This document shows, one piece after another, positions 1 through 64,000 of a stretch of DNA of 64,000 bases. Position numbers and translations under genes: made by a program. The notes under the pieces are model-generated. The model was not told the origin of the DNA and did not search any database. It saw only the letters and a list, made by a program, of their open reading frames with translations. Position 1 is the first letter of the stretch. Each line of letters begins with the position of its first letter. The DNA comes from Solirubrobacterales bacterium. Its GTDB lineage: Bacteria; Actinomycetota; Thermoleophilia; Solirubrobacterales; Solirubrobacteraceae. Location: NCBI GenBank assembly GCA_019244395.1, contig JAFASQ010000352.1, positions 1-64,000 on the forward strand, given 5' to 3'.

Positions 1-158
1 GACCTCGGGGGCGATACACCCCGGACCGGCGCCGACACGCGGACGGCGCCGGCGGACGCGGACGGCGCCGGCGGACGCGGACGGGCGCGGCAGACGCGCC
101 GACGAACGCCCCCGCCACCGCGCCACCGCCCCCGCCACCGCGCCACCGCGCCACCGCG

Positions 159-1091
159 TCACCGCCCGAACTGCGCCCGCAGCGCCGCGCTCAGCGCCCC
201 CGCCGCCTCGGCCAGATCCCGCCGGCGCGGGTGACACAGCGCCACCGTTCGCGGCGTCAGCACGTCCGGTGGCGCGAGCCAGGTCAGCGACGGATCGATG
301 GCACGCGAGGCCGCCAGCCGCCCCACGCAGGCATGACCAAGGCCGGCCGCGACCAGGCGCTGCAGGGCCAGGTTGTCGTCCGTGCGGTACACGACGTGAG
401 GCTCGATGCCGCGCCGGCGCCAGGCCGCCTCGAGCTCTCCCTGGATCTCCCAGCGCGAAGTCCACGCCACCACGTCGGCGCCGTCCAGCATCTCGAAGCT
501 GGGCCGCTCCACCTCTGCCAGCGCGCTGTCGCGCCGCGTCAAGACGACCCACGGATCGTCGAACAGCCGGATCAGCTCGACCCGGTCGTCCGGCTGCTGG
601 TTGATGGTGATGGCCAGATCGAGTCGACCCCCGGCGAGCCAATCGACCAGACGAGGGTCGTCGTCGGTTTCCGTCAGCACGACCTCGATCCCCGGCCACT
701 CCTCGCGCAGGAGCTGGAGCGCCGCCGGCAGGAGCTCGGCCGCCGCCGTCTGGAACAGCCCCACGCGCACGATCGTGCGCTCCGGGCGCAAGGTCCCGCG
801 GACGCTTGCGTCGAGCGCATGCAGTTCGGTGAGCACCCGGCGCGCGTGCCGGTAGGCGGCCTCTCCCGCCGGCGTTAGCGAGACGTGCCCGCGACCGCCG
901 GGACGATCAAACAGCGACGTTCCCAGCGCCCGTTCGAGCTCGGCAATCTGATGCGAGACCGCGGACTGCGTGTACCCCAGCTGGGCAGCCGCGGCACGGA
1001 ACGAGCCGCGGTCCGCAACCGCGACCACCGCCCGCAGACCCCGCAGATCCACCCGAGTTTCGATCGATTCTGTCGATCGTTGCACATGCAC
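159..1091 (-). CDS. LysR family transcriptional regulator
   Basis: Translated ORF has N-terminal LysR wHTH (VDLRGLRAVVAVADRGSFRAAAAQLGYTQSAVSHQIAELERALG) and substrate-binding domain; divergent from MFS gene. Confidence 0.93.
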   Translation of the reverse strand: MHVQRSTESIETRVDLRGLRAVVAVADRGSFRAAAAQLGYTQSAVSHQIAELERALGTSLFDRPGGRGHVSLTPAGEAAYRHARRVLTELHALDASVRGTLRPERTIVRVGLFQTAAAELLPAALQLLREEWPGIEVVLTETDDDPRLVDWLAGGRLDLAITINQQPDDRVELIRLFDDPWVVLTRRDSALAEVERPSFEMLDGADVVAWTSRWEIQGELEAAWRRRGIEPHVVYRTDDNLALQRLVAAGLGHACVGRLAASRAIDPSLTWLAPPDVLTPRTVALCHPRRRDLAEAAGALSAALRAQFGR

Positions 1092-1092
1092 A

Positions 1093-1109
1093 CTTTCATT
1101 TTTCGAAAG
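1093..1109. promoter_or_regulatory. Candidate LysR box (CTTTC-N7-GAAAG; contains T-N11-A)
   Basis: Inverted repeat CTTTCATTTTTCGAAAG in the LysR/MFS divergent region just upstream of the LysR start. Confidence 0.45.
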
Positions 1110-1260
1110 ACAGGTTGCATCTTATCCTCGAACTGTGGCCGATTTCCACCCGTCCCGCCGCTGGCGTGCGAATCGCAGCCGAGGCGAGCACGCGCTAGCG
1201 CGGGTGACCCGCGCCAGCCGGCGCGCCACCCATAGCCCCGCCCATCATCCCGAGACCTGC

Positions 1261-2529
1261 GTGACTGGCCGTCCGACCCCGGGGGCCACGGCCCCAGCCA
1301 GGCACGCGCCGACCCTGCTGGCGCCCCTCCTGCACGCGCTGTTCTTCGTCGCCGCCGCCACCCAGAGCGCGATCGTCCCGTTGCTGCCCCGGCTCAGCCA
1401 CACCTACGGTCTTTCCACGTCGGCCGGCGCGCTGCTCCTCGCCGCGCCCGGCCTGGCCACGCTGGCGGTCTCGATGCCGGCCGGCGCGCTCGCCGACCGC
1501 CTCGGAGCCCGGCGCGTCACGATCGCCGCCACCGCCCTGATGGCCGCCGCGGCAACCGCCCAGGCGGCGCCGTCCTACGTCCTGCTGATGGCGGGCCGTC
1601 TCGCGTTCGGGCTGGCCTTCGGCATCGTGTGGACGAGCGGCGTTGCCTGGATGTCCGGCTCCCACAGCGAGTCCGGTTCGCCGCGGCTGGGCGCGGTGGC
1701 CACGAGCGCGGCCGTGGGGATGGTCGCGGGACCCGCGATCGGCGGCCTCCTGGCCGACCAATTCGGCCTCTCGGTCCCGTTCCTGGTCGTGGCCGCGCTC
1801 GCCGGCGCCCTGACGATCGCGCTGAAATGGCAGCCGGACGCCACGAGCCGCGAAGCGAACCATCGCCGCGATACCTCACTGCGGGCGCTCGCTCGTCTCG
1901 CGCCCAACCAACCCGGCGTCGTCACCGGGGCTGCGGTGCTTGCGATCAGCGGCGCGGTAAGCGGCGTCATCCAGCTGCTGGTGCCGCTCGAGCTGCATCA
2001 TGCGGGCTTTTCCGCCGGCACCACCGGCGTTGCATTCTCGGGCGCGGCAGGCGTGTACATCGTGGTCAGCGCCTTCGTCGTCAAGCTCGGCCGGCGGGCC
2101 ACCACGCTCGCCGCGGCGGCGCTGGCCGCTCTCGCGCTCTCGCTGTTTCTGCTCCCGGCCGCGCTGAGCACCGGCGCGGCCCTCCTGGTCGCGGTGCTCG
2201 TCGCCTCCACCGCTCCGCGCGCCGTGGTCAGTACGGTCGCCTATCCGCTGGCCACCGACTCGGCGGCACGCGGCGGGCTGGCCGACGGCCTCGTCATCGG
2301 CCTGCTCAACGGGACCTGGGCCGCCGGCCTGGTGCTTGCCCCGCTGCTGGCGGGCGCCGTCGACCAGGCCGCTGGGCCGGGGCCGGCCTACCTGGTCGCG
2401 GTCGTGCCCGGCGTCCTCGGCGCACTGTGGCTGCTGCGCCGCCGCCCCCGGCGCGAAGACGCGCCCGCAACGGCCGAGACGTCCGAATCGCCCACGGCCG
2501 ACCACGACCTCGCGCCCGCGACCGCCTGA
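1261..2529 (+). CDS. MFS transporter
   Basis: ORF 970..2529; GTG at 1261 gives a plausible N-terminus; multiple TM segments, MFS motif GALADRLGARRV. Confidence 0.88.
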   Translation: MTGRPTPGATAPARHAPTLLAPLLHALFFVAAATQSAIVPLLPRLSHTYGLSTSAGALLLAAPGLATLAVSMPAGALADRLGARRVTIAATALMAAAATAQAAPSYVLLMAGRLAFGLAFGIVWTSGVAWMSGSHSESGSPRLGAVATSAAVGMVAGPAIGGLLADQFGLSVPFLVVAALAGALTIALKWQPDATSREANHRRDTSLRALARLAPNQPGVVTGAAVLAISGAVSGVIQLLVPLELHHAGFSAGTTGVAFSGAAGVYIVVSAFVVKLGRRATTLAAAALAALALSLFLLPAALSTGAALLVAVLVASTAPRAVVSTVAYPLATDSAARGGLADGLVIGLLNGTWAAGLVLAPLLAGAVDQAAGPGPAYLVAVVPGVLGALWLLRRRPRREDAPATAETSESPTADHDLAPATA

Positions 2530-2617
2530 CCTCGCGAACCGCGATCTCCTGACCTCGCGACCCGCGACCGCCTGACCTCGCGCCCGCGACCGCCTGACCG
2601 CGCGACCCGCGACCGCT
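2506..2617. repeat. 22-23 bp tandem repeat, 5 units, spanning the MFS stop codon
   Basis: GACCTCGCGCCCGCGACCGCCT and variants at 2506, 2528, 2551, 2574, 2596; TGA stop at 2527-2529 lies on the unit boundary. Confidence 0.9.
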
Positions 2618-2619
2618 GG

Positions 2620-4170
2620 CTAGCGCGCCTCGAGCCGCCCGCGCCGCTGCAGGTCGTACAGGTCTTCGCGCGTGCGCACGTATTGCATCGAGGCGTCGAC
2701 GTGGGGTTGGTAGTCCCAGGCCAGCACCTCGCCGGTCGACAGCGCGCCCGCCACCACCCGCCGCTCGCGCTGGCTCTCGAGCACCCGGCGCTCGATGTCG
2801 GGCAAATCGAGACGACGCTCCAGCTCGCCCCGCAGGCGGCGAACCACCGGAGCACCCTCGGCCGCGTCGGCCAGGTTCACGAGCTCGAGCGGATCCCGAG
2901 ACAGATCAAACAGCTGGTCCGGATCGCCTCGGCACACGATCAGCTTGTAGCGTTCGTCGCGGATCATCGCCGCCGGCGCGTTCACCCCTTCGGCGTGGTA
3001 CTCGCAGATCACCGCCCCGCGCCCCGCGCCCCGCGCGCCGCCCGCGCCCGAATCGACCACCGCCGAGACCAAGCTCGACCCATCCCACCCGCACGGCGCA
3101 GCCGAGTCGCCGGCCAGCCCGATTAGCGTCGGCGCCACATCCACCAGCGACACCGGCTCCGCCACCCGCCGGCCCGCCCCCGAGCCCCCGGCAAGCCTCA
3201 CGAACAGCGGCACCCGCGCCGCCGGCTCGAGGAACGACATCTTGTACCAGAGCCCCCGCTCGCCCAAAAACTCCCCGTGATCGGCGGTGAACACGATCAC
3301 GGTGTCCTCGTCGAATCCGCATTCCCGGAGCGCCGAGAGCACGGAACCGATCCGCTCGTCGACGTAGCTGATCGCGGCGTAGTACCCGTGCCGCGCACGC
3401 CGCACGTCCTCATCACCAAGTGTCACATCGTCGATCCCGGACATAACCCGCAACCGCCGGCTGTGCGGATCCGTCTCATCCCAGGACAGCATCGGCACGG
3501 CCGGCAAATCGATGGCAGCCGCGTCATACAGGTCCCAATAACGACCCGGGACCTCCCACGGATCGTGCGGGTTGGTGAACGATGCCACGAGCAGAAACGG
3601 CCGGTCGTCCCCCGAGCGCGCCATGTCGTGCAGCTCCCGCACGGCGTGGAACGCCACCTCGTCGTCGTAGTCGGTCTGCAGGCTGGCCACGGTCCGCGCC
3701 GGTTCCAGCACGCTCGCCACCGAGTGGTACCAGGGCAGCCGGTCCGCCACCGGCCGCGTCCAATCCGGCGTCCAGTCGAACCCCGAGGGATACACGTCCG
3801 TGGTCAGCCGCCGCTCAAAGCCGTGCAGCTGGTCGGGCCCGACGAAGTGCATCTTGCCCGCCAGGCACGTCCGGTACCCCGCCGCCCGCAACACATGAAC
3901 AAACGTCGGGAGCGACGCCCTGAGCTCGGCCGCGTTGTCCCACACCGAAACCGCCGAGGCAAAGCGTCCGCACAGCATCGCCGCCCGCGACGGCGCGCAC
4001 AGCGGCGATGCGCAGTACGCGGCGTCGAACACGACACTGCGAGCGGCCAGCGCCCCCAACGCCGGCGCACGAACCACCGAAGCCCCATACGCGGGCAGCC
4101 ACTGGGCCGCTAGCTGGTCGACCATGATCAGCAGCACGTTCGGGCGCGCGGAACCGGTCACCCGCGGCAT
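2620..4170 (-). CDS. betC: Sulfatase, probable choline-sulfatase
   Basis: N-term RPNVLLIMVDQLAAQWLPAYG, sulfatase signature CAPSRAAMLCGR, C-term RRVVAGALSTGEVLAWDYQPHVDASMQYVR as in choline-sulfatase family. Confidence 0.82.
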   Translation of the reverse strand: MPRVTGSARPNVLLIMVDQLAAQWLPAYGASVVRAPALGALAARSVVFDAAYCASPLCAPSRAAMLCGRFASAVSVWDNAAELRASLPTFVHVLRAAGYRTCLAGKMHFVGPDQLHGFERRLTTDVYPSGFDWTPDWTRPVADRLPWYHSVASVLEPARTVASLQTDYDDEVAFHAVRELHDMARSGDDRPFLLVASFTNPHDPWEVPGRYWDLYDAAAIDLPAVPMLSWDETDPHSRRLRVMSGIDDVTLGDEDVRRARHGYYAAISYVDERIGSVLSALRECGFDEDTVIVFTADHGEFLGERGLWYKMSFLEPAARVPLFVRLAGGSGAGRRVAEPVSLVDVAPTLIGLAGDSAAPCGWDGSSLVSAVVDSGAGGARGAGRGAVICEYHAEGVNAPAAMIRDERYKLIVCRGDPDQLFDLSRDPLELVNLADAAEGAPVVRRLRGELERRLDLPDIERRVLESQRERRVVAGALSTGEVLAWDYQPHVDASMQYVRTREDLYDLQRRGRLEAR

Positions 4171-4174
4171 CGTA

Positions 4175-4203
4175 TGTCCCCCGCGAGCATCCCCGTTCGT
4201 CGT
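4175..4203 (+). promoter_or_regulatory. Putative ECF-type promoter TGTCCC-N17-CGTCGT upstream of YCII gene
   Basis: Same bipartite motif with identical spacing occurs upstream of the MFS gene (5796-5824). Confidence 0.6.
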
Positions 4204-4240
4204 AGGACCGACAATCCACCCTCTCCACAGGAGGATCGAT

Positions 4241-4582
4241 ATGAAGTACGCGGTTCTTATCTACGCCGAGCCGGACGCCCATGAGGCGGTGGGCGAGGAA
4301 GGCTTCCGGTCGATGTTCCAGGAGTACATGGCCCTGACCGAGGACCCGCGCTGCCTGGCCAACGGGCAGCTGCAGCCGGTGGAGACCGCCACCACGATCC
4401 GAGTGCAGGATGGCCGCACTCTGACCACCGACGGCCCGTTCGCCGACACCAAGGAGGTGCTCGGCGGCTACTACATCATCGAGGCCGCCAACCTCGACGA
4501 GGCGATTGAGTTCGGCTCGCGTGTGCCGGCCGCCCGCATCAAAGGCGGCTCGATCGAGGTCCGGCCCCTCGTAGATCGCTAG
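4241..4582 (+). CDS. YCII/DGPF domain protein
   Basis: MKYAVLIYAEPDA...TTDGPFADTKEVLGGYYIIEA...; SD AGGAG upstream; located immediately before ECF sigma factor. Confidence 0.92.
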   Translation: MKYAVLIYAEPDAHEAVGEEGFRSMFQEYMALTEDPRCLANGQLQPVETATTIRVQDGRTLTTDGPFADTKEVLGGYYIIEAANLDEAIEFGSRVPAARIKGGSIEVRPLVDR

Positions 4583-4590
4583 GAGCGTCG

Positions 4591-5772
4591 CTGCTCGACC
4601 AGGTCTTCCGCGACGAGTGGGGGCGGGTCCTCGCCTCGCTGGTCGGCTTCCTCGGTGACTTCGACCTCGCCGAGGAGGCCGCCCAGGAGGCGTTCGCCGC
4701 CGCCGCAGAGCGATGGCCGCGCGAGGGCATGCCCGCCAACCCGGGCGCCTGGCTCACCGTCACGGCCCGCAACCGCGCGATCGACCGGATCCGCCGCGAA
4801 CGCACGCTCGCCATCAAGACCCGCCAGCTCGAGGCCCTGGGGGCCACCGTGAACGAACCAGAACCAGAACCCGACACCGACACCGTGATCGATGACGAGC
4901 GCCTCGAGCTGATCTTCACCTGCTGCCATCCGGCGCTGGCGCTGGAGGGGCAGGTGGCCCTGACCCTGCGCGCGCTGGGCGGCCTGAGCACCGAGGAGAT
5001 CGCGCGCGCGTTCCTGGTCACCGAGGAGACCATGAAGCGGCGCCTCACCCGGGCCAAGACCAAGATCAAACAGGCCGGCATCCCGTTCCAAATCCCCGAT
5101 GCGCATCTGCTGCCCGACCGCCTGGATGCCGTGCTCGCGGTCGTCTACCTCATCTACAACGAGGGCTACTCGGGGCGCGTCGACCTGGCGGCGGAAGCCA
5201 TCCGGCTCTGCCGCCTCCTCGCGCAGCTCATGCCGGACGAGCCCGAGGTGCACGGGCTGCTCGCCCTGATGCTGATCCACCACGCCCGGCGCCACGCCCG
5301 CTTCGCAGGTCGCGAGCTCGTCCTGCTCGAGGACCAGGATCGCTCGCTCTGGGACGCGCAGGAGATCGCCACGGGGAGACGAACCCTGGACCGCGCCATC
5401 GCCCTGCGCGGTCGCGGCCCGTACGTGCTCCAGGCGGCGATCGCCTCGTTGCAGAGCGCAAACCCCATCGACTGGAGCCAGGTCGCCGCGCTCTACGGTC
5501 AACTCGCGCACACCACCGGCTCGCCCGTGGTCGAGCTCAACCGCGCGGTTGCCCTCGCCCAGGCGGGCCACACCGAGGACGCCCTGGTCCTCGTCGATCG
5601 CCTCCGAGACGAGCTCGGCGACTACCAGTACCTGCACTCGACCCGCGCCGAGCTGCTGCGCCGCCTCGGCCGCGCCGAGGAGGCCCGCGCCGCCTTCGAG
5701 CGGGCCCTCGCGCTCGCGCGCTCAGAGCCGGAGCGCCGCTTCCTCGAGCGGCGAATCTCCGAGCTCAAGTAA
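4591..5772 (+). CDS. ECF sigma factor, ECF42-type with C-terminal TPR extension (apparent CTG start)
   Basis: Sigma70 region 2 homology (LLDQVFRDEWGRVLASLVGFLGDFDLAEEAAQEAFAAAAERWPREG) lies upstream of the first ATG (4729); no ATG/GTG/TTG in frame after stop at 4507-4509; SD AGGAG 4581-4585 precedes CTG 4591. Confidence 0.82.
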   Translation: MLDQVFRDEWGRVLASLVGFLGDFDLAEEAAQEAFAAAAERWPREGMPANPGAWLTVTARNRAIDRIRRERTLAIKTRQLEALGATVNEPEPEPDTDTVIDDERLELIFTCCHPALALEGQVALTLRALGGLSTEEIARAFLVTEETMKRRLTRAKTKIKQAGIPFQIPDAHLLPDRLDAVLAVVYLIYNEGYSGRVDLAAEAIRLCRLLAQLMPDEPEVHGLLALMLIHHARRHARFAGRELVLLEDQDRSLWDAQEIATGRRTLDRAIALRGRGPYVLQAAIASLQSANPIDWSQVAALYGQLAHTTGSPVVELNRAVALAQAGHTEDALVLVDRLRDELGDYQYLHSTRAELLRRLGRAEEARAAFERALALARSEPERRFLERRISELK

Positions 5773-5795
5773 CCCGCCCGATTCATCTCCGGCGG

Positions 5796-5824
5796 TGTCC
5801 CCTGAGCGGGCTCCCGTTCGTCGT
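5796..5824 (+). promoter_or_regulatory. Putative ECF-type promoter TGTCCC-N17-CGTCGT upstream of MFS gene
   Basis: Second copy of motif at 4175-4203, with shared CCCGTTCGTCGT. Confidence 0.6.
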
Positions 5825-5854
5825 CCCGACGACAACCCGTCCAAAGGAGGAGTG

Positions 5855-7291
5855 ATGTACCACCGCCGCAGCCCCGCCCGCCCGCCGAGACCGAGCCAGA
5901 CCTGGACGCTCGTGCTCGCCGGACTGGCCACCTTCATGACCGCGCTCGACACGCTCGTGGTCACCACCGCGCTGCCCGTCCTGCGCACCGACCTGCACGC
6001 GAGCCTGTCCGGCCTCGAGTGGACGGTCAACGCCTATAACCTGGCCTTCGCCTGCCTGCTCCTGACCGGCGCCGCGCTCGGCGACCGGTTCGGGCGCCGG
6101 CGCATGTTCTCGATCGGCCTCGGAGCCTTCACAGTCGCCTCGGCCGCGTCCGCGCTCGCCCCCACCGTGCAGGCGCTGGTGATCTCACGCGCCCTGCAGG
6201 GCGCCGGTGCCGCGATCGTGACCCCGCTCACGCTCACGCTGATCTCCGAGGCGTTCCCGGCCGAGAAGCGCGGAGCCGCGATCGGGATGTGGGGCGGTAT
6301 CGCCGGCCTGGCCGTGGCCGCCGGTCCCGTCATCGGCGGCGCGGTCGTGTCGGGCATCGACTGGCACTGGATCTTCTGGCTCAATGTCCCGATCGGCCTG
6401 GCCCTGATCCCCGCGGCGCGGACGCGCCTCACCGAGAGCTACGGCCCGCGTCCCCAGCTCGACCTGCCCGGACTCGCGCTCGCGCTCACCGGCGCGCTCG
6501 GACTGACCTGGGGCCTGGTGCGCGCCAACACGCTCGGCTGGACCAGCCCCGAAGTGCTCGCCACGATGATCGCCGGGGCGATCCTGGCCGGGGCGTTCGT
6601 GATCTGGGAGCGGCGGACCCCGAACCCGATGGTCCCGCCGGCGCTGTTCAAGTCGCGCTCGTTCAGCGCCGCCAACGGCGTCAGCTTCTTCATGTACGCG
6701 GGGCTGTTCGGCGCCGTGTTCCTCATGAGCCAGCTGCTCCAGACCGCGTTGGGCAACTCGCCCTTGGAGGCCGGGCTGCGGCTTCTGCCCTGGACCTTCC
6801 CGCCGATGATCATCGCCCCGGTCGCCGGCGCGCTGGCCCAGCGCTACGGCAACCGCCCGTTCATGGTCCTCGGCATGGCCATGCAGGCGGTCGGCCTCGC
6901 CTGGGTCGCCGCGATCGCCGCACCCGGCGTCGACTACCTCGAGCTCGGCGCCGCGTTCACCGTCGCCGGTATCGGCACCTCGCTCTGCTTCCCCACGGTG
7001 GCCGGAGCGATCATGACCGGCGTGCCGCTCCAGGAGGCCGGGGTCGCCTCCGGCGCCAACAGCGCGATCCGCGAGCTCGGCGGCGTGGCCGGCGTCGCGA
7101 TCCTCGCGTCGGTGTTCATCCACAACGGCGGCTACGCCGGCCCGCACGCGTTCATGCACGGCTTCACCCCCGCCGTGTGGGTCGCCGTGGGCCTATCGGC
7201 CGTCGGCATCGTCGCCGCCACGCTGACCGGCGGTCGGGCACATGCCGGCGTGGCGGTCGCTGCCCCGCAGCCGCAAGTCGCCTCAGCGTGA
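5855..7291 (+). CDS. DHA2-family MFS drug transporter (EmrB/QacA type)
   Basis: ATG with SD AAAGGAGG; TFMTALDTLVVTTALPVLRTDL... and 14-TM-type architecture. Confidence 0.93.
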   Translation: MYHRRSPARPPRPSQTWTLVLAGLATFMTALDTLVVTTALPVLRTDLHASLSGLEWTVNAYNLAFACLLLTGAALGDRFGRRRMFSIGLGAFTVASAASALAPTVQALVISRALQGAGAAIVTPLTLTLISEAFPAEKRGAAIGMWGGIAGLAVAAGPVIGGAVVSGIDWHWIFWLNVPIGLALIPAARTRLTESYGPRPQLDLPGLALALTGALGLTWGLVRANTLGWTSPEVLATMIAGAILAGAFVIWERRTPNPMVPPALFKSRSFSAANGVSFFMYAGLFGAVFLMSQLLQTALGNSPLEAGLRLLPWTFPPMIIAPVAGALAQRYGNRPFMVLGMAMQAVGLAWVAAIAAPGVDYLELGAAFTVAGIGTSLCFPTVAGAIMTGVPLQEAGVASGANSAIRELGGVAGVAILASVFIHNGGYAGPHAFMHGFTPAVWVAVGLSAVGIVAATLTGGRAHAGVAVAAPQPQVASA

Positions 7292-7389
7292 CCTTTTGGG
7301 GCCTCGCTGCGCTCGGCATCCCTGGGACCGAACCCGCCGGGCGTCCATGCCCGGCGGGGCGGCCGCCACCACAACGCGCCGTCTTAACA

Positions 7390-7402
7390 CAAGTGGCACT
7401 TG
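7390..7402. promoter_or_regulatory. Palindrome CAAGTG-G-CACTTG
   Basis: Perfect 6-bp arms in the leader of the GntR-led operon. Confidence 0.4.
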
Positions 7403-7427
7403 ACTCCGGCGGTTGTCTGCACGTAGG

Positions 7428-7437
7428 TTGTCGACAA
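7428..7437. promoter_or_regulatory. Candidate GntR/FadR-type operator TTGTCGACAA
   Basis: Perfect 10-bp palindrome 20 bp upstream of the GntR start codon. Confidence 0.5.
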
Positions 7438-7456
7438 TCGAGACGGAGAGACGCGG

Positions 7457-8179
7457 TTGCCGGCCGACACCCAAACCTGGGGCCTTACTGCCGTCGAGCG
7501 CCGTTCGACCACCGACCATGTGCTGGCCGAACTGCGCGCGGCGATCGTCGCGGGACGGATCGGACCGAATGAGCCGCTCCGGGAGTCGGCGCTGGCGCGC
7601 ACTCTCGGCACCGGACGGAGCGCGATCCGCGAGGCGATCCGCCAGCTCGTACAGGAGGATCTGGTCGAGTACCGGATCAACCGGGGGGCGTTCGTGCGCG
7701 TGCTCTCGGTGGATGACGCCGATGACGTGTACCTGGCGCGTGAGGCGATCGAAGTCAGCGCCGTGCGCCACGCCCTCGAGCGGGATCCTCCCTGGGATCT
7801 CGAGCCGCTCAGGGTCGCGCTCGAGCGGATCACCGCCGCGGCCGACGCCACGCCCGCCGACGAGCCGGCCGGCACCGAGCTGATCGCCGCCGACCTCAAC
7901 TTCCATCGCGAGATGGTTCGCCTTGCCGCGAGCCCCCGCCTCAGCCGCGCGCACGAGACGCTCGCCGCCGAGGCGCAGATGCTGATGCATCACCAGCCGG
8001 TCTACTCGCCGGTGAAGTACGCCGCCGACCACACGACCCTGCTCGACGCGATCACCCGGCGCGACCCCGCCGCGCCCGATCTGGTCCGCGACCACCTGCG
8101 GCTCTCGGCGACCCTGATCGCCGGGGAGATCGCTCGGCTCTCAGAAATCCCGGAGCTGGGCGAAGCGGTGATTCGATGA
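7457..8179 (+). CDS. GntR family (FCD-type) transcriptional regulator
   Basis: wHTH PLRESALARTLGTGRSAIREAIRQLVQEDLVEYRINRGAFVR followed by FCD-like helical domain; TTG start with SD GGAGA. Confidence 0.92.
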   Translation: MPADTQTWGLTAVERRSTTDHVLAELRAAIVAGRIGPNEPLRESALARTLGTGRSAIREAIRQLVQEDLVEYRINRGAFVRVLSVDDADDVYLAREAIEVSAVRHALERDPPWDLEPLRVALERITAAADATPADEPAGTELIAADLNFHREMVRLAASPRLSRAHETLAAEAQMLMHHQPVYSPVKYAADHTTLLDAITRRDPAAPDLVRDHLRLSATLIAGEIARLSEIPELGEAVIR

Positions 8180-9786
8180 GCGAGGATTCATTCCGCGAGC
8201 AACTCGAGCAGCCGCTGACGCGACGGCAGGTACTGCACGGGGCGCTCGTCGGCGGCGCGACGATCAGCGCCGGCGGGCTGCTCTCCGCCTGCGGCGGCTC
8301 GATCTCCCCCGCGGTCCTTGTGCCGCCCCCGATCGAGCCGATCAAGGCCGGCGGCAGCGTGCGCATCGGGGCCACCGGCGGCGGCTCTAAGGACGTGATC
8401 GACGCCCATCTGCCGGCGGTCGACCCGGACATCATGCGCAACTGGAACCTGTACGAGTCGCTGGCCACGCGACCCGCCAACTTCGGCCCGCTCCAGATGC
8501 TGCTGGCGGAGTCGATCGAGCCCGAGAAGGGATCCGCGAAGACCTGGACCGTGAAGCTGAAGCCGGGACTCGAGTTCCACAACGGCAAGTCGGTCACCGC
8601 CGACGACGTGATCTTCTCGATCAATCGGATCATCGACCCCAAGAACCCCAAGGTGGGGGCGACTTCAATCGGCTACATCGATACGGCGAAGATGAAGAAG
8701 CTCGACAACCTCACGATCCGGATCCCGCTCAAGTTCCCCAATGCCACCTTCCCCGACGACATCGGCCAGTACTTCAACGCGATCGTGCCGGTCGGCTACG
8801 ACCCGAATAAGCCTGTCGGCACCGGCGCGTTCATGTACGAGAGCTTCACTCCGGGCCAGCAGAGCGTGTTCAAGCGCTTCCCCAACTACTGGGAGCACCC
8901 CAAGCCCTACGTGGACCAGCTGACGATCATCGACTTCACCGACGACACGGCGCGGGTCAACGCGCTCTTGGGGGGCGAGGTCGACGCGATCGACAACCTG
9001 CCCACCGGGGTGATCGCCGAGCTGCAGGGCAACAAGGCGCTTCGGGTGCTGGTCTCGGAGACGGGCGAGTGGCAGCCGTTCACGATGCGCGTCGACAAGT
9101 CCCCGTTCAACGACGTGCGCGTACGTCAGGCGTTCAGGCTCATGGTGAACCGCCCGCAGATGATCGAGCAGGTCCTGCTCCGCCAGGGACGACTCGCCAA
9201 CGACATGTACTCGCCGTACGACCCGGCGTACGCTGCCTCGCTGCCCCAACGCCACCAGGATCTGGAGCAGGCCAAGTCGCTGCTCAAGGCGGCCGGGCAC
9301 GAGGGCCTGGCCGTGGAGTTGGTCACCGGGCCGATCTTCCAGGGGGTCCAGGCCGCCGCCCAGGTGTTCGCCCAGCAGGCGAGCGCCGCCGGCGTCAAGG
9401 TGGCGATCAGGCAGGTCGACACGACCACCTTCTACGGGCCGAACTACCTCGGGTGGACGTTCGCGCAGGACTTCTGGGCCACGCGCCAGTACCTGCCGCA
9501 GGTCGCGCAGGGGAGCCTCCCCAGCTCCCCGTTCAACGAGACCCACTGGGCCGACCCGACGTTCATCAAGCTGATCCAGCAGGCCCGAGCCCAGCTGGAC
9601 GAGTCCAAGCGCAACGAGATCCTGCTCCACGCCCAGACGATCGAGTACGAGCGGGGGGGCTACATCATCCCCTATTTCTCTGACCAGGTCGATGCCTACA
9701 GCACCAAGCTCACAGGCTTCGAGCCGGCCAAGTCGGGGTTCCCGCTGGGCAACTACTGGTTCAAGAACGTGGGGTACAAGGCCTAG
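8176..9786 (+). CDS. ABC transporter substrate-binding protein, family 5 (SBP_bac_5), lipoprotein
   Basis: Tat-like RRQVLHGA signal with lipobox LLSACGG; family-5 core (YESLATRP..., FHNGKSVTADDVIFSINRI). Confidence 0.93.
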   Translation: MSEDSFREQLEQPLTRRQVLHGALVGGATISAGGLLSACGGSISPAVLVPPPIEPIKAGGSVRIGATGGGSKDVIDAHLPAVDPDIMRNWNLYESLATRPANFGPLQMLLAESIEPEKGSAKTWTVKLKPGLEFHNGKSVTADDVIFSINRIIDPKNPKVGATSIGYIDTAKMKKLDNLTIRIPLKFPNATFPDDIGQYFNAIVPVGYDPNKPVGTGAFMYESFTPGQQSVFKRFPNYWEHPKPYVDQLTIIDFTDDTARVNALLGGEVDAIDNLPTGVIAELQGNKALRVLVSETGEWQPFTMRVDKSPFNDVRVRQAFRLMVNRPQMIEQVLLRQGRLANDMYSPYDPAYAASLPQRHQDLEQAKSLLKAAGHEGLAVELVTGPIFQGVQAAAQVFAQQASAAGVKVAIRQVDTTTFYGPNYLGWTFAQDFWATRQYLPQVAQGSLPSSPFNETHWADPTFIKLIQQARAQLDESKRNEILLHAQTIEYERGGYIIPYFSDQVDAYSTKLTGFEPAKSGFPLGNYWFKNVGYKA

Positions 9787-9799
9787 TGAGGAGGGTGCG

Positions 9800-10753
9800 A
9801 TGAGCAAGTTCCTGATCAGGCGGATCATCTTCGGGATACTCACGCTGTTCCTCGTCTCGATCGTCGTGTTCGCGGCCACCCAGGCGCTGCCCGGGAACGC
9901 CGCGCGGGCGATCTTGGGGCGCAGTGCCACACCGGAGCGGGTGGCGGCTCTGACCGCCCAGCTGCATCTCAACCAATCGGTCGCCTCGCAGTACGGGCAC
10001 TGGCTCGGGGGAGTGCTGTCCGGCAACCTCGGGATCTCGGCCGCCACCCAGCAGTCGGTCGCCCACCTGATCGCCGGCCGGCTCGCGAACTCCGCCTTCC
10101 TGGTCCTGGTGGCGGCGATCGTCGCGCTGCCGCTGTCGATCGGGCTCGGGGTATGGATGGCGGTCAAGCGTGACCGCCCCGCCGACCACGTGCTGTCAAT
10201 GACCACGCTCGTGCTCGCGGCGCTGCCCGAGTTCGTGATCGGGATCGTGTTGGTCGTGCTGCTGGCCACGAACGTGGCCCACGTGTTCCCCGCGGTCTCG
10301 CTCGTGCCACCCGGTGAGCATGCGTGGGATGAGCCCAGCGTCGTGGTGCTCCCGGCCGCCACGTTGGTGATCGCCGTCACGCCCTACATCTCCCGGATCA
10401 TGCGCGCCTCGATGGTCGAGGTGCTCGAGTCCGACTACGTGACGATGGCGCGACTCAAGGGGCTGTCAAACCGCGTCGTGATCTGGCGCCACGCCGTGCC
10501 CAACGCGATCGTTCCGGCCATCCAGGTCTCCGCGCTCCAGCTCGCCTATATGGCCGGGGGGGTGGTCGTGATCGAGTTCGTCTTCTCCTACCCCGGGATG
10601 GGCGCCCAGCTGGTCGACTCCGTCGCCAACCGCGACGTGCCGGTCGTGCAGGCGCTGACGATCATCATCGCCGCGGTGTACGTGATCCTCAACCTCCTCG
10701 CCGACTTGGCGACGATCCTGGTCACCCCGCGACTGAGGACGGCGGGACGATGA
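9800..10753 (+). CDS. ABC transporter permease (DppB-like)
   Basis: MSKFLIRRIIFGILTLFLVSIVVFAATQALPGNAAR...; EAA loop. Confidence 0.92.
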   Translation: MSKFLIRRIIFGILTLFLVSIVVFAATQALPGNAARAILGRSATPERVAALTAQLHLNQSVASQYGHWLGGVLSGNLGISAATQQSVAHLIAGRLANSAFLVLVAAIVALPLSIGLGVWMAVKRDRPADHVLSMTTLVLAALPEFVIGIVLVVLLATNVAHVFPAVSLVPPGEHAWDEPSVVVLPAATLVIAVTPYISRIMRASMVEVLESDYVTMARLKGLSNRVVIWRHAVPNAIVPAIQVSALQLAYMAGGVVVIEFVFSYPGMGAQLVDSVANRDVPVVQALTIIIAAVYVILNLLADLATILVTPRLRTAGR

Positions 10754-11646
10754 GCGCCACGACGGCAACGGCCGAGCCGTTCGCCCCGGCGCCGGAGCCC
10801 GTCCGGCGCGGGCGAGCGGCGACGCTGGCGCGCGCAACGCTGGGGCAGTCGCGGGCGAAGGTCGGGCTGGTGATCTTCGTCTTGATCCTGGTCATCGTGA
10901 TCTTCGGGCCGCTGTTTGCGCCCCATTCGCCGACCGAGTTCGTCGCCGCCCCCAACAGCGGTTCCTCGTCGCACGCGCTGTTCGGTGCCGACAGTCTCGG
11001 GCGTGACGTCTGGAGCCGCTTCCTGTACGGCGGGCGGAGCATCCTGGGGCTGGCGCTCGCTGCGACGATCATCGGCGTCGGGCTGGGGCTGGTGATCGGA
11101 CTGAGCGCGGCATATCTCGGCGGCCTGGTCGACGAGGTGCTGATGCGGATCGCCGATGTGTTCATGGCCTTCCCGCAGATCGTGCTCGCGCTGCTGCTCG
11201 TATCTGCATTCGGCCCCAAGCTGTGGCTGATCGTGCTGACGGTCGGCATCTCCCACGCCCCGCGGGTCGCGCGGGTGATTCGCGGCGCCGCCCAGCAGCT
11301 GGTCGAGCGAGACTTCGTCAAGGCCGCCGAGGCGGTCGGCGAGCCGCGCCGGCGCGTGATCTTCGGTGAGCTCTTGCCCAACGTCACCAGCCCGCTGATG
11401 GTGGAGACGGGGCTGCGGCTGACCTACTCGATCGGGCTCATCGCGGCCATCAGCTTCCTTGGACTGGGGATCCAGCCGCCCCACGCCGACTGGGGGTTGA
11501 TGATCAACGAGAACCGGCTGTCGCTGATCGTGCAGCCATGGGGCGTGATGCTGCCGGTGATAGCGATCGCGCTGCTGACCATCAGCACCGGGCTGATGAC
11601 CGACAGCTACGCCCGAGTGGTGATCGGCATCGACCGAGGAGAGTGA
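10750..11646 (+). CDS. ABC transporter permease (DppC-like)
   Basis: GADSLGRDVWSRFLYGGRSILGLALAA; overlaps previous gene by 4 nt. Confidence 0.92.
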   Translation: MSATTATAEPFAPAPEPVRRGRAATLARATLGQSRAKVGLVIFVLILVIVIFGPLFAPHSPTEFVAAPNSGSSSHALFGADSLGRDVWSRFLYGGRSILGLALAATIIGVGLGLVIGLSAAYLGGLVDEVLMRIADVFMAFPQIVLALLLVSAFGPKLWLIVLTVGISHAPRVARVIRGAAQQLVERDFVKAAEAVGEPRRRVIFGELLPNVTSPLMVETGLRLTYSIGLIAAISFLGLGIQPPHADWGLMINENRLSLIVQPWGVMLPVIAIALLTISTGLMTDSYARVVIGIDRGE

Positions 11647-11647
11647 C

Positions 11648-13480
11648 ATGACCACGAGCACAGAGCCGGGGCCGCCGGCGAGTACCGGCGCCGTCCAGGT
11701 GCGCAACCTGCGCATCGAGTTGGTGCGCGACGGCACCGACGTCGTCGACGGGATCGTGATCGACGTGGTCGCCGGCGAGGTGCTGGGGCTGGTGGGCGAG
11801 TCGGGAAGCGGCAAGACCACGGTCGGGATGGCGCTGATGGGCTACACCCGCCCGGGCGGTCACGTCGTCGGCGGCGACGTGTTGATCGACGGGCACGATG
11901 TCCGCAAGATGGCCTTGGGCGAGCTGCGCCGGCTCCGCGGCGGCACCGTCGCGTACATCCCCCAGGACCCGGGCACGGCGCTCAACCCGGCGCTCCGGAT
12001 CGGACGCCAGCTGTCGGAGATGCTCGAGGCCCACATGGGCTCCACCGGCGAGCAGGAGCGCGACGCGAGGGTCCGTGAAGCGCTCGAGGAGGTGGCGCTC
12101 CCGGCCACGGACGACTTCCTGAAGCGCTACTCACACCAGCTCTCGGGGGGCCAGCAGCAGCGCGTGGCCATTGCGATGGCCTTCGCATGCCGGCCGCACG
12201 TGATCGTCTGCGACGAGCCGACCACGGGCCTCGACGTGACCACCCAGGCCCGGGTGCTGCAGACGATTCGCGAGCTGTGCCAGGACCACCAGGTCGCCGC
12301 GTTGTACGTGAGCCACGACCTGGCGGTCGTCGCCGAGCTCGCGGACAAGGTCGCGGTCATGTACGCAGGCCGGATCGTCGAGCGCGGGCCCCGCGAGGTG
12401 ATGTTCTCCCAGCCGCGCCACCCCTACACGCGCAGGCTGCTGCGGGCGGTGCCCGACCTGGAGGGAAAGCGCCCGATCGAGGGCATCCCAGGGCATGCGC
12501 CGCTGCCGGGACACCGGCCCCAGGGGTGCTTCTTCGAGCCGCGCTGTCTGCACGCCGTCGCGCGCTGCCGGGAGACGTTCCCCGAGGCGGTGCAGTACGA
12601 GCCCGGCCACTGGGTCTGCTGCTATCGCGCCGATGACACGCCAAAGGACGGCCCCGTGCTGGCGTCCGGGCGCGGCGAGGCGCCGGCGAGCTCCGGCGAA
12701 GTCGTGCTGAGCGCCGAGAAGCTGGACGCCCGCTACCTCCGCCGGCAGACGCTGTTCGACATCAACCTCGCGGTCGCCCGCAACGAGTGCCTGGCGCTGG
12801 TCGGAGAGTCGGGCAGCGGCAAGACGACGCTCGCCCGCTGCATCTCGGGCCTGCACCACACCTACACCGGCACGGTCAAGCTCGGCGAGGCCGCGCTGGC
12901 CCAGCGCGCGCGCCAGCGGAGCGCGGAGGCGCGCCAGCGGATTCAGTACATCTTCCAGAACCCGTACGCGTCGCTGAACCCGCGGCGCACCATCGGCCAG
13001 ACAATTGCGCGCCAGCTCGCGCTGTTCGATCCCGGCTCGGGGCGCGACCGCGGCGCGCGCGTGGAGCAGTGCCTCGAGCGGGTGGCGCTGTCGGCCAGGG
13101 CCGCCGATCGCTACCCGGACCAGCTCTCGGGCGGCGAGCGCCAGCGCGTCGCGATCGCGCGGGCGCTCGCGGCCGAGCCGTGGGTGCTTGTCTGCGACGA
13201 GATCACCTCCGCGCTCGACGTGTCGGTGCAGGCCGCGATCGTCGAGTTGCTGGCTGAGCTGCGCAAGCAGACCGGGCTCAGCATCCTGTTCATCACCCAC
13301 AACCTCGCCCTGATCCGTACGATCGCTGACCGCGTGTCCGTGATGACCGGGGGTCGGATCGTCGAGACCGGCCGGATCAACGAGGTGTTCGAGGCACCCA
13401 AGGCCGACTACACGAGGCAGCTCCTCGCCAACACCCCCACGATCGAGGCGGCTCTGGGCCACAATGGCCACGGGGCCTGA
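11648..13480 (+). CDS. ABC transporter ATP-binding protein, DppD-DppF fusion
   Basis: Two complete ATPase modules, each with Walker A (GESGSGKTT), signature (LSGGQQQR / LSGGERQR) and Walker B. Confidence 0.94.
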   Translation: MTTSTEPGPPASTGAVQVRNLRIELVRDGTDVVDGIVIDVVAGEVLGLVGESGSGKTTVGMALMGYTRPGGHVVGGDVLIDGHDVRKMALGELRRLRGGTVAYIPQDPGTALNPALRIGRQLSEMLEAHMGSTGEQERDARVREALEEVALPATDDFLKRYSHQLSGGQQQRVAIAMAFACRPHVIVCDEPTTGLDVTTQARVLQTIRELCQDHQVAALYVSHDLAVVAELADKVAVMYAGRIVERGPREVMFSQPRHPYTRRLLRAVPDLEGKRPIEGIPGHAPLPGHRPQGCFFEPRCLHAVARCRETFPEAVQYEPGHWVCCYRADDTPKDGPVLASGRGEAPASSGEVVLSAEKLDARYLRRQTLFDINLAVARNECLALVGESGSGKTTLARCISGLHHTYTGTVKLGEAALAQRARQRSAEARQRIQYIFQNPYASLNPRRTIGQTIARQLALFDPGSGRDRGARVEQCLERVALSARAADRYPDQLSGGERQRVAIARALAAEPWVLVCDEITSALDVSVQAAIVELLAELRKQTGLSILFITHNLALIRTIADRVSVMTGGRIVETGRINEVFEAPKADYTRQLLANTPTIEAALGHNGHGA

Positions 13481-14240
13481 GCACGCGATCGAGCCTCGCC
13501 TGCTCGGCCGGGCGCGCTTCGTCGACACCGGCGAGGAGGGCTGGCGGCCGACGGTGTTCTTCGGCGGCCTCGGGACAGACGTGAACGCCTTCTCCGTCAC
13601 CGAGTTCGCGCGCGATTTGCGCGAGCGGCTCGAGCTGCGCGTGATCAGCGTCGAGCGCAACGGGTTCGGGATGACCCCGTTCGATCCGTCGCTGGGTTAC
13701 GGCGACGCGGTGGACGACTTGGTATCGGTGCTCGAGGCGTTGCGGGTGCGGCGGTTTGCCGTGGTGGCGATCTCCGGCGGTGCGCCGTACGCGGCGGCGC
13801 TCGCGGCGAGACTTCCGCACCGCGTCCTCTCGCTGCATCTGGCGGCGGCGGCCGCGGGACCGCTCGTGGCTTCGTGCGGCACCGCCTCGGTGCTCTACGC
13901 CCAGCCGGCGCAGCTCGCGGCCGACCCGGCCCTGGCCCACGAGTGGCGGCTGCTCTGCTCCGAGCCGCTCCCGGATCTGAGCGGGCTCTACGCGCCGGCG
14001 TACCTGTACTGGGGCTTCGACGACGACGTGGTGCCGGTCGAGCACGTGCGCGAGTGGCGCCGGATCCTGCCGCGGGTGGCGGCGCTGCGGGGGTACCCCG
14101 GCGAGGGGCACGACGTGCAGTACCGCCACTGGGAGCAGATCCTGCGCGACGTGGCCGGGCTCGGCACGCAGCACCCGCACCCGCGCGCGCACGGCCCAGA
14201 ACTGAACCGCGACGCGGCGCCGGTCCCGGGTGAGGCATGA
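13464..14240 (+). CDS. Alpha/beta hydrolase
   Basis: Nucleophile elbow AISGGAPYAAALAARLP, C-terminal H-containing segment (GEGHDVQYRHWEQIL). Confidence 0.82.
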   Translation: MATGPEHAIEPRLLGRARFVDTGEEGWRPTVFFGGLGTDVNAFSVTEFARDLRERLELRVISVERNGFGMTPFDPSLGYGDAVDDLVSVLEALRVRRFAVVAISGGAPYAAALAARLPHRVLSLHLAAAAAGPLVASCGTASVLYAQPAQLAADPALAHEWRLLCSEPLPDLSGLYAPAYLYWGFDDDVVPVEHVREWRRILPRVAALRGYPGEGHDVQYRHWEQILRDVAGLGTQHPHPRAHGPELNRDAAPVPGEA

Positions 14241-15140
14241 ATGCTCTCCGAGGCGTTCATTACCTGCGCGGTGACCGGCGCCGGCGACACCGCCGGGCGC
14301 AGCGAGCACGTCCCGGTCACTCCGGATCAGATCGCCGATTCGGCGCTTGAGGCGGCGCGAGCCGGGGCGGCGGTTGTTCATATCCACGTGCGCGACCCAG
14401 TGAGTGCCCGCGGGGCGCGGGACCCGGGGCTGTTCCGCCACGTGATCGAGCGCATTCGCGACGCTTCTGATGTCGATCCGGTTCTCAACCTGACCGCCGG
14501 CATGGGCGGCGACCTGGTGCTGGGCGGCGTCGACTCGCCTCTGCCCCCCGATGTGGAGGGAACCGACATGGCCGGCGCGACCGAGCGGCTGGCTCACGTC
14601 GAGGACCTCATGCCCGAGATCTGCACGCTCGACTGCGGCACGATGAACTTCGCCGCCGGCGGCGAGTACATCATGGCCAACACGCCGGGCATGCTCCGGG
14701 CCATGGCCCGCCGCGTGCAGGCGCTCGGCGTCCGCCCCGAGCTCGAGGTATTCGACACGGGTCACCTGGTCCTCGTGCACGAGCTGGTCGCGGAGGGGCT
14801 GATCGACGATCCGCCCCTGATCCAGTTGTGCATGGGGATCCCCTACGGCGCGCCGGCCGATCTGGCCACCCTGCTGGCCATGGTGGCCCGGCTGCCGGCC
14901 GGAGCCGTCTACTCCGCGTTCGCCATCGGCCGCTTGCAGCTGCCATACGCGGCCCTCGCGCCGCTCCTCGGAGCCAACGTCCGGGTTGGTCTCGAGGACA
15001 ATCTGTACCTGTCGCGCGGGCGACTCGCCACCAACGCCGAGCTGGTGCAGCGCGCGGTCGGCCTGCTCGACGGCATGGGGGTGCGCGTGCTCGGGCCCGC
15101 CGAGGTGCGCGAGAAGCTCTCGCTGCGCGCCCGTGTCTGA
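14241..15140 (+). CDS. BKACE (DUF849) 3-keto acid cleavage enzyme, probable 3-dehydrocarnitine cleavage enzyme
   Basis: EAFITCAVTGAGDTAGRSEHVPVTPDQIADSALEAARAGAAVVHIHVRDP motif of DUF849; adjacency to carnitine dehydrogenase. Confidence 0.87.
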   Translation: MLSEAFITCAVTGAGDTAGRSEHVPVTPDQIADSALEAARAGAAVVHIHVRDPVSARGARDPGLFRHVIERIRDASDVDPVLNLTAGMGGDLVLGGVDSPLPPDVEGTDMAGATERLAHVEDLMPEICTLDCGTMNFAAGGEYIMANTPGMLRAMARRVQALGVRPELEVFDTGHLVLVHELVAEGLIDDPPLIQLCMGIPYGAPADLATLLAMVARLPAGAVYSAFAIGRLQLPYAALAPLLGANVRVGLEDNLYLSRGRLATNAELVQRAVGLLDGMGVRVLGPAEVREKLSLRARV

Positions 15141-16611
15141 GCTCCCCCTCCGTGTCGGGCTGCTCGGCGGCGGCGTAATCGGGGGCGGCTGGGCCGCCCG
15201 ATTCCTTCTCAACGGGGTCGACGTCAAGCTCTACGACCCGGACCCCGAGGCGCCCAGACACGTCGACCGGCTACTCGACAACGCCCGCCGCGCCTACGCC
15301 AAGCTCACGGTGTTGCCGCTCCCACCGGAAGGCTCGCTCACGTTTGTCGCCTCGCCGGAGGAGGCGGCAGTCGATGTCGGGCTGGTGCAGGAGTCGGCTC
15401 CCGAGCGCCTCGAGCTCAAGCAGCGCCTCCTCGCCGCGGCGAGCGCCGCCGCCGGGCCCGATGTCGTGTTCTCCTCTTCGACCTCGGGCCTGCGGCCGTC
15501 TTTGTTGCAGGCCCAGATGGCGCACCCGGAGCGGTTCACCGTCGGCCATCCCTTCAACCCGGTTTACCTTCTGCCGCTCGTCGAGCTGTGCGCCGGGGAG
15601 CGCACCTCCCCCGAGACCGTCAGCCGTGCGGCTGCCCTCTATCGCGCCGTCGGCATGCACCCGCTCGCTTTGCGCCACGAGATCGACGGCTTCATCGCCG
15701 ATCGCCTGCTCGAGGCCCTCTGGCGTGAGGCGCTGTGGCTGGTGCACGACGACGTGGCGACGGTGGCCGAGGTCGACGACGTGGTCCGCTACGGCGCCGG
15801 CCTGCGCTGGGCGATCATGGGGACCTTTCTCACCTACCGCCTGGCCGGCGGCGAGGCCGGCATGCGAGCGTTCATGGAGCACTTCGGTCCGGCCCTCGCG
15901 CTGCCGTGGACGAAGCTCGTCGACGTCCCTGAGCTGACGACCGAATTTCTTGACAAGGTCGCCCGGCAGTCTGACGCCCAGGCGGGTGGGCGAACCGTCG
16001 CCGAGCTCGAGCGTGAGCGTGACGACTCCCTCGTCGCGATCCTCCAGGCGCTGCGGACCCAAGGCACCGGCGCCGGCCTCACCGTGGCCGCCTGGGAGCG
16101 GGGTCTGCTGGATCTGGTCCCAGCGCCCTCGGCGGCTTCGCTCGACGGCGATGGGCCGCTTGCCCTCTACTCGCGCGAGATCCCCCCGGACTGGATCGAC
16201 TACAACGGCCACGTCACCGAGAGCCGCTACCTTGACCTGCTCGGCGAAGCCACCGACGCCCTGCTGCGCTACATCGGCGTCGACTCGGCCTACGTCGGCT
16301 CGGGTGGCAGCTACTACACGGTCGAGACCCACATCTCCCACCTCGGCCAGCTCTACGCCGGCGACCGCGTCCAGGCGGCGACCCAACTGCTCGGTTGGGA
16401 CGACAAGCGCCTGCATCTCTTCCACGTGATCACCCGAGTCGGGGAGGACACGCCGGTCGCCACCGGCGAGCACATGCTCGTTCACGTCGACGCGGCCGCT
16501 GGCCGCGCCTCGCCAGTCCGCGACGGCGTCCGCTGGCGGGTCGATGCCCTCGCCACCGCCCAAGCCGGCCTACCGCGGCCAAAGCGCGCCGGCCGGCGGA
16601 TCACCCTGTAG
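15133..16611 (+). CDS. L-carnitine dehydrogenase (3-hydroxyacyl-CoA DH fold) fused to C-terminal hotdog thioesterase
   Basis: GTG overlapping BKACE stop; Rossmann GLLGGGVIGGGWAARFLLNG, 3HCDH C-domain, then IPPDWIDYNGHVTESRYLDLLGEATDALL thioesterase domain. Confidence 0.87.
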   Translation: MSELPLRVGLLGGGVIGGGWAARFLLNGVDVKLYDPDPEAPRHVDRLLDNARRAYAKLTVLPLPPEGSLTFVASPEEAAVDVGLVQESAPERLELKQRLLAAASAAAGPDVVFSSSTSGLRPSLLQAQMAHPERFTVGHPFNPVYLLPLVELCAGERTSPETVSRAAALYRAVGMHPLALRHEIDGFIADRLLEALWREALWLVHDDVATVAEVDDVVRYGAGLRWAIMGTFLTYRLAGGEAGMRAFMEHFGPALALPWTKLVDVPELTTEFLDKVARQSDAQAGGRTVAELERERDDSLVAILQALRTQGTGAGLTVAAWERGLLDLVPAPSAASLDGDGPLALYSREIPPDWIDYNGHVTESRYLDLLGEATDALLRYIGVDSAYVGSGGSYYTVETHISHLGQLYAGDRVQAATQLLGWDDKRLHLFHVITRVGEDTPVATGEHMLVHVDAAAGRASPVRDGVRWRVDALATAQAGLPRPKRAGRRITL

Positions 16612-16639
16612 GGCCGGCCCGGCCCGGGGGCCAGGCCCC

Positions 16640-17040
16640 GCCCCCACCTGCCGGCGCCCGGCGGCCCAACGGCCCTGCCGGCGCCCGGCGGCCCAACGGC
16701 CCCGCCGGCGCCACCCGGCCTGCCGGCCTCAAACCGCCCCGCCGCCCTCAAACCGCCCCGCCGGCCTCAACTGCCCGTCCTGCCGGCCCACCAGCCCACG
16801 CCGGGCGCCACCCCGCTCTGCCGGCCTCAAACCGCCCCGCAGGCCTCAAACCGCCGGTCCTGCCGGCGCCACCAGCCCACGACGGGCGCCACCCGCCCTG
16901 TCGTCGCCACCGGCCCAGATACGGGTCACGCCGGCGGCTCGCGCTGTCGGCCCTCGCCGCTCGCGCTGTCGGCCTCTCGAATCGCGCTGTCGGCCCTGCG
17001 GCTCCCGCTGTCGCCCTCGCGGATCGCGTTCGCCGGCCGC
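16640..17040. repeat. Degenerate GC-rich tandem repeats (several unit types)
   Basis: Recurring CTGCCGGCGCCCGGCGGCCCAACGGCC, CTGCCGGCCTCAAACCGCCCCG and CTCGCGCTGTCGGCC blocks. Confidence 0.8.
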
Positions 17041-17053
17041 CACCGGTCTCGCA

Positions 17054-17170
17054 CCGGTGCAAAAGTCCCCAAACTCCCCCCGCCGGCGCCCGATTTCTGC
17101 ACATAAGCACGCCGACGATGCTTATTGAACGAAAGTGCGCCGGCGGCGCCCGGTTTTGCGCCTTTTGCAT
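17054..17170. repeat. Copy 1 of ~117-bp palindromic repeat element with central hairpin
   Basis: CCGGTGCAAAAG...ATAAGCA-N9-TGCTTAT...CGAAAGT...CCGGTTTT...CTTTTGCA; shares layout and spacing with 37870-37987. Confidence 0.75.
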
Positions 17171-17269
17171 CGTCGTCGGCACCCGAGCGGCGGAACCGGC
17201 ACTGGCCGTCGCGCCCGCCCGATACTGCGCACCGAAACTCGCCGCGTCTGCCCAAGTCCGGCCCCGGCG

Positions 17270-17560
17270 TCGGCGATCCAGGACCAGGCAGGGGTCCCCG
17301 CTCGACGGCCAGCGCGCGCCGGCGGTCGACCACACGCCCCGCCGTGATCCACGTCCAAGCGCGCGCCGGCGATCCAGGACCAATCGCGCGCCGGCGATCG
17401 ACCGCCAACGCCCCACCCGCGATCCAGGACCAATCGCGCGCCGGCGATAGACCACCGCGCCCGCCGCGCGGTCCACATGCAACTCCGCGCCTGCGATCCA
17501 GGACCAATCGGGCGCCGGCGATCGATCACCAAGCCCCGCCGGCGAGCTACCGCAGCACAC
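17270..17560. repeat. ~24-25 bp tandem repeat array
   Basis: GATCCAGGACCAATCGCGCGCCGGC-like units; exact GATCCAGGACCA starts at 17275, 17371, 17421, 17494 (intervals near multiples of 24-25). Confidence 0.8.
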
Positions 17561-17625
17561 ACCCCGACCCGGCGGACCACGCCCTCCGGGCGCGCAACGA
17601 ATTCCTCCCATCCCTTGACAAATTA

Positions 17626-17666
17626 TTAGTGACTGCTAAGCTCCGCGCCTAGTTAGCAGTCACTAA
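17626..17666. promoter_or_regulatory. TetR-type operator: perfect inverted repeat TTAGTGACTGCTAA-N13-TTAGCAGTCACTAA
   Basis: Arms 17626-17639 and 17653-17666 are exact reverse complements, overlapping a TTGACA (17615-17620) promoter region, 15 nt before the MFS start. Confidence 0.85.
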
Positions 17667-17681
17667 GCAAGGGAGCGGGCT

Positions 17682-19175
17682 ATGCAATCCATCACCACAA
17701 CCCCACGCAGAGGCTGGACGCTCGCGATCGTCTCGATCGGGCTGTTCATGATGGTTCTCGACAACCTCGTGGTGAACGTCGCGCTGCCGAGCATCCGACA
17801 CGATCTCGGCGCCTCGATCCAGACTCTCGAATGGACGGTCAACGCGTATGTGCTCGCCTACGCAGTGCTGCTCCTGACGGGCGCCGCCCTGGGCGATCGG
17901 CTCGGCCGCAAGCGCATGTTCATCGCCGGCATCGCGCTGTTCACCGCCGGCTCGGCGGCCGCCGCGCTTTCCCCGACGATCGATTTCCTCATCGCGGCTC
18001 GGGCCGTGCAGGGCGTCGCTGCCGCCCTTGTCACCCCGCTCACCCTCACGCTGATCGCCGAGGCGTTCCCGCCCAACCAGCGCGGGCTTGCCCTGGGCGT
18101 GTGGTCCGGGATCAGCGGCATCGGCGTGGCGCTTGGTCCGCTGGTCGGCGGGGCGCTCACCCAGGCCGCGTCGTGGCACTGGATCTTCTGGGTCAACGTG
18201 CCTATCGGCATCGCCCTCATCCCGTTCGCGGCAAGCCGCCTAACCGAAAGCCGCGGCGAGGTCACGCACCTCGATCTCACCGGACTGGCACTCGCGTCGA
18301 GCGGGCTGTTCGGCATCGTCTTCGGCCTGGTGCGCTCGCAATCGCTCGGCTGGTCGTCCGCCGAGGTCGTGGTCAGCCTGGCTGCCGGCGCGGTGCTGGT
18401 AATCGCCTTTGTCCTCCACGAGTTGCGCACCTCAGAACCGATGCTGCCGATGGAGTTCTTCGCCAACCGCAGCTTCGCGGTGACCAACACGATCTCTCTG
18501 GCCATGTACTTCGGCATGTTCGGCTCGATCTTCTTCCTGAGCCAGTTCCTCCAGAACGTCCTCCACAACACCCCGCTCGAAGCGGGCGTCAAGCTGCTGG
18601 TCTGGACCGGCGCCGTCATGGTCGTGTCCCCTCTGGCCGGGTTCCTGTCCGAGCGCTACGGAAGCCGCCTGTTCATGGCCGCCGGCCTGGGACTGCAGGC
18701 CGTCGCGCTGGGGATGCTGGCCGAGCTGGCGAGCGTCCACCAGACCTACGTCAGCATGCTGATCCCATTCGTGCTCGCCGGCAGTGGGATGGCAATGGTC
18801 TTTGCTCCCTCCGCCAATGCCGTCCTGGCCTCGGTCCGGACCGCGCAGACCGGGCAGGCGTCCGGCGCCACCAACGCGATCCGCGAGCTCGGCGGCGTCC
18901 TGGGGATCGCCCTGCTGGCCACCGTGTTCACCAGCCATGGCAGCTACGCGTCGCCGCACGCCTACGTCGCCGGCCTGACGCCGGCTCTGTGGGTGGGCGC
19001 GGCCGTGCTCGCCGCCGGCGCCCTGATCCCGCTGGTGCTGCCGTTCAGCACCCGCGCTTCGGCCGCCGAGCACGCCGCCGCCGAGGCCGAGCACGCCGCA
19101 GCAGAGGCTGAGTACGCCGCAGCCGAGGCGGGCAACGCCGCAGCGCACGCCAGCGCCGTCCCGCTCCCCGCCTAA
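17682..19175 (+). CDS. DHA2-family MFS drug transporter
   Basis: SD GGGAG; IVSIGLFMMVLDNLVVNVALPSIRHDLGAS...; C-terminal Ala/Glu heptad-like repeat. Confidence 0.94.
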   Translation: MQSITTTPRRGWTLAIVSIGLFMMVLDNLVVNVALPSIRHDLGASIQTLEWTVNAYVLAYAVLLLTGAALGDRLGRKRMFIAGIALFTAGSAAAALSPTIDFLIAARAVQGVAAALVTPLTLTLIAEAFPPNQRGLALGVWSGISGIGVALGPLVGGALTQAASWHWIFWVNVPIGIALIPFAASRLTESRGEVTHLDLTGLALASSGLFGIVFGLVRSQSLGWSSAEVVVSLAAGAVLVIAFVLHELRTSEPMLPMEFFANRSFAVTNTISLAMYFGMFGSIFFLSQFLQNVLHNTPLEAGVKLLVWTGAVMVVSPLAGFLSERYGSRLFMAAGLGLQAVALGMLAELASVHQTYVSMLIPFVLAGSGMAMVFAPSANAVLASVRTAQTGQASGATNAIRELGGVLGIALLATVFTSHGSYASPHAYVAGLTPALWVGAAVLAAGALIPLVLPFSTRASAAEHAAAEAEHAAAEAEYAAAEAGNAAAHASAVPLPA

Positions 19176-19202
19176 CCCTCCCGTAGGATCGCTCCGAGCA
19201 CG

Positions 19203-19805
19203 ATGGAAACCACACCCAAGGCAGTCGAGCAGACAACCCGTCAGCGCGTCCCGGCGTCCGAGCGCCGGGACGCGATCATCGAGGCAGCCGTCCACGAGTT
19301 CGCCCATGGCGGGCTGCACGGCACCCCGGTCGACCGGATCGCCCGGCGCGTCGGCGTGGCCCAGCCCTACGTGTTCAGCCTGTTTGGCAGCAAGCGTGAA
19401 CTGTTTCTCGCGGCCGTCGAGCGCGGCTGCGAGCTCATCGCCGAGACGTTCACCAAGGCGGCGGAGGAGTTCGATCCCGCCACCGCTCCGCCCGATATGG
19501 ACGTGCTGAACGCGATGGGTCAGGCCTACGTCGAGCTCCTCCAAACCAACCGCGATTACCTGATGCTCCAGCTTCACTCCTACGCCGCCTGCGACGACGA
19601 GGTGATCCGTGACCGCGTGCGGACCGCGTACGCGCGGCTGTTGACCCGCGCCGAGCGGCTCTCGCAGGCCGGGCCCGAGCGGATCGATGAGTTCTTCCGC
19701 TATGGCATGTGGCTGAACGTGGCCGCCGCCATGGAGGTACCGGATCTATCGGTCGGATGCGAATGGGTCCGCGCCGAGCAGGCCGCGCAATCCGCTGGCA
19801 TGTGA
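19203..19805 (+). CDS. TetR/AcrR family transcriptional regulator
   Basis: RRDAIIEAAVHEFAHGGLHGTPVDRIARRVGVAQPYVFSLFGSKRELFLAAVERG HTH. Confidence 0.93.
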   Translation: METTPKAVEQTTRQRVPASERRDAIIEAAVHEFAHGGLHGTPVDRIARRVGVAQPYVFSLFGSKRELFLAAVERGCELIAETFTKAAEEFDPATAPPDMDVLNAMGQAYVELLQTNRDYLMLQLHSYAACDDEVIRDRVRTAYARLLTRAERLSQAGPERIDEFFRYGMWLNVAAAMEVPDLSVGCEWVRAEQAAQSAGM

Positions 19806-19831
19806 TCAGTCGCCGACAGGGGCCGCCGTGA

Positions 19832-20254
19832 TCAGTCGGCCACGCGGCGCTCGGGGTAGCGTGGAAGCCCGTCGTCCGGGATCGGCTCCCACGCGGCCGC
19901 GTAGGCCACGAACTGGTGGGCCGCCGGGCGGACGCCAGGATCCTGGTCGAACGCCCCCAGGCGGACGCCGACCCTCGAGGCGTCTTCCGCGTCGCGGCTG
20001 AACAGCGCCGAGCCGCAGTCTCCGCAGAACCATTTCTCGGCGCCGCCCTCGGGTTTCCAGGCCCGCAGGCGGTCCTCGCCCTGGACGATCTGGAACGAGT
20101 CCGGCTCGAGGCGGGCGTTCGCGGATGCGCCGGTGCCGGTGCGGCGCTGGCAGCGGGTGCAGTGGCAGTACTGCGCCGAGACCGGCGGCGCCGTCACCTC
20201 GAAGCGGACCGCGCCGCAGCCACATCCGCCGGTCAGCCGGAAGCTCGTCGCCAT
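19832..20254 (-). CDS. GFA family protein (zinc-binding, CENP-V/GFA type)
   Basis: GGCGCGAVRFEV...QYCHCTRCQRRTGT...WFCGDCGSALFS cysteine motifs. Confidence 0.92.
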   Translation of the reverse strand: MATSFRLTGGCGCGAVRFEVTAPPVSAQYCHCTRCQRRTGTGASANARLEPDSFQIVQGEDRLRAWKPEGGAEKWFCGDCGSALFSRDAEDASRVGVRLGAFDQDPGVRPAAHQFVAYAAAWEPIPDDGLPRYPERRVAD

Positions 20255-20267
20255 CGGCTTGCCGCCC

Positions 20268-21410
20268 CTAGACCCGCGCGGCCGACATCGCAAGGTCACG
20301 CTCCGGAGCGATCCCCCAGCGCGCGGCCACCTGGGCCAGGTCATCGTCCAGATCCCAGCGATCGGGCCGCTCGTCGCCCGAGTGCTCGGGGCTGGCGCCC
20401 TTGAGCGCCATGCAGCCCGTGTTGTCGCCGATCGCGCGGATCTGCGCGATGTCCTGGGCGGTGAGCCGCGTCTCCGCGGGCAGCGCGGCGAGCTCCGCCC
20501 GCTTGCTCTCGACCGCGCGCGCGCCGGGGCCCACCTCCTGGATCAGCGTCGGCACCACGCACGCCACCGCCTGGTGCGCCAGATTCCATTGACACGCGAG
20601 CTGGATCATGGTCAAACCAGCCCGCTGCGCGACCCGCCGCATCTGCTCGAGTCGCTCGCGGCCCTGCTCGATCCAGCCGGCCGGGCGGAAGCTGCGGTGG
20701 TCCTGCGGCGCCAGCGCCTGGCCCGGCAGCACGTCGTCGAAAAACAGCCCGCCGTGGTCCACCACGCGGGTGATGACCTTCACGCCCGCCGCCGCGGCGG
20801 CGTCGAGACACAGCTCCCCCGGCCAGGGCTCGAGTGGGTTGAGGATGATCATGGCCCAGTCGAGCAGCGCGCCGAAGCGCTCCAGGCAGCCGATCAGGTC
20901 GAGCGTAAACCCGTTGGCCGGCCCGGGCGCCACTCCGACCAGGCGGGTCAGCCCGGCGTCACGGAGCGCGGCCATCGCCGTCCACACCCGCTCATTCGTG
21001 TAGCCGGTGCGGTCGGGGTTGTGCAGCAGGAGAAGGTCGAAGCTGTCGATGCCGCAGCGCTTGAGGCTGCGCTCGGTCGCCATGCGCAGGTAGTCGGCGA
21101 AAGCCGTCTCGTCGCGTAGGCGCCGGTCGGTAAAGCGAGGAAAGCCCTTGGCGCCGTCGCGCTGGCCGAGATAGAAGTCGTGCCCGATCGCGCCCACGAG
21201 GCACATCTCGCCGCGTGCCTTGCCGGCGATCGCTCGGCCCAGCATCCGGTCGGCCTCGCCCGCTCCGTATACGTCCGCGGTGATCACCGTCCGGATCGAC
21301 TCGTCTGGCGCGATCAGGGCCAGGAAACGCTCGTCGTCGAGCGGCTCGCCGAAGCGCATGAACCGCCCGCCACTCCAGGTGCCCACGGCGACTGCGGATG
21401 GATCAGCCAT
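20268..21410 (-). CDS. Aldo/keto reductase family protein
   Basis: TIM-barrel AKR features (SIRTVITADVYGAGEADRMLGRAIAGKARGEMCLVGAIGHDF, IDSFDLLLLHNPD). Confidence 0.85.
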   Translation of the reverse strand: MADPSAVAVGTWSGGRFMRFGEPLDDERFLALIAPDESIRTVITADVYGAGEADRMLGRAIAGKARGEMCLVGAIGHDFYLGQRDGAKGFPRFTDRRLRDETAFADYLRMATERSLKRCGIDSFDLLLLHNPDRTGYTNERVWTAMAALRDAGLTRLVGVAPGPANGFTLDLIGCLERFGALLDWAMIILNPLEPWPGELCLDAAAAAGVKVITRVVDHGGLFFDDVLPGQALAPQDHRSFRPAGWIEQGRERLEQMRRVAQRAGLTMIQLACQWNLAHQAVACVVPTLIQEVGPGARAVESKRAELAALPAETRLTAQDIAQIRAIGDNTGCMALKGASPEHSGDERPDRWDLDDDLAQVAARWGIAPERDLAMSAARV

Positions 21411-21469
21411 AGGCTGATGCAGTGTAGGGACGCTGGTGGGCTCGTCGCAGGACTCGCGGGATGGGTCCA

Positions 21470-21712
21470 CTAGCGCTGCCTCCACCACCTCCCCTGCTCG
21501 AGGTCGTGAAAGACGATCTCATCACGCCCGCACGTGGTAACAACCTCCCAATAGCGCCGGCGCAGCGGGTGGTCAGTCCACCAGCGATCCTCCACCAGCC
21601 ACGACTCGCGCACTGCATCCACCGTGCGGCCATCGACGATCACCGGGCAACCGTCCTCGCCCGCGCGGACCATCACGCGGCGGGGAACGGATAGGCGTCG
21701 AGGTCCATTCAT
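21470..21712 (-). CDS. DUF6504-like small protein
   Basis: MNGPRRLSVPRRVMVRAGEDGCPVIVDGRTVDAVRESWLVEDRWWTDHPLRRRYWEVVT; position after imuB-like gene. Start could be 21763. Confidence 0.65.
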   Translation of the reverse strand: MNGPRRLSVPRRVMVRAGEDGCPVIVDGRTVDAVRESWLVEDRWWTDHPLRRRYWEVVTTCGRDEIVFHDLEQGRWWRQR

Positions 21713-21772
21713 TGCGCATCGCCGATCCGTTGTTCCAGGCAAACCTGCGTGGGATTGGTACACATATTTTTG

Positions 21773-22969
21773 TCATCCCTCGAATGGCGCCAGCACCGCG
21801 CGCCGCTCCGGGAAGCGCGACTGGGGATCGACCTCGAGCACGCGTAGCGCGGCGTCGGGACCCGCGGCGGCTCGTGCCTGGCGGATCGCCTCGCGCAGAC
21901 GCGCGGTCCGCGCTGCAACGGGATCGTCGAGCAGCCCGCGCTGATCGCTCGCGGGGGGCCCGAAGCGCTCCACCGCCAGACGCAGCTGCTGCGCCGGCGC
22001 CGGCATCAGCGCCAGGCGCGGAGCGAGCGCAAGCCGCATCCTCGCCGGGTCGGCCAGCGCCTCGCGGAAGACAACCGGCTCGCGCCAGGTTCCACCCTGC
22101 TCGACCAGCACCGCCGAGAGCACCACCGCGCGCAGCGTTCGACCCCGCCGCTCCCGCCGCGCCAGCAGACGATCGATAAGCAGCCCGAGCCCCCGCTCGA
22201 GCTGAATGCCGGAGGCAGCCTCGGGCAACTCGAGCGCCTCGCGCAGGAACTCACTCGCCGGTCGCGGTCGCAGAGCACCGTCGCCGCCGCTGGCGAGCTC
22301 GTGCGCGTGCAGCCCGGCCGTGCCGAAACGGTCGGCCAGCGCCGCCGGAGCGACCGCGGTTAACTCGCCGAGGGTCTTGATGCCGAGCCGCTCGAGCGCC
22401 TCCGGCAGATCAGCCAGCGCCGGACGCGCGCGCAGCAGCGACACGGGAAGGGGCGCCAGGAACGCACCGGCCTGTTTGCGCCCGCCCGAGACGATCACCG
22501 GCCGGCGCACCCTCGCACGAGTCGCCGCCGCCACCGCGGCAAACCGCGACGGCGCCACCCCATAGCGCGCCGGCACCCGCAGGTTGCGGCGCGCCGCCGC
22601 CAGCACCCCCTCGAGTCCACCATGCAGCCGCAACAGCCCACGCGCGTCGAAGCAGACGAGGCCGGGTCGCTCAGGCTCGACCGCGGCCCCGATCGACTCT
22701 AGGCGTACGAGCAGCCGCTCCCAGAAGTCAGCCACGCCGGCCGGATCGGGCGGAACCAGCGTGAGCCGGGGACAGCGGGCGAGCGCCTCGCCCAGGCGCA
22801 TCCCGGGATGGACGCCGAATGCCTCGGCCGACAGCGAGACCTCGCCGATCTGCTGCGTCCCGCCGGGTTCGGGAGCCAGGGCGGTGGGGGCTTGCAGCAG
22901 CTCGGCCCGCCCCTGGGAAGCGACGGTGAGCTGGAAACGGGGTAGGAGAACGCACGCGATCACGAACAC
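21773..22969 (-). CDS. Y-family DNA polymerase, ImuB-like
   Basis: VIACVLLPRFQLTVA...VSLSAEAFGVHPGMRLGEALARCPRLTLVPPDP; lacks intact catalytic polymerase motifs by eye; start uncertain (22963 or 22969). Confidence 0.8.
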   Translation of the reverse strand: MFVIACVLLPRFQLTVASQGRAELLQAPTALAPEPGGTQQIGEVSLSAEAFGVHPGMRLGEALARCPRLTLVPPDPAGVADFWERLLVRLESIGAAVEPERPGLVCFDARGLLRLHGGLEGVLAAARRNLRVPARYGVAPSRFAAVAAATRARVRRPVIVSGGRKQAGAFLAPLPVSLLRARPALADLPEALERLGIKTLGELTAVAPAALADRFGTAGLHAHELASGGDGALRPRPASEFLREALELPEAASGIQLERGLGLLIDRLLARRERRGRTLRAVVLSAVLVEQGGTWREPVVFREALADPARMRLALAPRLALMPAPAQQLRLAVERFGPPASDQRGLLDDPVAARTARLREAIRQARAAAGPDAALRVLEVDPQSRFPERRAVLAPFEG

Positions 22970-22976
22970 ATGTTCG
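22963..22976. promoter_or_regulatory. LexA (SOS/Cheo) box CGAACACATGTTCG
   Basis: Matches CGAAC-N4-GTTCG consensus of actinobacterial/Gram-positive LexA boxes; abuts imuB-like start. Confidence 0.85.
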
Positions 22977-23010
22977 CACGAGCCTCGGATGGACGCCTGC
23001 CCGCCGTGGC

Positions 23011-23130
23011 CAACCCGGGCTCCAGGCGCCGGGGTCAACCCGGGCTCCAGGCGCCGGGGTCAACCGGGCTCCAGGCGCCGGGGTCAACCCGGGCTCATGC
23101 TTGGGGCCAACCTGGGCTCAGGCGCAGCCC
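23011..23130. repeat. ~24-25 bp tandem repeat (5 units)
   Basis: CAACCCGGGCTCCAGGCGCCGGGGT at 23011, 23036, 23061 with degenerate units to 23130. Confidence 0.9.
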
Positions 23131-23200
23131 CAGGCGCAGTGCCAGACGCAGCTCTACCGCAACGATCCCGACCGGCCCTCGGCGCGAAGCTACGAAACGA

Positions 23201-24277
23201 CTACTCCATCGCCAGCAGCCGCACGGGCAGCCGTCGCCGCCCCCAGTTTCCCGGACGCCCGGCGAACACCCCCGGCATTCGCGCGCCGCACTCCTGGCAG
23301 CGACCGTCGAAGTCCAGCGCGTAGCGGCCGAGCGTGTACCAGTCACGCTCGATCACCCGAGCACCGCATTCGGCGCAGTACGTGCTGCCGCCTTCGCGGT
23401 CGTGGACGTTGCCGGTGTAGGCGAAGCGGACACCGTTCCGCAGCGCAATCGCGCGAGCGCGCGACAGCGTTCCCGCTGGGGTGGACGGACGGTCGAGCAT
23501 CTTGTAGTCGGGATGAAACGCCGTGAAATGCATGGGCACGTCGGGGCCGAGCTCGTCAACCACCCACCCGGTCATCCGGTCGAGTTCCTCGTCGGAGTCG
23601 TTCAGCCCCGGGATCAGCAGGTTGGTGATCTCAAACCAGACGTCGGTCTCGCGGCGCAGATAGACCAAGGTGTCGAGCACTGCCTGCAGGTGCCCCGAGC
23701 AGGTCTGGGCGTAAAACCGTTCGGTGAAGGCTTTGAGGTCGACGTTGGCGGCGTCCATGTGGGCGTAGAACTCGGCGCGCGGCGACGCGCACATGTAGCC
23801 GGCGGTGACCGCCACCGCCTTGATCCCGCGCGCGTGGCAGGCATCGGCGACGTCCATCGCGTACTCCATGAAGATCACCGGGTCGTTGTAGGTGAACGCG
23901 ACGCTCGCGCAACCGAGCCGCTCCGCGGCCCGCGCGATCGCCTCCGGCGTGGCAGCGTCGGCGAGCGTGTCGAATTCACGTGACTTCGAGATGTCCCAGT
24001 TCTGGCAGAACCGGCAGCACAGGTTGCAGCCGGCAGTGCCGAACGACAGCACCGGCGTGCCCGGAAGGAAATGAGCCAGCGGCTTCTTCTCGATCGGGTC
24101 GACGCAGAATCCGCTGGAGCGCCCGTATGTAGTCAGGACGATGCCCTCGCCCTCGCGCGCGCGCACAAAGCACATGCCGCGCTGCCCGTCGCGCAGCTTG
24201 CACGCCCGGGGGCAGACATCGCACTGGACGCGACCATCGTCCAGGCGATGCCAGTGCTTCGTGGCGACACCGCTCAT
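23201..24277 (-). CDS. AmmeMemoRadiSam-type radical SAM enzyme (AmrS-like)
   Basis: CDVCPRACKLRDGQRGMCFVR and radical SAM motif CNLCCRFCQNWDISKS; two C-terminal CxxC pairs. Confidence 0.9.
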   Translation of the reverse strand: MSGVATKHWHRLDDGRVQCDVCPRACKLRDGQRGMCFVRAREGEGIVLTTYGRSSGFCVDPIEKKPLAHFLPGTPVLSFGTAGCNLCCRFCQNWDISKSREFDTLADAATPEAIARAAERLGCASVAFTYNDPVIFMEYAMDVADACHARGIKAVAVTAGYMCASPRAEFYAHMDAANVDLKAFTERFYAQTCSGHLQAVLDTLVYLRRETDVWFEITNLLIPGLNDSDEELDRMTGWVVDELGPDVPMHFTAFHPDYKMLDRPSTPAGTLSRARAIALRNGVRFAYTGNVHDREGGSTYCAECGARVIERDWYTLGRYALDFDGRCQECGARMPGVFAGRPGNWGRRRLPVRLLAME

Positions 24278-24410
24278 CCCGGACCGCGAGCGTAGCGCCC
24301 CAAGAGGAGCGCACCGCCCACGACCACCGCACCGCCACGACCTCCGCACCGCGCCACGACCACCGCACCGCGCCACGAGGCCCCGCGCCTTGGTACGGTC
24401 ACCTTCCCCG

Positions 24411-25373
24411 ATGGCGCCACCCAATCCGTTCGACATCGCCTCCGAGGGCATCCGGACGCTCCGGGCGTTCGGCCAGCGCATTCCCGGCGCCGGCGACGTC
24501 CTGGCCCGGCCGCTCAGCGACGCGGTCAAGCACCGCACGGTGATGATCACCGGCGCTTCGTCGGGCATCGGGAAGGCGGCAGCACTCGAGATCGGAGAGG
24601 CGGGCGGAATCATCCTGCTCGTCGCCCGCCGCAAGGACCAGCTCGAGGAGGTCAAAAGCGAGATCGAGTCCTCGGGAGGCACCGCCCACGTCCACCCGGC
24701 AGATCTCACCAATATGGACGACATCGACCGGATGTGCGCGGAGGTGCTGGAGCGCCACCAGACGGTCGACATCCTGGTCAACAACGCCGGCAAGTCGATC
24801 CGCCGCTCAGTCGACCGCGCCTATGAGCGCTTCCACGACTACCAGCGGACGATGCAGCTCAACTACTTCGCGGCGGTCAAGCTGATCCTGGATCTGCTTC
24901 CCACGATGCGCGAGCGAAAAAGCGGCCACATCGTGAACATCTCGACGATCGGGCTGCAGATGAACACGCCCCGCTTCAGCGCCTACGTCGCGAGCAAGGC
25001 AGCGCTCGACGCGTTCTCGCGCTCGATCGGACCCGAGGTCATCAACGACGGAGTACACATCACCACGGTCTACATGCCGCTCGTGCGCACCCCGATGATC
25101 GCCCCGACCAAGATCTACGACCGGTTCCCGACGCTCACCCCGCAAGAGGCGGGGCACATGATCGCCGAGGCGATCCGCAAGCGCCCCAAGCGGATCGCGA
25201 CCGCGCTGGGCAGCCTGGGCCAGCTCACCTACGCAATCGCGCCGGGCGCCCAAGACCTCGTGGTCAACCGCGCCTATCATCTGATCCCCGAGGGTGACCA
25301 GAAGCAGCCCGACCACGAGCCCACGCCCGAGGAGCGCGCGTTCCTCAGGGCAACCCGCGGCGTCCACTGGTAA
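24411..25373 (+). CDS. SDR family oxidoreductase
   Basis: TVMITGASSGIGKAAALEIGEAGG, NNAG, YVASK motif. Confidence 0.92.
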   Translation: MAPPNPFDIASEGIRTLRAFGQRIPGAGDVLARPLSDAVKHRTVMITGASSGIGKAAALEIGEAGGIILLVARRKDQLEEVKSEIESSGGTAHVHPADLTNMDDIDRMCAEVLERHQTVDILVNNAGKSIRRSVDRAYERFHDYQRTMQLNYFAAVKLILDLLPTMRERKSGHIVNISTIGLQMNTPRFSAYVASKAALDAFSRSIGPEVINDGVHITTVYMPLVRTPMIAPTKIYDRFPTLTPQEAGHMIAEAIRKRPKRIATALGSLGQLTYAIAPGAQDLVVNRAYHLIPEGDQKQPDHEPTPEERAFLRATRGVHW

Positions 25374-25430
25374 GGGCCGGTATGAAAATAATCTCGGCAC
25401 TGGATGCGGCCTGGATGACTTCGCGGATGC

Positions 25431-25492
25431 GGCACCGGCGCGTGCGCACCGTAGCGCTGCTACTACCGCGCACGCACCGGCACCGCCCCGCT
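25431..25492. repeat. Long imperfect hairpin downstream of SDR gene
   Basis: GGCACCGGCGCGTGCGC ... GCGCACGCACCGGCACC (14/17 complementary) with inner GTAGC/GCTAC. Confidence 0.5.
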
Positions 25493-25548
25493 CGGCCCCA
25501 GACCGGCCCAGCACCGAACTTATTCCCTACGGACCCTAAAGCAGAGCC

Positions 25549-26478
25549 GTGCAGCTCGAGGGCATCCACCACGTGACCGCGATCACCGCCGACGCCCGGC
25601 GGAACCTCGACTTCTACGCGGGAACCCTCGGCTTGCGCCTGGTCAAGAAGTCGGTCAATCAGGACAACACATCGGTCTATCACCTGTTCTACGCCGACGA
25701 AACGGGCGCGCCGGGATCGGACATCACGTTCTTCGAGTACCCGAACCTGCCGATCGGCCGCGCCGGCGCGGGCATGATCCATCGCATCGTGTGGCGCGTC
25801 GGAAGCGCCGAAGCGATCGACTTCTGGCACGACCGGCTGAGCAAAACTGGCTATGACCCGGCCCAAACCGGCGAGAGCCTTTACTTCAGCGACCCCGAGG
25901 GACTCGCACACGAGCTGACCGTCGCCGACGCCCCGGACGAACCGCTGAGCGCCCACCACCCCGAGATCCCGGCCAACCTCGCCCTCCAGGGCTTCGACGG
26001 GGTGCGGGCCTACGCCGACCCCGGGCCGAGCCGTACGCTCCTAGAAGGAACGCTTGGCTTCCACCCCGAGCCGGGCGGCGCCACGTGGGAAGCGCGCGGC
26101 GAGCACCGCGGCAGCTACTACATCTACGACGTCCCGCCCTCCGAGCGACCCCGCAAGGGCGCCGGCACCGTCCACCACGTCGCCTGGGCCACCCGGCCAG
26201 CGGAGATCGACACCTGGCAGGAAACCCTGGCCCACGCGGGCACTCACCCCACGCCGGTCATCGACCGCCATTACTTCCGCTCGGTGTACTTCCGCGAGCC
26301 CTCCGGCGTGCTCTTCGAGCTGGCCACCATCGGCCCCGGCTTCACGGTCGACGAACCGCTCGAGCACCTGGGCGAGAGGCTCTCGCTCACCCCGCGCTAC
26401 GAACACCTGCGCGAGCAGATCGAGCCGACGCTGACCCCCCTACGCAATCCGCGGGACGCCTGGGCTAGGCTGAACTAG
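25549..26478 (+). CDS. VOC family / ring-cleaving dioxygenase (MhqO-like)
   Basis: LEGIHHVTAITADARRNLDFYAGTLGLRLVKKSVNQDNTSVYHLFYADETGAPGSDITFFEYP; two VOC halves; GTG start. Confidence 0.9.
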   Translation: MQLEGIHHVTAITADARRNLDFYAGTLGLRLVKKSVNQDNTSVYHLFYADETGAPGSDITFFEYPNLPIGRAGAGMIHRIVWRVGSAEAIDFWHDRLSKTGYDPAQTGESLYFSDPEGLAHELTVADAPDEPLSAHHPEIPANLALQGFDGVRAYADPGPSRTLLEGTLGFHPEPGGATWEARGEHRGSYYIYDVPPSERPRKGAGTVHHVAWATRPAEIDTWQETLAHAGTHPTPVIDRHYFRSVYFREPSGVLFELATIGPGFTVDEPLEHLGERLSLTPRYEHLREQIEPTLTPLRNPRDAWARLN

Positions 26479-26500
26479 CGGGCCTCACCTCGACGTCCCA

Positions 26501-29224
26501 CTAAACGGAGCTGCCGGCGTCGCGCATCAGCTGCCCGATCGTCACAGCCTGCAGATGCTCTGTGGTGAGGCGGCGGTCGAGCTTCCCCACCAGCGCGGGG
26601 CACTGGCGCGAGGTCGCGACGGTGAGCTCGATCACCTCGCCCGCGTGCAGCCGCCCGACGCTGTCGTCGCCGTCCTGGAGCCGGACCGCGCCGGCCACCA
26701 GCCGCCCGCCGGCTCCGTGCGCCATCCACCACTGGCCGACGCTCGGGCCGCTCGACGCGTACAGGAAGTGGTGGTGGAACCCGAACCGGGCGACCAGGTC
26801 GCCGAGTTGGTCGCGCGTCCCGAGCCAGCGCACCAGCCCGCCCTTGGGAAGGCGCGGCAGGGCCTGATCGCCGTAGCCCACCACCACCGTGGCCTGAAGT
26901 GGCGCAGGCTTTCCGACCGCGAACGAGGCGCGAATCCCGTGGCCCGCCAGATAGTTCGCGATGGCGGGGACCTCGCTCGCCGGCGCATCGACGAGCACCC
27001 CGACCTCGGGCCGGCTCGTCGGCACCGCGGTGACCGGGCGCATGTGGACGAAATGGGAGACCAGGCTGTAGGACGCGCCGGTGGTGAGCGTCCAGCTCGC
27101 GAGCACCAGCGCCGCTGCCGTGCCCGCCACCGCGCGAGCCGTGCGGACCCGCCAGGCCGGGAGCGGCCGCGCGCGGCGCTCGTCGCTCAGGATCAGCGAC
27201 GCGGTCGATGGACGGCGGGCGAACCGGCCGTCCGGCTCGGGACGATCCGCCAGCGCCCGTTCCAAGTCCGGACCGATCTCCTCGACGGTCCGCGCCACCT
27301 GGGCCAACCCGAACTTCAGCAGTGCCTGGTTCGAGACCCGGACGTGCCCGTAGCCGAAGCCGTAGGAGATCACCGGGCAGCCGCGGATGATCGCCTCGAG
27401 CACGGTCAGCCCAGCGCTCGAGTGGACCAGCGCGTCGCTCGCAGCGAGCACATCCCCCATCCGGTCGGTGAAGCCCATGACCCGCAGGCGCGGCTCGCTG
27501 CCCAGCTCTCGCGACACCTGGGCCCGCAGCTTGTCGTTGCGCCCGCACAGGCACAGCACGATGGCGTCTCGCACGTCCAGCGCGGCCCGCGTCGCGCCGA
27601 GCAGGTCGCCCACGCCCCAGCCCCCGCCGGACACCGCGATCACCTTCGTCTCGTCGATCGGCAGCCCGAGCGCGCGCCGGGCGTCGCTGCGCGAGCGGGC
27701 GGCCAGGAACGCGGTCGAGGTGGGCGGCTTGGCCCAGCGCACGCTGCCCGGCCCGGCGATCGACTCGGCCTCCTCGATCGTCTCGGGATGGGTCACGAAG
27801 TGCAGGTCGATTCCCGGATGGGCCCAGAACTGCATCCCGGCCAGGTCGGTGATCGAGGAATAGCACGGCACCTTTAAGCGCCCGCTCCGTCTCAGCTGGC
27901 CAAGAACGGCCGTAACCCCGGGGTACGTAGAGACGATCACGTTGGGATCGTGGGCCCGGATCAGCCGCATCAACCCACGGTGGCCGAGCAACGTCAGCAA
28001 CTTCATCGACAACCACCGGGTCGGCGCGAAGCCCATGAACAGCCGGTACTGGAAGTCGAACAGCCACGGCACCCAGCGGAACATGAACTCCGAGTTCTCG
28101 CGCAGCAGCTTGGTCAGGAACCACCCCATGGCCGGCAGCCCATTGACGATCGACACGACGGCGTCGGGATCCTCGTCGCGGAATTCCCGCGCCACCGCAC
28201 GCGCCGGCAGGTCGTGTCCTTCGCCGATGTCGGCCGAGATGATCAGCACATGGCGCGGGCGCGACTCGGCGTCGGGCTCGCCGGCGGGGATGACCGAGGC
28301 CGCCTCGCACTCGGCCGCCCGCGCCTCCCGTTCACAGCGCCACGCGACATACCGCGCGACGCCGTCGGCGAACGGCGTCCGCGCCGTCCACCCCAACTCG
28401 TGCGCCGCCCGCGTGCTCGACACCACCTTGCCGTTGAAGTCGCCCGGCCGCGCCGGCGTGTAGACGATCTCCACGTCGCCGAGCAGCTCCTGCACCCGCT
28501 CGGCGATCTGCTTGATCGTCACGTTCTCGTCCGAGGCCAGGTTGTAGACCCGGTTGCGGGCCACGTCCGCCAGTCCCAGCGTTACCCCCTCAGCGAGATC
28601 CTCGACGTACACGAAGCGTCGCGACTGGCCGCCGTCGCCGGCCAAGGTCAAGGGCTCGCCCCGCAGCGCGCGTCCCACGAACGCCGGGATGACCGCCGCC
28701 TCGCGCGCGCGAGGACCGTAGGGAATGCCGAAGCGTAGGATCGTGTAGTCGATCCCGTACAGCTCCTGGTAGGCCTTGCAGTAGAGCTCCCCGGCGAGCT
28801 TCGTGCTCGTGTACAGGTGACTGGGGGCGGGCAGCAGGGTGTCCTCGTCCACCACCTCCGGCTCGCAGTCCGAATAGACCCAGATGGTCGAGGCGTAGAC
28901 GATCCGCTTGACCCCGGCGCGTCGGGCCGCTTCCAACACGGCCACGGTCCCGCGGGCGTTGACCCGTTCGGCGTCCTCGGGCTCGGCGTGCACGTCGTTG
29001 ACATCGGCAACGGCGGCCAGGTGCGCGACCGCGTCGCACGAATGCAGTGCCCGCTCCAAAGCCTCGCGGTCGGTGATCGACCCGAGCACTGTGTCCACGC
29101 TGCCTGGCTCGTGCCAGGGCGACGGGCGCAGGTCGTAGATGACGGGCTGGTGGCCGGCCTCGCGCAGCTTGTCGACCACGTGCGAGCCGATGAACCCCGA
29201 CCCACCGGTGACGAGGACTCTCAT
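26501..29224 (-). CDS. Multidomain protein: NAD-dependent epimerase :: MGDG-synthase-like (GT28) glycosyltransferase :: TM segment :: degenerate NodB-like deacetylase domain
   Basis: N-term MRVLVTGGSGFIGSHVVDKL, YxxxK (YTSTKLAGE); middle HVLIISADIGEGHDLPARAVAREF... with GFTDRMGDVLAASDALVHSSAGLTVLEAI; C-term VGVLVDAPASEVPAIANYLAGHGIRASFAVG. Confidence 0.85.
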   Translation of the reverse strand: MRVLVTGGSGFIGSHVVDKLREAGHQPVIYDLRPSPWHEPGSVDTVLGSITDREALERALHSCDAVAHLAAVADVNDVHAEPEDAERVNARGTVAVLEAARRAGVKRIVYASTIWVYSDCEPEVVDEDTLLPAPSHLYTSTKLAGELYCKAYQELYGIDYTILRFGIPYGPRAREAAVIPAFVGRALRGEPLTLAGDGGQSRRFVYVEDLAEGVTLGLADVARNRVYNLASDENVTIKQIAERVQELLGDVEIVYTPARPGDFNGKVVSSTRAAHELGWTARTPFADGVARYVAWRCEREARAAECEAASVIPAGEPDAESRPRHVLIISADIGEGHDLPARAVAREFRDEDPDAVVSIVNGLPAMGWFLTKLLRENSEFMFRWVPWLFDFQYRLFMGFAPTRWLSMKLLTLLGHRGLMRLIRAHDPNVIVSTYPGVTAVLGQLRRSGRLKVPCYSSITDLAGMQFWAHPGIDLHFVTHPETIEEAESIAGPGSVRWAKPPTSTAFLAARSRSDARRALGLPIDETKVIAVSGGGWGVGDLLGATRAALDVRDAIVLCLCGRNDKLRAQVSRELGSEPRLRVMGFTDRMGDVLAASDALVHSSAGLTVLEAIIRGCPVISYGFGYGHVRVSNQALLKFGLAQVARTVEEIGPDLERALADRPEPDGRFARRPSTASLILSDERRARPLPAWRVRTARAVAGTAAALVLASWTLTTGASYSLVSHFVHMRPVTAVPTSRPEVGVLVDAPASEVPAIANYLAGHGIRASFAVGKPAPLQATVVVGYGDQALPRLPKGGLVRWLGTRDQLGDLVARFGFHHHFLYASSGPSVGQWWMAHGAGGRLVAGAVRLQDGDDSVGRLHAGEVIELTVATSRQCPALVGKLDRRLTTEHLQAVTIGQLMRDAGSSV

Positions 29225-30249
29225 GCTGATTGCGACTCCGGACGGTAATACAGCGGCACGCAGGAATGGTTGCGCGCAATCCAGTCGGAATTCGGCAAGT
29301 CGACGTGATGGCCCATGATCCGGTGGCATGGCTCGTCGTATACGCGACCGGTCGAACGCTCGAGCCAGTCGAACACGATGTACTTGTAGAGCCCCGAAAC
29401 CATGCCCGCGGGCAGCTCCAACCGGCGGGCGGCGTACAGGGGATCGAGCCGATCCCGCGCCACCGCATTCTTCCAGGCCACGATCTCGGGCAGGCGCTCG
29501 ATCTGGACCAGCCCCACCGCGGCGGTGAACTCGTTCATGCGGAAGTTGAGGCCGTGGACCTCGTAGCTCGGCTTGCCGTAGTTGCGGAACGCCCGCGCGT
29601 GCTCAATCACCTCGGGACGGTCCGACACCAGCACGCCGCCCTCACCGGTCGTGATCGTCTTGGTCGCGTACAGCGAGTAGATGCCGGCGTCTCCGTAGGT
29701 TCCGGCCCGGCGGCCGTTCCACTCGGCGCCATGGGCATGGGCACAGTCCTCGATCAGGAAGATGCCGTTTTCTGCGCAATATGCAGCAATTTCCTGCGTC
29801 TCGAAGGCGATGTGGCCACCGATGTGGACGAGGAACGCCGCCCGTGGCTTGAATTTCTCGGCCTTGGCCTGGAAATCGGCAAACGACATGCACAGGTCCT
29901 CGCGGTTACAGTCGACGAACTGCACCTCGGCGCCGGCGTTTATTGCGGCCAGCGGCGTGGCCATGAACGTGTTCGACGGGCACAGCACGGTTTCCCCCCG
30001 GACGCCGGCGAAATGCAACGCCGCCAGTGTGCCCCCGGTCCAGCCCGCAAAGGCAACCGCCTCGAGTCCGTTGTGGGCAGCCCAAGCCGCCTCGAACCGG
30101 CGGGTCATCTCGCCCTCCGACCAGTGGCCGGAGTCGATCACCTCGTCGATCAGGGCATGGACCCGGGCGCGGTCACGCGGGTCGAACCCGATCGCGAAGC
30201 GCGCATGGTCAGGAACAGCGGCGGTCTTTGGCGAGGAAACGGTGGTCAT
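29221..30249 (-). CDS. DegT/DnrJ/EryC1/StrS family aminotransferase
   Basis: FAGWTGGTLAALHFAGVRGETVLCPSNTFMAT, PLP lysine YATKTITTGEGG; ATGA overlap with downstream gene. Confidence 0.92.
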   Translation of the reverse strand: MTTVSSPKTAAVPDHARFAIGFDPRDRARVHALIDEVIDSGHWSEGEMTRRFEAAWAAHNGLEAVAFAGWTGGTLAALHFAGVRGETVLCPSNTFMATPLAAINAGAEVQFVDCNREDLCMSFADFQAKAEKFKPRAAFLVHIGGHIAFETQEIAAYCAENGIFLIEDCAHAHGAEWNGRRAGTYGDAGIYSLYATKTITTGEGGVLVSDRPEVIEHARAFRNYGKPSYEVHGLNFRMNEFTAAVGLVQIERLPEIVAWKNAVARDRLDPLYAARRLELPAGMVSGLYKYIVFDWLERSTGRVYDEPCHRIMGHHVDLPNSDWIARNHSCVPLYYRPESQSA

Positions 30250-30319
30250 CGTGTTCGTCGCGCACGTTGGCACCCCATCGTGCGCTGCTATGCCGGCCAG
30301 GCGCTCACGATCCAGCCTG

Positions 30320-30964
30320 TCAGAGGGGTAGGACGGTACCGGTTTTCTGACGTTTGAGTTCTCTCACGATCAGCTTCAAGGCCTCGGCAGTCCGCGCGTG
30401 CGAGCCCTTGGCGCTGTAGAAATCCGCGTCGTGCAGGAGGATCACGTCTCCGGCGCCTAGGTCCCGCAATACCCGGCCGGCGATCCGCTCGGGGGTGGTG
30501 AGCCGGCGCCAGTCCTTCCCCCACCGCGACCAGAGCAACGGCTTCAGGCCCCGGGCTCGCGCCGCCTCCAACCCCGCCGGGCTGTACAACCCGTAGGGCG
30601 GCCGGTGCCACACCGGCTTGACTCCCGCGGCCTCGGCGATCGCCGTCGCGCCCCGCGCCAGGTCGTCCTCCACGGCCCGCCCGCGCAGCGCCGGCTGGGG
30701 GCGGTGCCGGTAGCCGTGCAGAGCGACCACGTGCCCCCGCGCGGCGATCTCGGCCGCCAGCGCCGGCCGGCGCTCCACCTGCTCGCCGACCAGGAAGAAC
30801 GTCGCCTTGATCCCGGCGCCGTCGAGCACCTCGAGAACCGCCGGCGTTCCCTCGGGGTGGGGGCCGTCGTCGAACGTCAGCGCCACGCCGCCGGGTACCG
30901 TGCGCTGAATGCCAAGAGCCCGTGCGGCCCGTGGAACATGAGGAGCGAGCAGGTGGGCGATCAC
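30320..30964 (-). CDS. Polysaccharide deacetylase (NodB homology)
   Basis: GGVALTFDDGPHPEGTPAVLEVLDGAGIKATFFLVGEQ, HGYRHRP motif. Confidence 0.92.
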   Translation of the reverse strand: MIAHLLAPHVPRAARALGIQRTVPGGVALTFDDGPHPEGTPAVLEVLDGAGIKATFFLVGEQVERRPALAAEIAARGHVVALHGYRHRPQPALRGRAVEDDLARGATAIAEAAGVKPVWHRPPYGLYSPAGLEAARARGLKPLLWSRWGKDWRRLTTPERIAGRVLRDLGAGDVILLHDADFYSAKGSHARTAEALKLIVRELKRQKTGTVLPL

Positions 30965-31065
30965 GGCGATGATTTTGATGACCTGAGTTTCAGTCCGCGC
31001 CCGGCCGACGTGATCGCCATCGAGCCGCTGTTTGGGAAGTTGTGTCTACATACTGGACATTTCAT
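30961..31065 (-). CDS. Putative 34-aa small protein, translationally coupled to deacetylase
   Basis: SD GGGAGGG 8 nt before ATG; MKCPVCRHNFPNSGSMAITSAGRGLKLRSSKSSP; stop overlaps deacetylase GTG (GTGA). Confidence 0.4.
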   Translation of the reverse strand: MKCPVCRHNFPNSGSMAITSAGRGLKLRSSKSSP

Positions 31066-31121
31066 CCCAAGCGCCCTCCCGGGAAGCGCCGGCCGAGGCG
31101 CGGCGTCCTCACCTCCGTAAC

Positions 31122-31661
31122 GTGCTCGACACACTGACGCCGAATCTCGACCACTGGCTAGCCCGCCCCGCGATCCGCGTCGCCCACCGCCGCGCCAGCA
31201 ACGCGCCGGCCGACCGCCTCTGGGAGGAGGCGCGGCAGGTCCGCCTGAGCGACGCGCGGCTGCTCGGTCGCCTGGTGCGCTGGCGCATCCCGGGCCTCGC
31301 CCCGGACCTCGCGTTCGATGAGATGTTCCGCGCGCCGCCGTTCCTCGTTTTGGCCGAGGAGCCCGGCCGAGCACTCGTGTCCGGGCTGGTAGGGCGGATC
31401 TGGACCCTGCGCCGCGACTACCCCGAGCTGCGCGACCCGGAGGAGTTCCGGGAGTGGAGCACCCCCGGCACGGCACGCGTGTTGTTCGCCAACTGGGTGC
31501 AAGAGGACCCCACCGAGGTCCGCGCCGAGGTGCGCGTCGAACCGATTGGCGCGCAGGGCCGCCTCGGCATCGCCGCCGTGCGACCGCTCGTCACCGCGTC
31601 CGCACACCTGATCGGCAACGACGGGCTGGAGGCCGCGGTCCGCCGCGCGGAGCAACGGTAG
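31122..31661 (+). CDS. Conserved hypothetical protein (DUF2867/SRPBCC-like by general appearance)
   Basis: GTG start; soluble a/b-rich sequence, coding-like; precedes GH38 gene closely. Confidence 0.65.
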   Translation: MLDTLTPNLDHWLARPAIRVAHRRASNAPADRLWEEARQVRLSDARLLGRLVRWRIPGLAPDLAFDEMFRAPPFLVLAEEPGRALVSGLVGRIWTLRRDYPELRDPEEFREWSTPGTARVLFANWVQEDPTEVRAEVRVEPIGAQGRLGIAAVRPLVTASAHLIGNDGLEAAVRRAEQR

Positions 31662-31670
31662 GCTCGCCCC

Positions 31671-34019
31671 ATGGCAGCCCAACCCGCGACAGCCGCTCTG
31701 GCCGGCCTGCGCCGCTTCTTTGTCGTTCCACACACCCACTGGGACCGCGAGTGGTACCTGCCGTTCGAGGCGTTCCAGCTCCAGCTCGCCTCCGTGGTCG
31801 ACGAGGTGCTCGAGGTGCTCGAGGCCGACCCGAGCTTTCCCTGCTTCACGCTCGACGGCCAGGCGATCGTGCTCGAGGACTACCTCGAAGCAAGACCGGA
31901 GAACGAACACAGGCTGCGGGCGCTGATCGCCGCCGGCCGGCTGGAGGTCGGACCGAGCTACGTGCTGCCCGACGAGCTGCTCGTCGGCGCCGAGTCGCTC
32001 GTGCGCAACCTGCTGACGGGCCGCGCCGTATGCGAGCGGTTCGGCGCTGAGCCCTCACCGGTCGGCTACATGCCCGACAGCTTCGGGCACCCTCTCCAGC
32101 TGCCCCAGATCCTGGCCGGCTTCGGGATCGACACCTTCATCTTCTCGCGCGGCCTCGGCGATCAGCTCGACGACGTCGGCGTGGTCTTCCGGTGGCGCTC
32201 GCCCGACGGCAGCGAGGTCCGCGCCTTCCAGCAGCTGCCCTCCTACAGCAACTTCAACGTGGAGGACGCCGACGCGGCGAAGGCGCGAATCGAGGAGATC
32301 GCGGAGCACTTCGGCGCCGCGCTTGCCCGCGCCGGCCTCCAGGGCGTCCTACTCTGCGACGGCGACGACCACCGCCGGATCCGACGCGAGTTGCCAACCC
32401 TGTGCGCGGAGCTCGCGCGCCGGCTCCCGGGCACCAGCTTCACCATCGCCCGCAACGGCGACTACGTGGCTGCGGTCGAGCCGCGCGAGTTGCCCAGCTA
32501 CATGGGAGAGCTACTCGGCAGCCGCCTTCAGAACGTGCTGCGGGGGGTGAACTCGGCGCGGCTCTACCTCAAGCAGGCCAACGAACGCGCCGAACGGCGG
32601 CTGCTCGAGGTCGAGACCCTGAGCGCGCTCGCTGCGCTGCACGCCGGCGGGTCATTCCCCACCTCGGATTTCAGGCTGGCCTGGGGCCGCCTGCTCAAGT
32701 GCCAACCGCACGACTCGATTTGCGGCTGCTCGTGCGACGAGGTCCACCGCGACATGCTCGTCCGCTACGAGCAGCTCGACCGGGGGATCTCGGAGCTCGG
32801 GCGGCGCGCTGCACTGCACGGCTTGGCGACACGGGACGGCGCCGGCGCGGTCAACCTCCTCCCGTACCGCCGCCGCGGCCTCGTCGAGCTCGCCGGGATG
32901 GAGCCTACCACGGTCGAGCTCGCCGGCTTCAGCGCGCGAACCGTCGAGCTCACCCCGGCGACCCCGCCCGCCGAGCCTCCGCGCGACGGCGCGTCGATCG
33001 AGACCGACTGGCTACGCGTCGAAGCCGCCCGGGACGGCACGCTGACGCTGACCGACCGGCGGACCGGCCGGCGCTTCCCGCACCTGCACCGGCTCGAGGA
33101 CGAGCCGGACGTGGGCGACCTCTACAACTTCTGCCCAGCCGAGGGCGCGCCGAGATGGCGTCCGGACTCCGCCGTCACCCGGGTGCTGCGCGACGGCCCG
33201 GTCGTACACGAGCTCGAAATCCGAGCTCCCCCCGTCATCACGATCGTGCGGCTGATTAAGGACATCGACCGAATCGAGTTCCATACGACGATCGACAACC
33301 AGACCGAGGATCACCGGCTCCGCGCCGTGTTCCCGGTCGGCCTCACCGACGCGGCCGACGTCCGCGCGGAGGGACAGTTCGCGCTGGTCCGTCGGCCACT
33401 CACGCCGCCGGCGCCGAGGACGGACTGGGTCGAGCCACCGGACCCGACCCACCACACCCTCGGCGCGGTCGCGCTCGGCCCGCTCGCGCTGCTCATCAAG
33501 GGGCTGCCCGAATACGAAGCTCGTCCGTCCGACGCCGGCCCTGAGCTCTGCCTGACGCTGCTCCGATGCGTCGGGCTCATCTCGCGACCGACGGGGGCGC
33601 TGGTTGCTCGCCCGCTGGGCGCCGGCCCCCAGACCCCCACGCCGGACGGCCAGTGCCTCGGCCGCCACGAGTGCGAGTACGCACTGCTGCCCGGCGCCGA
33701 CGCGATCGACGACACCGCGCTTCTCCGCGCCGCGCAGGACTACCGCTACGGATTCCTCGTCACTCCGCACGCGGTCGACTTCGACCCTCCGGCGCGCGTC
33801 GACGGCGACGTGGTGTTCTCTTGCCTGAAGGGGGCCGAGGACGGCGACGGCCTGATCCTGCGCTGCTTCAACGCCGAGGAGACCGGGGCGTGCGTTCGCA
33901 TCGCCGGCAACGTCACCGCCACGCGTGTCCGCCTCGATGAGACCGGCGGCGAGACGGCCCCCGACCGGTTCGATCTGCGCCCGGGCGAGATCGCCACGTT
34001 TCGGCTGCGCCCTTTGTGA
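31671..34019 (+). CDS. Glycoside hydrolase family 38 alpha-mannosidase
   Basis: FFVVPHTHWDREWYLPFEAFQLQL, GYMPDSFGHPLQLPQIL. Confidence 0.93.
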   Translation: MAAQPATAALAGLRRFFVVPHTHWDREWYLPFEAFQLQLASVVDEVLEVLEADPSFPCFTLDGQAIVLEDYLEARPENEHRLRALIAAGRLEVGPSYVLPDELLVGAESLVRNLLTGRAVCERFGAEPSPVGYMPDSFGHPLQLPQILAGFGIDTFIFSRGLGDQLDDVGVVFRWRSPDGSEVRAFQQLPSYSNFNVEDADAAKARIEEIAEHFGAALARAGLQGVLLCDGDDHRRIRRELPTLCAELARRLPGTSFTIARNGDYVAAVEPRELPSYMGELLGSRLQNVLRGVNSARLYLKQANERAERRLLEVETLSALAALHAGGSFPTSDFRLAWGRLLKCQPHDSICGCSCDEVHRDMLVRYEQLDRGISELGRRAALHGLATRDGAGAVNLLPYRRRGLVELAGMEPTTVELAGFSARTVELTPATPPAEPPRDGASIETDWLRVEAARDGTLTLTDRRTGRRFPHLHRLEDEPDVGDLYNFCPAEGAPRWRPDSAVTRVLRDGPVVHELEIRAPPVITIVRLIKDIDRIEFHTTIDNQTEDHRLRAVFPVGLTDAADVRAEGQFALVRRPLTPPAPRTDWVEPPDPTHHTLGAVALGPLALLIKGLPEYEARPSDAGPELCLTLLRCVGLISRPTGALVARPLGAGPQTPTPDGQCLGRHECEYALLPGADAIDDTALLRAAQDYRYGFLVTPHAVDFDPPARVDGDVVFSCLKGAEDGDGLILRCFNAEETGACVRIAGNVTATRVRLDETGGETAPDRFDLRPGEIATFRLRPL

Positions 34020-34072
34020 AGCCTCTGACACAAACGCTCGCTTCCGCCCGCGCCGCGTCTAATGTCAGCCGC

Positions 34073-36211
34073 GTGAGCGCGTTCGAAGCCGACGTGACCG
34101 TGCGCCGCACCCGGTTCCGCAGGCCCGAGACCGGCTGGGCGGTGGTCGAGGCGGCCGACGCGAACGGCGCGCCGGTGGTGCTCGTTGGGCCGCTGGTCCA
34201 CCTCGAAGAACGTGAACGGGCGCACATCACCGGCACGTGGGTCCAGGACAGCCGTTACGGCCGCCAGGTCAAGGTCTCCGAGGCCCACCCGCTCCCGCCC
34301 TCCGATGACGATGCCGACACCGTCCTCGCCTACCTGGTGCGGGTCAAGCACGTCGGGGCCAAGCGTGCCGCCCGGCTACTCGAGCGCTACGGGGCCGCCC
34401 GGGTCTTCGACGCGATCGACGACGATCCGCACGCGGCCTTCGCCGACGCCGGCCTGCGGCGGGGGCAGGTCGCCGAGGCGATCCGCGCCTGGGAGCGGCT
34501 GCGCGTCACCCGCCGCCTGCACCTGCTGCTCGCGCCACACGGTCTCGCCTATCTGGCGCCCCGGATCCGCGAGACCTACGGCGACGGCGCCCACCGCGTG
34601 GTCTCCGAGCGCCCCTACGAGCTGACCAGCGTGTTCGGCGTGGGCTTCCTCACCGCCGACCGGATCGCCCGGCACCTTGGCGTGGCCGAAGACGGCCCCG
34701 AGCGCACGCGAGCCGCGATTCTGCACATCCTTGCCGAGGCCGAGCGCGGCGGCAGCACCTGCATGCCGCTCGAGCTCCTGTTGAGCGCTGCGGGCGACCT
34801 GCTCGGCTCCTCCCCCACCGAGCCCGACATCGACGCGCTGGTCGAGGCCGGGGACCTCGTGCGCGAGGGCATCTGGATCTACCGCACCGAGACGGCCGAG
34901 CTCGAAGCTGAGCAGGCCGCGCAGGTCCAGGACCTGCTCGCGGGACCATCGGGGGACCGTCTCCGGGAACCGCAGGCGGACAAAGACGGTCTGACTGACG
35001 AGCAGATGCGGGGCGTGCGCAATGCCTTCGTCCACCGCCTGTCGCTGATCACCGGTGGGCCCGGCACCGGCAAGACAGCGTCGATCCGCACGATCGCCAG
35101 GCTCGCCGGCGCCCAGGGCGCGCGCGTGCTGCTCGCCGCCCCGACCGGACGGGCCGCGATCCGCATGCGCGAGGCGAGCGGGCTGCATGCCACCACGGTT
35201 CACTCGGCGCTCGGCTGGATCCCCGGCGAGGGCCCCACGCATGACGGGCACGACCCGCTCTCGTGCGACCTCCTGATCGTCGACGAGACCTCGATGGCCA
35301 ACCTCGAGCTCCTCGTCACGCTGCTGCGTGCGGTCCCGGCCAGGGCTCACGTGGTGCTGGTCGGCGATGCCGATCAGCTCGCCCCGATCGGCGCCGGGAA
35401 GCCGTTCGCCGAGCTGATCGCCTCCGGCTCGGTGCCGAGGACCAGACTGACCCACATCTTCCGCCAGGCGGCGGGGAGCATGATCGTGCAGGGCGCCCAC
35501 GCGATCCGCCGCGGCGATACGCCGGTGTTCACCGCCGAGCCGGGCATGCGCCGGGACCTGTTCCTGATCGAGCGGAGCGACCCGCGCGCCGCCCGCGAGG
35601 AGATCGTCTCGCTGGTTTGCCAGCGCCTCCCGGCCCACTACGGGATCGACCCGGTCAAGGACATCCAGGTGTTCGCGCCGGTATACCGGGGCGAGGTCGG
35701 GATCGACGCGCTGAACGACGCGCTGCGCGACCGGCTCAACCCGGACGGCGAGCCCGTGCGCGGCGGGCGGCTGCGCATCGGCGACAAGCTGATGATGACC
35801 GGGCGCAACCTGCATGAGCTGGGCCTGATGAACGGCACCCTGCTCCGACTCCTCGATCAGATCGAGAGCGATTCCGAGGACGGCGACGAGGCCGCGCTGC
35901 TGCTCGGCGACGACGAGCAGGTGTTTCGCTTCCCGCCCGAGCAATCCGAACGCCTCCGGCTAGCCTACGCCTGCTCGGTCCACCGCGGCCAGGGCATCGA
36001 GTTGCCCGTGGCCGTGATCGTGGCTCATCCCGCCGGCGGCGCCTTCTTCCTGCGTCGCGAGATGCTCTATACGGCGGTCACCCGGGCCAAGCTGGCCACG
36101 GTGATCGTGGGCACGGGAGAGGTCGTCGTGCGCGCCGCCCGCACGCCCGACACCGGACGGCGCCACAGCCGCCTCGTCGAGCGCCTGACCCGGCTGCCCG
36201 CCGCCACGTAG
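34073..36211 (+). CDS. recD2: RecD2-like ATP-dependent DNA helicase
   Basis: HhH region KHVGAKRAARLLERYG, Walker A TGGPGTGKTASI, UvrD_C_2 motif YACSVHRGQGIELPVAVIV. Confidence 0.92.
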   Translation: MSAFEADVTVRRTRFRRPETGWAVVEAADANGAPVVLVGPLVHLEERERAHITGTWVQDSRYGRQVKVSEAHPLPPSDDDADTVLAYLVRVKHVGAKRAARLLERYGAARVFDAIDDDPHAAFADAGLRRGQVAEAIRAWERLRVTRRLHLLLAPHGLAYLAPRIRETYGDGAHRVVSERPYELTSVFGVGFLTADRIARHLGVAEDGPERTRAAILHILAEAERGGSTCMPLELLLSAAGDLLGSSPTEPDIDALVEAGDLVREGIWIYRTETAELEAEQAAQVQDLLAGPSGDRLREPQADKDGLTDEQMRGVRNAFVHRLSLITGGPGTGKTASIRTIARLAGAQGARVLLAAPTGRAAIRMREASGLHATTVHSALGWIPGEGPTHDGHDPLSCDLLIVDETSMANLELLVTLLRAVPARAHVVLVGDADQLAPIGAGKPFAELIASGSVPRTRLTHIFRQAAGSMIVQGAHAIRRGDTPVFTAEPGMRRDLFLIERSDPRAAREEIVSLVCQRLPAHYGIDPVKDIQVFAPVYRGEVGIDALNDALRDRLNPDGEPVRGGRLRIGDKLMMTGRNLHELGLMNGTLLRLLDQIESDSEDGDEAALLLGDDEQVFRFPPEQSERLRLAYACSVHRGQGIELPVAVIVAHPAGGAFFLRREMLYTAVTRAKLATVIVGTGEVVVRAARTPDTGRRHSRLVERLTRLPAAT

Positions 36212-36213
36212 CC

Positions 36214-36963
36214 GTGCCAAGCGAAGCCCACAGCTCTGCCTCGCCGCGCAAGCGCCACGCCCTCGAGCTGTTCGCGGACCTTCCCGGTACCTACGACCGG
36301 ATGGGCGCCATGCTCAGCTTCGGGCAGGACCCGCGCTGGCGCCGCGCCCTGCTCGACGCCATCGACCCGAGGCCCGGAATGCGCATCCTCGATGTGGCCA
36401 CCGGCACCGGCCTCGTCGCGTTCGGACTGGCCGGGCGGGGCGCCACCGTCATCGGCCTCGATCAGAGCGAGCAGATGCTGGCCGGCGCCCGCCGTCGGCT
36501 GGCGGCGCGCTCCGACCTCGCAGCCCGCCTGAGCTTCGTGGCCGGCGAGGCGGAGCGGTTGCCGTTCGCCGACGGGGACTTCGACGCGCTGACCTTCACC
36601 TACCTCTTGCGCTACGTCGACGACCGGGCCGCCACCATGCGTGAGCTCGCGCGCGTGGTCAAGCCTCAGGGCCCGATCGGGATGGTCGAGTTCGCCGTAC
36701 CGCAGCCGGCCGCCCTGCGCGCGCTGTGGCTCGTGCACACGCGCGTCGGGCTGCCTCTCGTGGGGCGCCTAATCTCCCCCGCCTGGCTCGAGGTCGGCCG
36801 CTTCCTGGGGCCGAACATCGAGCAACTCTACGCCGAGGAGCCTGACCTCGCCGCGCTATGGCGAGGGGCCGGAATCGATCGCGTGCACGAACGCCGGATG
36901 AGCTTCGGCGCCGGCCTCATCATGTCCGGAGTCAAGGAACGCGATGGCCAGCGCTCCGCGTGA
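36214..36963 (+). CDS. UbiE/MenG-like class I SAM methyltransferase
   Basis: MRILDVATGTGLVAFGLAGRGATVIGLDQSEQML; YDRMGAMLSFGQDPRWRR. Confidence 0.9.
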   Translation: MPSEAHSSASPRKRHALELFADLPGTYDRMGAMLSFGQDPRWRRALLDAIDPRPGMRILDVATGTGLVAFGLAGRGATVIGLDQSEQMLAGARRRLAARSDLAARLSFVAGEAERLPFADGDFDALTFTYLLRYVDDRAATMRELARVVKPQGPIGMVEFAVPQPAALRALWLVHTRVGLPLVGRLISPAWLEVGRFLGPNIEQLYAEEPDLAALWRGAGIDRVHERRMSFGAGLIMSGVKERDGQRSA

Positions 36964-37684
36964 CCTGGACCGCCCAGCCTTCTATGCGCTGCGCTCGGGC
37001 GGCTGGCGCGACTTGGTCACGCTGCTGCACCCTCCCTACACCGCCTGGCACCTGAGCTACGTGGCGCTAGGCGCGGCTGCCGCGCCCCACATCTACGCCA
37101 ACCGGCTGGCCGCGGCGCTCGGCGCGTTCTTCCTCGCCGTCGGCATCAGCGCCCACGCCCTCGACGAGCTCCACGGCCGCCCGCTCCAAACCAAGCTCAA
37201 GCGACCCACGCTGATCGCGCTCGCCGCGACCTCGTTCGCCGGCGCGATCGCGATCGGCGTGGCCGGCGTCTTCGTCGTCTCCCCGCTCCTCGCACCCCTC
37301 GTGCTCGCCGGCGGGCTGCTCGTCCCGGCCTACAACCTCGAGCTCGCCGGCGGCCGCCTGCACTCGGACACCTGGTTTGCCTTGGCCTGGGGCGGCTTCC
37401 CCGCCTTCACCGGCTACTTCGTCAACGCGCTGACGGTCCGCCCCGCTGGCGTGCTCGTGGCCGGCGCGTGCTGCCTGCTGAGCGCCGCCCAGCGCCAGCT
37501 GAGCACGCCCGTGCGCCGGCTGCGCCGCGGCACCACGGAGGTGATCGGACAGCAGCGCCTGCGCGACGGCAGCGTCATCGAGCTGACTCGCGCCGGGCTC
37601 TCGGCGCCGCTGGAAGGCGCGCTCCGGGCGCTCTGGATCGCGCTCGTGCTGCTCGCGATCGGCCTGATCGCGGTACGCGCTTAG
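36944..37684 (+). CDS. Polytopic membrane protein (UbiA-like in general shape, lacks canonical NDxxD)
   Basis: Multiple hydrophobic helices; overlaps methyltransferase by 20 nt. Confidence 0.75.
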   Translation: MASAPRDLDRPAFYALRSGGWRDLVTLLHPPYTAWHLSYVALGAAAAPHIYANRLAAALGAFFLAVGISAHALDELHGRPLQTKLKRPTLIALAATSFAGAIAIGVAGVFVVSPLLAPLVLAGGLLVPAYNLELAGGRLHSDTWFALAWGGFPAFTGYFVNALTVRPAGVLVAGACCLLSAAQRQLSTPVRRLRRGTTEVIGQQRLRDGSVIELTRAGLSAPLEGALRALWIALVLLAIGLIAVRA

Positions 37685-37845
37685 CCGGCCCCGGCCGCCC
37701 CCTCGGTAAGGGCATAGCCGGCCCCGGCCGCCCCCTCCGTGCGGGCATAGCCGGCCCCGGCCGTCCCCTCGGTAAGGCACAGCCGGCCCCGGCCGCCCCC
37801 TCGGTGCGGGCTTAGCCGGCCCCGGCCGCCCCGTCGGCACTCCGG
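37682..37845. repeat. 33-bp tandem repeat, 5 units, starting at the stop codon
   Basis: TAGCCGGCCCCGGCCGCCCCCTCGGTAAGGGCA at 37682, 37715, 37748, 37780 (CAG), 37813. Confidence 0.92.
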
Positions 37846-37869
37846 CCCCGCCGGCGCTGGGTGCGACCC

Positions 37870-37987
37870 CCGGTGCATTTCGGCGGAAATCGCCCCACCC
37901 ACCGCCGTCCACCGCACATAAGCGCCTGTGAGGCGCTTATCTGCCGAAAGTCCGAGCGAGGATCCGGCTTTCGTTCGTTTTGCACCG
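37870..37987. repeat. Copy 2 of ~117-bp palindromic repeat element with central hairpin
   Basis: CCGGTGCA...ATAAGCGCC-TGTGA-GGCGCTTAT...CGAAAGT...CCGGCTTT...TTTTGCACCG. Confidence 0.75.
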
Positions 37988-38056
37988 CGCTCACGATCGC
38001 AACTCCCGACGATTCGGCGCGTTAGAACCGAAAAGCCCTTGTCGGGAGGATTGCCG

Positions 38057-40186
38057 CTGCGTCGTTCACTCGTTGTGCTCAGCTCGATCGTCGTGATCGC
38101 CCTGGCCGCGGCGGCGGCCGCGCTCACGCCGGCCTCGAGCGGCCAGGCGCCGAGCGGCCAGGCGCCGAGTGGCCAGGCGCCGAGTGGCCAGGCGCCGGGC
38201 GGGTATCTCCCGACCAAACTCCCGGTGTGCACGCCACCCGCCAAGCCGCAGCGCCCACCGCTGGCCAAGGGCCTTTCCATCTATGCCTCGCCCAACCCCG
38301 CGGTGAGCGCCGCCCGACAGGTAAAGATTTTCGGTCGGCTGCTGAGTGTCCGCCACGGCGTCCACCGGTGCGGCGTCACGATCGTCCTGTGGCGGCGCTT
38401 CCCCGGCCAGCGCGCCTACACCGCGGTGGCCCGAACGCTCACCACCCCAACCGGCCGGTACAGCTTCGTGCTTTCACCCGGCGCGGTCACCACCAACCGC
38501 GACTGGGTGGTCACCGCACGCGGCCTGCCCAGCCGCGTGCTCGCGGAGTACGTCCTCCCCGTGGTCACCCTCCAAAGCACCGCGACGTTCGCCGTGGCCG
38601 GCGACGCCGAGATGCTGAGCGGCCAGCTTGAGCCCGGCCGCGCCGGCCAGCAGGTGTCGCTCCAGCGCCTCACCGACGGGCGCTGGCTGACCGTGATGCG
38701 GCCTCGTCTCAGACGCGACCTGGCCTTCGCGGTCAACCACACCTTCACCACCGGGCGCACCGAGCAATGGCGGGCGCTCGTACCCGCCAGCCAGCGAAAC
38801 CTCGCCTCGGCCTCCCCGGTCCTGAAGATCAAGATCGCCCCCGCCACCGGGATCCACAAGATTCGCCATGTGGTGATCATCATGCAGGAGAACCGCTCGT
38901 TCGACAGTTACTTCGGGACGTTTCCCGGCGCCGACGGGATTCCGTCCGGCGTGTGCGTCCAGGACCCGATGAACGGCGGCTGCGTGGCCCCGTTCCACGA
39001 GGCCGCGGATCTCAACTACGGGGGTCCGCACGGCATGGGCAACGCGAGCGCGGACATCGACAGCGGGCGGATGGACGGCTTCGTCGGCGAGGCCGAGCAG
39101 GGTCAGGGCTGCAGCTCGGCTGACCCCAACTGCAGCCCCTGCACCGAGAACAGCACCAGCCAGAGCCAGCACGCCGCCTGCATCGACGTGATGGGCTATC
39201 ACGACGCGCGCGAAATTCCCAACTACTGGGCCTACGCCCGGAACTACGTGCTCCAGGACCACATGTTTGAGCCCAACGCGTCCTGGAGCCTGCCCCAGCA
39301 CCTGTACATGGTCTCGGAGTGGTCAGCCTTCTGTAGCAACCCGTTAGACCCATTCTCCTGCCGCGGCGATCTGCAGAACCCAAACCCGGATTCGACCCTC
39401 GACGCCAGCCGCTTCGCCACCTCCAACGACGGTCTGCTCCACTACGCCTGGACCGACATCACTTACCTGTTGCACGAGCAGGACGTGAGCTGGGGCTACT
39501 ACGTCTTCCAGGGCACCGAGCCTGACTGCGAGAACGACAGCTCGATGACCTGCGCCCCCGTGCAGCAGGGGCCGACAACGCCGGGCATCTGGAACCCGCT
39601 GCCCTCGTTCACCGACGTCACCCAGGACGGCCAGCTCGGCAACATCCAGTCGCTCTCGAACTTCTTCACGGCCGCCAGGAAGGGCACGCTGCCCGCCGTC
39701 TCCTGGATCAACCCCAACGGTCAGGTGTCCGAGCATCCACCCGCTCTGGTCAGCGCCGGCCAGACCTACGTGACGAGCCTGATCAACGCGATCATGCAGA
39801 GCCCCGACTGGAACAGCACGGCAATATTCCTCTCCTGGGACGACTGGGGTGGCTTCTACGACCACGTCGTGCCACCCGTCGTGGACCGCAGCGGCTTCGG
39901 TCTGCGCGTCCCCGGGATCGTGATCAGCCCCTACGCCAAGCAGGGCGCCATCGACCAACAGACCCTGAGCCACGACGCTTACAACAAGTTCATCGAGGAC
40001 GACTTCCTCGACCGCGCCCGCCTGAACCCGAACGCCGACGGGCGGCCTGATCCCCGCCCCGACGTACGCGAGAACAACCCGATCCTCGGCAACCTGACCG
40101 CCGACTTCAACTTCAACCAGACGCCGCGGGCGCCGATCATCCTGCCCGTGCATCCCGCGCCCGGCCCTGCCTCGACGCCGCCGTAG
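38057..40186 (+). CDS. Secreted phosphoesterase (phospholipase C / acid phosphatase family)
   Basis: Signal peptide LRRSLVVLSSIVVIALAAAAAALT; HVVIIMQENRSFDSYFGTFPGADGIP; SWDDWGGFYDHVVPP. Start uncertain (CTG 38057, TTG 38051 or GTG 37928). Confidence 0.88.
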   Translation: MRRSLVVLSSIVVIALAAAAAALTPASSGQAPSGQAPSGQAPSGQAPGGYLPTKLPVCTPPAKPQRPPLAKGLSIYASPNPAVSAARQVKIFGRLLSVRHGVHRCGVTIVLWRRFPGQRAYTAVARTLTTPTGRYSFVLSPGAVTTNRDWVVTARGLPSRVLAEYVLPVVTLQSTATFAVAGDAEMLSGQLEPGRAGQQVSLQRLTDGRWLTVMRPRLRRDLAFAVNHTFTTGRTEQWRALVPASQRNLASASPVLKIKIAPATGIHKIRHVVIIMQENRSFDSYFGTFPGADGIPSGVCVQDPMNGGCVAPFHEAADLNYGGPHGMGNASADIDSGRMDGFVGEAEQGQGCSSADPNCSPCTENSTSQSQHAACIDVMGYHDAREIPNYWAYARNYVLQDHMFEPNASWSLPQHLYMVSEWSAFCSNPLDPFSCRGDLQNPNPDSTLDASRFATSNDGLLHYAWTDITYLLHEQDVSWGYYVFQGTEPDCENDSSMTCAPVQQGPTTPGIWNPLPSFTDVTQDGQLGNIQSLSNFFTAARKGTLPAVSWINPNGQVSEHPPALVSAGQTYVTSLINAIMQSPDWNSTAIFLSWDDWGGFYDHVVPPVVDRSGFGLRVPGIVISPYAKQGAIDQQTLSHDAYNKFIEDDFLDRARLNPNADGRPDPRPDVRENNPILGNLTADFNFNQTPRAPIILPVHPAPGPASTPP

Positions 40187-40195
40187 GCTGCCGCG

Positions 40196-40441
40196 CTACT
40201 TGCCTTTCGAGACCACCAGGATCAGGCCGTAGACCACCAGCGCCAGGCACGCCGCCAGCGCCAGTACCCCCGCCACGCTCATCGCCCACGCCGCGCCGGA
40301 TCGCCGCTCGCGCCGCAGCTCGTCGGCACGATCGGCGCAGTAGATCACGGTCGAGAAGGCCGCCGTGACGCCGATGCCGGCCGCCACGGCAGATACGACC
40401 ACGCCGAGCAGCGTCCCGGCTGTGAGCGCGGCGGCGATCAT
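40196..40441 (-). CDS. Small membrane protein
   Basis: MIAAALTAGTLLGVVVSAVAAGIGVTAAFSTVIYCADRAD...; ATGA overlap with Pit gene stop. Confidence 0.7.
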   Translation of the reverse strand: MIAAALTAGTLLGVVVSAVAAGIGVTAAFSTVIYCADRADELRRERRSGAAWAMSVAGVLALAACLALVVYGLILVVSKGK

Positions 40442-41538
40442 GATCCAGGAGCCGGGACGAGGTGTGCGCGCCGCCGGCGGACCAACACCAGCAGCACCGT
40501 GAGGATCGCGGCCGTGAACAGCACGAGAGGCCCGCTCAGGCCTCCACCCAGCGCTTGGGTCGCCTCCCAGATCGCGGCCGCCATGATGGCCGCCGCCGGG
40601 AGGGTGACCATCCACGCGACGACGATGTTGCCCGCTACCCCCCAGCGTACGGCGGACACGCGCTTGGCGGCCCCGGCGCCCATCACGCCGCCGTTGATCA
40701 CGTGCGTGGTCGAGATCGGGAAGCCGTAGTGCGACGCGGCCAGGATCGCCGCCGCGCCGGCGCTCTGGGCCGCGAACCCCTGACTCGGATCCATTTTGAT
40801 GATCCGCATGCCGGTGGTCTTGATGATCCGCCAGCCCGCGGCGTACGTGCCGAGGCCGAGCGCCGTCGCGGAAGCAATGATCACCCACGTCGGAACCTGG
40901 ACGTTGTTGGCAGGAATCGAACCTCCGGCGACCAGTGCCAAGGTGATCACGCCCATCGTCTTCTGCCCGTCGTTGGTGCCGTGCGAGAGCGACAAGAGCC
41001 CGCTCGAGAGGATCTGCCCCAGCCTGAAGCCCCGCGCCACCGTGCCCGGTCGGCGCCGGCCAACCACCCGATAGGCGAGCAGGATCGACGCCCACGCCAC
41101 CGCGAAGGCCAATACCGGGGAGATGATCGCCGGCACGATCACCTTGTCGACCAGCCCGCTTGCCTTGATCGCGCCCGCGCCCTCAGCCGCCCATGCCGCC
41201 CCTACCAGCCCGCCGATCAGCGCGTGCGACGAACTTGAGGGCAACGCCAGCCGCCAGGTGATGAGGTTCCAAGCGATCGCTCCGAGCAGCGCCGCGAACA
41301 CGACAGTGGTCGTCGTCGCCTGCGCGCTCACGATCCCGCTGGCGATCGTGGTCGCGACCTTGAGCGAGATGAACGCGCCCACGAAGTTGAGGATCGCCGA
41401 GAACCCCACCGCCACGTTGGGCGGCATCGCCCGCGTGGAGATCGAGGCAGCGACCGCGTTGGCGGTGTCGTGAAAGCCGTTGGTGAAGTCGAACGCCAGC
41501 GCGGTGACCACCACCACGACAAGCAGGGCATCGCTCAT
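40438..41538 (-). CDS. Inorganic phosphate transporter, Pit family
   Basis: FDFTNGFHDTANAVAASISTRAMPP signature; SHGTNDGQKTMGVI. Confidence 0.94.
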   Translation of the reverse strand: MSDALLVVVVVTALAFDFTNGFHDTANAVAASISTRAMPPNVAVGFSAILNFVGAFISLKVATTIASGIVSAQATTTTVVFAALLGAIAWNLITWRLALPSSSSHALIGGLVGAAWAAEGAGAIKASGLVDKVIVPAIISPVLAFAVAWASILLAYRVVGRRRPGTVARGFRLGQILSSGLLSLSHGTNDGQKTMGVITLALVAGGSIPANNVQVPTWVIIASATALGLGTYAAGWRIIKTTGMRIIKMDPSQGFAAQSAGAAAILAASHYGFPISTTHVINGGVMGAGAAKRVSAVRWGVAGNIVVAWMVTLPAAAIMAAAIWEATQALGGGLSGPLVLFTAAILTVLLVLVRRRRAHLVPAPGS

Positions 41539-41589
41539 ACGGCGCCTCCATCAACCATGCCCCGAGCCTCGCAGAGTCCACGGGACAAC

Positions 41590-41618
41590 TTGTGAAGGAG
41601 TTGTGAAAGCGATGTGAT
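41590..41618 (-). promoter_or_regulatory. Candidate PHO box: three 11-nt-phased repeats (minus strand ATCACAT-N4-TTCACAA-N4-TTCACAA)
   Basis: TTGTGAA at 41590 and 41601, ATGTGAT at 41612, upstream of Pit start. Confidence 0.65.
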
Positions 41619-41661
41619 CGCAGCGATGGCGGGCGACTACCCACCCGCCCGTCGCCGAAGC

Positions 41662-42534
41662 TCACATGTCCTGGCCGCCGTTCACGTGGAACACCGTGCC
41701 GGTGATGAACGACGAGTAGTCCGAGGCGAGAAAGTGCACCACCCGCGCCACGTCGTCGGGGCGGCCGAACCGTCCCACGGGGATCTGGGCCTTGACCCGC
41801 TCCTGCGACTTCTCGGGCATGGCTTGGAGCATCTCGGTGTAGATGAAGCCCGGCGCCACCGCGTTCACGGTCAGCCCGATCGTGTCCTCGGTGAGCTTCC
41901 CGGCGCGCCCGAGCTGGAAGCACGCCTCCCTCGCCAGCGACATGGTCAGCCCGAACATCCCCGACTTCGACGCCGCATAGTTGGCCTGGCCGATGTTGCC
42001 GGTCGAGCCGATGATCGAGGAGATGTTGATGATCCGGCCGGTGCCTCGCTCGAGCATGTGCGGCAGCGCCGCCTGGCTCATGAAGAACGCGCCGGAGAGG
42101 TTGACGGCGAGGACCTTGTACCAATCCTCGTCGGTCATCTTCAGCGCCGTCTTGTCGATCGTGATGCCGGCGTTGTTGACCAGCACATCGAGCCGGCCGT
42201 GGCGCTCGATGACCTCGTTGATGGTGCGCCGGCAGTCTTCGGCCGAGCCGACGTTGCCCTGGTGGATGCTCGCGGTCATGTCGTTCTCCTCGAGCTGGCG
42301 CAGCAGGCTCTCCGCCTGCTCCTTGTCGCGGCCGTAGCCGGCCGCCACCGCCGCGCCCTGCTCGGCGAAGCTGCGGCTGATCGCCGCCCCGATTCCCCGA
42401 GTGCCGCCGGTCACGAACACCACTCGTCCAGTCATCCGCGGCCGGCGCAGGCCGGACGGGAACGATTCCTCGGTCGGGGTGATCGTGTCGCGCGCCTCGG
42501 GGGTCGTCGAGGTTCCGGTTTCAGTGCTCATCAA
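41662..42534 (-). CDS. phaB: Acetoacetyl-CoA reductase-like SDR
   Basis: VVFVTGGTRGIGAAISRSFAEQG, NNAGITIDKTALKMTDEDW, NYAASKSGMFGLTMSLA. Confidence 0.88.
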   Translation of the reverse strand: MMSTETGTSTTPEARDTITPTEESFPSGLRRPRMTGRVVFVTGGTRGIGAAISRSFAEQGAAVAAGYGRDKEQAESLLRQLEENDMTASIHQGNVGSAEDCRRTINEVIERHGRLDVLVNNAGITIDKTALKMTDEDWYKVLAVNLSGAFFMSQAALPHMLERGTGRIINISSIIGSTGNIGQANYAASKSGMFGLTMSLAREACFQLGRAGKLTEDTIGLTVNAVAPGFIYTEMLQAMPEKSQERVKAQIPVGRFGRPDDVARVVHFLASDYSSFITGTVFHVNGGQDM

Positions 42535-42556
42535 TTGCTCGCCTCCTTCGCGTTGT

Positions 42557-43630
42557 TCAGTCTCTGGGTTCCGAACGCGCCGCCAGCCACTCCGAGATCT
42601 CCGGCCACAGCTCCTTACGCGCCGCCGAGCCGGCGACCAACCCGATGTGCCCGCCCGGCCGGGCGAAATGCTCGACGTCTTCGCTTGAGATCAGGTCGAA
42701 GAACGGCATCGTCCCTGGCGGGGGCGCGATGTGATCGGCGCCGGCCGTGATCACCAGCACGCTCTGGTCGATCCGGCGCAGGTCGACCTGGCGGTCGCGC
42801 AGGCGGACGCGTCCGCGCAGCAGCCCGGCGTCCCGGTACATGAGCTCGATCCACTGCGCCCAAGCCTGGCCGGGGAACGGCGGGTTGTCGCCGACCCACT
42901 TGGCCATGGTCTGGTACGCGTCGCGCCGCGCCGTCCCGTCCTGCACGTTGTCCCAGAGCCGGCGGTAGGTGCTCCAGAAGTTCGTCACCGGCTTGAGCAT
43001 CTTGTTGGCGATGTCGATCGCGCCGCCGGGGACCGTGCCCCACAGCTCGGCGACCTCCTCCACGTCGAAGTCCGCGTCGCCGACCCACTTCGCGTAGGTC
43101 GACTCGCGGCCGTCAATGGGCATGGTCAACTCGACGAGGTTCTTTACGGGGGCCCGCCCGCCCCGCGCCCCGTCCCTTTCCAGCCCGCAGTACATCGCGC
43201 ACAAGGTGGCCCCGATACACCAGCCCATCAGCGTCAGCTCCTCGGCGCCCGCGGCCCGCAGCGTCTCGCGGACCGCCCAATCGAGCTCGTCCAAGACGAA
43301 CTCGTCGAGGCCCATCTCGGCATCCTCCTCATCGGGGTAGCCCCAGTCGACGAGGAACACGTCGAACCCCTCCTCGAGCAGATATTCCACCAGCGAGGAG
43401 CCGGGCCTCAGGTCGAAGATGTCGGGTCGGTTGATCAGCGCGAACACGAGCAGCACAGGCACGCGATAGCGCCGGTTCGAGGAGCGATAGCGGTAGAGCG
43501 TGGTCTCTCGGTGGGTCCAGACCACCTCCTTCGGTGTGGCGCCGATCACCGCGTCGTCGGTGGTGAGGAGGATGTTCGTGTACTCCAGCGCGTCGACCGG
43601 GAAGCGCCTGACCCGCTCAATCGCGCTCAC
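42557..43630 (-). CDS. phaC: PHA synthase, class III type
   Basis: VPVLLVFALINRPDIFDLRPGSSLVEYLLEEGFDVFLVDWG; lipase-like box GWCIGAT. Confidence 0.92.
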   Translation of the reverse strand: MSAIERVRRFPVDALEYTNILLTTDDAVIGATPKEVVWTHRETTLYRYRSSNRRYRVPVLLVFALINRPDIFDLRPGSSLVEYLLEEGFDVFLVDWGYPDEEDAEMGLDEFVLDELDWAVRETLRAAGAEELTLMGWCIGATLCAMYCGLERDGARGGRAPVKNLVELTMPIDGRESTYAKWVGDADFDVEEVAELWGTVPGGAIDIANKMLKPVTNFWSTYRRLWDNVQDGTARRDAYQTMAKWVGDNPPFPGQAWAQWIELMYRDAGLLRGRVRLRDRQVDLRRIDQSVLVITAGADHIAPPPGTMPFFDLISSEDVEHFARPGGHIGLVAGSAARKELWPEISEWLAARSEPRD

Positions 43631-43974
43631 GTCCGCGCCTCCTCGCCGCTGCGCTCGCGCGCCACCTCGTCGCGCAGGGTCTCAACCTCCTGCAGGACGC
43701 GCTCCAGCTTGTCCTCGGTGCGGTGCAGCTGCCGCGACAGCCGCACGATGTCGGCTCGACCCGCTAGCCGCAGGTTGCGCCAGAGAAGATCGATGCCGTC
43801 GAACGCCATGCGCGTCAGCGCCGCGGTGTTCTCCGCGCTCAGGGCGAGGAGACGGCCGAAGCTCGGCTTGCTCACCAGCTCCTCGAACGCTTTCGCGGTG
43901 CTGGATTCGGCCTCCTCGAACAGCGCGCGGACCTGCTCTTCCGGCGACTGTGCGCCGTTGCGCCCGTCTGCCAT
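43627..43974 (-). CDS. Short PhaE-like PHA synthase subunit
   Basis: SFGRLLALSAENTAALTRMAFDGIDLLWRNLRLAGRADIVRLSRQLHRTEDKLERVLQEVE; overlaps phaC start by 4 nt. Confidence 0.75.
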   Translation of the reverse strand: MADGRNGAQSPEEQVRALFEEAESSTAKAFEELVSKPSFGRLLALSAENTAALTRMAFDGIDLLWRNLRLAGRADIVRLSRQLHRTEDKLERVLQEVETLRDEVARERSGEEART

Positions 43975-44183
43975 CGCCAATTCCTCCTTCGCTGTTACGT
44001 GGTTCGAGGCTACCCCATCGACTGCCGCTGACACCAAGGAGGTGGTCGTGGCGACCCCCTCGGTGGGGGGTTCCCGCGTCCGCGAGCTCGTGGACCCGTC
44101 CGCAAGTCGTGCGTACGTTCGAGCGGCCCCTGGCGGCGCCGCACAACTTGCGGACGAGGCCACTAATCTAATGTCCTGGCGGA

Positions 44184-45311
44184 ATGAACGCTAATACGGA
44201 CGTGGCGGTGATCGGCGCCGGAATCGTCGGCCTCTGCACCGCGTTCGCGCTGAGCGAACAGGGGGCATCGGTGACGGTGTACGAGCGGGGGCTCCCCGGC
44301 AACGCTCAGTCCGGGGGTGAATCACGCATCTTCCGCCACGCCCATGACGACCGCCGCCTTGTCGAATTCGCCAGTCAGGCGAGGCGGATCTGGCGCGACT
44401 GGGAGGAGCGCTTCGGCACCGAGCTGCTCTCACGCGACGGCGTGGTCGCGCTCGGCGCGGCCGGCCAGCGCCGCCTCGAGTCCATGCGCAGCGCCGGCGT
44501 CATGGCGCATCTGGTCGAGGGCGACGAGCTGGCGGCGCGGCTCCCGCTGCTCGCACCGTGGCAAGGACCCGCGGTCATCGACGAGGACGGCGGTGCGATC
44601 CGGACTCGGGCCAGCATCGACGCGCTCACCGAGGCGGTCGGCAAGAACCGGATCGTGTTCGATGAAGTCCTGGCCCTGCGGTCCACGAGCGCCGACACCG
44701 CCGAGGTGCGCGCCGCCGGCGCGCGATCCGAGCACTCTCGCGTCGTGGTGTGCGCGGGCCGGGGCACCGCCGCGCTGGCCCGCGGTGCCGGTCTGCCCCT
44801 TCCCCTGCGCCAGGCCGCGCACGTACGCCTAACCTATTCGGTCCGCGAGAGGGACGAGCCGCCGGAACGCCTGGCCTGCCTGCTCGACGGGAGCGGAGCC
44901 TTCGGCGACCTCGGGGCATACGCCGATCCCCTCCCGGGGAACGCCGCCTATGCCGTCGGCCTCGACGACACGCCGGTGCACGAGGACGGCAGCGTTATCG
45001 AATCAGAAGGCCTCGCCGCGATCGCCGAGCGAACCACGGCATACGTCACCCGCGCGCTCCCGGGCCTCGACCCGGACCCGATCGACGTCCGTCACTGCTG
45101 GGTGACCGAACTGCCCTGGCACCCGGACGGATTCGCTGTGTGGGAACTCGGAGCGCTGGTGATCCTGGCCGGCAACCACCTGTTCAAGCACGCGCCGGCG
45201 CTCGGCCGCGCCTTGGCTCGCGCCGCGCTGGGCGAGGGACTCGCGCCGCAGCTGCACCCCGAGGCCAGGCTCGGGGCCGAGCTGTTCGAGTCAGTCCGTC
45301 CAGGGCGTTGA
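44184..45311 (+). CDS. FAD-dependent oxidoreductase (DAO / sarcosine oxidase type)
   Basis: DVAVIGAGIVGLCTAFALSEQGASVTVYERG. Confidence 0.9.
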   Translation: MNANTDVAVIGAGIVGLCTAFALSEQGASVTVYERGLPGNAQSGGESRIFRHAHDDRRLVEFASQARRIWRDWEERFGTELLSRDGVVALGAAGQRRLESMRSAGVMAHLVEGDELAARLPLLAPWQGPAVIDEDGGAIRTRASIDALTEAVGKNRIVFDEVLALRSTSADTAEVRAAGARSEHSRVVVCAGRGTAALARGAGLPLPLRQAAHVRLTYSVRERDEPPERLACLLDGSGAFGDLGAYADPLPGNAAYAVGLDDTPVHEDGSVIESEGLAAIAERTTAYVTRALPGLDPDPIDVRHCWVTELPWHPDGFAVWELGALVILAGNHLFKHAPALGRALARAALGEGLAPQLHPEARLGAELFESVRPGR

Positions 45312-46142
45312 GCCGTCGCCCACCCGGTCCTCCCCCATGTGGGGGGAAGCCACCGGTGTGGAGGGAGCCGCCGAAGCGGGCGGAGTCGCCGAAGCGGGCG
45401 GAGCCGCCGAAGCCGGCGGAGTCGCCGAAGGGGTCGAAGCCACCAAAGCGGGCGGAGCCGCCGGGGCGATGGGCGGCATAGGCGCTGGCGCTGCCACCGT
45501 CGCCGTAGAGCCGGCGCGCTCCGCATCCTCGGGGAAGCGATCAGCGGCATCCTCGGCCAGCGAGAAGAGCGCCGTGGCTACATTGCGCACGTCCTCGATC
45601 AGGCGGCCGCGCTCGGCCCACACGGCGTCGGTCTCGCTATCGAGCTCGCGCAGGTTGCGCTTCGCGTTTTCGGTCATCGCCACCGCGTTGGCGGCGGCAT
45701 CGGACAGACAGCGGTCGGCCTGGGACTGCGCCCGTCGGGTGATCTCGGCCGCCTGTGCGTGAGCGACCTTGAGAATCGCGCTCGTCTCCTCGCCGACGCG
45801 CTCGAGTTCCTCCTCCACCGCCGGCACCGGCGAGCGCCGCCCATGCAGCTCGGCGATTTCGCGCTCGAGCTCAGCGACATGCGCTTCGACCGCTTCGCGG
45901 TCATAGCCGTGTAGCGCGGTCGGGAACCGCCTGGCCGCGGGCTCCAACTGGGCCGCGTCGACCGCTGCCGTCGGCTGGTCGGTCTCGTCGTAGGCGGCCC
46001 AGGTCGGGTCGTCGTCCACCGGCCGGTCGAAGCTGCTGAAGCCGCGCGACAGCTTGTCGCCGATATCGGCGAACCACGTCCCGGGCGAGCGACGCTTGAC
46101 GGGCTCATCGTACGTCGTGCCGCTTCTTTCGAAGTCGCTCAT
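45291..46142 (-). CDS. DivIVA-like coiled-coil protein with Ala/Pro-rich tail
   Basis: FPTALHGYDREAVEAHVAELEREIAELHG; C-terminal PPASAAPPASATPPASAAP repeats. Confidence 0.75.
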   Translation of the reverse strand: MSDFERSGTTYDEPVKRRSPGTWFADIGDKLSRGFSSFDRPVDDDPTWAAYDETDQPTAAVDAAQLEPAARRFPTALHGYDREAVEAHVAELEREIAELHGRRSPVPAVEEELERVGEETSAILKVAHAQAAEITRRAQSQADRCLSDAAANAVAMTENAKRNLRELDSETDAVWAERGRLIEDVRNVATALFSLAEDAADRFPEDAERAGSTATVAAPAPMPPIAPAAPPALVASTPSATPPASAAPPASATPPASAAPSTPVASPHMGEDRVGDGSTPWTD

Positions 46143-46256
46143 CCATAACTCCTCTGCGCGTCTCATGGGGTGTGGCGTGGTTCGGCACGCCGCGGGCGAT
46201 CCCTCCGGCGGGTGGAGAGGTTGCAACCGTTCGTGCGCCGCGGCGCGCGGCTCGGA

Positions 46257-46628
46257 TCACGAACCGCCCTGGCCCCCCGGCCATAGCTGGGGCCCGATCC
46301 CCATGATCTCGATCATCCGCCCGATCGGAGCGCTGACACGCCGGTCTACGTCCAGTTCGTGCCCGCCTTCCCGGGCGTGCTTGAGCCCGAGCACGATCGC
46401 ACGCACCCCCGAGCTGTCGATGAATTCGAGCCCGGAGAGATCGAGCCGAATCCGGGGACCGCCCTCCCGCAGCCGGCGCAGCCGCTCCTCGACCGTGTCT
46501 GCCACCGCGATATCCAGCTCGCCCACCAGCGCGAGCCGGACGACCCCGTCCGCGTCGAGGTTCTCCCGTATCTCGAAGGATGGCCCGGCGAGTGCCAAGA
46601 GTGCAGACGGTGTCGGATTTCCAGCCAA
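46257..46628 (-). CDS. STAS domain protein (anti-sigma factor antagonist type)
   Basis: GVVRLALVGELDIAVADTVEERLRRLREGGPRIRLDLSGLEFIDSSGVRAIV; start approximate. Confidence 0.75.
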   Translation of the reverse strand: MAGNPTPSALLALAGPSFEIRENLDADGVVRLALVGELDIAVADTVEERLRRLREGGPRIRLDLSGLEFIDSSGVRAIVLGLKHAREGGHELDVDRRVSAPIGRMIEIMGIGPQLWPGGQGGS

Positions 46629-46829
46629 GCAGCGGGAGGAGGGCGCAATCCTAGCGACGGGAGGTCCGGGAAAGGAATCGGCCCCTGCAGCGTCTTTGAT
46701 GACACAGGCGCGAAGCCCCCCTCGTGCCGGCAATCGGCGGCGGCCGCCACGGCCGCCGCCGGCCTGCCGGTCGTCGAGGCGATGCACGCACCGGCGCACG
46801 GCAAAGCGCCGGCGCGCGGGGGGGTACAC

Positions 46830-47520
46830 GCGCCGGCGCCGGGGCCTGGGGCCGGGCCCCACGAGGCAGTATCCGGCGGTGGCTTGCACCAGCCACAGCT
46901 CGACCCGCGACGGCACGACGGCAACGGCCTCGAGCAGCCGGCGCGCCGCCGCTGGCAAGTGCGCCGCCCGCGCCAGCACGGCCCAGCGCACGGTGTCGGG
47001 CATCTGGACGTTCATCGCGGCCAGCGCCTCGGTGACGAAGAATGGGTTCCCGCCGGTCCGCTCGAACAGCCGCTCGGCGCCGGCACCCGACGCCCCGGCC
47101 AATGTCCGCACGGCCTCGAGCGAGAGCGGCGGAACGTGCCGGCGCTCGACCGCCGGCGCGCCGGCCAGCTCGCCGAGCACGATCTGCAGCGGAGCGACCG
47201 GGCGCAGCTGGTCGTCCCTGAACGTCACCAGGGCGAGCACCGGCAGCGCCTCGACCCTGCGCGCCAGGAGCTTGATCACGTCGAGCGTTCCGACATCGGC
47301 CCAGTGGACGTCTTCGGCCACGAGCACCGTCGGCGGCCGTCGCGACAGCTCCTGGGCCAGCCGAACGAGGAGCTCGTAGGGGCGGCGGGCGTGCGGGGCG
47401 AGGTCGGGAAGCTCGACGCCGGCGGCATCGGCGATGTCGAGGAACGGTCCGAGCGCCCGGGGCGTGAACAGCCGCTCGCAGGCCCCCCACAGTACCCTGG
47501 CCCGTCTCTCCGTAGCGCAG
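46830..47520 (-). pseudogene. Remnant of LuxR/AAA_16-type ATPase regulator (no P-loop, no HTH)
   Basis: ARVLWGACERLFTPRALGPFLDIADAAG...LVAEDVHWADVGTLDVIKLLARR...FERTGGNPFFVTEAL then decays into GC-rich low complexity. Confidence 0.7.
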
Positions 47521-47554
47521 AATCAGGGGGCGGACCCCGCGTAAGCTGTTGACT

Positions 47555-48298
47555 ATGTCCGTCGATTCGCCCGAGCAGCTGCGCGGCCTGCGACGGGCCG
47601 GACGGGTCGTGGCCGAGACGCTTCGCGTCCTTCGGAGCGTGGTGGCGCCCGGGGTGAGCACGGGCGAGCTCGACCGGCTCGCCGCCGAGACGTTCGCCCG
47701 GCACGGGGCACGCTCAGGTCCGATCCTGACCTATGACTACCCCGGCTCCGTGTGCATCTCGGTCGAAGACGAGGTGGTTCACGGCGTCCCGGGCCGGCGG
47801 ATCGTTCGGGAGGGTGAACTGGTCACGCTCGACGTCGCGGCCGAGCTCGACGGTTACCATGCCGACGCTGCCGTCACGGTCCCGGTCGGAAGCGTGGATC
47901 AGGGGCGGCGCCGACTGATGTCCGCCACCCGTGCCGCGCTAGCCGCGGGCATCCACGCCGCGCAACCCGGCTGTACCCTGCGCGACGTCGGCGCCGCGAT
48001 CGAACGAGCCTCCCGTCGTCACGGGTTCAGCATCCTGCGTGAGCTGACCGGCCACGGGATCGGCTTCGCGATGCACGAGGAGCCGACGGTGTTCAACTGG
48101 GCGGCACCGGCAGCCAGGGCACGCCTAACCCCCGGGCTCGTGTTCACGATCGAGCCGATGCTGACCGCTGGGCGGCCGGAGATCGTGCTCGGGCGCGACG
48201 GCTGGACGATCCGCACCGTCGACCGAGCTCCCTCGGCGCACGAGGAGCACACGATCATGGTCGCCGAGGCGGGGCCGGTCATTCTGACCGCGGGCTGA
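47555..48298 (+). CDS. map: Type I methionine aminopeptidase
   Basis: LTYDYPGSVCISVEDEVVHGVPG, ELTGHGIGFAMHEEPTVFNW. Confidence 0.95.
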   Translation: MSVDSPEQLRGLRRAGRVVAETLRVLRSVVAPGVSTGELDRLAAETFARHGARSGPILTYDYPGSVCISVEDEVVHGVPGRRIVREGELVTLDVAAELDGYHADAAVTVPVGSVDQGRRRLMSATRAALAAGIHAAQPGCTLRDVGAAIERASRRHGFSILRELTGHGIGFAMHEEPTVFNWAAPAARARLTPGLVFTIEPMLTAGRPEIVLGRDGWTIRTVDRAPSAHEEHTIMVAEAGPVILTAG

Positions 48299-48376
48299 AG
48301 CGGGCCGACGCGAACCCCGGCGCGGCGGGCTGGAGCGGACCGACGCGAACCCCGGCGCGGCTACGCGGGCTGGAGC
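48290..48376. repeat. 35-bp direct repeat spanning convergent stop codons
   Basis: GCGGGCTGAAGCGGGCCGACGCGAACCCCGGCGCG (48290) / GCGGGCTGGAGCGGACCGACGCGAACCCCGGCGCG (48325) / GCGGGCTGGAGC (48365). Confidence 0.9.
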
Positions 48377-49311
48377 CGGCGCACCTCCAGGCGCCCCTCC
48401 TCCACCCGTACCTGGAACGACGGCTGCGCCGAGGTGGCCGGACCGCCCCGGACCGCGCCGTTACGCAGGTCGAAGCGAGACCCGTGGCACGCGCAGACAA
48501 TCTCCTCCCCCTCCACCTCGCCCTCGCTGAGCGAGCAGCCCCGGTGTGAGCAGCGGTCGTGAATGGCGAAGGTCCGCTCCCCGCGGCGCAGCAGGAGCAC
48601 GGGGGTATCGTCGACCACGACCCTGACCGGCTGCCCCTCCTTGAGCTGGGCGGCGTCGGCCGCCGGGGTCCAGTCGGTCGGTCCGGGATCGAACACCGTC
48701 TGGGCAGGTCCCACGCCCTTGTTGAGCGAGAGATGGCCGCCCAGGTAACCGCCGGCCATCAGCACGGACATCCCGGCGAACCCGAGCACCGCCCCGCGGC
48801 CTCGCGCTCCCCTCCGGCGGGCCCGCAGCGACGCGAAGTAGAGCGTCGCGGCGATCGCGTTGCCGCTGGCGTGAACCACGCCGGCGCGGCGAATCGTGTC
48901 GTCGACCACCTCGGTGTCGGCCCAGTCGTTGGCCCCCGCCGCAGCGGTCGGCAGGTAAGCCGCCAGGCCAAGCGCGATCAGCCGCTGGCTGGCCACGCCA
49001 TCGGCATCGGGCGCGAGGAGGTCGAGCAGCGAGGCGCTGGCGAACGAGCCGATCACGACATCGGTGAGCATCGGGTGGACCGCGTGACCGAGCCAGGTGC
49101 CGCTGAGCGCGTCCTTGACGGGACCGCGGGGGACGATCTCGCGAATTTTCTTGCCGAGCGCCTTGCCCGGCGCGTCAAGCACCTCCGCGGACTCGATCGC
49201 TTCCATCACCGGCTCCAGCGGAGTGAGCTGGCGGCGTTGTGGGCCGGTATCGATCACGGTGGCGCCATACCCGGTGATCGGCACCGGTAACCGCGGGTAC
49301 AACCGCTCCAT
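48361..49311 (-). CDS. Rieske [2Fe-2S] protein with N-terminal DUF2231 membrane domain
   Basis: HDRCSHRGCSLSEGEVEGEEIVCACHGSRFDLRNG; DUF2231-like WLGHAVHPMLTDVVIGSF. Confidence 0.9.
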   Translation of the reverse strand: MERLYPRLPVPITGYGATVIDTGPQRRQLTPLEPVMEAIESAEVLDAPGKALGKKIREIVPRGPVKDALSGTWLGHAVHPMLTDVVIGSFASASLLDLLAPDADGVASQRLIALGLAAYLPTAAAGANDWADTEVVDDTIRRAGVVHASGNAIAATLYFASLRARRRGARGRGAVLGFAGMSVLMAGGYLGGHLSLNKGVGPAQTVFDPGPTDWTPAADAAQLKEGQPVRVVVDDTPVLLLRRGERTFAIHDRCSHRGCSLSEGEVEGEEIVCACHGSRFDLRNGAVRGGPATSAQPSFQVRVEEGRLEVRRLQPA

Positions 49312-49804
49312 GCCCGGAGACCTCAACGACTTCGAGCGGCTCATGGCCCAGCTCGACTATTCGCTGTTCATCGTCACCGTGGCCGCGGGCGAGGAGCGCG
49401 CCGGCTGCCTGGTCGGCTTCGCCTCACAGGTCTCGATCCATCCGCCTCGCTTCCTGATCGGACTGTCGGTCAAGAATCGCACCTACCGCGTGGCCTCAGC
49501 GGGCGCGAACACGCTGGCCGTCCATTTCGTCCCCGAGCAGGCGGAGGAACTCGCGCTCCTGTTCGGCGGCGAGACCGGTGACGAGGTCGACAAGTTCGCG
49601 CAGTGCGAGTGGCGCCCGGGACCGGGCGGCGCACCCATCCTCGCCGGCCTCGAGGACTGGTTCGCCGGCCGCGTGCTCGAGCGATTGCCGTTCGGCGACC
49701 ACTGCGGCTATCTGCTCGAGCCGATCGACGAGGAAGCCCACCGCTCGGGATCGCCGCTCACCTTCCGCCGGGCCAAGTGGATCGAGCCCGGGCACGAGCC
49801 GTAA
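49310..49804 (+). CDS. Flavin reductase-like domain protein
   Basis: DYSLFIVTVAAGEERAGCLVGFASQVSIHPPRFLIGLSVKNRTYRV. Confidence 0.87.
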   Translation: MPGDLNDFERLMAQLDYSLFIVTVAAGEERAGCLVGFASQVSIHPPRFLIGLSVKNRTYRVASAGANTLAVHFVPEQAEELALLFGGETGDEVDKFAQCEWRPGPGGAPILAGLEDWFAGRVLERLPFGDHCGYLLEPIDEEAHRSGSPLTFRRAKWIEPGHEP

Positions 49805-49840
49805 ACGGACGCGTCGGTTCCCGGCCCTTACCCTCCAACC

Positions 49841-50230
49841 ATGGCCTACCGCGTCGCCCGTCCCGATGAGTTCGACTGGATCACTCGCCCCCATGACCCC
49901 GACGAGCCGGCCCGCCATGTCGCGGAGTTGAGCGAACGTCTCGCGTTCGCCCACACCCGCGGGAACGTGTGGCGCTACGAGCCCGGCGCCAAGGGCCGGC
50001 GCCACCGCCATCCCGTGCAGGAGGAGACGTTCGTGGTCCTCGGCGGCACGCTGTCGATGTACGTCGGCGAGCCGCCCGAGCGGGTGGACGTCCCGGTCGG
50101 CGGCGTCATCCACGTGGAGCCCGGCACACCGCTCCAGAGCGCCAACCACGGCGACGTCGACCTGCTCGTCTACGCCTACGGCTACCCGCCCGAGAGCGAG
50201 CACGCCGAGCTCCTGGATCCGGTGGCGTAG
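49841..50230 (+). CDS. Cupin domain protein
   Basis: NVWRYEPGAKGRRHRHPVQEETFVVLGGTLSMYVGEPP...VHVEPGTPLQSAN. Confidence 0.9.
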   Translation: MAYRVARPDEFDWITRPHDPDEPARHVAELSERLAFAHTRGNVWRYEPGAKGRRHRHPVQEETFVVLGGTLSMYVGEPPERVDVPVGGVIHVEPGTPLQSANHGDVDLLVYAYGYPPESEHAELLDPVA

Positions 50231-50250
50231 GGGCCGATACTCGCACCCCC

Positions 50251-50316
50251 GGATTGATCAGACCCCGGGAACCCGGGTGATCGATCAGAACCCGGGTGAT
50301 TGATCAGAACCCGGGT
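50251..50316. repeat. ~19-20 bp palindromic tandem repeat (TGATYGATCAGAACCCGGG)
   Basis: TTGATCAGACCCCGGGAACCCGGGTGATCGATCAGAACCCGGGTGATTGATCAGAACCCGGG. Confidence 0.85.
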
Positions 50317-50433
50317 AAGGCGACACTCGCCCGGCCGCACGGGCCGAATTCATATTCACCGGGGGAGACCCGAGACACGCAGCCGGCCGATGCGGTCGGG
50401 AAACGGCGCCCCGTCAGACGCGTCGGCAGGGCG

Positions 50434-50769
50434 TCACGGACACATTTGCGTGTAAGGCGGTCCGCCCACGAACTGCTCCCACTCGGCGCGCGTGAGGTTG
50501 GCGTCCGCCAGAGCGCAGGCACGTCGCCCCCACGCCGCCACTGAGGTGGGCCAGACGAAGGCGCCGCGCGGTCGTCGACCACCAGGAGGCCCCTGCCGCC
50601 GGACCGAACGCCGCCGAGGCGGTGGAGCCCGCATCGGAGGCGAGCCGCGGACCCTGCTGCTGCATTCCGGCGGTGAACCACACCTTGACGGTGCCGTCTC
50701 CGTACCCCCCGAGCTGCGTCCATTCGGCCCCGAGCATCTCGCGGCCTGCCATTTTCCGGCTTCAGCCAC
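50434..50769 (-). pseudogene. Frameshifted remnant of WD40-repeat protein C-terminus
   Basis: One frame shows GGYGDGTVKVWFTA; another ends RGAFVWPTSVAAWGRRACALADANLTRAEWEQFVGGPPYTQMCP*, typical C-term of nSTAND/BTAD-WD40 proteins. Confidence 0.65.
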
Positions 50770-50901
50770 CCACGAGTCCGACGAGGCTGCCGAGCGGTTG
50801 AAGCCGCTTGCATCCGATTCCGGCGGTAGTACGATCTGACACTCGTCTCGGCGCCTCGAGCGACCAGCGATGCCCGCACTACCTAGGCCGGAGGTTCTCG
50901 T

Positions 50902-51234
50902 ATGGCAGATCTCTCGCGGTACTTGGATAACGCTTACGAGGGAAACGAGTTCCGCGAACTCGCCGATTCACCCGTGGACGCGCTCGAGGGCGTATCGGTC
51001 GGGGACGCCGAGCAGCTTCAGGCCGCGTTCAATATCCGGACGATCCGTGACCTGGCTGAGAGCAAGTACGTGCGAAGGGCGGCAACCCGGCAACGGTCGA
51101 GCAACAGGTCACCCAGGTCAACGATGCGGTCGGCTCGATCGGCACCCAGTCAGCAAGTTCCGGGCAACCCATACCGAGACGGTTCCGTCTCACCTATAAC
51201 CAAGCAAACGGAGGTCAGTTATGACAGAGAGTGA
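50902..51234 (+). CDS. Hypothetical protein with HhH-like segment (3' half may be frameshifted)
   Basis: SPVDALEGVSVGDAEQLQAAFNIRTIRDLAESKYVRRA; SD GGAGG upstream. Confidence 0.55.
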   Translation: MADLSRYLDNAYEGNEFRELADSPVDALEGVSVGDAEQLQAAFNIRTIRDLAESKYVRRAATRQRSSNRSPRSTMRSARSAPSQQVPGNPYRDGSVSPITKQTEVSYDRE

Positions 51235-51622
51235 GCAGTACGGTAGCGAGTCCGGCGGCCCCGGCCAGGAGTCCGGCGGCGGGTATGGCCAGGAGCCCGG
51301 CGGCGGCTACGGCCAGGAATCGGGCGGTGGTTACGGTCAGGAATCCGGTGGTCAGGAATCCGAAGGCTACGGCCAGCAATCGGGCGGCCGTCGCGAGGAG
51401 GAAGAGGAGGGCGGCGGCTACGGCCAGCAATCAGGCGGCCGCGAGCGGGAGTCCGAGGAAGGTCAGGGCGGCTACGGCCAGGAGTCCGGCGGCGGTTACG
51501 GCCAGGAATCGGGCGGCGGTTACGGCCAGGAATCGGGCGGCGGTTATGGCCGGGAGTCCGAAAACGACCCCGGCTCGGGCGGCTCCGGCGGTTCGTCGTT
51601 CGACGATCCCGCGCGTCAATAA
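51221..51622 (+). CDS. GYGQ[E/Q]S-repeat low-complexity protein
   Basis: ATG with SD GGAGG; 133 aa with 8 GYGQ + 1 GYGR repeats, Gly/Ser/Gln/Glu/Tyr-dominated. Confidence 0.75.
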   Translation: MTESEQYGSESGGPGQESGGGYGQEPGGGYGQESGGGYGQESGGQESEGYGQQSGGRREEEEEGGGYGQQSGGRERESEEGQGGYGQESGGGYGQESGGGYGQESGGGYGRESENDPGSGGSGGSSFDDPARQ

Positions 51623-51772
51623 GCAGACACCCATCGACCGATCCAAGGCGGCCGGCGCCGGGGCGGGCGCTGGCCGCCAGCGGATGAGCGCAGCTCGAAT
51701 GTGACATTAGCTGCCATCGCGAAAACCATGTCACCGTTTCTACTGTCAGCGCCAGGGTAGGATTTACGTTCG

Positions 51773-52141
51773 GTGTTAGACTTCGTGTTGAGGCCTGCTC
51801 GTTCGATCATCCGGGTGCTGAACGAGGACGCGCTCAAACCCCTCGAAGAGACCGAACGAGAGACCCTGGACGCGGTCAAGGCGGTAGATCGCGTGACCGG
51901 GTCGATCGAGCACCACGTCGAGGTGATCGAGACCCTCGCTACCTCAGTCGGTCCATTGACCGAATCTGTCGACCGGCTGAACGAAACGATGCGCGACCTT
52001 GTGAAGATGCTCGCGCCTCTCGCCACGGCCGAGCGCGAGGTTGCGCACACCGAGCAGCGACTTGAGCAAGCCGAGCACTTCCTCGGCTTCCGGCGCCACA
52101 AGAAGCCGGCTGAATCGGAATCCACCCCGCCAGAGAATTAG
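51773..52141 (+). CDS. Hypothetical coiled-coil protein
   Basis: Heptad-rich ETERETLDAVKAVDRVTGSIEHHVEVIETLATSVGPLTESVDRLNETMRDLVKML; TAGGAT 9 nt before GTG. Confidence 0.7.
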   Translation: MLDFVLRPARSIIRVLNEDALKPLEETERETLDAVKAVDRVTGSIEHHVEVIETLATSVGPLTESVDRLNETMRDLVKMLAPLATAEREVAHTEQRLEQAEHFLGFRRHKKPAESESTPPEN

Positions 52142-52284
52142 CATGAGCTTGGAACCTGACCGTGCGGATGCGGCACGCGGCCCAAGTCGAGCTCGTGGCC
52201 AATTGTCAGGGTCGGCACCCAAAAGTTCGGGGTCCCCCACCGATTGTCGCCGGTTCGCTCGGGCCGTAGCGTTCGGCACGATCG

Positions 52285-52674
52285 GTGGGGCGCTATGAAA
52301 TCCTGCGCGCGATCGGTCGGGGCGGGATGGCGATCGTCTACGCCGCCCGTCAACCGGACCTCGACGGCCAGGTCGCGCTCAAGGAGCTGAGCCGCTTCCA
52401 CGCGAACTCGGCGGAGTTCGCCCATCGCTTCCTTCGCGAGTCGCGCGTCGCGGGTTATCTGAACCACCCGAACATCGTCACCGTGCACGAGTACTTTGAT
52501 CACGGCGGCACGCCGTACATCGCAATGGAGCTTGTGGCACGCGGGTTCCTGCGTCCCTATATCAAACGGCTCTCACTCGCGCAGATCGCCGGCGTGCTCG
52601 AGGGCATCCTCGCTGCGCCTGCGCACGCCGAGACGGCCGGAATCGGTCAACGATCGATGATGCGGGCGCTCTAA
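52285..52674 (+). pseudogene. Truncated Ser/Thr protein kinase (N-lobe only)
   Basis: GRYEILRAIGRGGMAIVYAARQPDLDGQVALKELS...LNHPNIVTVHEYFDHGGTPYIAMELV; ends before HRD/DFG catalytic loop. Confidence 0.75.
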
Positions 52675-52721
52675 TTCGGGTAGCCAAGGGGGTACACACA
52701 CCAAGAGGAGAGGGGGAGCAC

Positions 52722-52931
52722 ATGGCTCGCGACGACGAAGCGGCGCGGTACCGGGAAGCTGCACACTTGACCCTTGACCAGCTCGAGTGGTGCATCGAGT
52801 ACCTCCGCACGATTCGCAAGACGAGGATCGCAAATGTCCTTGCCCGCAACCGGTCGGCGATCGCCCGCGGCCTCGAGGAAAGCGACGACGGGAGTTCTGG
52901 AAGGATTTCCGCGCCGGGGCCGAATACCTAA
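52722..52931 (+). CDS. Small helical hypothetical protein
   Basis: MARDDEAARYREAAHLTLDQLEWCIEYLRTIRKTRIANVLARNRSAIARGLEE; SD AGGAGAGGGGGAG. Confidence 0.6.
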   Translation: MARDDEAARYREAAHLTLDQLEWCIEYLRTIRKTRIANVLARNRSAIARGLEESDDGSSGRISAPGPNT

Positions 52932-53018
52932 TTCTGCGCAGGGCCCCGTGTTAGCGGTGAGCCGACCGGGGTATGACTCGATTGCGGCGACCGTCGCCGG
53001 CCGTGACCGGAGGCTGAG

Positions 53019-53957
53019 ATGAGCATCGTGCAGAAGCTCGACGAGAGGCAGCGAACCAGCAAGCCGCTGGCGGTGTCGATCGCCACGTTCAAGAAGTTCT
53101 CGGAGGATAAATCAGCGAATCTCGCCGCGATGATCGCCTTCTGGGGCTTCTTCTCGGTCTTCCCCCTGTTCATCGTCCTGGTCACCTGCCTGGCCTGGTT
53201 CTTACCTGCCGGCGACAAGACCTCCGTGCTTCACCACGTGGCCAAGATGCTTCCGCTACTCGATCCGTCGACGGTCGGCGGTCTAACCGGAAGCTGGTGG
53301 GTGCTCATCCTTGGCCTGGCCACCGCGCTCTGGAGCGGGACCGGAGTCGTGCGAACGTTGCAGTTCACGTTCGACTCGGTATGGGAGGTTCCCTACCACG
53401 AGCGTCCGGGCCTGGTCAAGCAAACCGTCCGCAGCCTCTGGGTCCTGGCCACGATCGGCCTGGGCCTCGTGCTCACGACCCTGTTGTCCGGGTTCGTCGT
53501 GAGCTCAGCCAACGGGGTTCACCTGGGCCCGGTCGGCCGCGTGGGCGGCTACGTGCTCGCCATCGCACTGGACGTGGGGATCTTCATAGCCGCATTCCGC
53601 CTGCTGACCGACCGCGCCGAAAGCCTCCGCGACGTCCTGCCCGGCGGTCTCCTCGCCGGCCTGGCGTTCTTCATCCTGCAACAGGTGTCCGCCCTGATCA
53701 TCTCGCATTACCTGCAAAAGGCCCAGTCGACGTACGGACACTTCGCCACCGTGATCACGATTCTGTGGTGGTTCTACCTCCAGTCGATGATCACCCTCCT
53801 CGGCGCGCAGCTCAATGTCGTTCTGAAGAAAGGCTTCTATCCGCGCTCACTGGTCGGCGCGCCGGACACCGCGGCAGACCACCGCGTGCTCGAGGCCTAC
53901 GCGGCCGAGCGCACCTACCATCCTGAGCAGAATGTGACCTCGCGCGTGGAGCAGTAG
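53019..53957 (+). CDS. YihY/BrkB family membrane protein
   Basis: NLAAMIAFWGFFSVFPLFIVLVTCLAW, GGLLAGLAFFILQQVSALIISHYLQ, YGHFATVITILWWFYLQSMITLLGAQLN. Confidence 0.93.
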   Translation: MSIVQKLDERQRTSKPLAVSIATFKKFSEDKSANLAAMIAFWGFFSVFPLFIVLVTCLAWFLPAGDKTSVLHHVAKMLPLLDPSTVGGLTGSWWVLILGLATALWSGTGVVRTLQFTFDSVWEVPYHERPGLVKQTVRSLWVLATIGLGLVLTTLLSGFVVSSANGVHLGPVGRVGGYVLAIALDVGIFIAAFRLLTDRAESLRDVLPGGLLAGLAFFILQQVSALIISHYLQKAQSTYGHFATVITILWWFYLQSMITLLGAQLNVVLKKGFYPRSLVGAPDTAADHRVLEAYAAERTYHPEQNVTSRVEQ

Positions 53958-54179
53958 CCCGAGGCGGCTGTAGTCGCCTTTCGGCTGCCGTGCAACCTCG
54001 CCACGCGGCCGACTGGACTCCGCGGTTTTGGCGCTGGCGCCTCTGCTGCGCTCATCACCATGACCGGCTGGCCACCGACTCCTCGGTTCATTACTGCGCC
54101 CAGATTCCGATCGTCGGCGGGATCCCTCCCTGGGGTTTCCACACCGGTGCGCCGATCAGCGGCGGCAACCGGTAGCTAC

Positions 54180-56983
<2,804 letters not shown>

Positions 56984-57119
56984 GCCGTTCCAACCCTTCC
57001 GTAACGTCAACCTCGCGGATGCTCTCGCCCACGCGGCTTGAAATTCGCCGCTCACTTTTCGTCGCGGCCGACGCCTCAACACGTGAGGCGGCCAACCGAT
57101 CGATGAAAGGAGAGCCGTG

Positions 57120-57698
57120 ATGGGAAAGATCGTGATCAGCACCAACGTATCGCTCGATGGAGTGGTTCAGGACCCGGACGGCAAGGAGGGCTTCAGGCTG
57201 GGCGGCTGGTTCGGCCAGTTTGGGGGCAAAGACCTCGAGGACTGGGCCGAAGTCGAGTTCAAGGAGGCGCTTCGTACGGACGCCTTGCTGTTGGGTCGCC
57301 GGAGCGACGCTTGGTTCGCCGAGCGGTGGCTGTCCCGGCGTGACGCGTGGGCGGAACGATTGAACAGCCTGCCCAAGTACATCGTGTCCTCAACCCGCGA
57401 GCATGCCCGTTGGAGCAACGCCACGGTCCTGAAGGGCGACGTGTCCGGCAACGTCTCAAGGCTCAAGCGGGAGTTGGACGGTGAAATCATCGTATACGCC
57501 AGCTATCAGCTCGCGCGAACCCTGATCGAACACGACCTGGTCGACGAGCTCCGCCTGATCATCTTTCCGGTGCTGCTCGGCGCAGGCGAGCGCCTCTTCG
57601 GCGAGACCACGGACCGCAAACCCATGCGCCTCGTCGATACAGCGAAGATCGGCGCCGGCCTGGCCCGACTGACCTACGAGTTCGTCGGGGCCGCGTAG
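57120..57698 (+). CDS. Dihydrofolate reductase family (RibD C-terminal) protein
   Basis: KIVISTNVSLDGVVQDPDGKEGF; LLLGRRSDAWFAERW; LIIFPVLLGAGERLFGE. Confidence 0.92.
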   Translation: MGKIVISTNVSLDGVVQDPDGKEGFRLGGWFGQFGGKDLEDWAEVEFKEALRTDALLLGRRSDAWFAERWLSRRDAWAERLNSLPKYIVSSTREHARWSNATVLKGDVSGNVSRLKRELDGEIIVYASYQLARTLIEHDLVDELRLIIFPVLLGAGERLFGETTDRKPMRLVDTAKIGAGLARLTYEFVGAA

Positions 57699-57978
57699 GG
57701 GCATCTAACCGTAGATGTGGTGATCGGGAGCGCGGGTATGGCACTGCTCCCCCGCGCCGCCCGTTCACCTACTCGCCCAGTAGCTTCAGCCCGCGCCCGA
57801 GCGCCGTCCACGCGATCCGCCGGGGCGAGTCGGTGAGGGTGCCGAGGCTTTACGAAGGCAGCCCGGCTGGTGTGGCACGCCTTGCAGGCCCACGTGCCCT
57901 TCCTCAAGTGGATGCTCGGCATCGTCGCGCCGACGCCCTCCGGGAAAGGATCGGCCGCCTATCTGCGTCCTCCTCCAC

Positions 57979-58497
57979 ATGGAACAGGAACATCAGACCT
58001 CTGATGACTTCCCCCAAAGTGGGCTTCCTGCCGGCATCCGCATCCGCCAGCTTGAGCCGTCGGACCGGGACGGGGTTGCCTCCCTCTTCACCCGACTTAG
58101 TCCCGAGTCGCGGCGCCGGCGCTTCCTGGTACCCAAGCCAGAGCTGAGCGCCCGCGAGCTCAGCTACCTCACCGTCGTCGACCATCGCTGGCACGAGGCG
58201 CTGGCCGCCGTCGACCTGGGCGACGGATCGATCGTCGCAGTGGCGCGCTACGCCGGACACGCCGGCCGCCCCTCCGCTGCGGACATAGCCATCGAGGTCG
58301 TCGACGAGCTGCAACGCCGGGGGATCGGCACGGCGCTCTCCCGGTGCCTCATCGGCCGCGCGCGCATCAACGGATTCGATGTCCTGACCGCCTCGACGCT
58401 GTGGGAGAACCGCCCCGCCCGAGCCCTGCTGCGGCGGCTGGGCTTCCACGCTCGCGCGAGCGAGGGCAATGTGATCGACCTGGAGCTCGACCTATGA
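57979..58497 (+). CDS. GNAT family N-acetyltransferase
   Basis: IRQLEPSDRDGVASLFTRLSPESRRRRFL; ELQRRGIGTALSRCLIGRA. Confidence 0.9.
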   Translation: MEQEHQTSDDFPQSGLPAGIRIRQLEPSDRDGVASLFTRLSPESRRRRFLVPKPELSARELSYLTVVDHRWHEALAAVDLGDGSIVAVARYAGHAGRPSAADIAIEVVDELQRRGIGTALSRCLIGRARINGFDVLTASTLWENRPARALLRRLGFHARASEGNVIDLELDL

Positions 58498-58566
58498 GTG
58501 CGCTGCCGGCCGTGATCCCGGCCCACCCGGCTAGCGACAGTGTCTCCGCGCGCGCTTCAGCGCTGC

Positions 58567-60495
58567 TTAGCGAGAAGCCCCGTGCGTTGGAGGCACGTCC
58601 AATGCGGGGTTGCGGTCGAAGAAGCCAACCGGCTTTAGCCAAAACGACACCGTGTCGACAGGCATCACCGGCCAGTCCTCCGGTCGCGGAATGTGGTGGA
58701 TGCCAAAGACGTACCAGAGCACCACATCGGCGTTCTCGATCGAGCGGTTCTGCGCCGTCCACTCCGGAACACCGCGATCCCGTTCGCTCTGGACCACGAA
58801 CTCGCCACACGGCCAGCGCTCGTCGGGCTCATACGGAGTGACCCAAAGCGTGTGGCCGATCACCTGTGCGCGCTGGAAGATCGGCGAGCGGGGGTCCATC
58901 ATGGCGGGGAAGCACGCGCCGGGGAGGAGCTTGTACGCGACCGGCCCCCCGAGCCCGTTCAACGAGGCCTGGTTGACCACCTTCCACGCGCGCTGAGTGC
59001 TCCACTGGTAATCCTGCTTTCCCTCTGCCTCCGTGCGCAGAGGAATGCTGCGCTGCACTATCGCCAGTCCGTGCGGGTTGCCCGGCCCCACCGGCAGCGG
59101 CTCGGATTCGGTTACGTGCACGGTGTTGGACTCACCGTCGACGTCGAGGTCGAGTCGCGCGACGATGAAATGCTGGTGAAACGGAGCGTAGGTGCGCTCG
59201 TCGACCAGCGTCCCGCACGTCGGCGGCTCGTCCGCCGAGAGGCTGCTCGTGACCATGATCCCGGTCGCACGCACCTCGCACTCGATGCTCCCGCCCTGGT
59301 AGAAGCGCCAGTAGACCAGGTACTCGTAGTTGGACACGGTGGCGTGAAAGGAGACCACCAGCCGCCGTGAGCGCCGCACCTCGGCACCGGCCGCTGGATC
59401 GACGTGCTTCCAGAGGACGCCGTCGTCCTCCTCGTGAATGCAGATTGCGTTGCCGATCGTCTGGGGTTCGCCCCGAGAGTCGTGGACAACCGCGTCCACA
59501 TAGGTGATTTCGCCAAGACAGTCACACCCCAACTCGAGCGACGTGGTCATGAACCCCAGCCCCCACTCGCCGATGTCAAACGCCGTGCGGGCCTTGTGGT
59601 CGTCCGACGGATCCCGATACGGAACGATCATCTCGGCGAACGAGAGCCGGTGCGCCACCGGCCGCCGCCGGTCGCCGTCCTCGTAGCCCAGCGTGTGAAT
59701 CACCAGCCCTTCGCGTGGATTGAACCCGAGCCGCATGGACCACCGCTGCCAGCGCAGCTCATTGCCCTCCAGGACGTAAGACACCCCCTCGGGCTGCACA
59801 ACCTCGAGCGGCCTAACATCGTCACGAAGGCGCAGTCCCGGGACCAGCCGCGGCACGTACTCACCCATCGTGCCGGGTCGCTCCACCACCCCGGAGTCCT
59901 CGACCTCGAGCAGTTCCAGACTGTTCATGTCGACGACAAAGTGCAATCCGGTGATCGGATGCGCATACGGGTTGGCGCCCTCCTCGCTCGAGTACCACAC
60001 GTCCGTCCACCCCACTCTGCGGTCACGGTGCTTCTCGGGCACGAGCAGCCCTCCGTACGCCCACGTGTCCACCAACACCCGGGACATGTCACGGATTCCG
60101 CGCCGCTCGAGCGCCGCGATCACGCGCGGATCTTGCTTGAGCGCATCACCGCATTCGTGAAATTCGTCAGCCGTGAAATTCGCTTGCGCGCCCGGACGGT
60201 GTTCCCACGCCACGACCCGGTCTTCCGCGATCGACACCCGTCCCTTGAACGTCTGACCATCGTCCCTCCTCCAGCACACCACATCCGCTTCTCGCGCAAC
60301 CACGTCCCCCGGCGAGAACGCGCGCACAACCGCCTTCGGCGGCTCGTGCAACTCGATCATGCCGAACCGCCAGCCTGGACCCACGCCCTGATCCCGGCGA
60401 AGGATCGCCACGACCTGGCGGATCTCCTCGGCCGACAGCGGGTCGAGCGGATGTTTCGCCGCGGCTGGCGTGTCACTCCTCCTCGTTGCAGCCAT
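58567..60495 (-). CDS. Copper-containing primary amine oxidase
   Basis: TPQ motif context ATVSNYEYLVYW; RLVPGLRLRDDVRPLEVVQPEGVSYVLEGNELRWQRWSMRLGFNPREGLVIHTL. Confidence 0.94.
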   Translation of the reverse strand: MAATRRSDTPAAAKHPLDPLSAEEIRQVVAILRRDQGVGPGWRFGMIELHEPPKAVVRAFSPGDVVAREADVVCWRRDDGQTFKGRVSIAEDRVVAWEHRPGAQANFTADEFHECGDALKQDPRVIAALERRGIRDMSRVLVDTWAYGGLLVPEKHRDRRVGWTDVWYSSEEGANPYAHPITGLHFVVDMNSLELLEVEDSGVVERPGTMGEYVPRLVPGLRLRDDVRPLEVVQPEGVSYVLEGNELRWQRWSMRLGFNPREGLVIHTLGYEDGDRRRPVAHRLSFAEMIVPYRDPSDDHKARTAFDIGEWGLGFMTTSLELGCDCLGEITYVDAVVHDSRGEPQTIGNAICIHEEDDGVLWKHVDPAAGAEVRRSRRLVVSFHATVSNYEYLVYWRFYQGGSIECEVRATGIMVTSSLSADEPPTCGTLVDERTYAPFHQHFIVARLDLDVDGESNTVHVTESEPLPVGPGNPHGLAIVQRSIPLRTEAEGKQDYQWSTQRAWKVVNQASLNGLGGPVAYKLLPGACFPAMMDPRSPIFQRAQVIGHTLWVTPYEPDERWPCGEFVVQSERDRGVPEWTAQNRSIENADVVLWYVFGIHHIPRPEDWPVMPVDTVSFWLKPVGFFDRNPALDVPPTHGASR

Positions 60496-60548
60496 CGTTC
60501 CTCCCTTCGGCGTACTCAGGCGGACCGGCGGCGATAGGTTACGCGCCG

Positions 60549-61520
60549 ATGCTCGATCCGATGGAGCGCTGGCGCGAGTACGGCGAAAAGCCCGACTACG
60601 CTGGACCCCTCACGTTCGGGGGCGTCCCGATGACCCAAGACCCGGCCGCGCTCTCCGGCTTCGAGGTCGCCGTCGTCGGCGCCCCTGTCGATGAGCTCGT
60701 CTCCGATCGTCCCGGGACGAGTCTGGCCCCCCGGGCGATTCGAGCCGCGAGCTGTCCCCCCGGTCCTCATCTCGAAGCCGGAGTCGATGCGTTCGCGCGG
60801 CTGCGCATCGTCGACTTCGGCGACGCTCCGATCGTGCCGGCGCAGCCCGAGCGCAACCACGTGGCGATCGAGCACACGGTGGGCCAGGTCCTGAGCGCGG
60901 GCCTGCTGCCGCTCATCATCGGCGGGGATCATTCGATCACCGAGCCGAACGCGAGCGCGTGCGCCGCCGTCCATGGAGCGGTCGGCCTGCTGCATTTCGA
61001 CACCCACACCGACACCGGGGACGTCGTCTTCGGGGCGCGGGCGTCGCACGGCACGGTCATGCGCCGGCTCGTGGAGGGCGGCCACATCGATCCACACCGG
61101 TATGTGCAGATCGGACTACGAGGCTATTGGCCGGGGCCCGCCGAATTCGCCTGGCAGGCCCAGAGCGGGATCACGAGCCTGTTCATGCACGACGTCCGCG
61201 ACCGCGGGATTCGCCATGTCATGGGCGAGGCAATCGAGGTGATCGGCCGCGGTCCGGCGTTCCTCACCATCGACGTCGACGTCCTCGATCCGGCGTTCAT
61301 CCCCGGCGGGACCGGAACTCCGGAGCCGGGCGGGATGACGTCCGCCGAGCTGCTCTGGGCGGCGCGCACGGCAGCGGCTGAACTCGAACTGGTCGGCGGG
61401 GATCTCGTGGAAGTGATCCCAACCGGCGTCGCGTCAGCGGATCCAGCCGCGCTGGTCGGCGACCGGATCATCCGTGAGATCCTCACCGGAGTGGCGATGC
61501 GGCGGAGCGCGGCCTCTTAG
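60549..61520 (+). CDS. Agmatinase/arginase family ureohydrolase
   Basis: LLPLIIGGDHSITEPNASACAAVHGAVGLLHFDTHTDTGD; FLTIDVDVLDPAFIPGGTGTPEPGGMTSAEL. Confidence 0.93.
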   Translation: MLDPMERWREYGEKPDYAGPLTFGGVPMTQDPAALSGFEVAVVGAPVDELVSDRPGTSLAPRAIRAASCPPGPHLEAGVDAFARLRIVDFGDAPIVPAQPERNHVAIEHTVGQVLSAGLLPLIIGGDHSITEPNASACAAVHGAVGLLHFDTHTDTGDVVFGARASHGTVMRRLVEGGHIDPHRYVQIGLRGYWPGPAEFAWQAQSGITSLFMHDVRDRGIRHVMGEAIEVIGRGPAFLTIDVDVLDPAFIPGGTGTPEPGGMTSAELLWAARTAAAELELVGGDLVEVIPTGVASADPAALVGDRIIREILTGVAMRRSAAS

Positions 61521-61596
61521 CCATCATCCCGGAGCACGCGGATCCTCGGAAGCGCGGCCTCTTAGCCATCTTCCCGGAGCACGTGGATCGTCCGGA
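61506..61596. repeat. 45-46 bp tandem duplication spanning both convergent stop codons
   Basis: AGCGCGGCCTCTTAGCCATCATCCCGGAGCACGCGGATCCTCGGA (61506) / AGCGCGGCCTCTTAGCCATCTTCCCGGAGCACGTGGATCGTCCGGA (61551). Confidence 0.95.
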
Positions 61597-63079
61597 AGCG
61601 AGGATCGCTCGCACCGTATAGCCGTGCGCCGGTCTCGGCGAGCCGGGTCAAATGCCTGACGATCTCGGGTGAGATCCGCTCCCCCGGAAGCAGCTGCGGA
61701 ACGCCCGGCGGATAGCTCGCAATCGATTCGCACGAAATCCTCTGCGCCGCGTCGCCGACCGGCACCACCTCGGCCTCGCCGAGGAACGCCTCGCGGGGTG
61801 AGACCGCCATTTCGCCCGTCAGCATCTTCGCGGTGCCCGCGATCGCGGCGGTCGCGCCGGGCCTGGCGATCCTTTTCACCGTCTCCTCGATGTCGCCGGC
61901 CAGCCGCCTGAGCGCCGCCGTCGACTCGACCAGGCCCACGACGAGCACGATCGTCGCCTGCGTCGGCAGCTCGACCTGCACGTCATAAGAACGCCGCAGC
62001 GCATCCGACACCTCGTAGCCGGTGCATCCGGTGCCGCGCACGTCGACCACGATGCGCATCGGGTCGTAACCCGCGATCCCGGCGCGCCCCACGAGCGATG
62101 AATCCACCAGACGAATCCCCTCGATCGTCTCGAGCTTCGCGCGCGCGACCGCGATCGCCTCCAGGGTCTCGTGCAACAGCTGCTCGCCGTGCAACGCGAG
62201 CTGGCGCCGGGCGCCGTCCAGCGAAGCCAACAGCAGCGACGACGGGCTGGTGGTGCGCAGCAGGCGGAGCACCCGCGCCACCGACTCGGGATCGATTCGC
62301 CCGCTGCGGCCGACGTGGAGCATCGCGCTCTGCGTGAGCGAGCCGGTGACCTTGTGCGTGCTGGTCAGCATCGCGTCAGCGCCCTGGGCCAGCGCCGGCG
62401 CGGGGAGAGCCTCGTGAAAGCCGAAGTGCGGTCCCCAGGCCTGGTCGACGACGAGCGGGACCCCGGCCGCGTGCGCGACCTCGGCCAGTCCGGCGATGTC
62501 GGCAGCCATCCCGTAATACGTCGGCGAGACCACGAACGCGGCGCGCGCATCGGGCGCCGCGCGCAACGCCGCCGCCAGCGTCTGCGGCGTGACGCAATGC
62601 GTGATCCCGAGCTCCTCGTCGTACTCGGGGATCACAAAGCTGGGCAGGCCGCCGCTCAGGACCAAGCCGTCGACCACCGAGCCGTGCGAGTTGCGCTGGA
62701 CCACGACCCGCGTTGCCAGGGGCGCCAGCGCGAGGCACAGGGCGTGATTTCCCTGCGTGGCGCCGTTGGTGAGGAACCAGCTGCGAGCGGCGCCGAACGC
62801 TCGCGCGGCCATTGTCTCGGCTCGCTCGTACGGAGTGGGCGACGGGCCGACGTCGATCCCGTGGATCAGCTGCGGGACGTCGGCGGCGAGCGCATCGGCG
62901 CCGATCGCCTTGATCACGCCAGGGTCTGCCCCCGGGCCTCCCTTGTGGCCCGGCACGTGATAGCGCGCGGCGCCCCTGAAGGCGTACTCCATCACCGCGT
63001 CCAGATACGGGGCGACCGGTTGCTCGGGCACGCGCGAGGCAACCGCAGGCGCGGGCAGGCCTTCGTCGGCGGCGGTCAT
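61562..63079 (-). CDS. Orn/Lys/Arg decarboxylase family (PLP fold I)
   Basis: YHVPGHKGGPGADPGVIKAIG; SWFLTNGATQGNHALCLAL; MLTSTHKVTGSLTQSAMLHVG. Confidence 0.92.
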   Translation of the reverse strand: MTAADEGLPAPAVASRVPEQPVAPYLDAVMEYAFRGAARYHVPGHKGGPGADPGVIKAIGADALAADVPQLIHGIDVGPSPTPYERAETMAARAFGAARSWFLTNGATQGNHALCLALAPLATRVVVQRNSHGSVVDGLVLSGGLPSFVIPEYDEELGITHCVTPQTLAAALRAAPDARAAFVVSPTYYGMAADIAGLAEVAHAAGVPLVVDQAWGPHFGFHEALPAPALAQGADAMLTSTHKVTGSLTQSAMLHVGRSGRIDPESVARVLRLLRTTSPSSLLLASLDGARRQLALHGEQLLHETLEAIAVARAKLETIEGIRLVDSSLVGRAGIAGYDPMRIVVDVRGTGCTGYEVSDALRRSYDVQVELPTQATIVLVVGLVESTAALRRLAGDIEETVKRIARPGATAAIAGTAKMLTGEMAVSPREAFLGEAEVVPVGDAAQRISCESIASYPPGVPQLLPGERISPEIVRHLTRLAETGARLYGASDPRFRTIHVLREDG

Positions 63080-63119
63080 CGTGGGGAAGGATTGCACTGC
63101 CCGCCGCGTCCTCGTTCCG

Positions 63120-63656
63120 ATGACTGAAACAGCGTGGGGCGCGACGGGGCAGCCGCGGCTCCGCCGCGACGCAGTCGGGCTGACCGGAGCGATCGTGATG
63201 TCGGCGGCCATCATGGGCCCGGCCGTCTCGACGTTCTTCAACCCTCAGTTCTCCATGCCGTTCTCGGGCGAGGCCACGCCATTCGTATACCTGACCTGTC
63301 TGGTAGCGATCCTCGTGGTGGCCATCGTCGACCGGTTCGAGGCCATGGGGCTGGGCGGCGAGGAGCTCCGCGTCGTGGGCGGTGGCGCGCGCTCGCCGCT
63401 GTGGCTTCAAATCAAGGCCGACGTGACCGGCCATCCTGTCCGCGCTGTCCGGGGCGACCACGCCACCAGCGCCGGCGCAGCGATGCTGGCCGGCGTTGCC
63501 GCCGGGTTCTTCGCCGACCTCGACGAGGCCGCCACGCAGGTCGTGCGGTTGGCTGATGAGGCCGTGAGCCCGCGCGAGACGACGGCTGAGGTCTACGAGG
63601 ATGGCTACCGCGCCTACCGGCGCCTGTTCGACGGTGTCGAGCGGGCACTGTCGTAG
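63120..63656 (+). pseudogene. Chimeric ORF: N-terminus of amino-acid (APC) permease fused in frame to C-terminus of FGGY sugar kinase
   Basis: LRRDAVGLTGAIVMSAAIMGPAVSTFFNPQFSMPFSGEATPFVYLTCLVAILVVA, then RFEAMGLGGEELRVVGGGARSPLWLQIKADVTGHPVRAVRGDHATSAGAAMLAGVA. Confidence 0.75.
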
Positions 63657-63695
63657 GGCGATCGCTCCGATCGTTCTGTGAAGATTGACATCGGT

Positions 63696-64000
63696 ATGAG
63701 CCCACGCAAACGCCCGTCGCTCGTCGAGCAGGTCCGCGAGAGCCTGCTCGGAGATCTCACGTCCGGCAAACTCACGCCCGGCGCCAAACTGCCCAACGAG
63801 AACGACCTGGCCGACCGTTTCGGGGTAAGTCGCTCGACCATCCGTGAGGCGGTGGGCGGCCTGATGGACGCCGGCTACCTGGCCCGGCGCCACGGATCAG
63901 GCACCTATGTCACCTCGTCGCCGCGCACACGTCACCCGCTGGAGACGACCGTGAGCTACACGGCGATGATCCGCGCCTCGGGTCGCAAACCGGCGGAGAC
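63696..64000 (+). CDS. GntR family transcriptional regulator (truncated by window edge)
   Basis: Manual translation: MSPRKRPSLVEQVRESLLGDLTSGKLTPGAKLPNENDLADRFGVSRSTIREAVGGLMDAGYLARRHGSGTYVTS... Confidence 0.9.
   Translation, partial: MSPRKRPSLVEQVRESLLGDLTSGKLTPGAKLPNENDLADRFGVSRSTIREAVGGLMDAGYLARRHGSGTYVTSSPRTRHPLETTVSYTAMIRASGRKPAE

What the first reader, a model, noticed from the sequence alone, without database searches (positions are those of the whole stretch)
17054..17170. Two-copy ~117-bp palindromic element with a covarying central hairpin (copies 17054-17170 and 37870-37987)
Two intergenic segments 20 kb apart share an unusual layout. The left end is CCGGTGCA; after 48-49 nt comes a 23-nt hairpin. 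CGAAAGT starts 5 nt after the hairpin, CCGG[T/C]TTT 24-25 nt after it, and TTTTGCA exactly 38 nt after it in both copies. Most other bases differ. The hairpin is ATAAGCA-CGCCGACGA-TGCTTAT in one copy and ATAAGCGCC-TGTGA-GGCGCTTAT in the other: same length, with an A-T to G-C pair change (position 7/17), i.e. compensatory covariation. The outer ends form inverted repeats (copy 1 TGCAAAAG/CTTTTGCA; copy 2 CGGTGCA/TGCACCG; consensus end CGGTGCAAAAG). Each copy sits beside a GC-rich tandem-repeat block. This fits a non-autonomous mobile element, a REP/BIME-like repeat, or a structured RNA; I recognise no named family. The layout is seen directly; its function is inference.
Basis: partly seen in the sequence, partly recalled or inferred. 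Interest (0 to 1): 0.8.

Follow-up and report, generated by a model that had tools for sequence, protein, structure and literature searches.

The report
REP-like four-box palindrome repeats, Solirubrobacterales
The two segments are members of a family of about 40 short symmetric DNA repeats that lie between genes, mostly at gene ends, in a soil actinobacterium; related species carry them at many of the same places in their own spelling, which suggests that a still unknown factor recognises them.

Summary
The two copies belong to a family of about 40 elements in this Solirubrobacterales MAG: 38 places match ATAAGC-N11-GCTTAT exactly, and the one-mismatch search added one more real element. Each is a symmetric ~113-117 bp block of four ~17-bp half-sites, R1> N~20 <R2 (5 nt) R3> N~20 <R4, with near-invariant boxes and free spacers. 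They are intergenic, enriched between convergent genes, and often just after stop codons. The central helix covaries; the spacers do not pair, so a long RNA fold is not supported. There are no target duplications, no Rfam match, and no Y1/RAYT transposase gene was found.

Relatives carry the family in species "dialects", often in the orthologous gap. Between the closest pair, defined box positions changed together at 14 loci while the rest of the boxes stayed fixed. Copy 2 is orthologous in the closest relative. Copy 1's gap there is ~100 bp and empty, and in another species it holds a different four-box element. Other families with the same anatomy coexist.

Best reading: a REP/BIME/REPIN-like repeat, slowly turning over, maintained by a cognate DNA-binding factor not yet identified. 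It is not a member of the defined REP families: no GTAG/CGTC tag, no RAYT found.

The parts
17054..17171 (.). Copy 1, whole four-box element (symmetric, no inherent strand)
   Evidence: model score 79.1 bits, E 7.6e-13
17056..17073 (+). Copy 1 half-site R1 GGTGCAAAAGTCCCCAAA
17093..17110 (-). Copy 1 half-site R2 (reverse: GTGCTTATGTGCAGAAAT), left arm of the central hairpin
17103..17125 (.). Copy 1 central hairpin ATAAGCA-CGCCGACGA-TGCTTAT
17118..17135 (+). Copy 1 half-site R3 ATGCTTATTGAACGAAAG, right arm of the central hairpin
17154..17171 (-). Copy 1 half-site R4 (reverse: GATGCAAAAGGCGCAAAA)
37870..37987 (.). Copy 2, whole four-box element; orthologous element present in relative G064 (L115/L271)
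37872..37889 (+). Copy 2 half-site R1 GGTGCATTTCGGCGGAAA
37908..37925 (-). Copy 2 half-site R2 (reverse: GCGCTTATGTGCGGTGGA)
37918..37940 (.). Copy 2 central hairpin ATAAGCGCC-TGTGA-GGCGCTTAT
37933..37950 (+). Copy 2 half-site R3 GCGCTTATCTGCCGAAAG
37969..37986 (-). Copy 2 half-site R4 (reverse: GGTGCAAAACGAACGAAA)
16934..17028 (.). GC-rich tandem repeat (21-nt unit) left of copy 1; neighbour, not part of the element
17311..17545 (.). GC-rich tandem repeat (25-nt unit) right of copy 1; neighbour
37671..37837 (.). GC-rich tandem repeat (33-nt unit) left of copy 2; neighbour

Best explanation
The two segments are members of a REP/BIME/REPIN-like family of intergenic palindromic repeats. Each element is two ~56-bp inverted-repeat units side by side, that is, four copies of one ~17-bp half-site in the order > < > <, held at fixed spacing (shown). 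The boxes are kept while the spacers drift, the elements gather at gene 3' ends and between convergent genes, and many stay in the same gap in related species (shown). Defined bases of all boxes have changed together across loci between close species (shown). I infer that a sequence-specific factor, which reads the half-sites as a palindrome or transient hairpin/cruciform, keeps them in register. It would do so either as a (perhaps domesticated) transposase or recombinase that occasionally makes new copies, or as a DNA-binding protein with a role at gene ends. A shift of that factor's preference would drag the dialect of all sites along. The factor itself is not identified.
For: Copy number and rigid anatomy. 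ATAAGC/GCTTAT positions at 97-100% in 39 copies while spacers are near base composition. Compensatory changes in the central helix. Intergenic location with convergent enrichment, 11 of 27 against 3 of 44 background gaps, p = 0.0013. Presence at orthologous gaps in G064, G068, G070 and G063, with alignable element sequence in several pairs, e.g. L049/L108 and L034/L101 spacer identity 0.73-0.75, p = 0.001. Concerted dialect shift in 14 ortholog pairs: box position 0 matches in only 8 of 56 comparisons while inner TGC/TTAT positions past the first two match in 92-100%. Further families with the same anatomy and other boxes in this genome and in relatives. Gap of copy 1 empty in the closest relative and filled by another four-box element in G070, so turnover occurs. 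Published REPs sit mainly between convergent and unidirectional genes (PMC3733652), and REPINs are inverted doublets of invariant 16-mers with a less conserved spacer of set length and compensatory changes (PMC3116915).
Against: No RAYT/Y1 transposase gene was found in the 93.6%-complete genome and none of the GTAG/CGTC tags of known REPs is conserved as an unpaired end. Copy number (~40 plus ~25 of a second family) is below the >100 usual for REPs (PMC2817692 abstract). No target duplication. Spacer similarity between most ortholog pairs is near background (mean 0.55 against 0.48), so for many loci replacement of one element by another in the same gap cannot be told from point-by-point change. 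Covariation between boxes other than R2/R3 is weak.
Confidence: 0.7

Rival explanations
1. Ordinary MITE: deletion derivative of an insertion sequence whose terminal inverted repeats are the outer boxes, spread by that IS and then decaying.
For: Inverted ends GGTGCAAAAC/GTTTTGCACC, discrete ~115-bp unit; some pairs of copies share spacers but not flanks, e.g. L045/L050 0.73 and window copy 2/L031 0.69; empty gap for copy 1 in G064.
Against: No target duplications; copies are shared at orthologous gaps across species; boxes do not decay while spacers do; inner boxes are more conserved than the outer ends; no gene-bearing parent was recognised among the places read.
Confidence: 0.12
2. Bidirectional transcription terminator or 3'-end stabiliser that acts as RNA, with box sequence kept because a protein or RNase reads it.
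For: 3'-end and convergent location, about half of the co-oriented copies within ~50 nt of the upstream stop; hairpin with z about -3 to -4 against shuffles for the window copies; in G071 the gene next to copy 1 ends instead in an ordinary hairpin plus T-run.
Against: Spacers show no excess pairing (z 0.02); fixed geometry and species-wide box dialect are not needed for intrinsic termination; no Rfam family.
Confidence: 0.2
3. Chromosome-organising or partition-type binding site (analogous to matS, parS or uptake sequences), not a mobile repeat at all.
For: Four half-sites at fixed spacing, strongly kept boxes, positional conservation and concerted dialect shift; neighbours are unrelated, largely housekeeping genes.
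Against: Several coexisting families per genome and gain/loss of sites are more typical of repeats; chromosomal distribution could not be mapped in this fragmented MAG.
Confidence: 0.2
4. Chance similarity of two GC-rich intergenic palindromes.
For: None after testing.
Against: 38 exact matches against 0 for the reversed control pattern; sister species carry the family at orthologous gaps.
Confidence: 0.001

Closest known systems
REPIN (REP doublet forming hairpin), Bertels and Rainey 2011, PMC3116915
   Same: ~90-120 bp symmetric element; invariant 16-17-bp inverted ends; spacer of set length with less conservation; compensatory changes; intergenic; tandem clusters; several families per genome.
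   Different: Four half-sites instead of two; no REP tag; no RAYT gene found; tens rather than hundreds of copies; shared gaps between species with a species-wide box dialect.
REP/BIME, including the CGTC-tagged REPs that lack a dedicated transposase (PMC3733652)
   Same: Palindromes in alternating orientation with a linker; mainly between convergent and unidirectional genes, close to stop codons.
   Different: No conserved GTAG or CGTC unpaired end; found here in Solirubrobacterales (Actinomycetota), a phylum that the survey text does not name.
ERIC (intergenic ~126-bp palindrome of enterobacteria; from memory)
   Same: Similar length, full-length imperfect palindrome, intergenic.
   Different: Not compared by sequence here; different lineage; ERIC is not known to me as a four-box element.
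DNA uptake sequence dialects of Neisseriaceae (PMC3630211)
   Same: Species-specific spelling of a dispersed short site, tied to a cognate protein; uptake sequences also occur as inverted pairs (second point from memory).
   Different: Here ~160 boxes in fixed four-box blocks rather than many hundreds of free 10-12-mers (numbers for uptake sequences from memory); no uptake system was tested.

Membership tests
REP/BIME (RAYT-associated) | Short palindromes, intergenic, in doublets or arrays of alternating orientation | tested here: met
REP/BIME (RAYT-associated) | Unpaired GTAG or CGTC tag at one end of the palindrome | tested here: not met
   Family-1 consensus has no conserved GTAG or CGTC; family 2 has CGTC inside a paired arm, not as an unpaired tag
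REP/BIME (RAYT-associated) | Cognate RAYT (Y1/IS200-like transposase) in the genome | tested here: not met
   PF01797 search of own genome: 0 matches at E <= 0.001, with controls ringing; the genome is 93.6% complete, so a single missing gene is possible
REPIN | Two invariant inverted 16-mers with a variable spacer of set length | tested here: met
   Each half of the element fits; family-2 spacer almost always 23 nt
REPIN | Compensatory changes that keep a hairpin | tested here: inconclusive
   Clear in the central R2/R3 helix; absent in the spacers; weak between other boxes
REPIN | Excision intermediates in reads | not testable with these tools
   No reads available
MITE | Terminal inverted repeats shared with an autonomous element | tested here: inconclusive
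   Inverted ends present; no gene-bearing relative recognised, but only pieces of the genome could be read
MITE | Target-site duplications | tested here: not met
   Not above shuffled flanks for 2-6 bp
Structured RNA family (Rfam) | Match to a curated family | tested here: not met
   0 matches at gathering score in the window
ERIC | Sequence match to the ERIC consensus | not tested
   Lead from memory only

The most novel reading that the evidence does not exclude
A genus-wide system of dispersed four-half-site DNA elements, several parallel families per genome, each read by its own cognate recognition protein, whose sites are re-spelled in concert when the protein's preference shifts: a bacterial case of genome-wide site and reader coevolution outside the known RAYT and DNA-uptake systems.
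Probability: 0.25. Interest if true: 0.82.

Novelty: new variant of a known kind. Interest (0 to 1): 0.57.

Why it matters
REP-type repeats are described mainly from Proteobacteria and a few other phyla, with RAYT transposases or no known mover. Here a Solirubrobacterales genus carries several such families with a stricter anatomy, no RAYT found in this genome, and sites held at orthologous gaps whose spelling changes genome-wide between close species.

Tried and rejected
RNA reading: Rfam gave nothing; spacers are not paired better than shuffled ones. RAYT mover: PF01797 absent. Target duplications: none. A neighbour-gene theme: 63 flanking proteins show no shared family beyond common ones such as glyoxalase, MFS and SDR. 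Spread beyond the genus: the loose hairpin pattern hits only this genome and G064 among 146 genomes of the family, and a GTDB-wide scan of the core hits this MAG group plus three apparent chance records; a box-pair pattern GCGCCAAA-N-TTTGGCGC is rare in the family. Literature searches for such repeats in Solirubrobacterales found none and none for concerted evolution of REPs. A first pair count with a mis-registered structure was discarded in favour.

Full report
They are not a two-copy pair. Within the 5.69-Mb MAG that holds the window, ATAAGC-N11-GCTTAT has 38 exact places and only two one-mismatch places, one of which is a real element, with none for the reversed control pattern. A covariance model built from 31 copies recovers the same set at E values from 2e-19 to about 1e-6 (by construction for the copies it was built from), plus one weak extra. 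The hosts are Solirubrobacterales MAGs, judged from the named records that carry the same core.

Anatomy. Registered on the hairpin, the copies share the same symmetric plan of 45 + 23 + 45 nt, give or take a base or two at either outer end. The outer ends and the hairpin arms are versions of one half-site, roughly NTGC-TTAT-GTCGCC-AAA inside and NTGC-AAAAC-GCGCC-AAA outside, arranged > < > <. This is plainest in relatives, where some outer boxes read exactly like inner ones (L145, L164). In 39 copies ATAAGC/GCTTAT is essentially invariant, AAA/TTT at 41-42 nt from the centre is about 90% or more kept, and the 20-nt spacers carry little beyond base composition.

Structure. The central helix covaries: 83.7% of cells paired against 78.9% shuffled, and C-G/G-C flips at several pairs, 0 of 500 shuffles as high. 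The spacers do not pair better than shuffled spacers (z 0.02) nor better than swapped ones. Similarity between other box pairs within an element is only weakly above shuffles. I therefore read the element as a DNA site with a palindromic or cruciform core rather than one long RNA hairpin. The rigid spacing argues the same way. This step is inference.

Location. With a home-made gene caller, 37 of 39 copies are intergenic. Among gaps of at least 130 nt, elements lie between convergent genes in 11 of 27 cases against 3 of 44 background gaps (p = 0.0013), and in co-oriented gaps they tend to lie close to the upstream stop codon. Flanking genes are ordinary and unrelated. Tandem repeats are common next to the elements. 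No target duplication is seen.

Relatives. The model finds about 30, 17, 13 and 13 copies in G064, G070, G068 and G063, each with its own box spelling. Genes flanking this genome's elements very often flank elements in the relatives, in many cases on both sides. Several ortholog pairs align straight through the element. In 14 pairs with the closest relative, G064, inner-box TGC/TTAT positions past the first two are 92-100% identical, while position 0 of the boxes agrees in only 8 of 56 cases and inner position 1 in 3 of 28; the replacements run in the same direction (G to A/C, C to T) in all four boxes at nearly all loci. The caveat is that spacer identity of most pairs is near background (0.55 against 0.48), with clear homology in only a few, such as L049/L108 and L034/L101. 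Replacement of whole elements in the same gap is therefore not excluded for the rest.

The window copies themselves. Copy 2 has an orthologous element 23 bp after the same gene in G064. Copy 1 does not: the same gap in G064 is about 100 bp with no element, in G070 it holds a four-box element of a different family soon after the stop codon, and in G071 the gene ends in an ordinary terminator hairpin with a T-run. Elements are thus gained or lost now and then.

Other families. A second family with box GTGTGCATGACGCGCCAC, a spacer almost always 23 nt long, total length ~117 nt and linker CAGAGGATCCTG is present in roughly 25 places in this genome and about 30 in G064. Related spellings occur in G084, G068 and G070, and distinct ones in G067 and G075, some in arrays at 60-61 bp.

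Comparison. By anatomy and placement this works like REP/BIME/REPIN repeats (PMC3116915, PMC3733652). By membership it is not one of the defined REP families, because the GTAG/CGTC tag is absent and no Y1/RAYT gene was found. The concerted dialect resembles DNA uptake sequence dialects (PMC3630211) in pattern only. I classify it as a new variant of a known kind.

Noticed in passing
G000 loci L212-L226 (e.g. L213:2030-2153, L214:2065-2188): Second four-box family (box GTGTGCATGACGCGCCAC, linker CAGAGGATCCTG), roughly 25 places, sometimes directly after a stop codon; one array of at least four units at 61 bp (C64).
   Followed up: partly
L027, L029, L032, L040, L057, L058, L060: A subset of copies sits inside a larger duplicated stretch of 200-680 bp (87-96% identical), mosaic and often near contig ends.
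   Followed up: partly
L258 (G070:C152), just after the gene end: Third kind of four-box element (box TGCAGAACCTGCCA) in the gap orthologous to copy 1.
   Followed up: no
L234, L242, L249 (G075); L232, L247 (G067); L248 (G070): Further double inverted repeats with other boxes, some in tandem arrays, in the same genus.
   Followed up: no
window 17620-17680: Imperfect inverted repeat TTATTAGTGACTGCTAA...TTAGCAGTCACTAA upstream of the MFS transporter gene, conserved in G064 and G070; looks like an operator, perhaps for the regulator-like ORF at 19203-19805.
   Followed up: no
L025:3994-4067: Composite element with two central hairpins 51 bp apart between one pair of outer ends.
   Followed up: no

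What the first reader, a model, noticed from the sequence alone, without database searches (positions are those of the whole stretch)
51221..51622. Bacterial FUS/FET-like GYGQ low-complexity protein
133 aa dominated by [G]GYGQ[E/Q]SGG repeats (8 GYGQ, 1 GYGR), with an acidic centre (RREEEEEGG) and no hydrophobic core. Spaced tyrosines in G/S/Q context are the sticker pattern of FET-family prion-like domains that phase separate. Strong SD GGAGG and correct spacing support translation. Neighbours are small helical and coiled-coil hypotheticals, a truncated kinase and YihY, so a stress/condensate role is possible but speculative.
Basis: partly seen in the sequence, partly recalled or inferred. 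Interest (0 to 1): 0.7.

Follow-up and report, generated by a model that had tools for sequence, protein, structure and literature searches.

The report
Acidic disordered GYGQ-repeat protein, Solirubrobacterales
A soil actinobacterium and one close relative make a small, unfolded, negatively charged protein built from GYGQESGG repeats; it is a real, selected gene and most resembles a water-stress protectant (hydrophilin), rather than a relative of the human FUS protein.

Summary
The ORF at 51221-51622 is exactly as described and is a real gene. An ortholog (113 aa, 84% identical over aligned residues) sits in the same neighbourhood in a second species of the genus (a Solirubrobacterales MAG). 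The two differ as proteins do: 25 of 43 substitutions are at third codon positions, dN/dS is 0.24, every indel is a multiple of three, and no other frame on either strand is conserved. The upstream block and a strong hairpin after the stop are also conserved. The family is tiny: 2 of 28 genus genomes and none of the other order, class or phylum genomes sampled. A scan of 84,980 species for the repeat pattern found 28 places. All but the ortholog are low-complexity parts of larger proteins (pseudouridine synthases, SSB, FhaA, membrane proteins). The protein is almost certainly fully disordered. It meets both numerical hydrophilin criteria (Gly 36.8%, hydrophilicity index 1.67). It does not meet FET-family criteria: fraction charged 0.24 and net charge -0.15 per residue, against 0.02-0.1 charged in prion-like domains, and no RNA-binding or RGG domain. 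Most likely it is a soluble hydrophilin-like protectant. Condensate formation is possible but unsupported.

The parts
51221..51622 (+). Gene for the 133-aa acidic Gly/Glu/Ser/Gln/Tyr-rich repeat protein (8 GYGQ, 1 GYGR)
   Evidence: coding shown by comparison with the ortholog L018:5574-5915(-)
51253..51560 (+). 24-bp (8-codon) tandem repeat array interrupted by the acidic segment RREEEEEGG; copy number differs in frame between the two species
   Evidence: (TRF)
51210..51214 (+). Shine-Dalgarno GGAGG, 6 nt before the ATG (GGAG, 8 nt before the ATG, in the ortholog)
   Evidence: for the ortholog
50788..50874 (+). Upstream block 85% identical to the block directly upstream of the ortholog; holds a promoter-like TTGCAT-16 nt-TACGAT at 50808-50835
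   Evidence: (blastn 74/87, E 3e-25); the stricter consensus scan did not list it, so promoter function is inferred
50875..51190 (+). Segment of about 315 bp, absent in the ortholog locus, carrying a small helical ORF (50902-51234) between the promoter-like block and the repeat gene; the ORF tail departs from its homolog after KYVR, so it may be degraded
51641..51685 (+). Strong RNA hairpin (13-bp stem 51647-51678) after the stop, a comparable one also present after the ortholog gene; likely 3' end or terminator of the transcript
   Evidence: (-37 kcal/mol, z -4.2)
51773..52141 (+). Neighbouring small helical or coiled-coil protein (122 aa), conserved more widely in the genus than the repeat protein

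Best explanation
It is a small, stand-alone, cytosolic, wholly disordered acidic protein of the hydrophilin type. Shown: it is a coding gene under purifying selection, built of in-frame 8-residue repeats, with conserved sequence upstream and a hairpin downstream, and extreme hydrophilicity. Inferred: it is made in quantity, stays soluble, and works as a flexible hydrated polyelectrolyte that keeps macromolecules apart and binds water and ions when the cell dries or meets high osmolarity. The regularly spaced tyrosines would give weak, reversible contacts with clients or with each other. Because function depends on composition and length rather than on a fold, repeat number can drift, as it does between the two species.
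For: Coding and selection: dN/dS 0.24, third-position excess, indels in multiples of three. Repeat units diverge mostly synonymously. Disorder: AlphaFold mean pLDDT 49, no helix or strand of length (only 2 sequences); charge-hydropathy value far on the disordered side (0.315 against boundary 0.467). Hydrophilin criteria of glycine above 6% and hydrophilicity index above 1 (PMC7448490) are exceeded in both species (36.8% and 1.67; 31.9% and 1.73). No signal peptide or transmembrane stretch is visible in the sequence. Own upstream block and hairpin are conserved.
Against: No expression, stress-induction or phenotype data. It lacks the lysine-rich amphipathic repeats of LEA group 3 proteins (general knowledge). 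The gene was found in only two species, which argues against a broadly needed protectant. Hydrophilin criteria are loose and would admit many disordered proteins. A stress-sigma-like motif nearby (51736-51759) belongs to the next gene and is not enriched genome-wide (26 matches against 24 in the control).
Confidence: 0.42

Rival explanations
1. Condensate scaffold: regularly spaced tyrosines act as stickers and the protein phase separates, homotypically or with basic partners, as FET low-complexity domains do.
For: GYG stickers about every 8 residues; tyrosines drive FUS phase separation (PMC8847598); the same GYGQ motif recurs in low-complexity segments of bacterial SSB and pseudouridine synthases, and E. 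coli SSB is known to form condensates (PMC12143593 abstract).
Against: Net charge -0.15 per residue and 24% charged residues, against 2-10% in prion-like domains; higher net charge lowers phase separation (PMC11820118). Few arginines, no RGG or RNA-binding domain. The ortholog keeps only 5 GYG[QRL] plus GFGE and has lost Tyr at several units, so sticker number is not strictly guarded.
Confidence: 0.2
2. A partner-specific linear-motif protein: the conserved ends (MTE.EQYGSES and GSGGSSFDDP.RQ) dock on a partner, perhaps the neighbouring coiled-coil protein, and the repeat is a flexible spacer.
For: Both ends are nearly identical between species while the middle varies in length; the gene neighbours the 122-aa helical protein in both species.
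Against: The helical protein occurs in 12 genus genomes, 10 of them without a detected repeat protein, and a strong hairpin separates the two genes.
Confidence: 0.15
3. A structural or surface gel component whose tyrosines are cross-linked, as in tyrosine-rich coat proteins.
For: Gly/Tyr-rich repeat composition.
Against: No secretion signal visible, no oxidase or secretion gene directly beside it, high negative charge.
Confidence: 0.07
4. A young lineage-specific gene born by tandem-repeat expansion with little present function.
For: Only 2 of 28 genus genomes have it; 24-bp tandem repeats.
Against: Purifying selection on the amino-acid sequence, conserved upstream block and hairpin.
Confidence: 0.13

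Closest known systems
Hydrophilins (Garay-Arroyo class; includes LEA proteins, yeast Hsp12, E. coli RMF)
   Same: Gly well above 6%, hydrophilicity index above 1, small, predicted disordered
   Different: No sequence homology detected; acidic with tyrosine repeats; stress induction and protection untested
FET-family prion-like domains (FUS, EWSR1, TAF15)
   Same: Spaced Tyr flanked by Gly/Ser/Gln, low complexity
   Different: More than twice the charge of any prion-like domain in the cited set, net acidic, shorter, no RRM, RGG or zinc finger; no sign of homology
Bacterial proteins with GYGQ-rich low-complexity segments: Bacteroidales S4/pseudouridine synthases, Rhodothermales SSB, actinobacterial FhaA, CD225-type membrane proteins
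   Same: GYGQ[QE]xGGGYGQ repeats
   Different: Those are segments of larger proteins with folded or membrane domains, basic or near neutral; this one stands alone and is acidic
Pfam PF03991 Prion_octapep
   Same: Gly-rich octapeptide register, weak profile match (27.1 bits)
   Different: Below curated cut-off 32; no His or Trp, so no metal-binding residues of that repeat

Membership tests
Hydrophilin | Glycine content above 6% | tested here: met
   36.8% and 31.9% in the two orthologs; criterion from PMC7448490
Hydrophilin | Hydrophilicity index above 1 | tested here: met
   GRAVY -1.67 and -1.73, taken as index 1.67 and 1.73
Hydrophilin | Disordered in solution | tested here: inconclusive
   Prediction only, and in favour: pLDDT 49, charge-hydropathy
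Hydrophilin | Accumulates or protects under water deficit | not testable with these tools
   needs proteomics and drying assays
FET-family prion-like domain | Repeated Tyr in G/S/Q context | tested here: met
   8 GYGQ, 1 GYGR, 1 QYGS
FET-family prion-like domain | Few charged residues (fraction 0.02-0.1) | tested here: not met
   0.24 and 0.31; range from PMC11820118
FET-family prion-like domain | Linked RNA-binding and RGG domains | tested here: not met
   no such domain in the 133 aa
FET-family prion-like domain | Phase separates | not testable with these tools
   needs purified protein
Pfam PF03991 octapeptide repeat | Score over curated cut-off | tested here: not met
   27.1 bits against 32
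Pfam PF03991 octapeptide repeat | Copper-binding His/Trp in the repeat | tested here: not met
   composition has no H or W

The most novel reading that the evidence does not exclude
A bacterium-specific, stand-alone acidic tyrosine-sticker protein that forms stress-triggered condensates with basic partners, arisen independently of eukaryotic FET domains and of the GYGQ-rich segments found in larger bacterial proteins.
Probability: 0.15. Interest if true: 0.6.

Novelty: new member of a known kind. Interest (0 to 1): 0.33.

Why it matters
It gives a clean, small natural repeat polymer in bacteria, with repeat number varying in frame between two species and evidence of purifying selection. It can test whether charge or tyrosine spacing sets the behaviour of such proteins, and whether they protect cells from drying. 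If it condenses despite its charge, it would be a useful minimal model.

Tried and rejected
Antisense coding: rejected; the antisense frames are either full of stops or not conserved. PF03991 match: below cut-off and compositional. PDB sequence search: only weak compositional matches, E 0.22 and above. NCBIfam and PHROGs: none for this protein. First genome-contig scan by protein gave nothing (low-complexity filtering may be the cause), so a DNA pattern was used instead. Viral contigs: 4 places, all longer near-neutral proteins, two of them nearly identical. A weak match in another family of the order (G228) lies in a 777-aa frame and was taken as compositional. A stress-sigma-like promoter near the next gene was dropped as support because the motif is not enriched genome-wide, although the genome does have SigB/F/G-type sigma factors. 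Diverged repeat proteins beside the helical gene in other genus genomes were sought and not found. A structure search was not run because the model is of low confidence.

Full report
Observation. Composition is Gly 36.8%, Glu 17.3%, Ser 13.5%, Gln 11.3%, Tyr 7.5%. GRAVY is -1.67, computed pI about 3.6, charge about -20 at pH 7. The DNA is a 24-bp tandem array with an interrupted centre.

Is it coding? Searches of the same genus found one ortholog, in genome G007. The pattern scan shows it as contig JAFAZZ010000397.1 of a Solirubrobacterales MAG. The ortholog is 113 aa and 84% identical over aligned residues. Over 113 aligned codons there are 43 nucleotide differences: 8, 10 and 25 at positions 1, 2 and 3. 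dN/dS is 0.24. A shuffle keeping substitution types gave 29.3 nonsynonymous differences on average against 20.5 observed, reached in 1 of 2000. All gaps are multiples of three. Four of the other five frames mostly change amino acids where the DNA differs, and the fifth (an antisense frame) carries 13 stops. The repeat units inside the window gene also differ mostly at third positions (88, against 22 and 8). So the protein sequence of the stated frame is kept by selection, which implies translation; no expression data were available.

Anatomy. Upstream, window 50788-50874 is 85% identical to the block just upstream of the ortholog. It contains TTGCAT-16-TACGAT at 50808-50835, a plausible promoter, though the consensus scan with stricter rules lists none. 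In the window genome a segment of about 315 bp with a small helical ORF lies between this block and the gene; it is missing from the ortholog locus, where the promoter-like element begins 97 nt before the ATG. A homolog of that small ORF exists elsewhere in another genus member, without a repeat gene beside it. After the stop is a strong hairpin (51641-51685, -37 kcal/mol, z -4.2) and a comparable one follows the ortholog. Downstream are the 122-aa helical protein, a truncated kinase, a 69-aa protein, YihY and a DAHP synthase. The ortholog locus has the same order without the kinase fragment. YihY is 92% and DAHP synthase 97% identical between the two genomes, so the repeat protein evolves faster than its folded neighbours, as disordered proteins do.

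Distribution. It was found in 2 of 28 genomes of the genus, in no other family member among 146, and with no convincing match among 232 of the order or 397 of the phylum. A pattern for two consecutive repeats found nothing else in 399 genomes of the class (the ortholog genome does not appear in the rows of that sample). Many genomes are incomplete, so absence is not certain in each case. The helical neighbour occurs in 12 genus genomes, and none of the related loci fetched apart from the ortholog has a comparable polar low-complexity ORF.

The repeat elsewhere. A pattern for GYGQ[EQDH]xGGGYGQ over one genome for each of 84,980 species gave 28 stretches. Reading the frames and Pfam on representatives, they are mainly Bacteroidales S4/pseudouridine synthases (basic low-complexity N-terminal part), with Rhodothermales SSB, actinobacterial FhaA and CD225-type or other membrane proteins. 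Only the ortholog itself is a short stand-alone ORF with net charge below -0.10 per residue. Four viral contigs have longer, near-neutral proteins.

What it works like. AlphaFold gives mean pLDDT 49 and no structure (two sequences only, so supportive rather than decisive). Charge-hydropathy places it deep in the disordered region. It exceeds both numerical hydrophilin criteria (PMC7448490). For FET-like prion-like domains the fraction of charged residues is 0.02-0.1 and higher net charge lowers phase separation (PMC11820118); here it is 0.24 with net -0.15. FET proteins also carry RNA-binding and RGG domains (PMC8847598), absent here. So a soluble acidic hydrophilin-like protectant is the best-supported reading, with condensate formation as a rival. 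Both functional statements are inferences.

Checks that did not help. The SigF/SigB-type motif GTTT-N15-GGGTA (consensus as in PMC4694148) occurs once in the window, at 51736-51759, just before the helical gene. Genome-wide it occurs 26 times against 24 for the reversed control, so it is not used as support, although the genome has three sigma factors over the SigBFG cut-off.

Verdict. A real, small, lineage-restricted disordered protein; a new member of a known kind; moderately interesting.

Noticed in passing
window 51736-51759: GTTT-N15-GGGTA, a SigF/SigB-type promoter match just upstream of the helical protein gene; the ortholog locus has GTTT-N15-CGGTA. Not enriched genome-wide.
   Followed up: partly
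window 51773-52141: 122-aa helical protein with a well conserved core (EHHVEVIETLATSVGPLT) in 12 genus genomes and 3 other family genomes; only weak coiled-coil matches in Pfam.
   Followed up: partly
window 52285-52674: Ser/Thr kinase fragment (N-terminal part only, PknB-like), absent from the ortholog locus; probably a degraded insertion.
   Followed up: partly
window 50902-51234: Small helical ORF, matching PHROG 36017 and homologous to a 70-aa ORF in another genus member; its tail appears frameshifted and overlaps the start of the repeat gene.
   Followed up: partly
window 50252-50325: Three near-identical 18-19 nt direct repeats (GATTGATCAGAACCCGGG) after the cupin gene.
   Followed up: no
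L039, L040, L042-L045, L047-L049 and similar loci: Many Bacteroidales pseudouridine synthases carry long basic GYGQQRGG low-complexity N-terminal parts, a natural set for studying bacterial RGG/Tyr-type regions.
   Followed up: no
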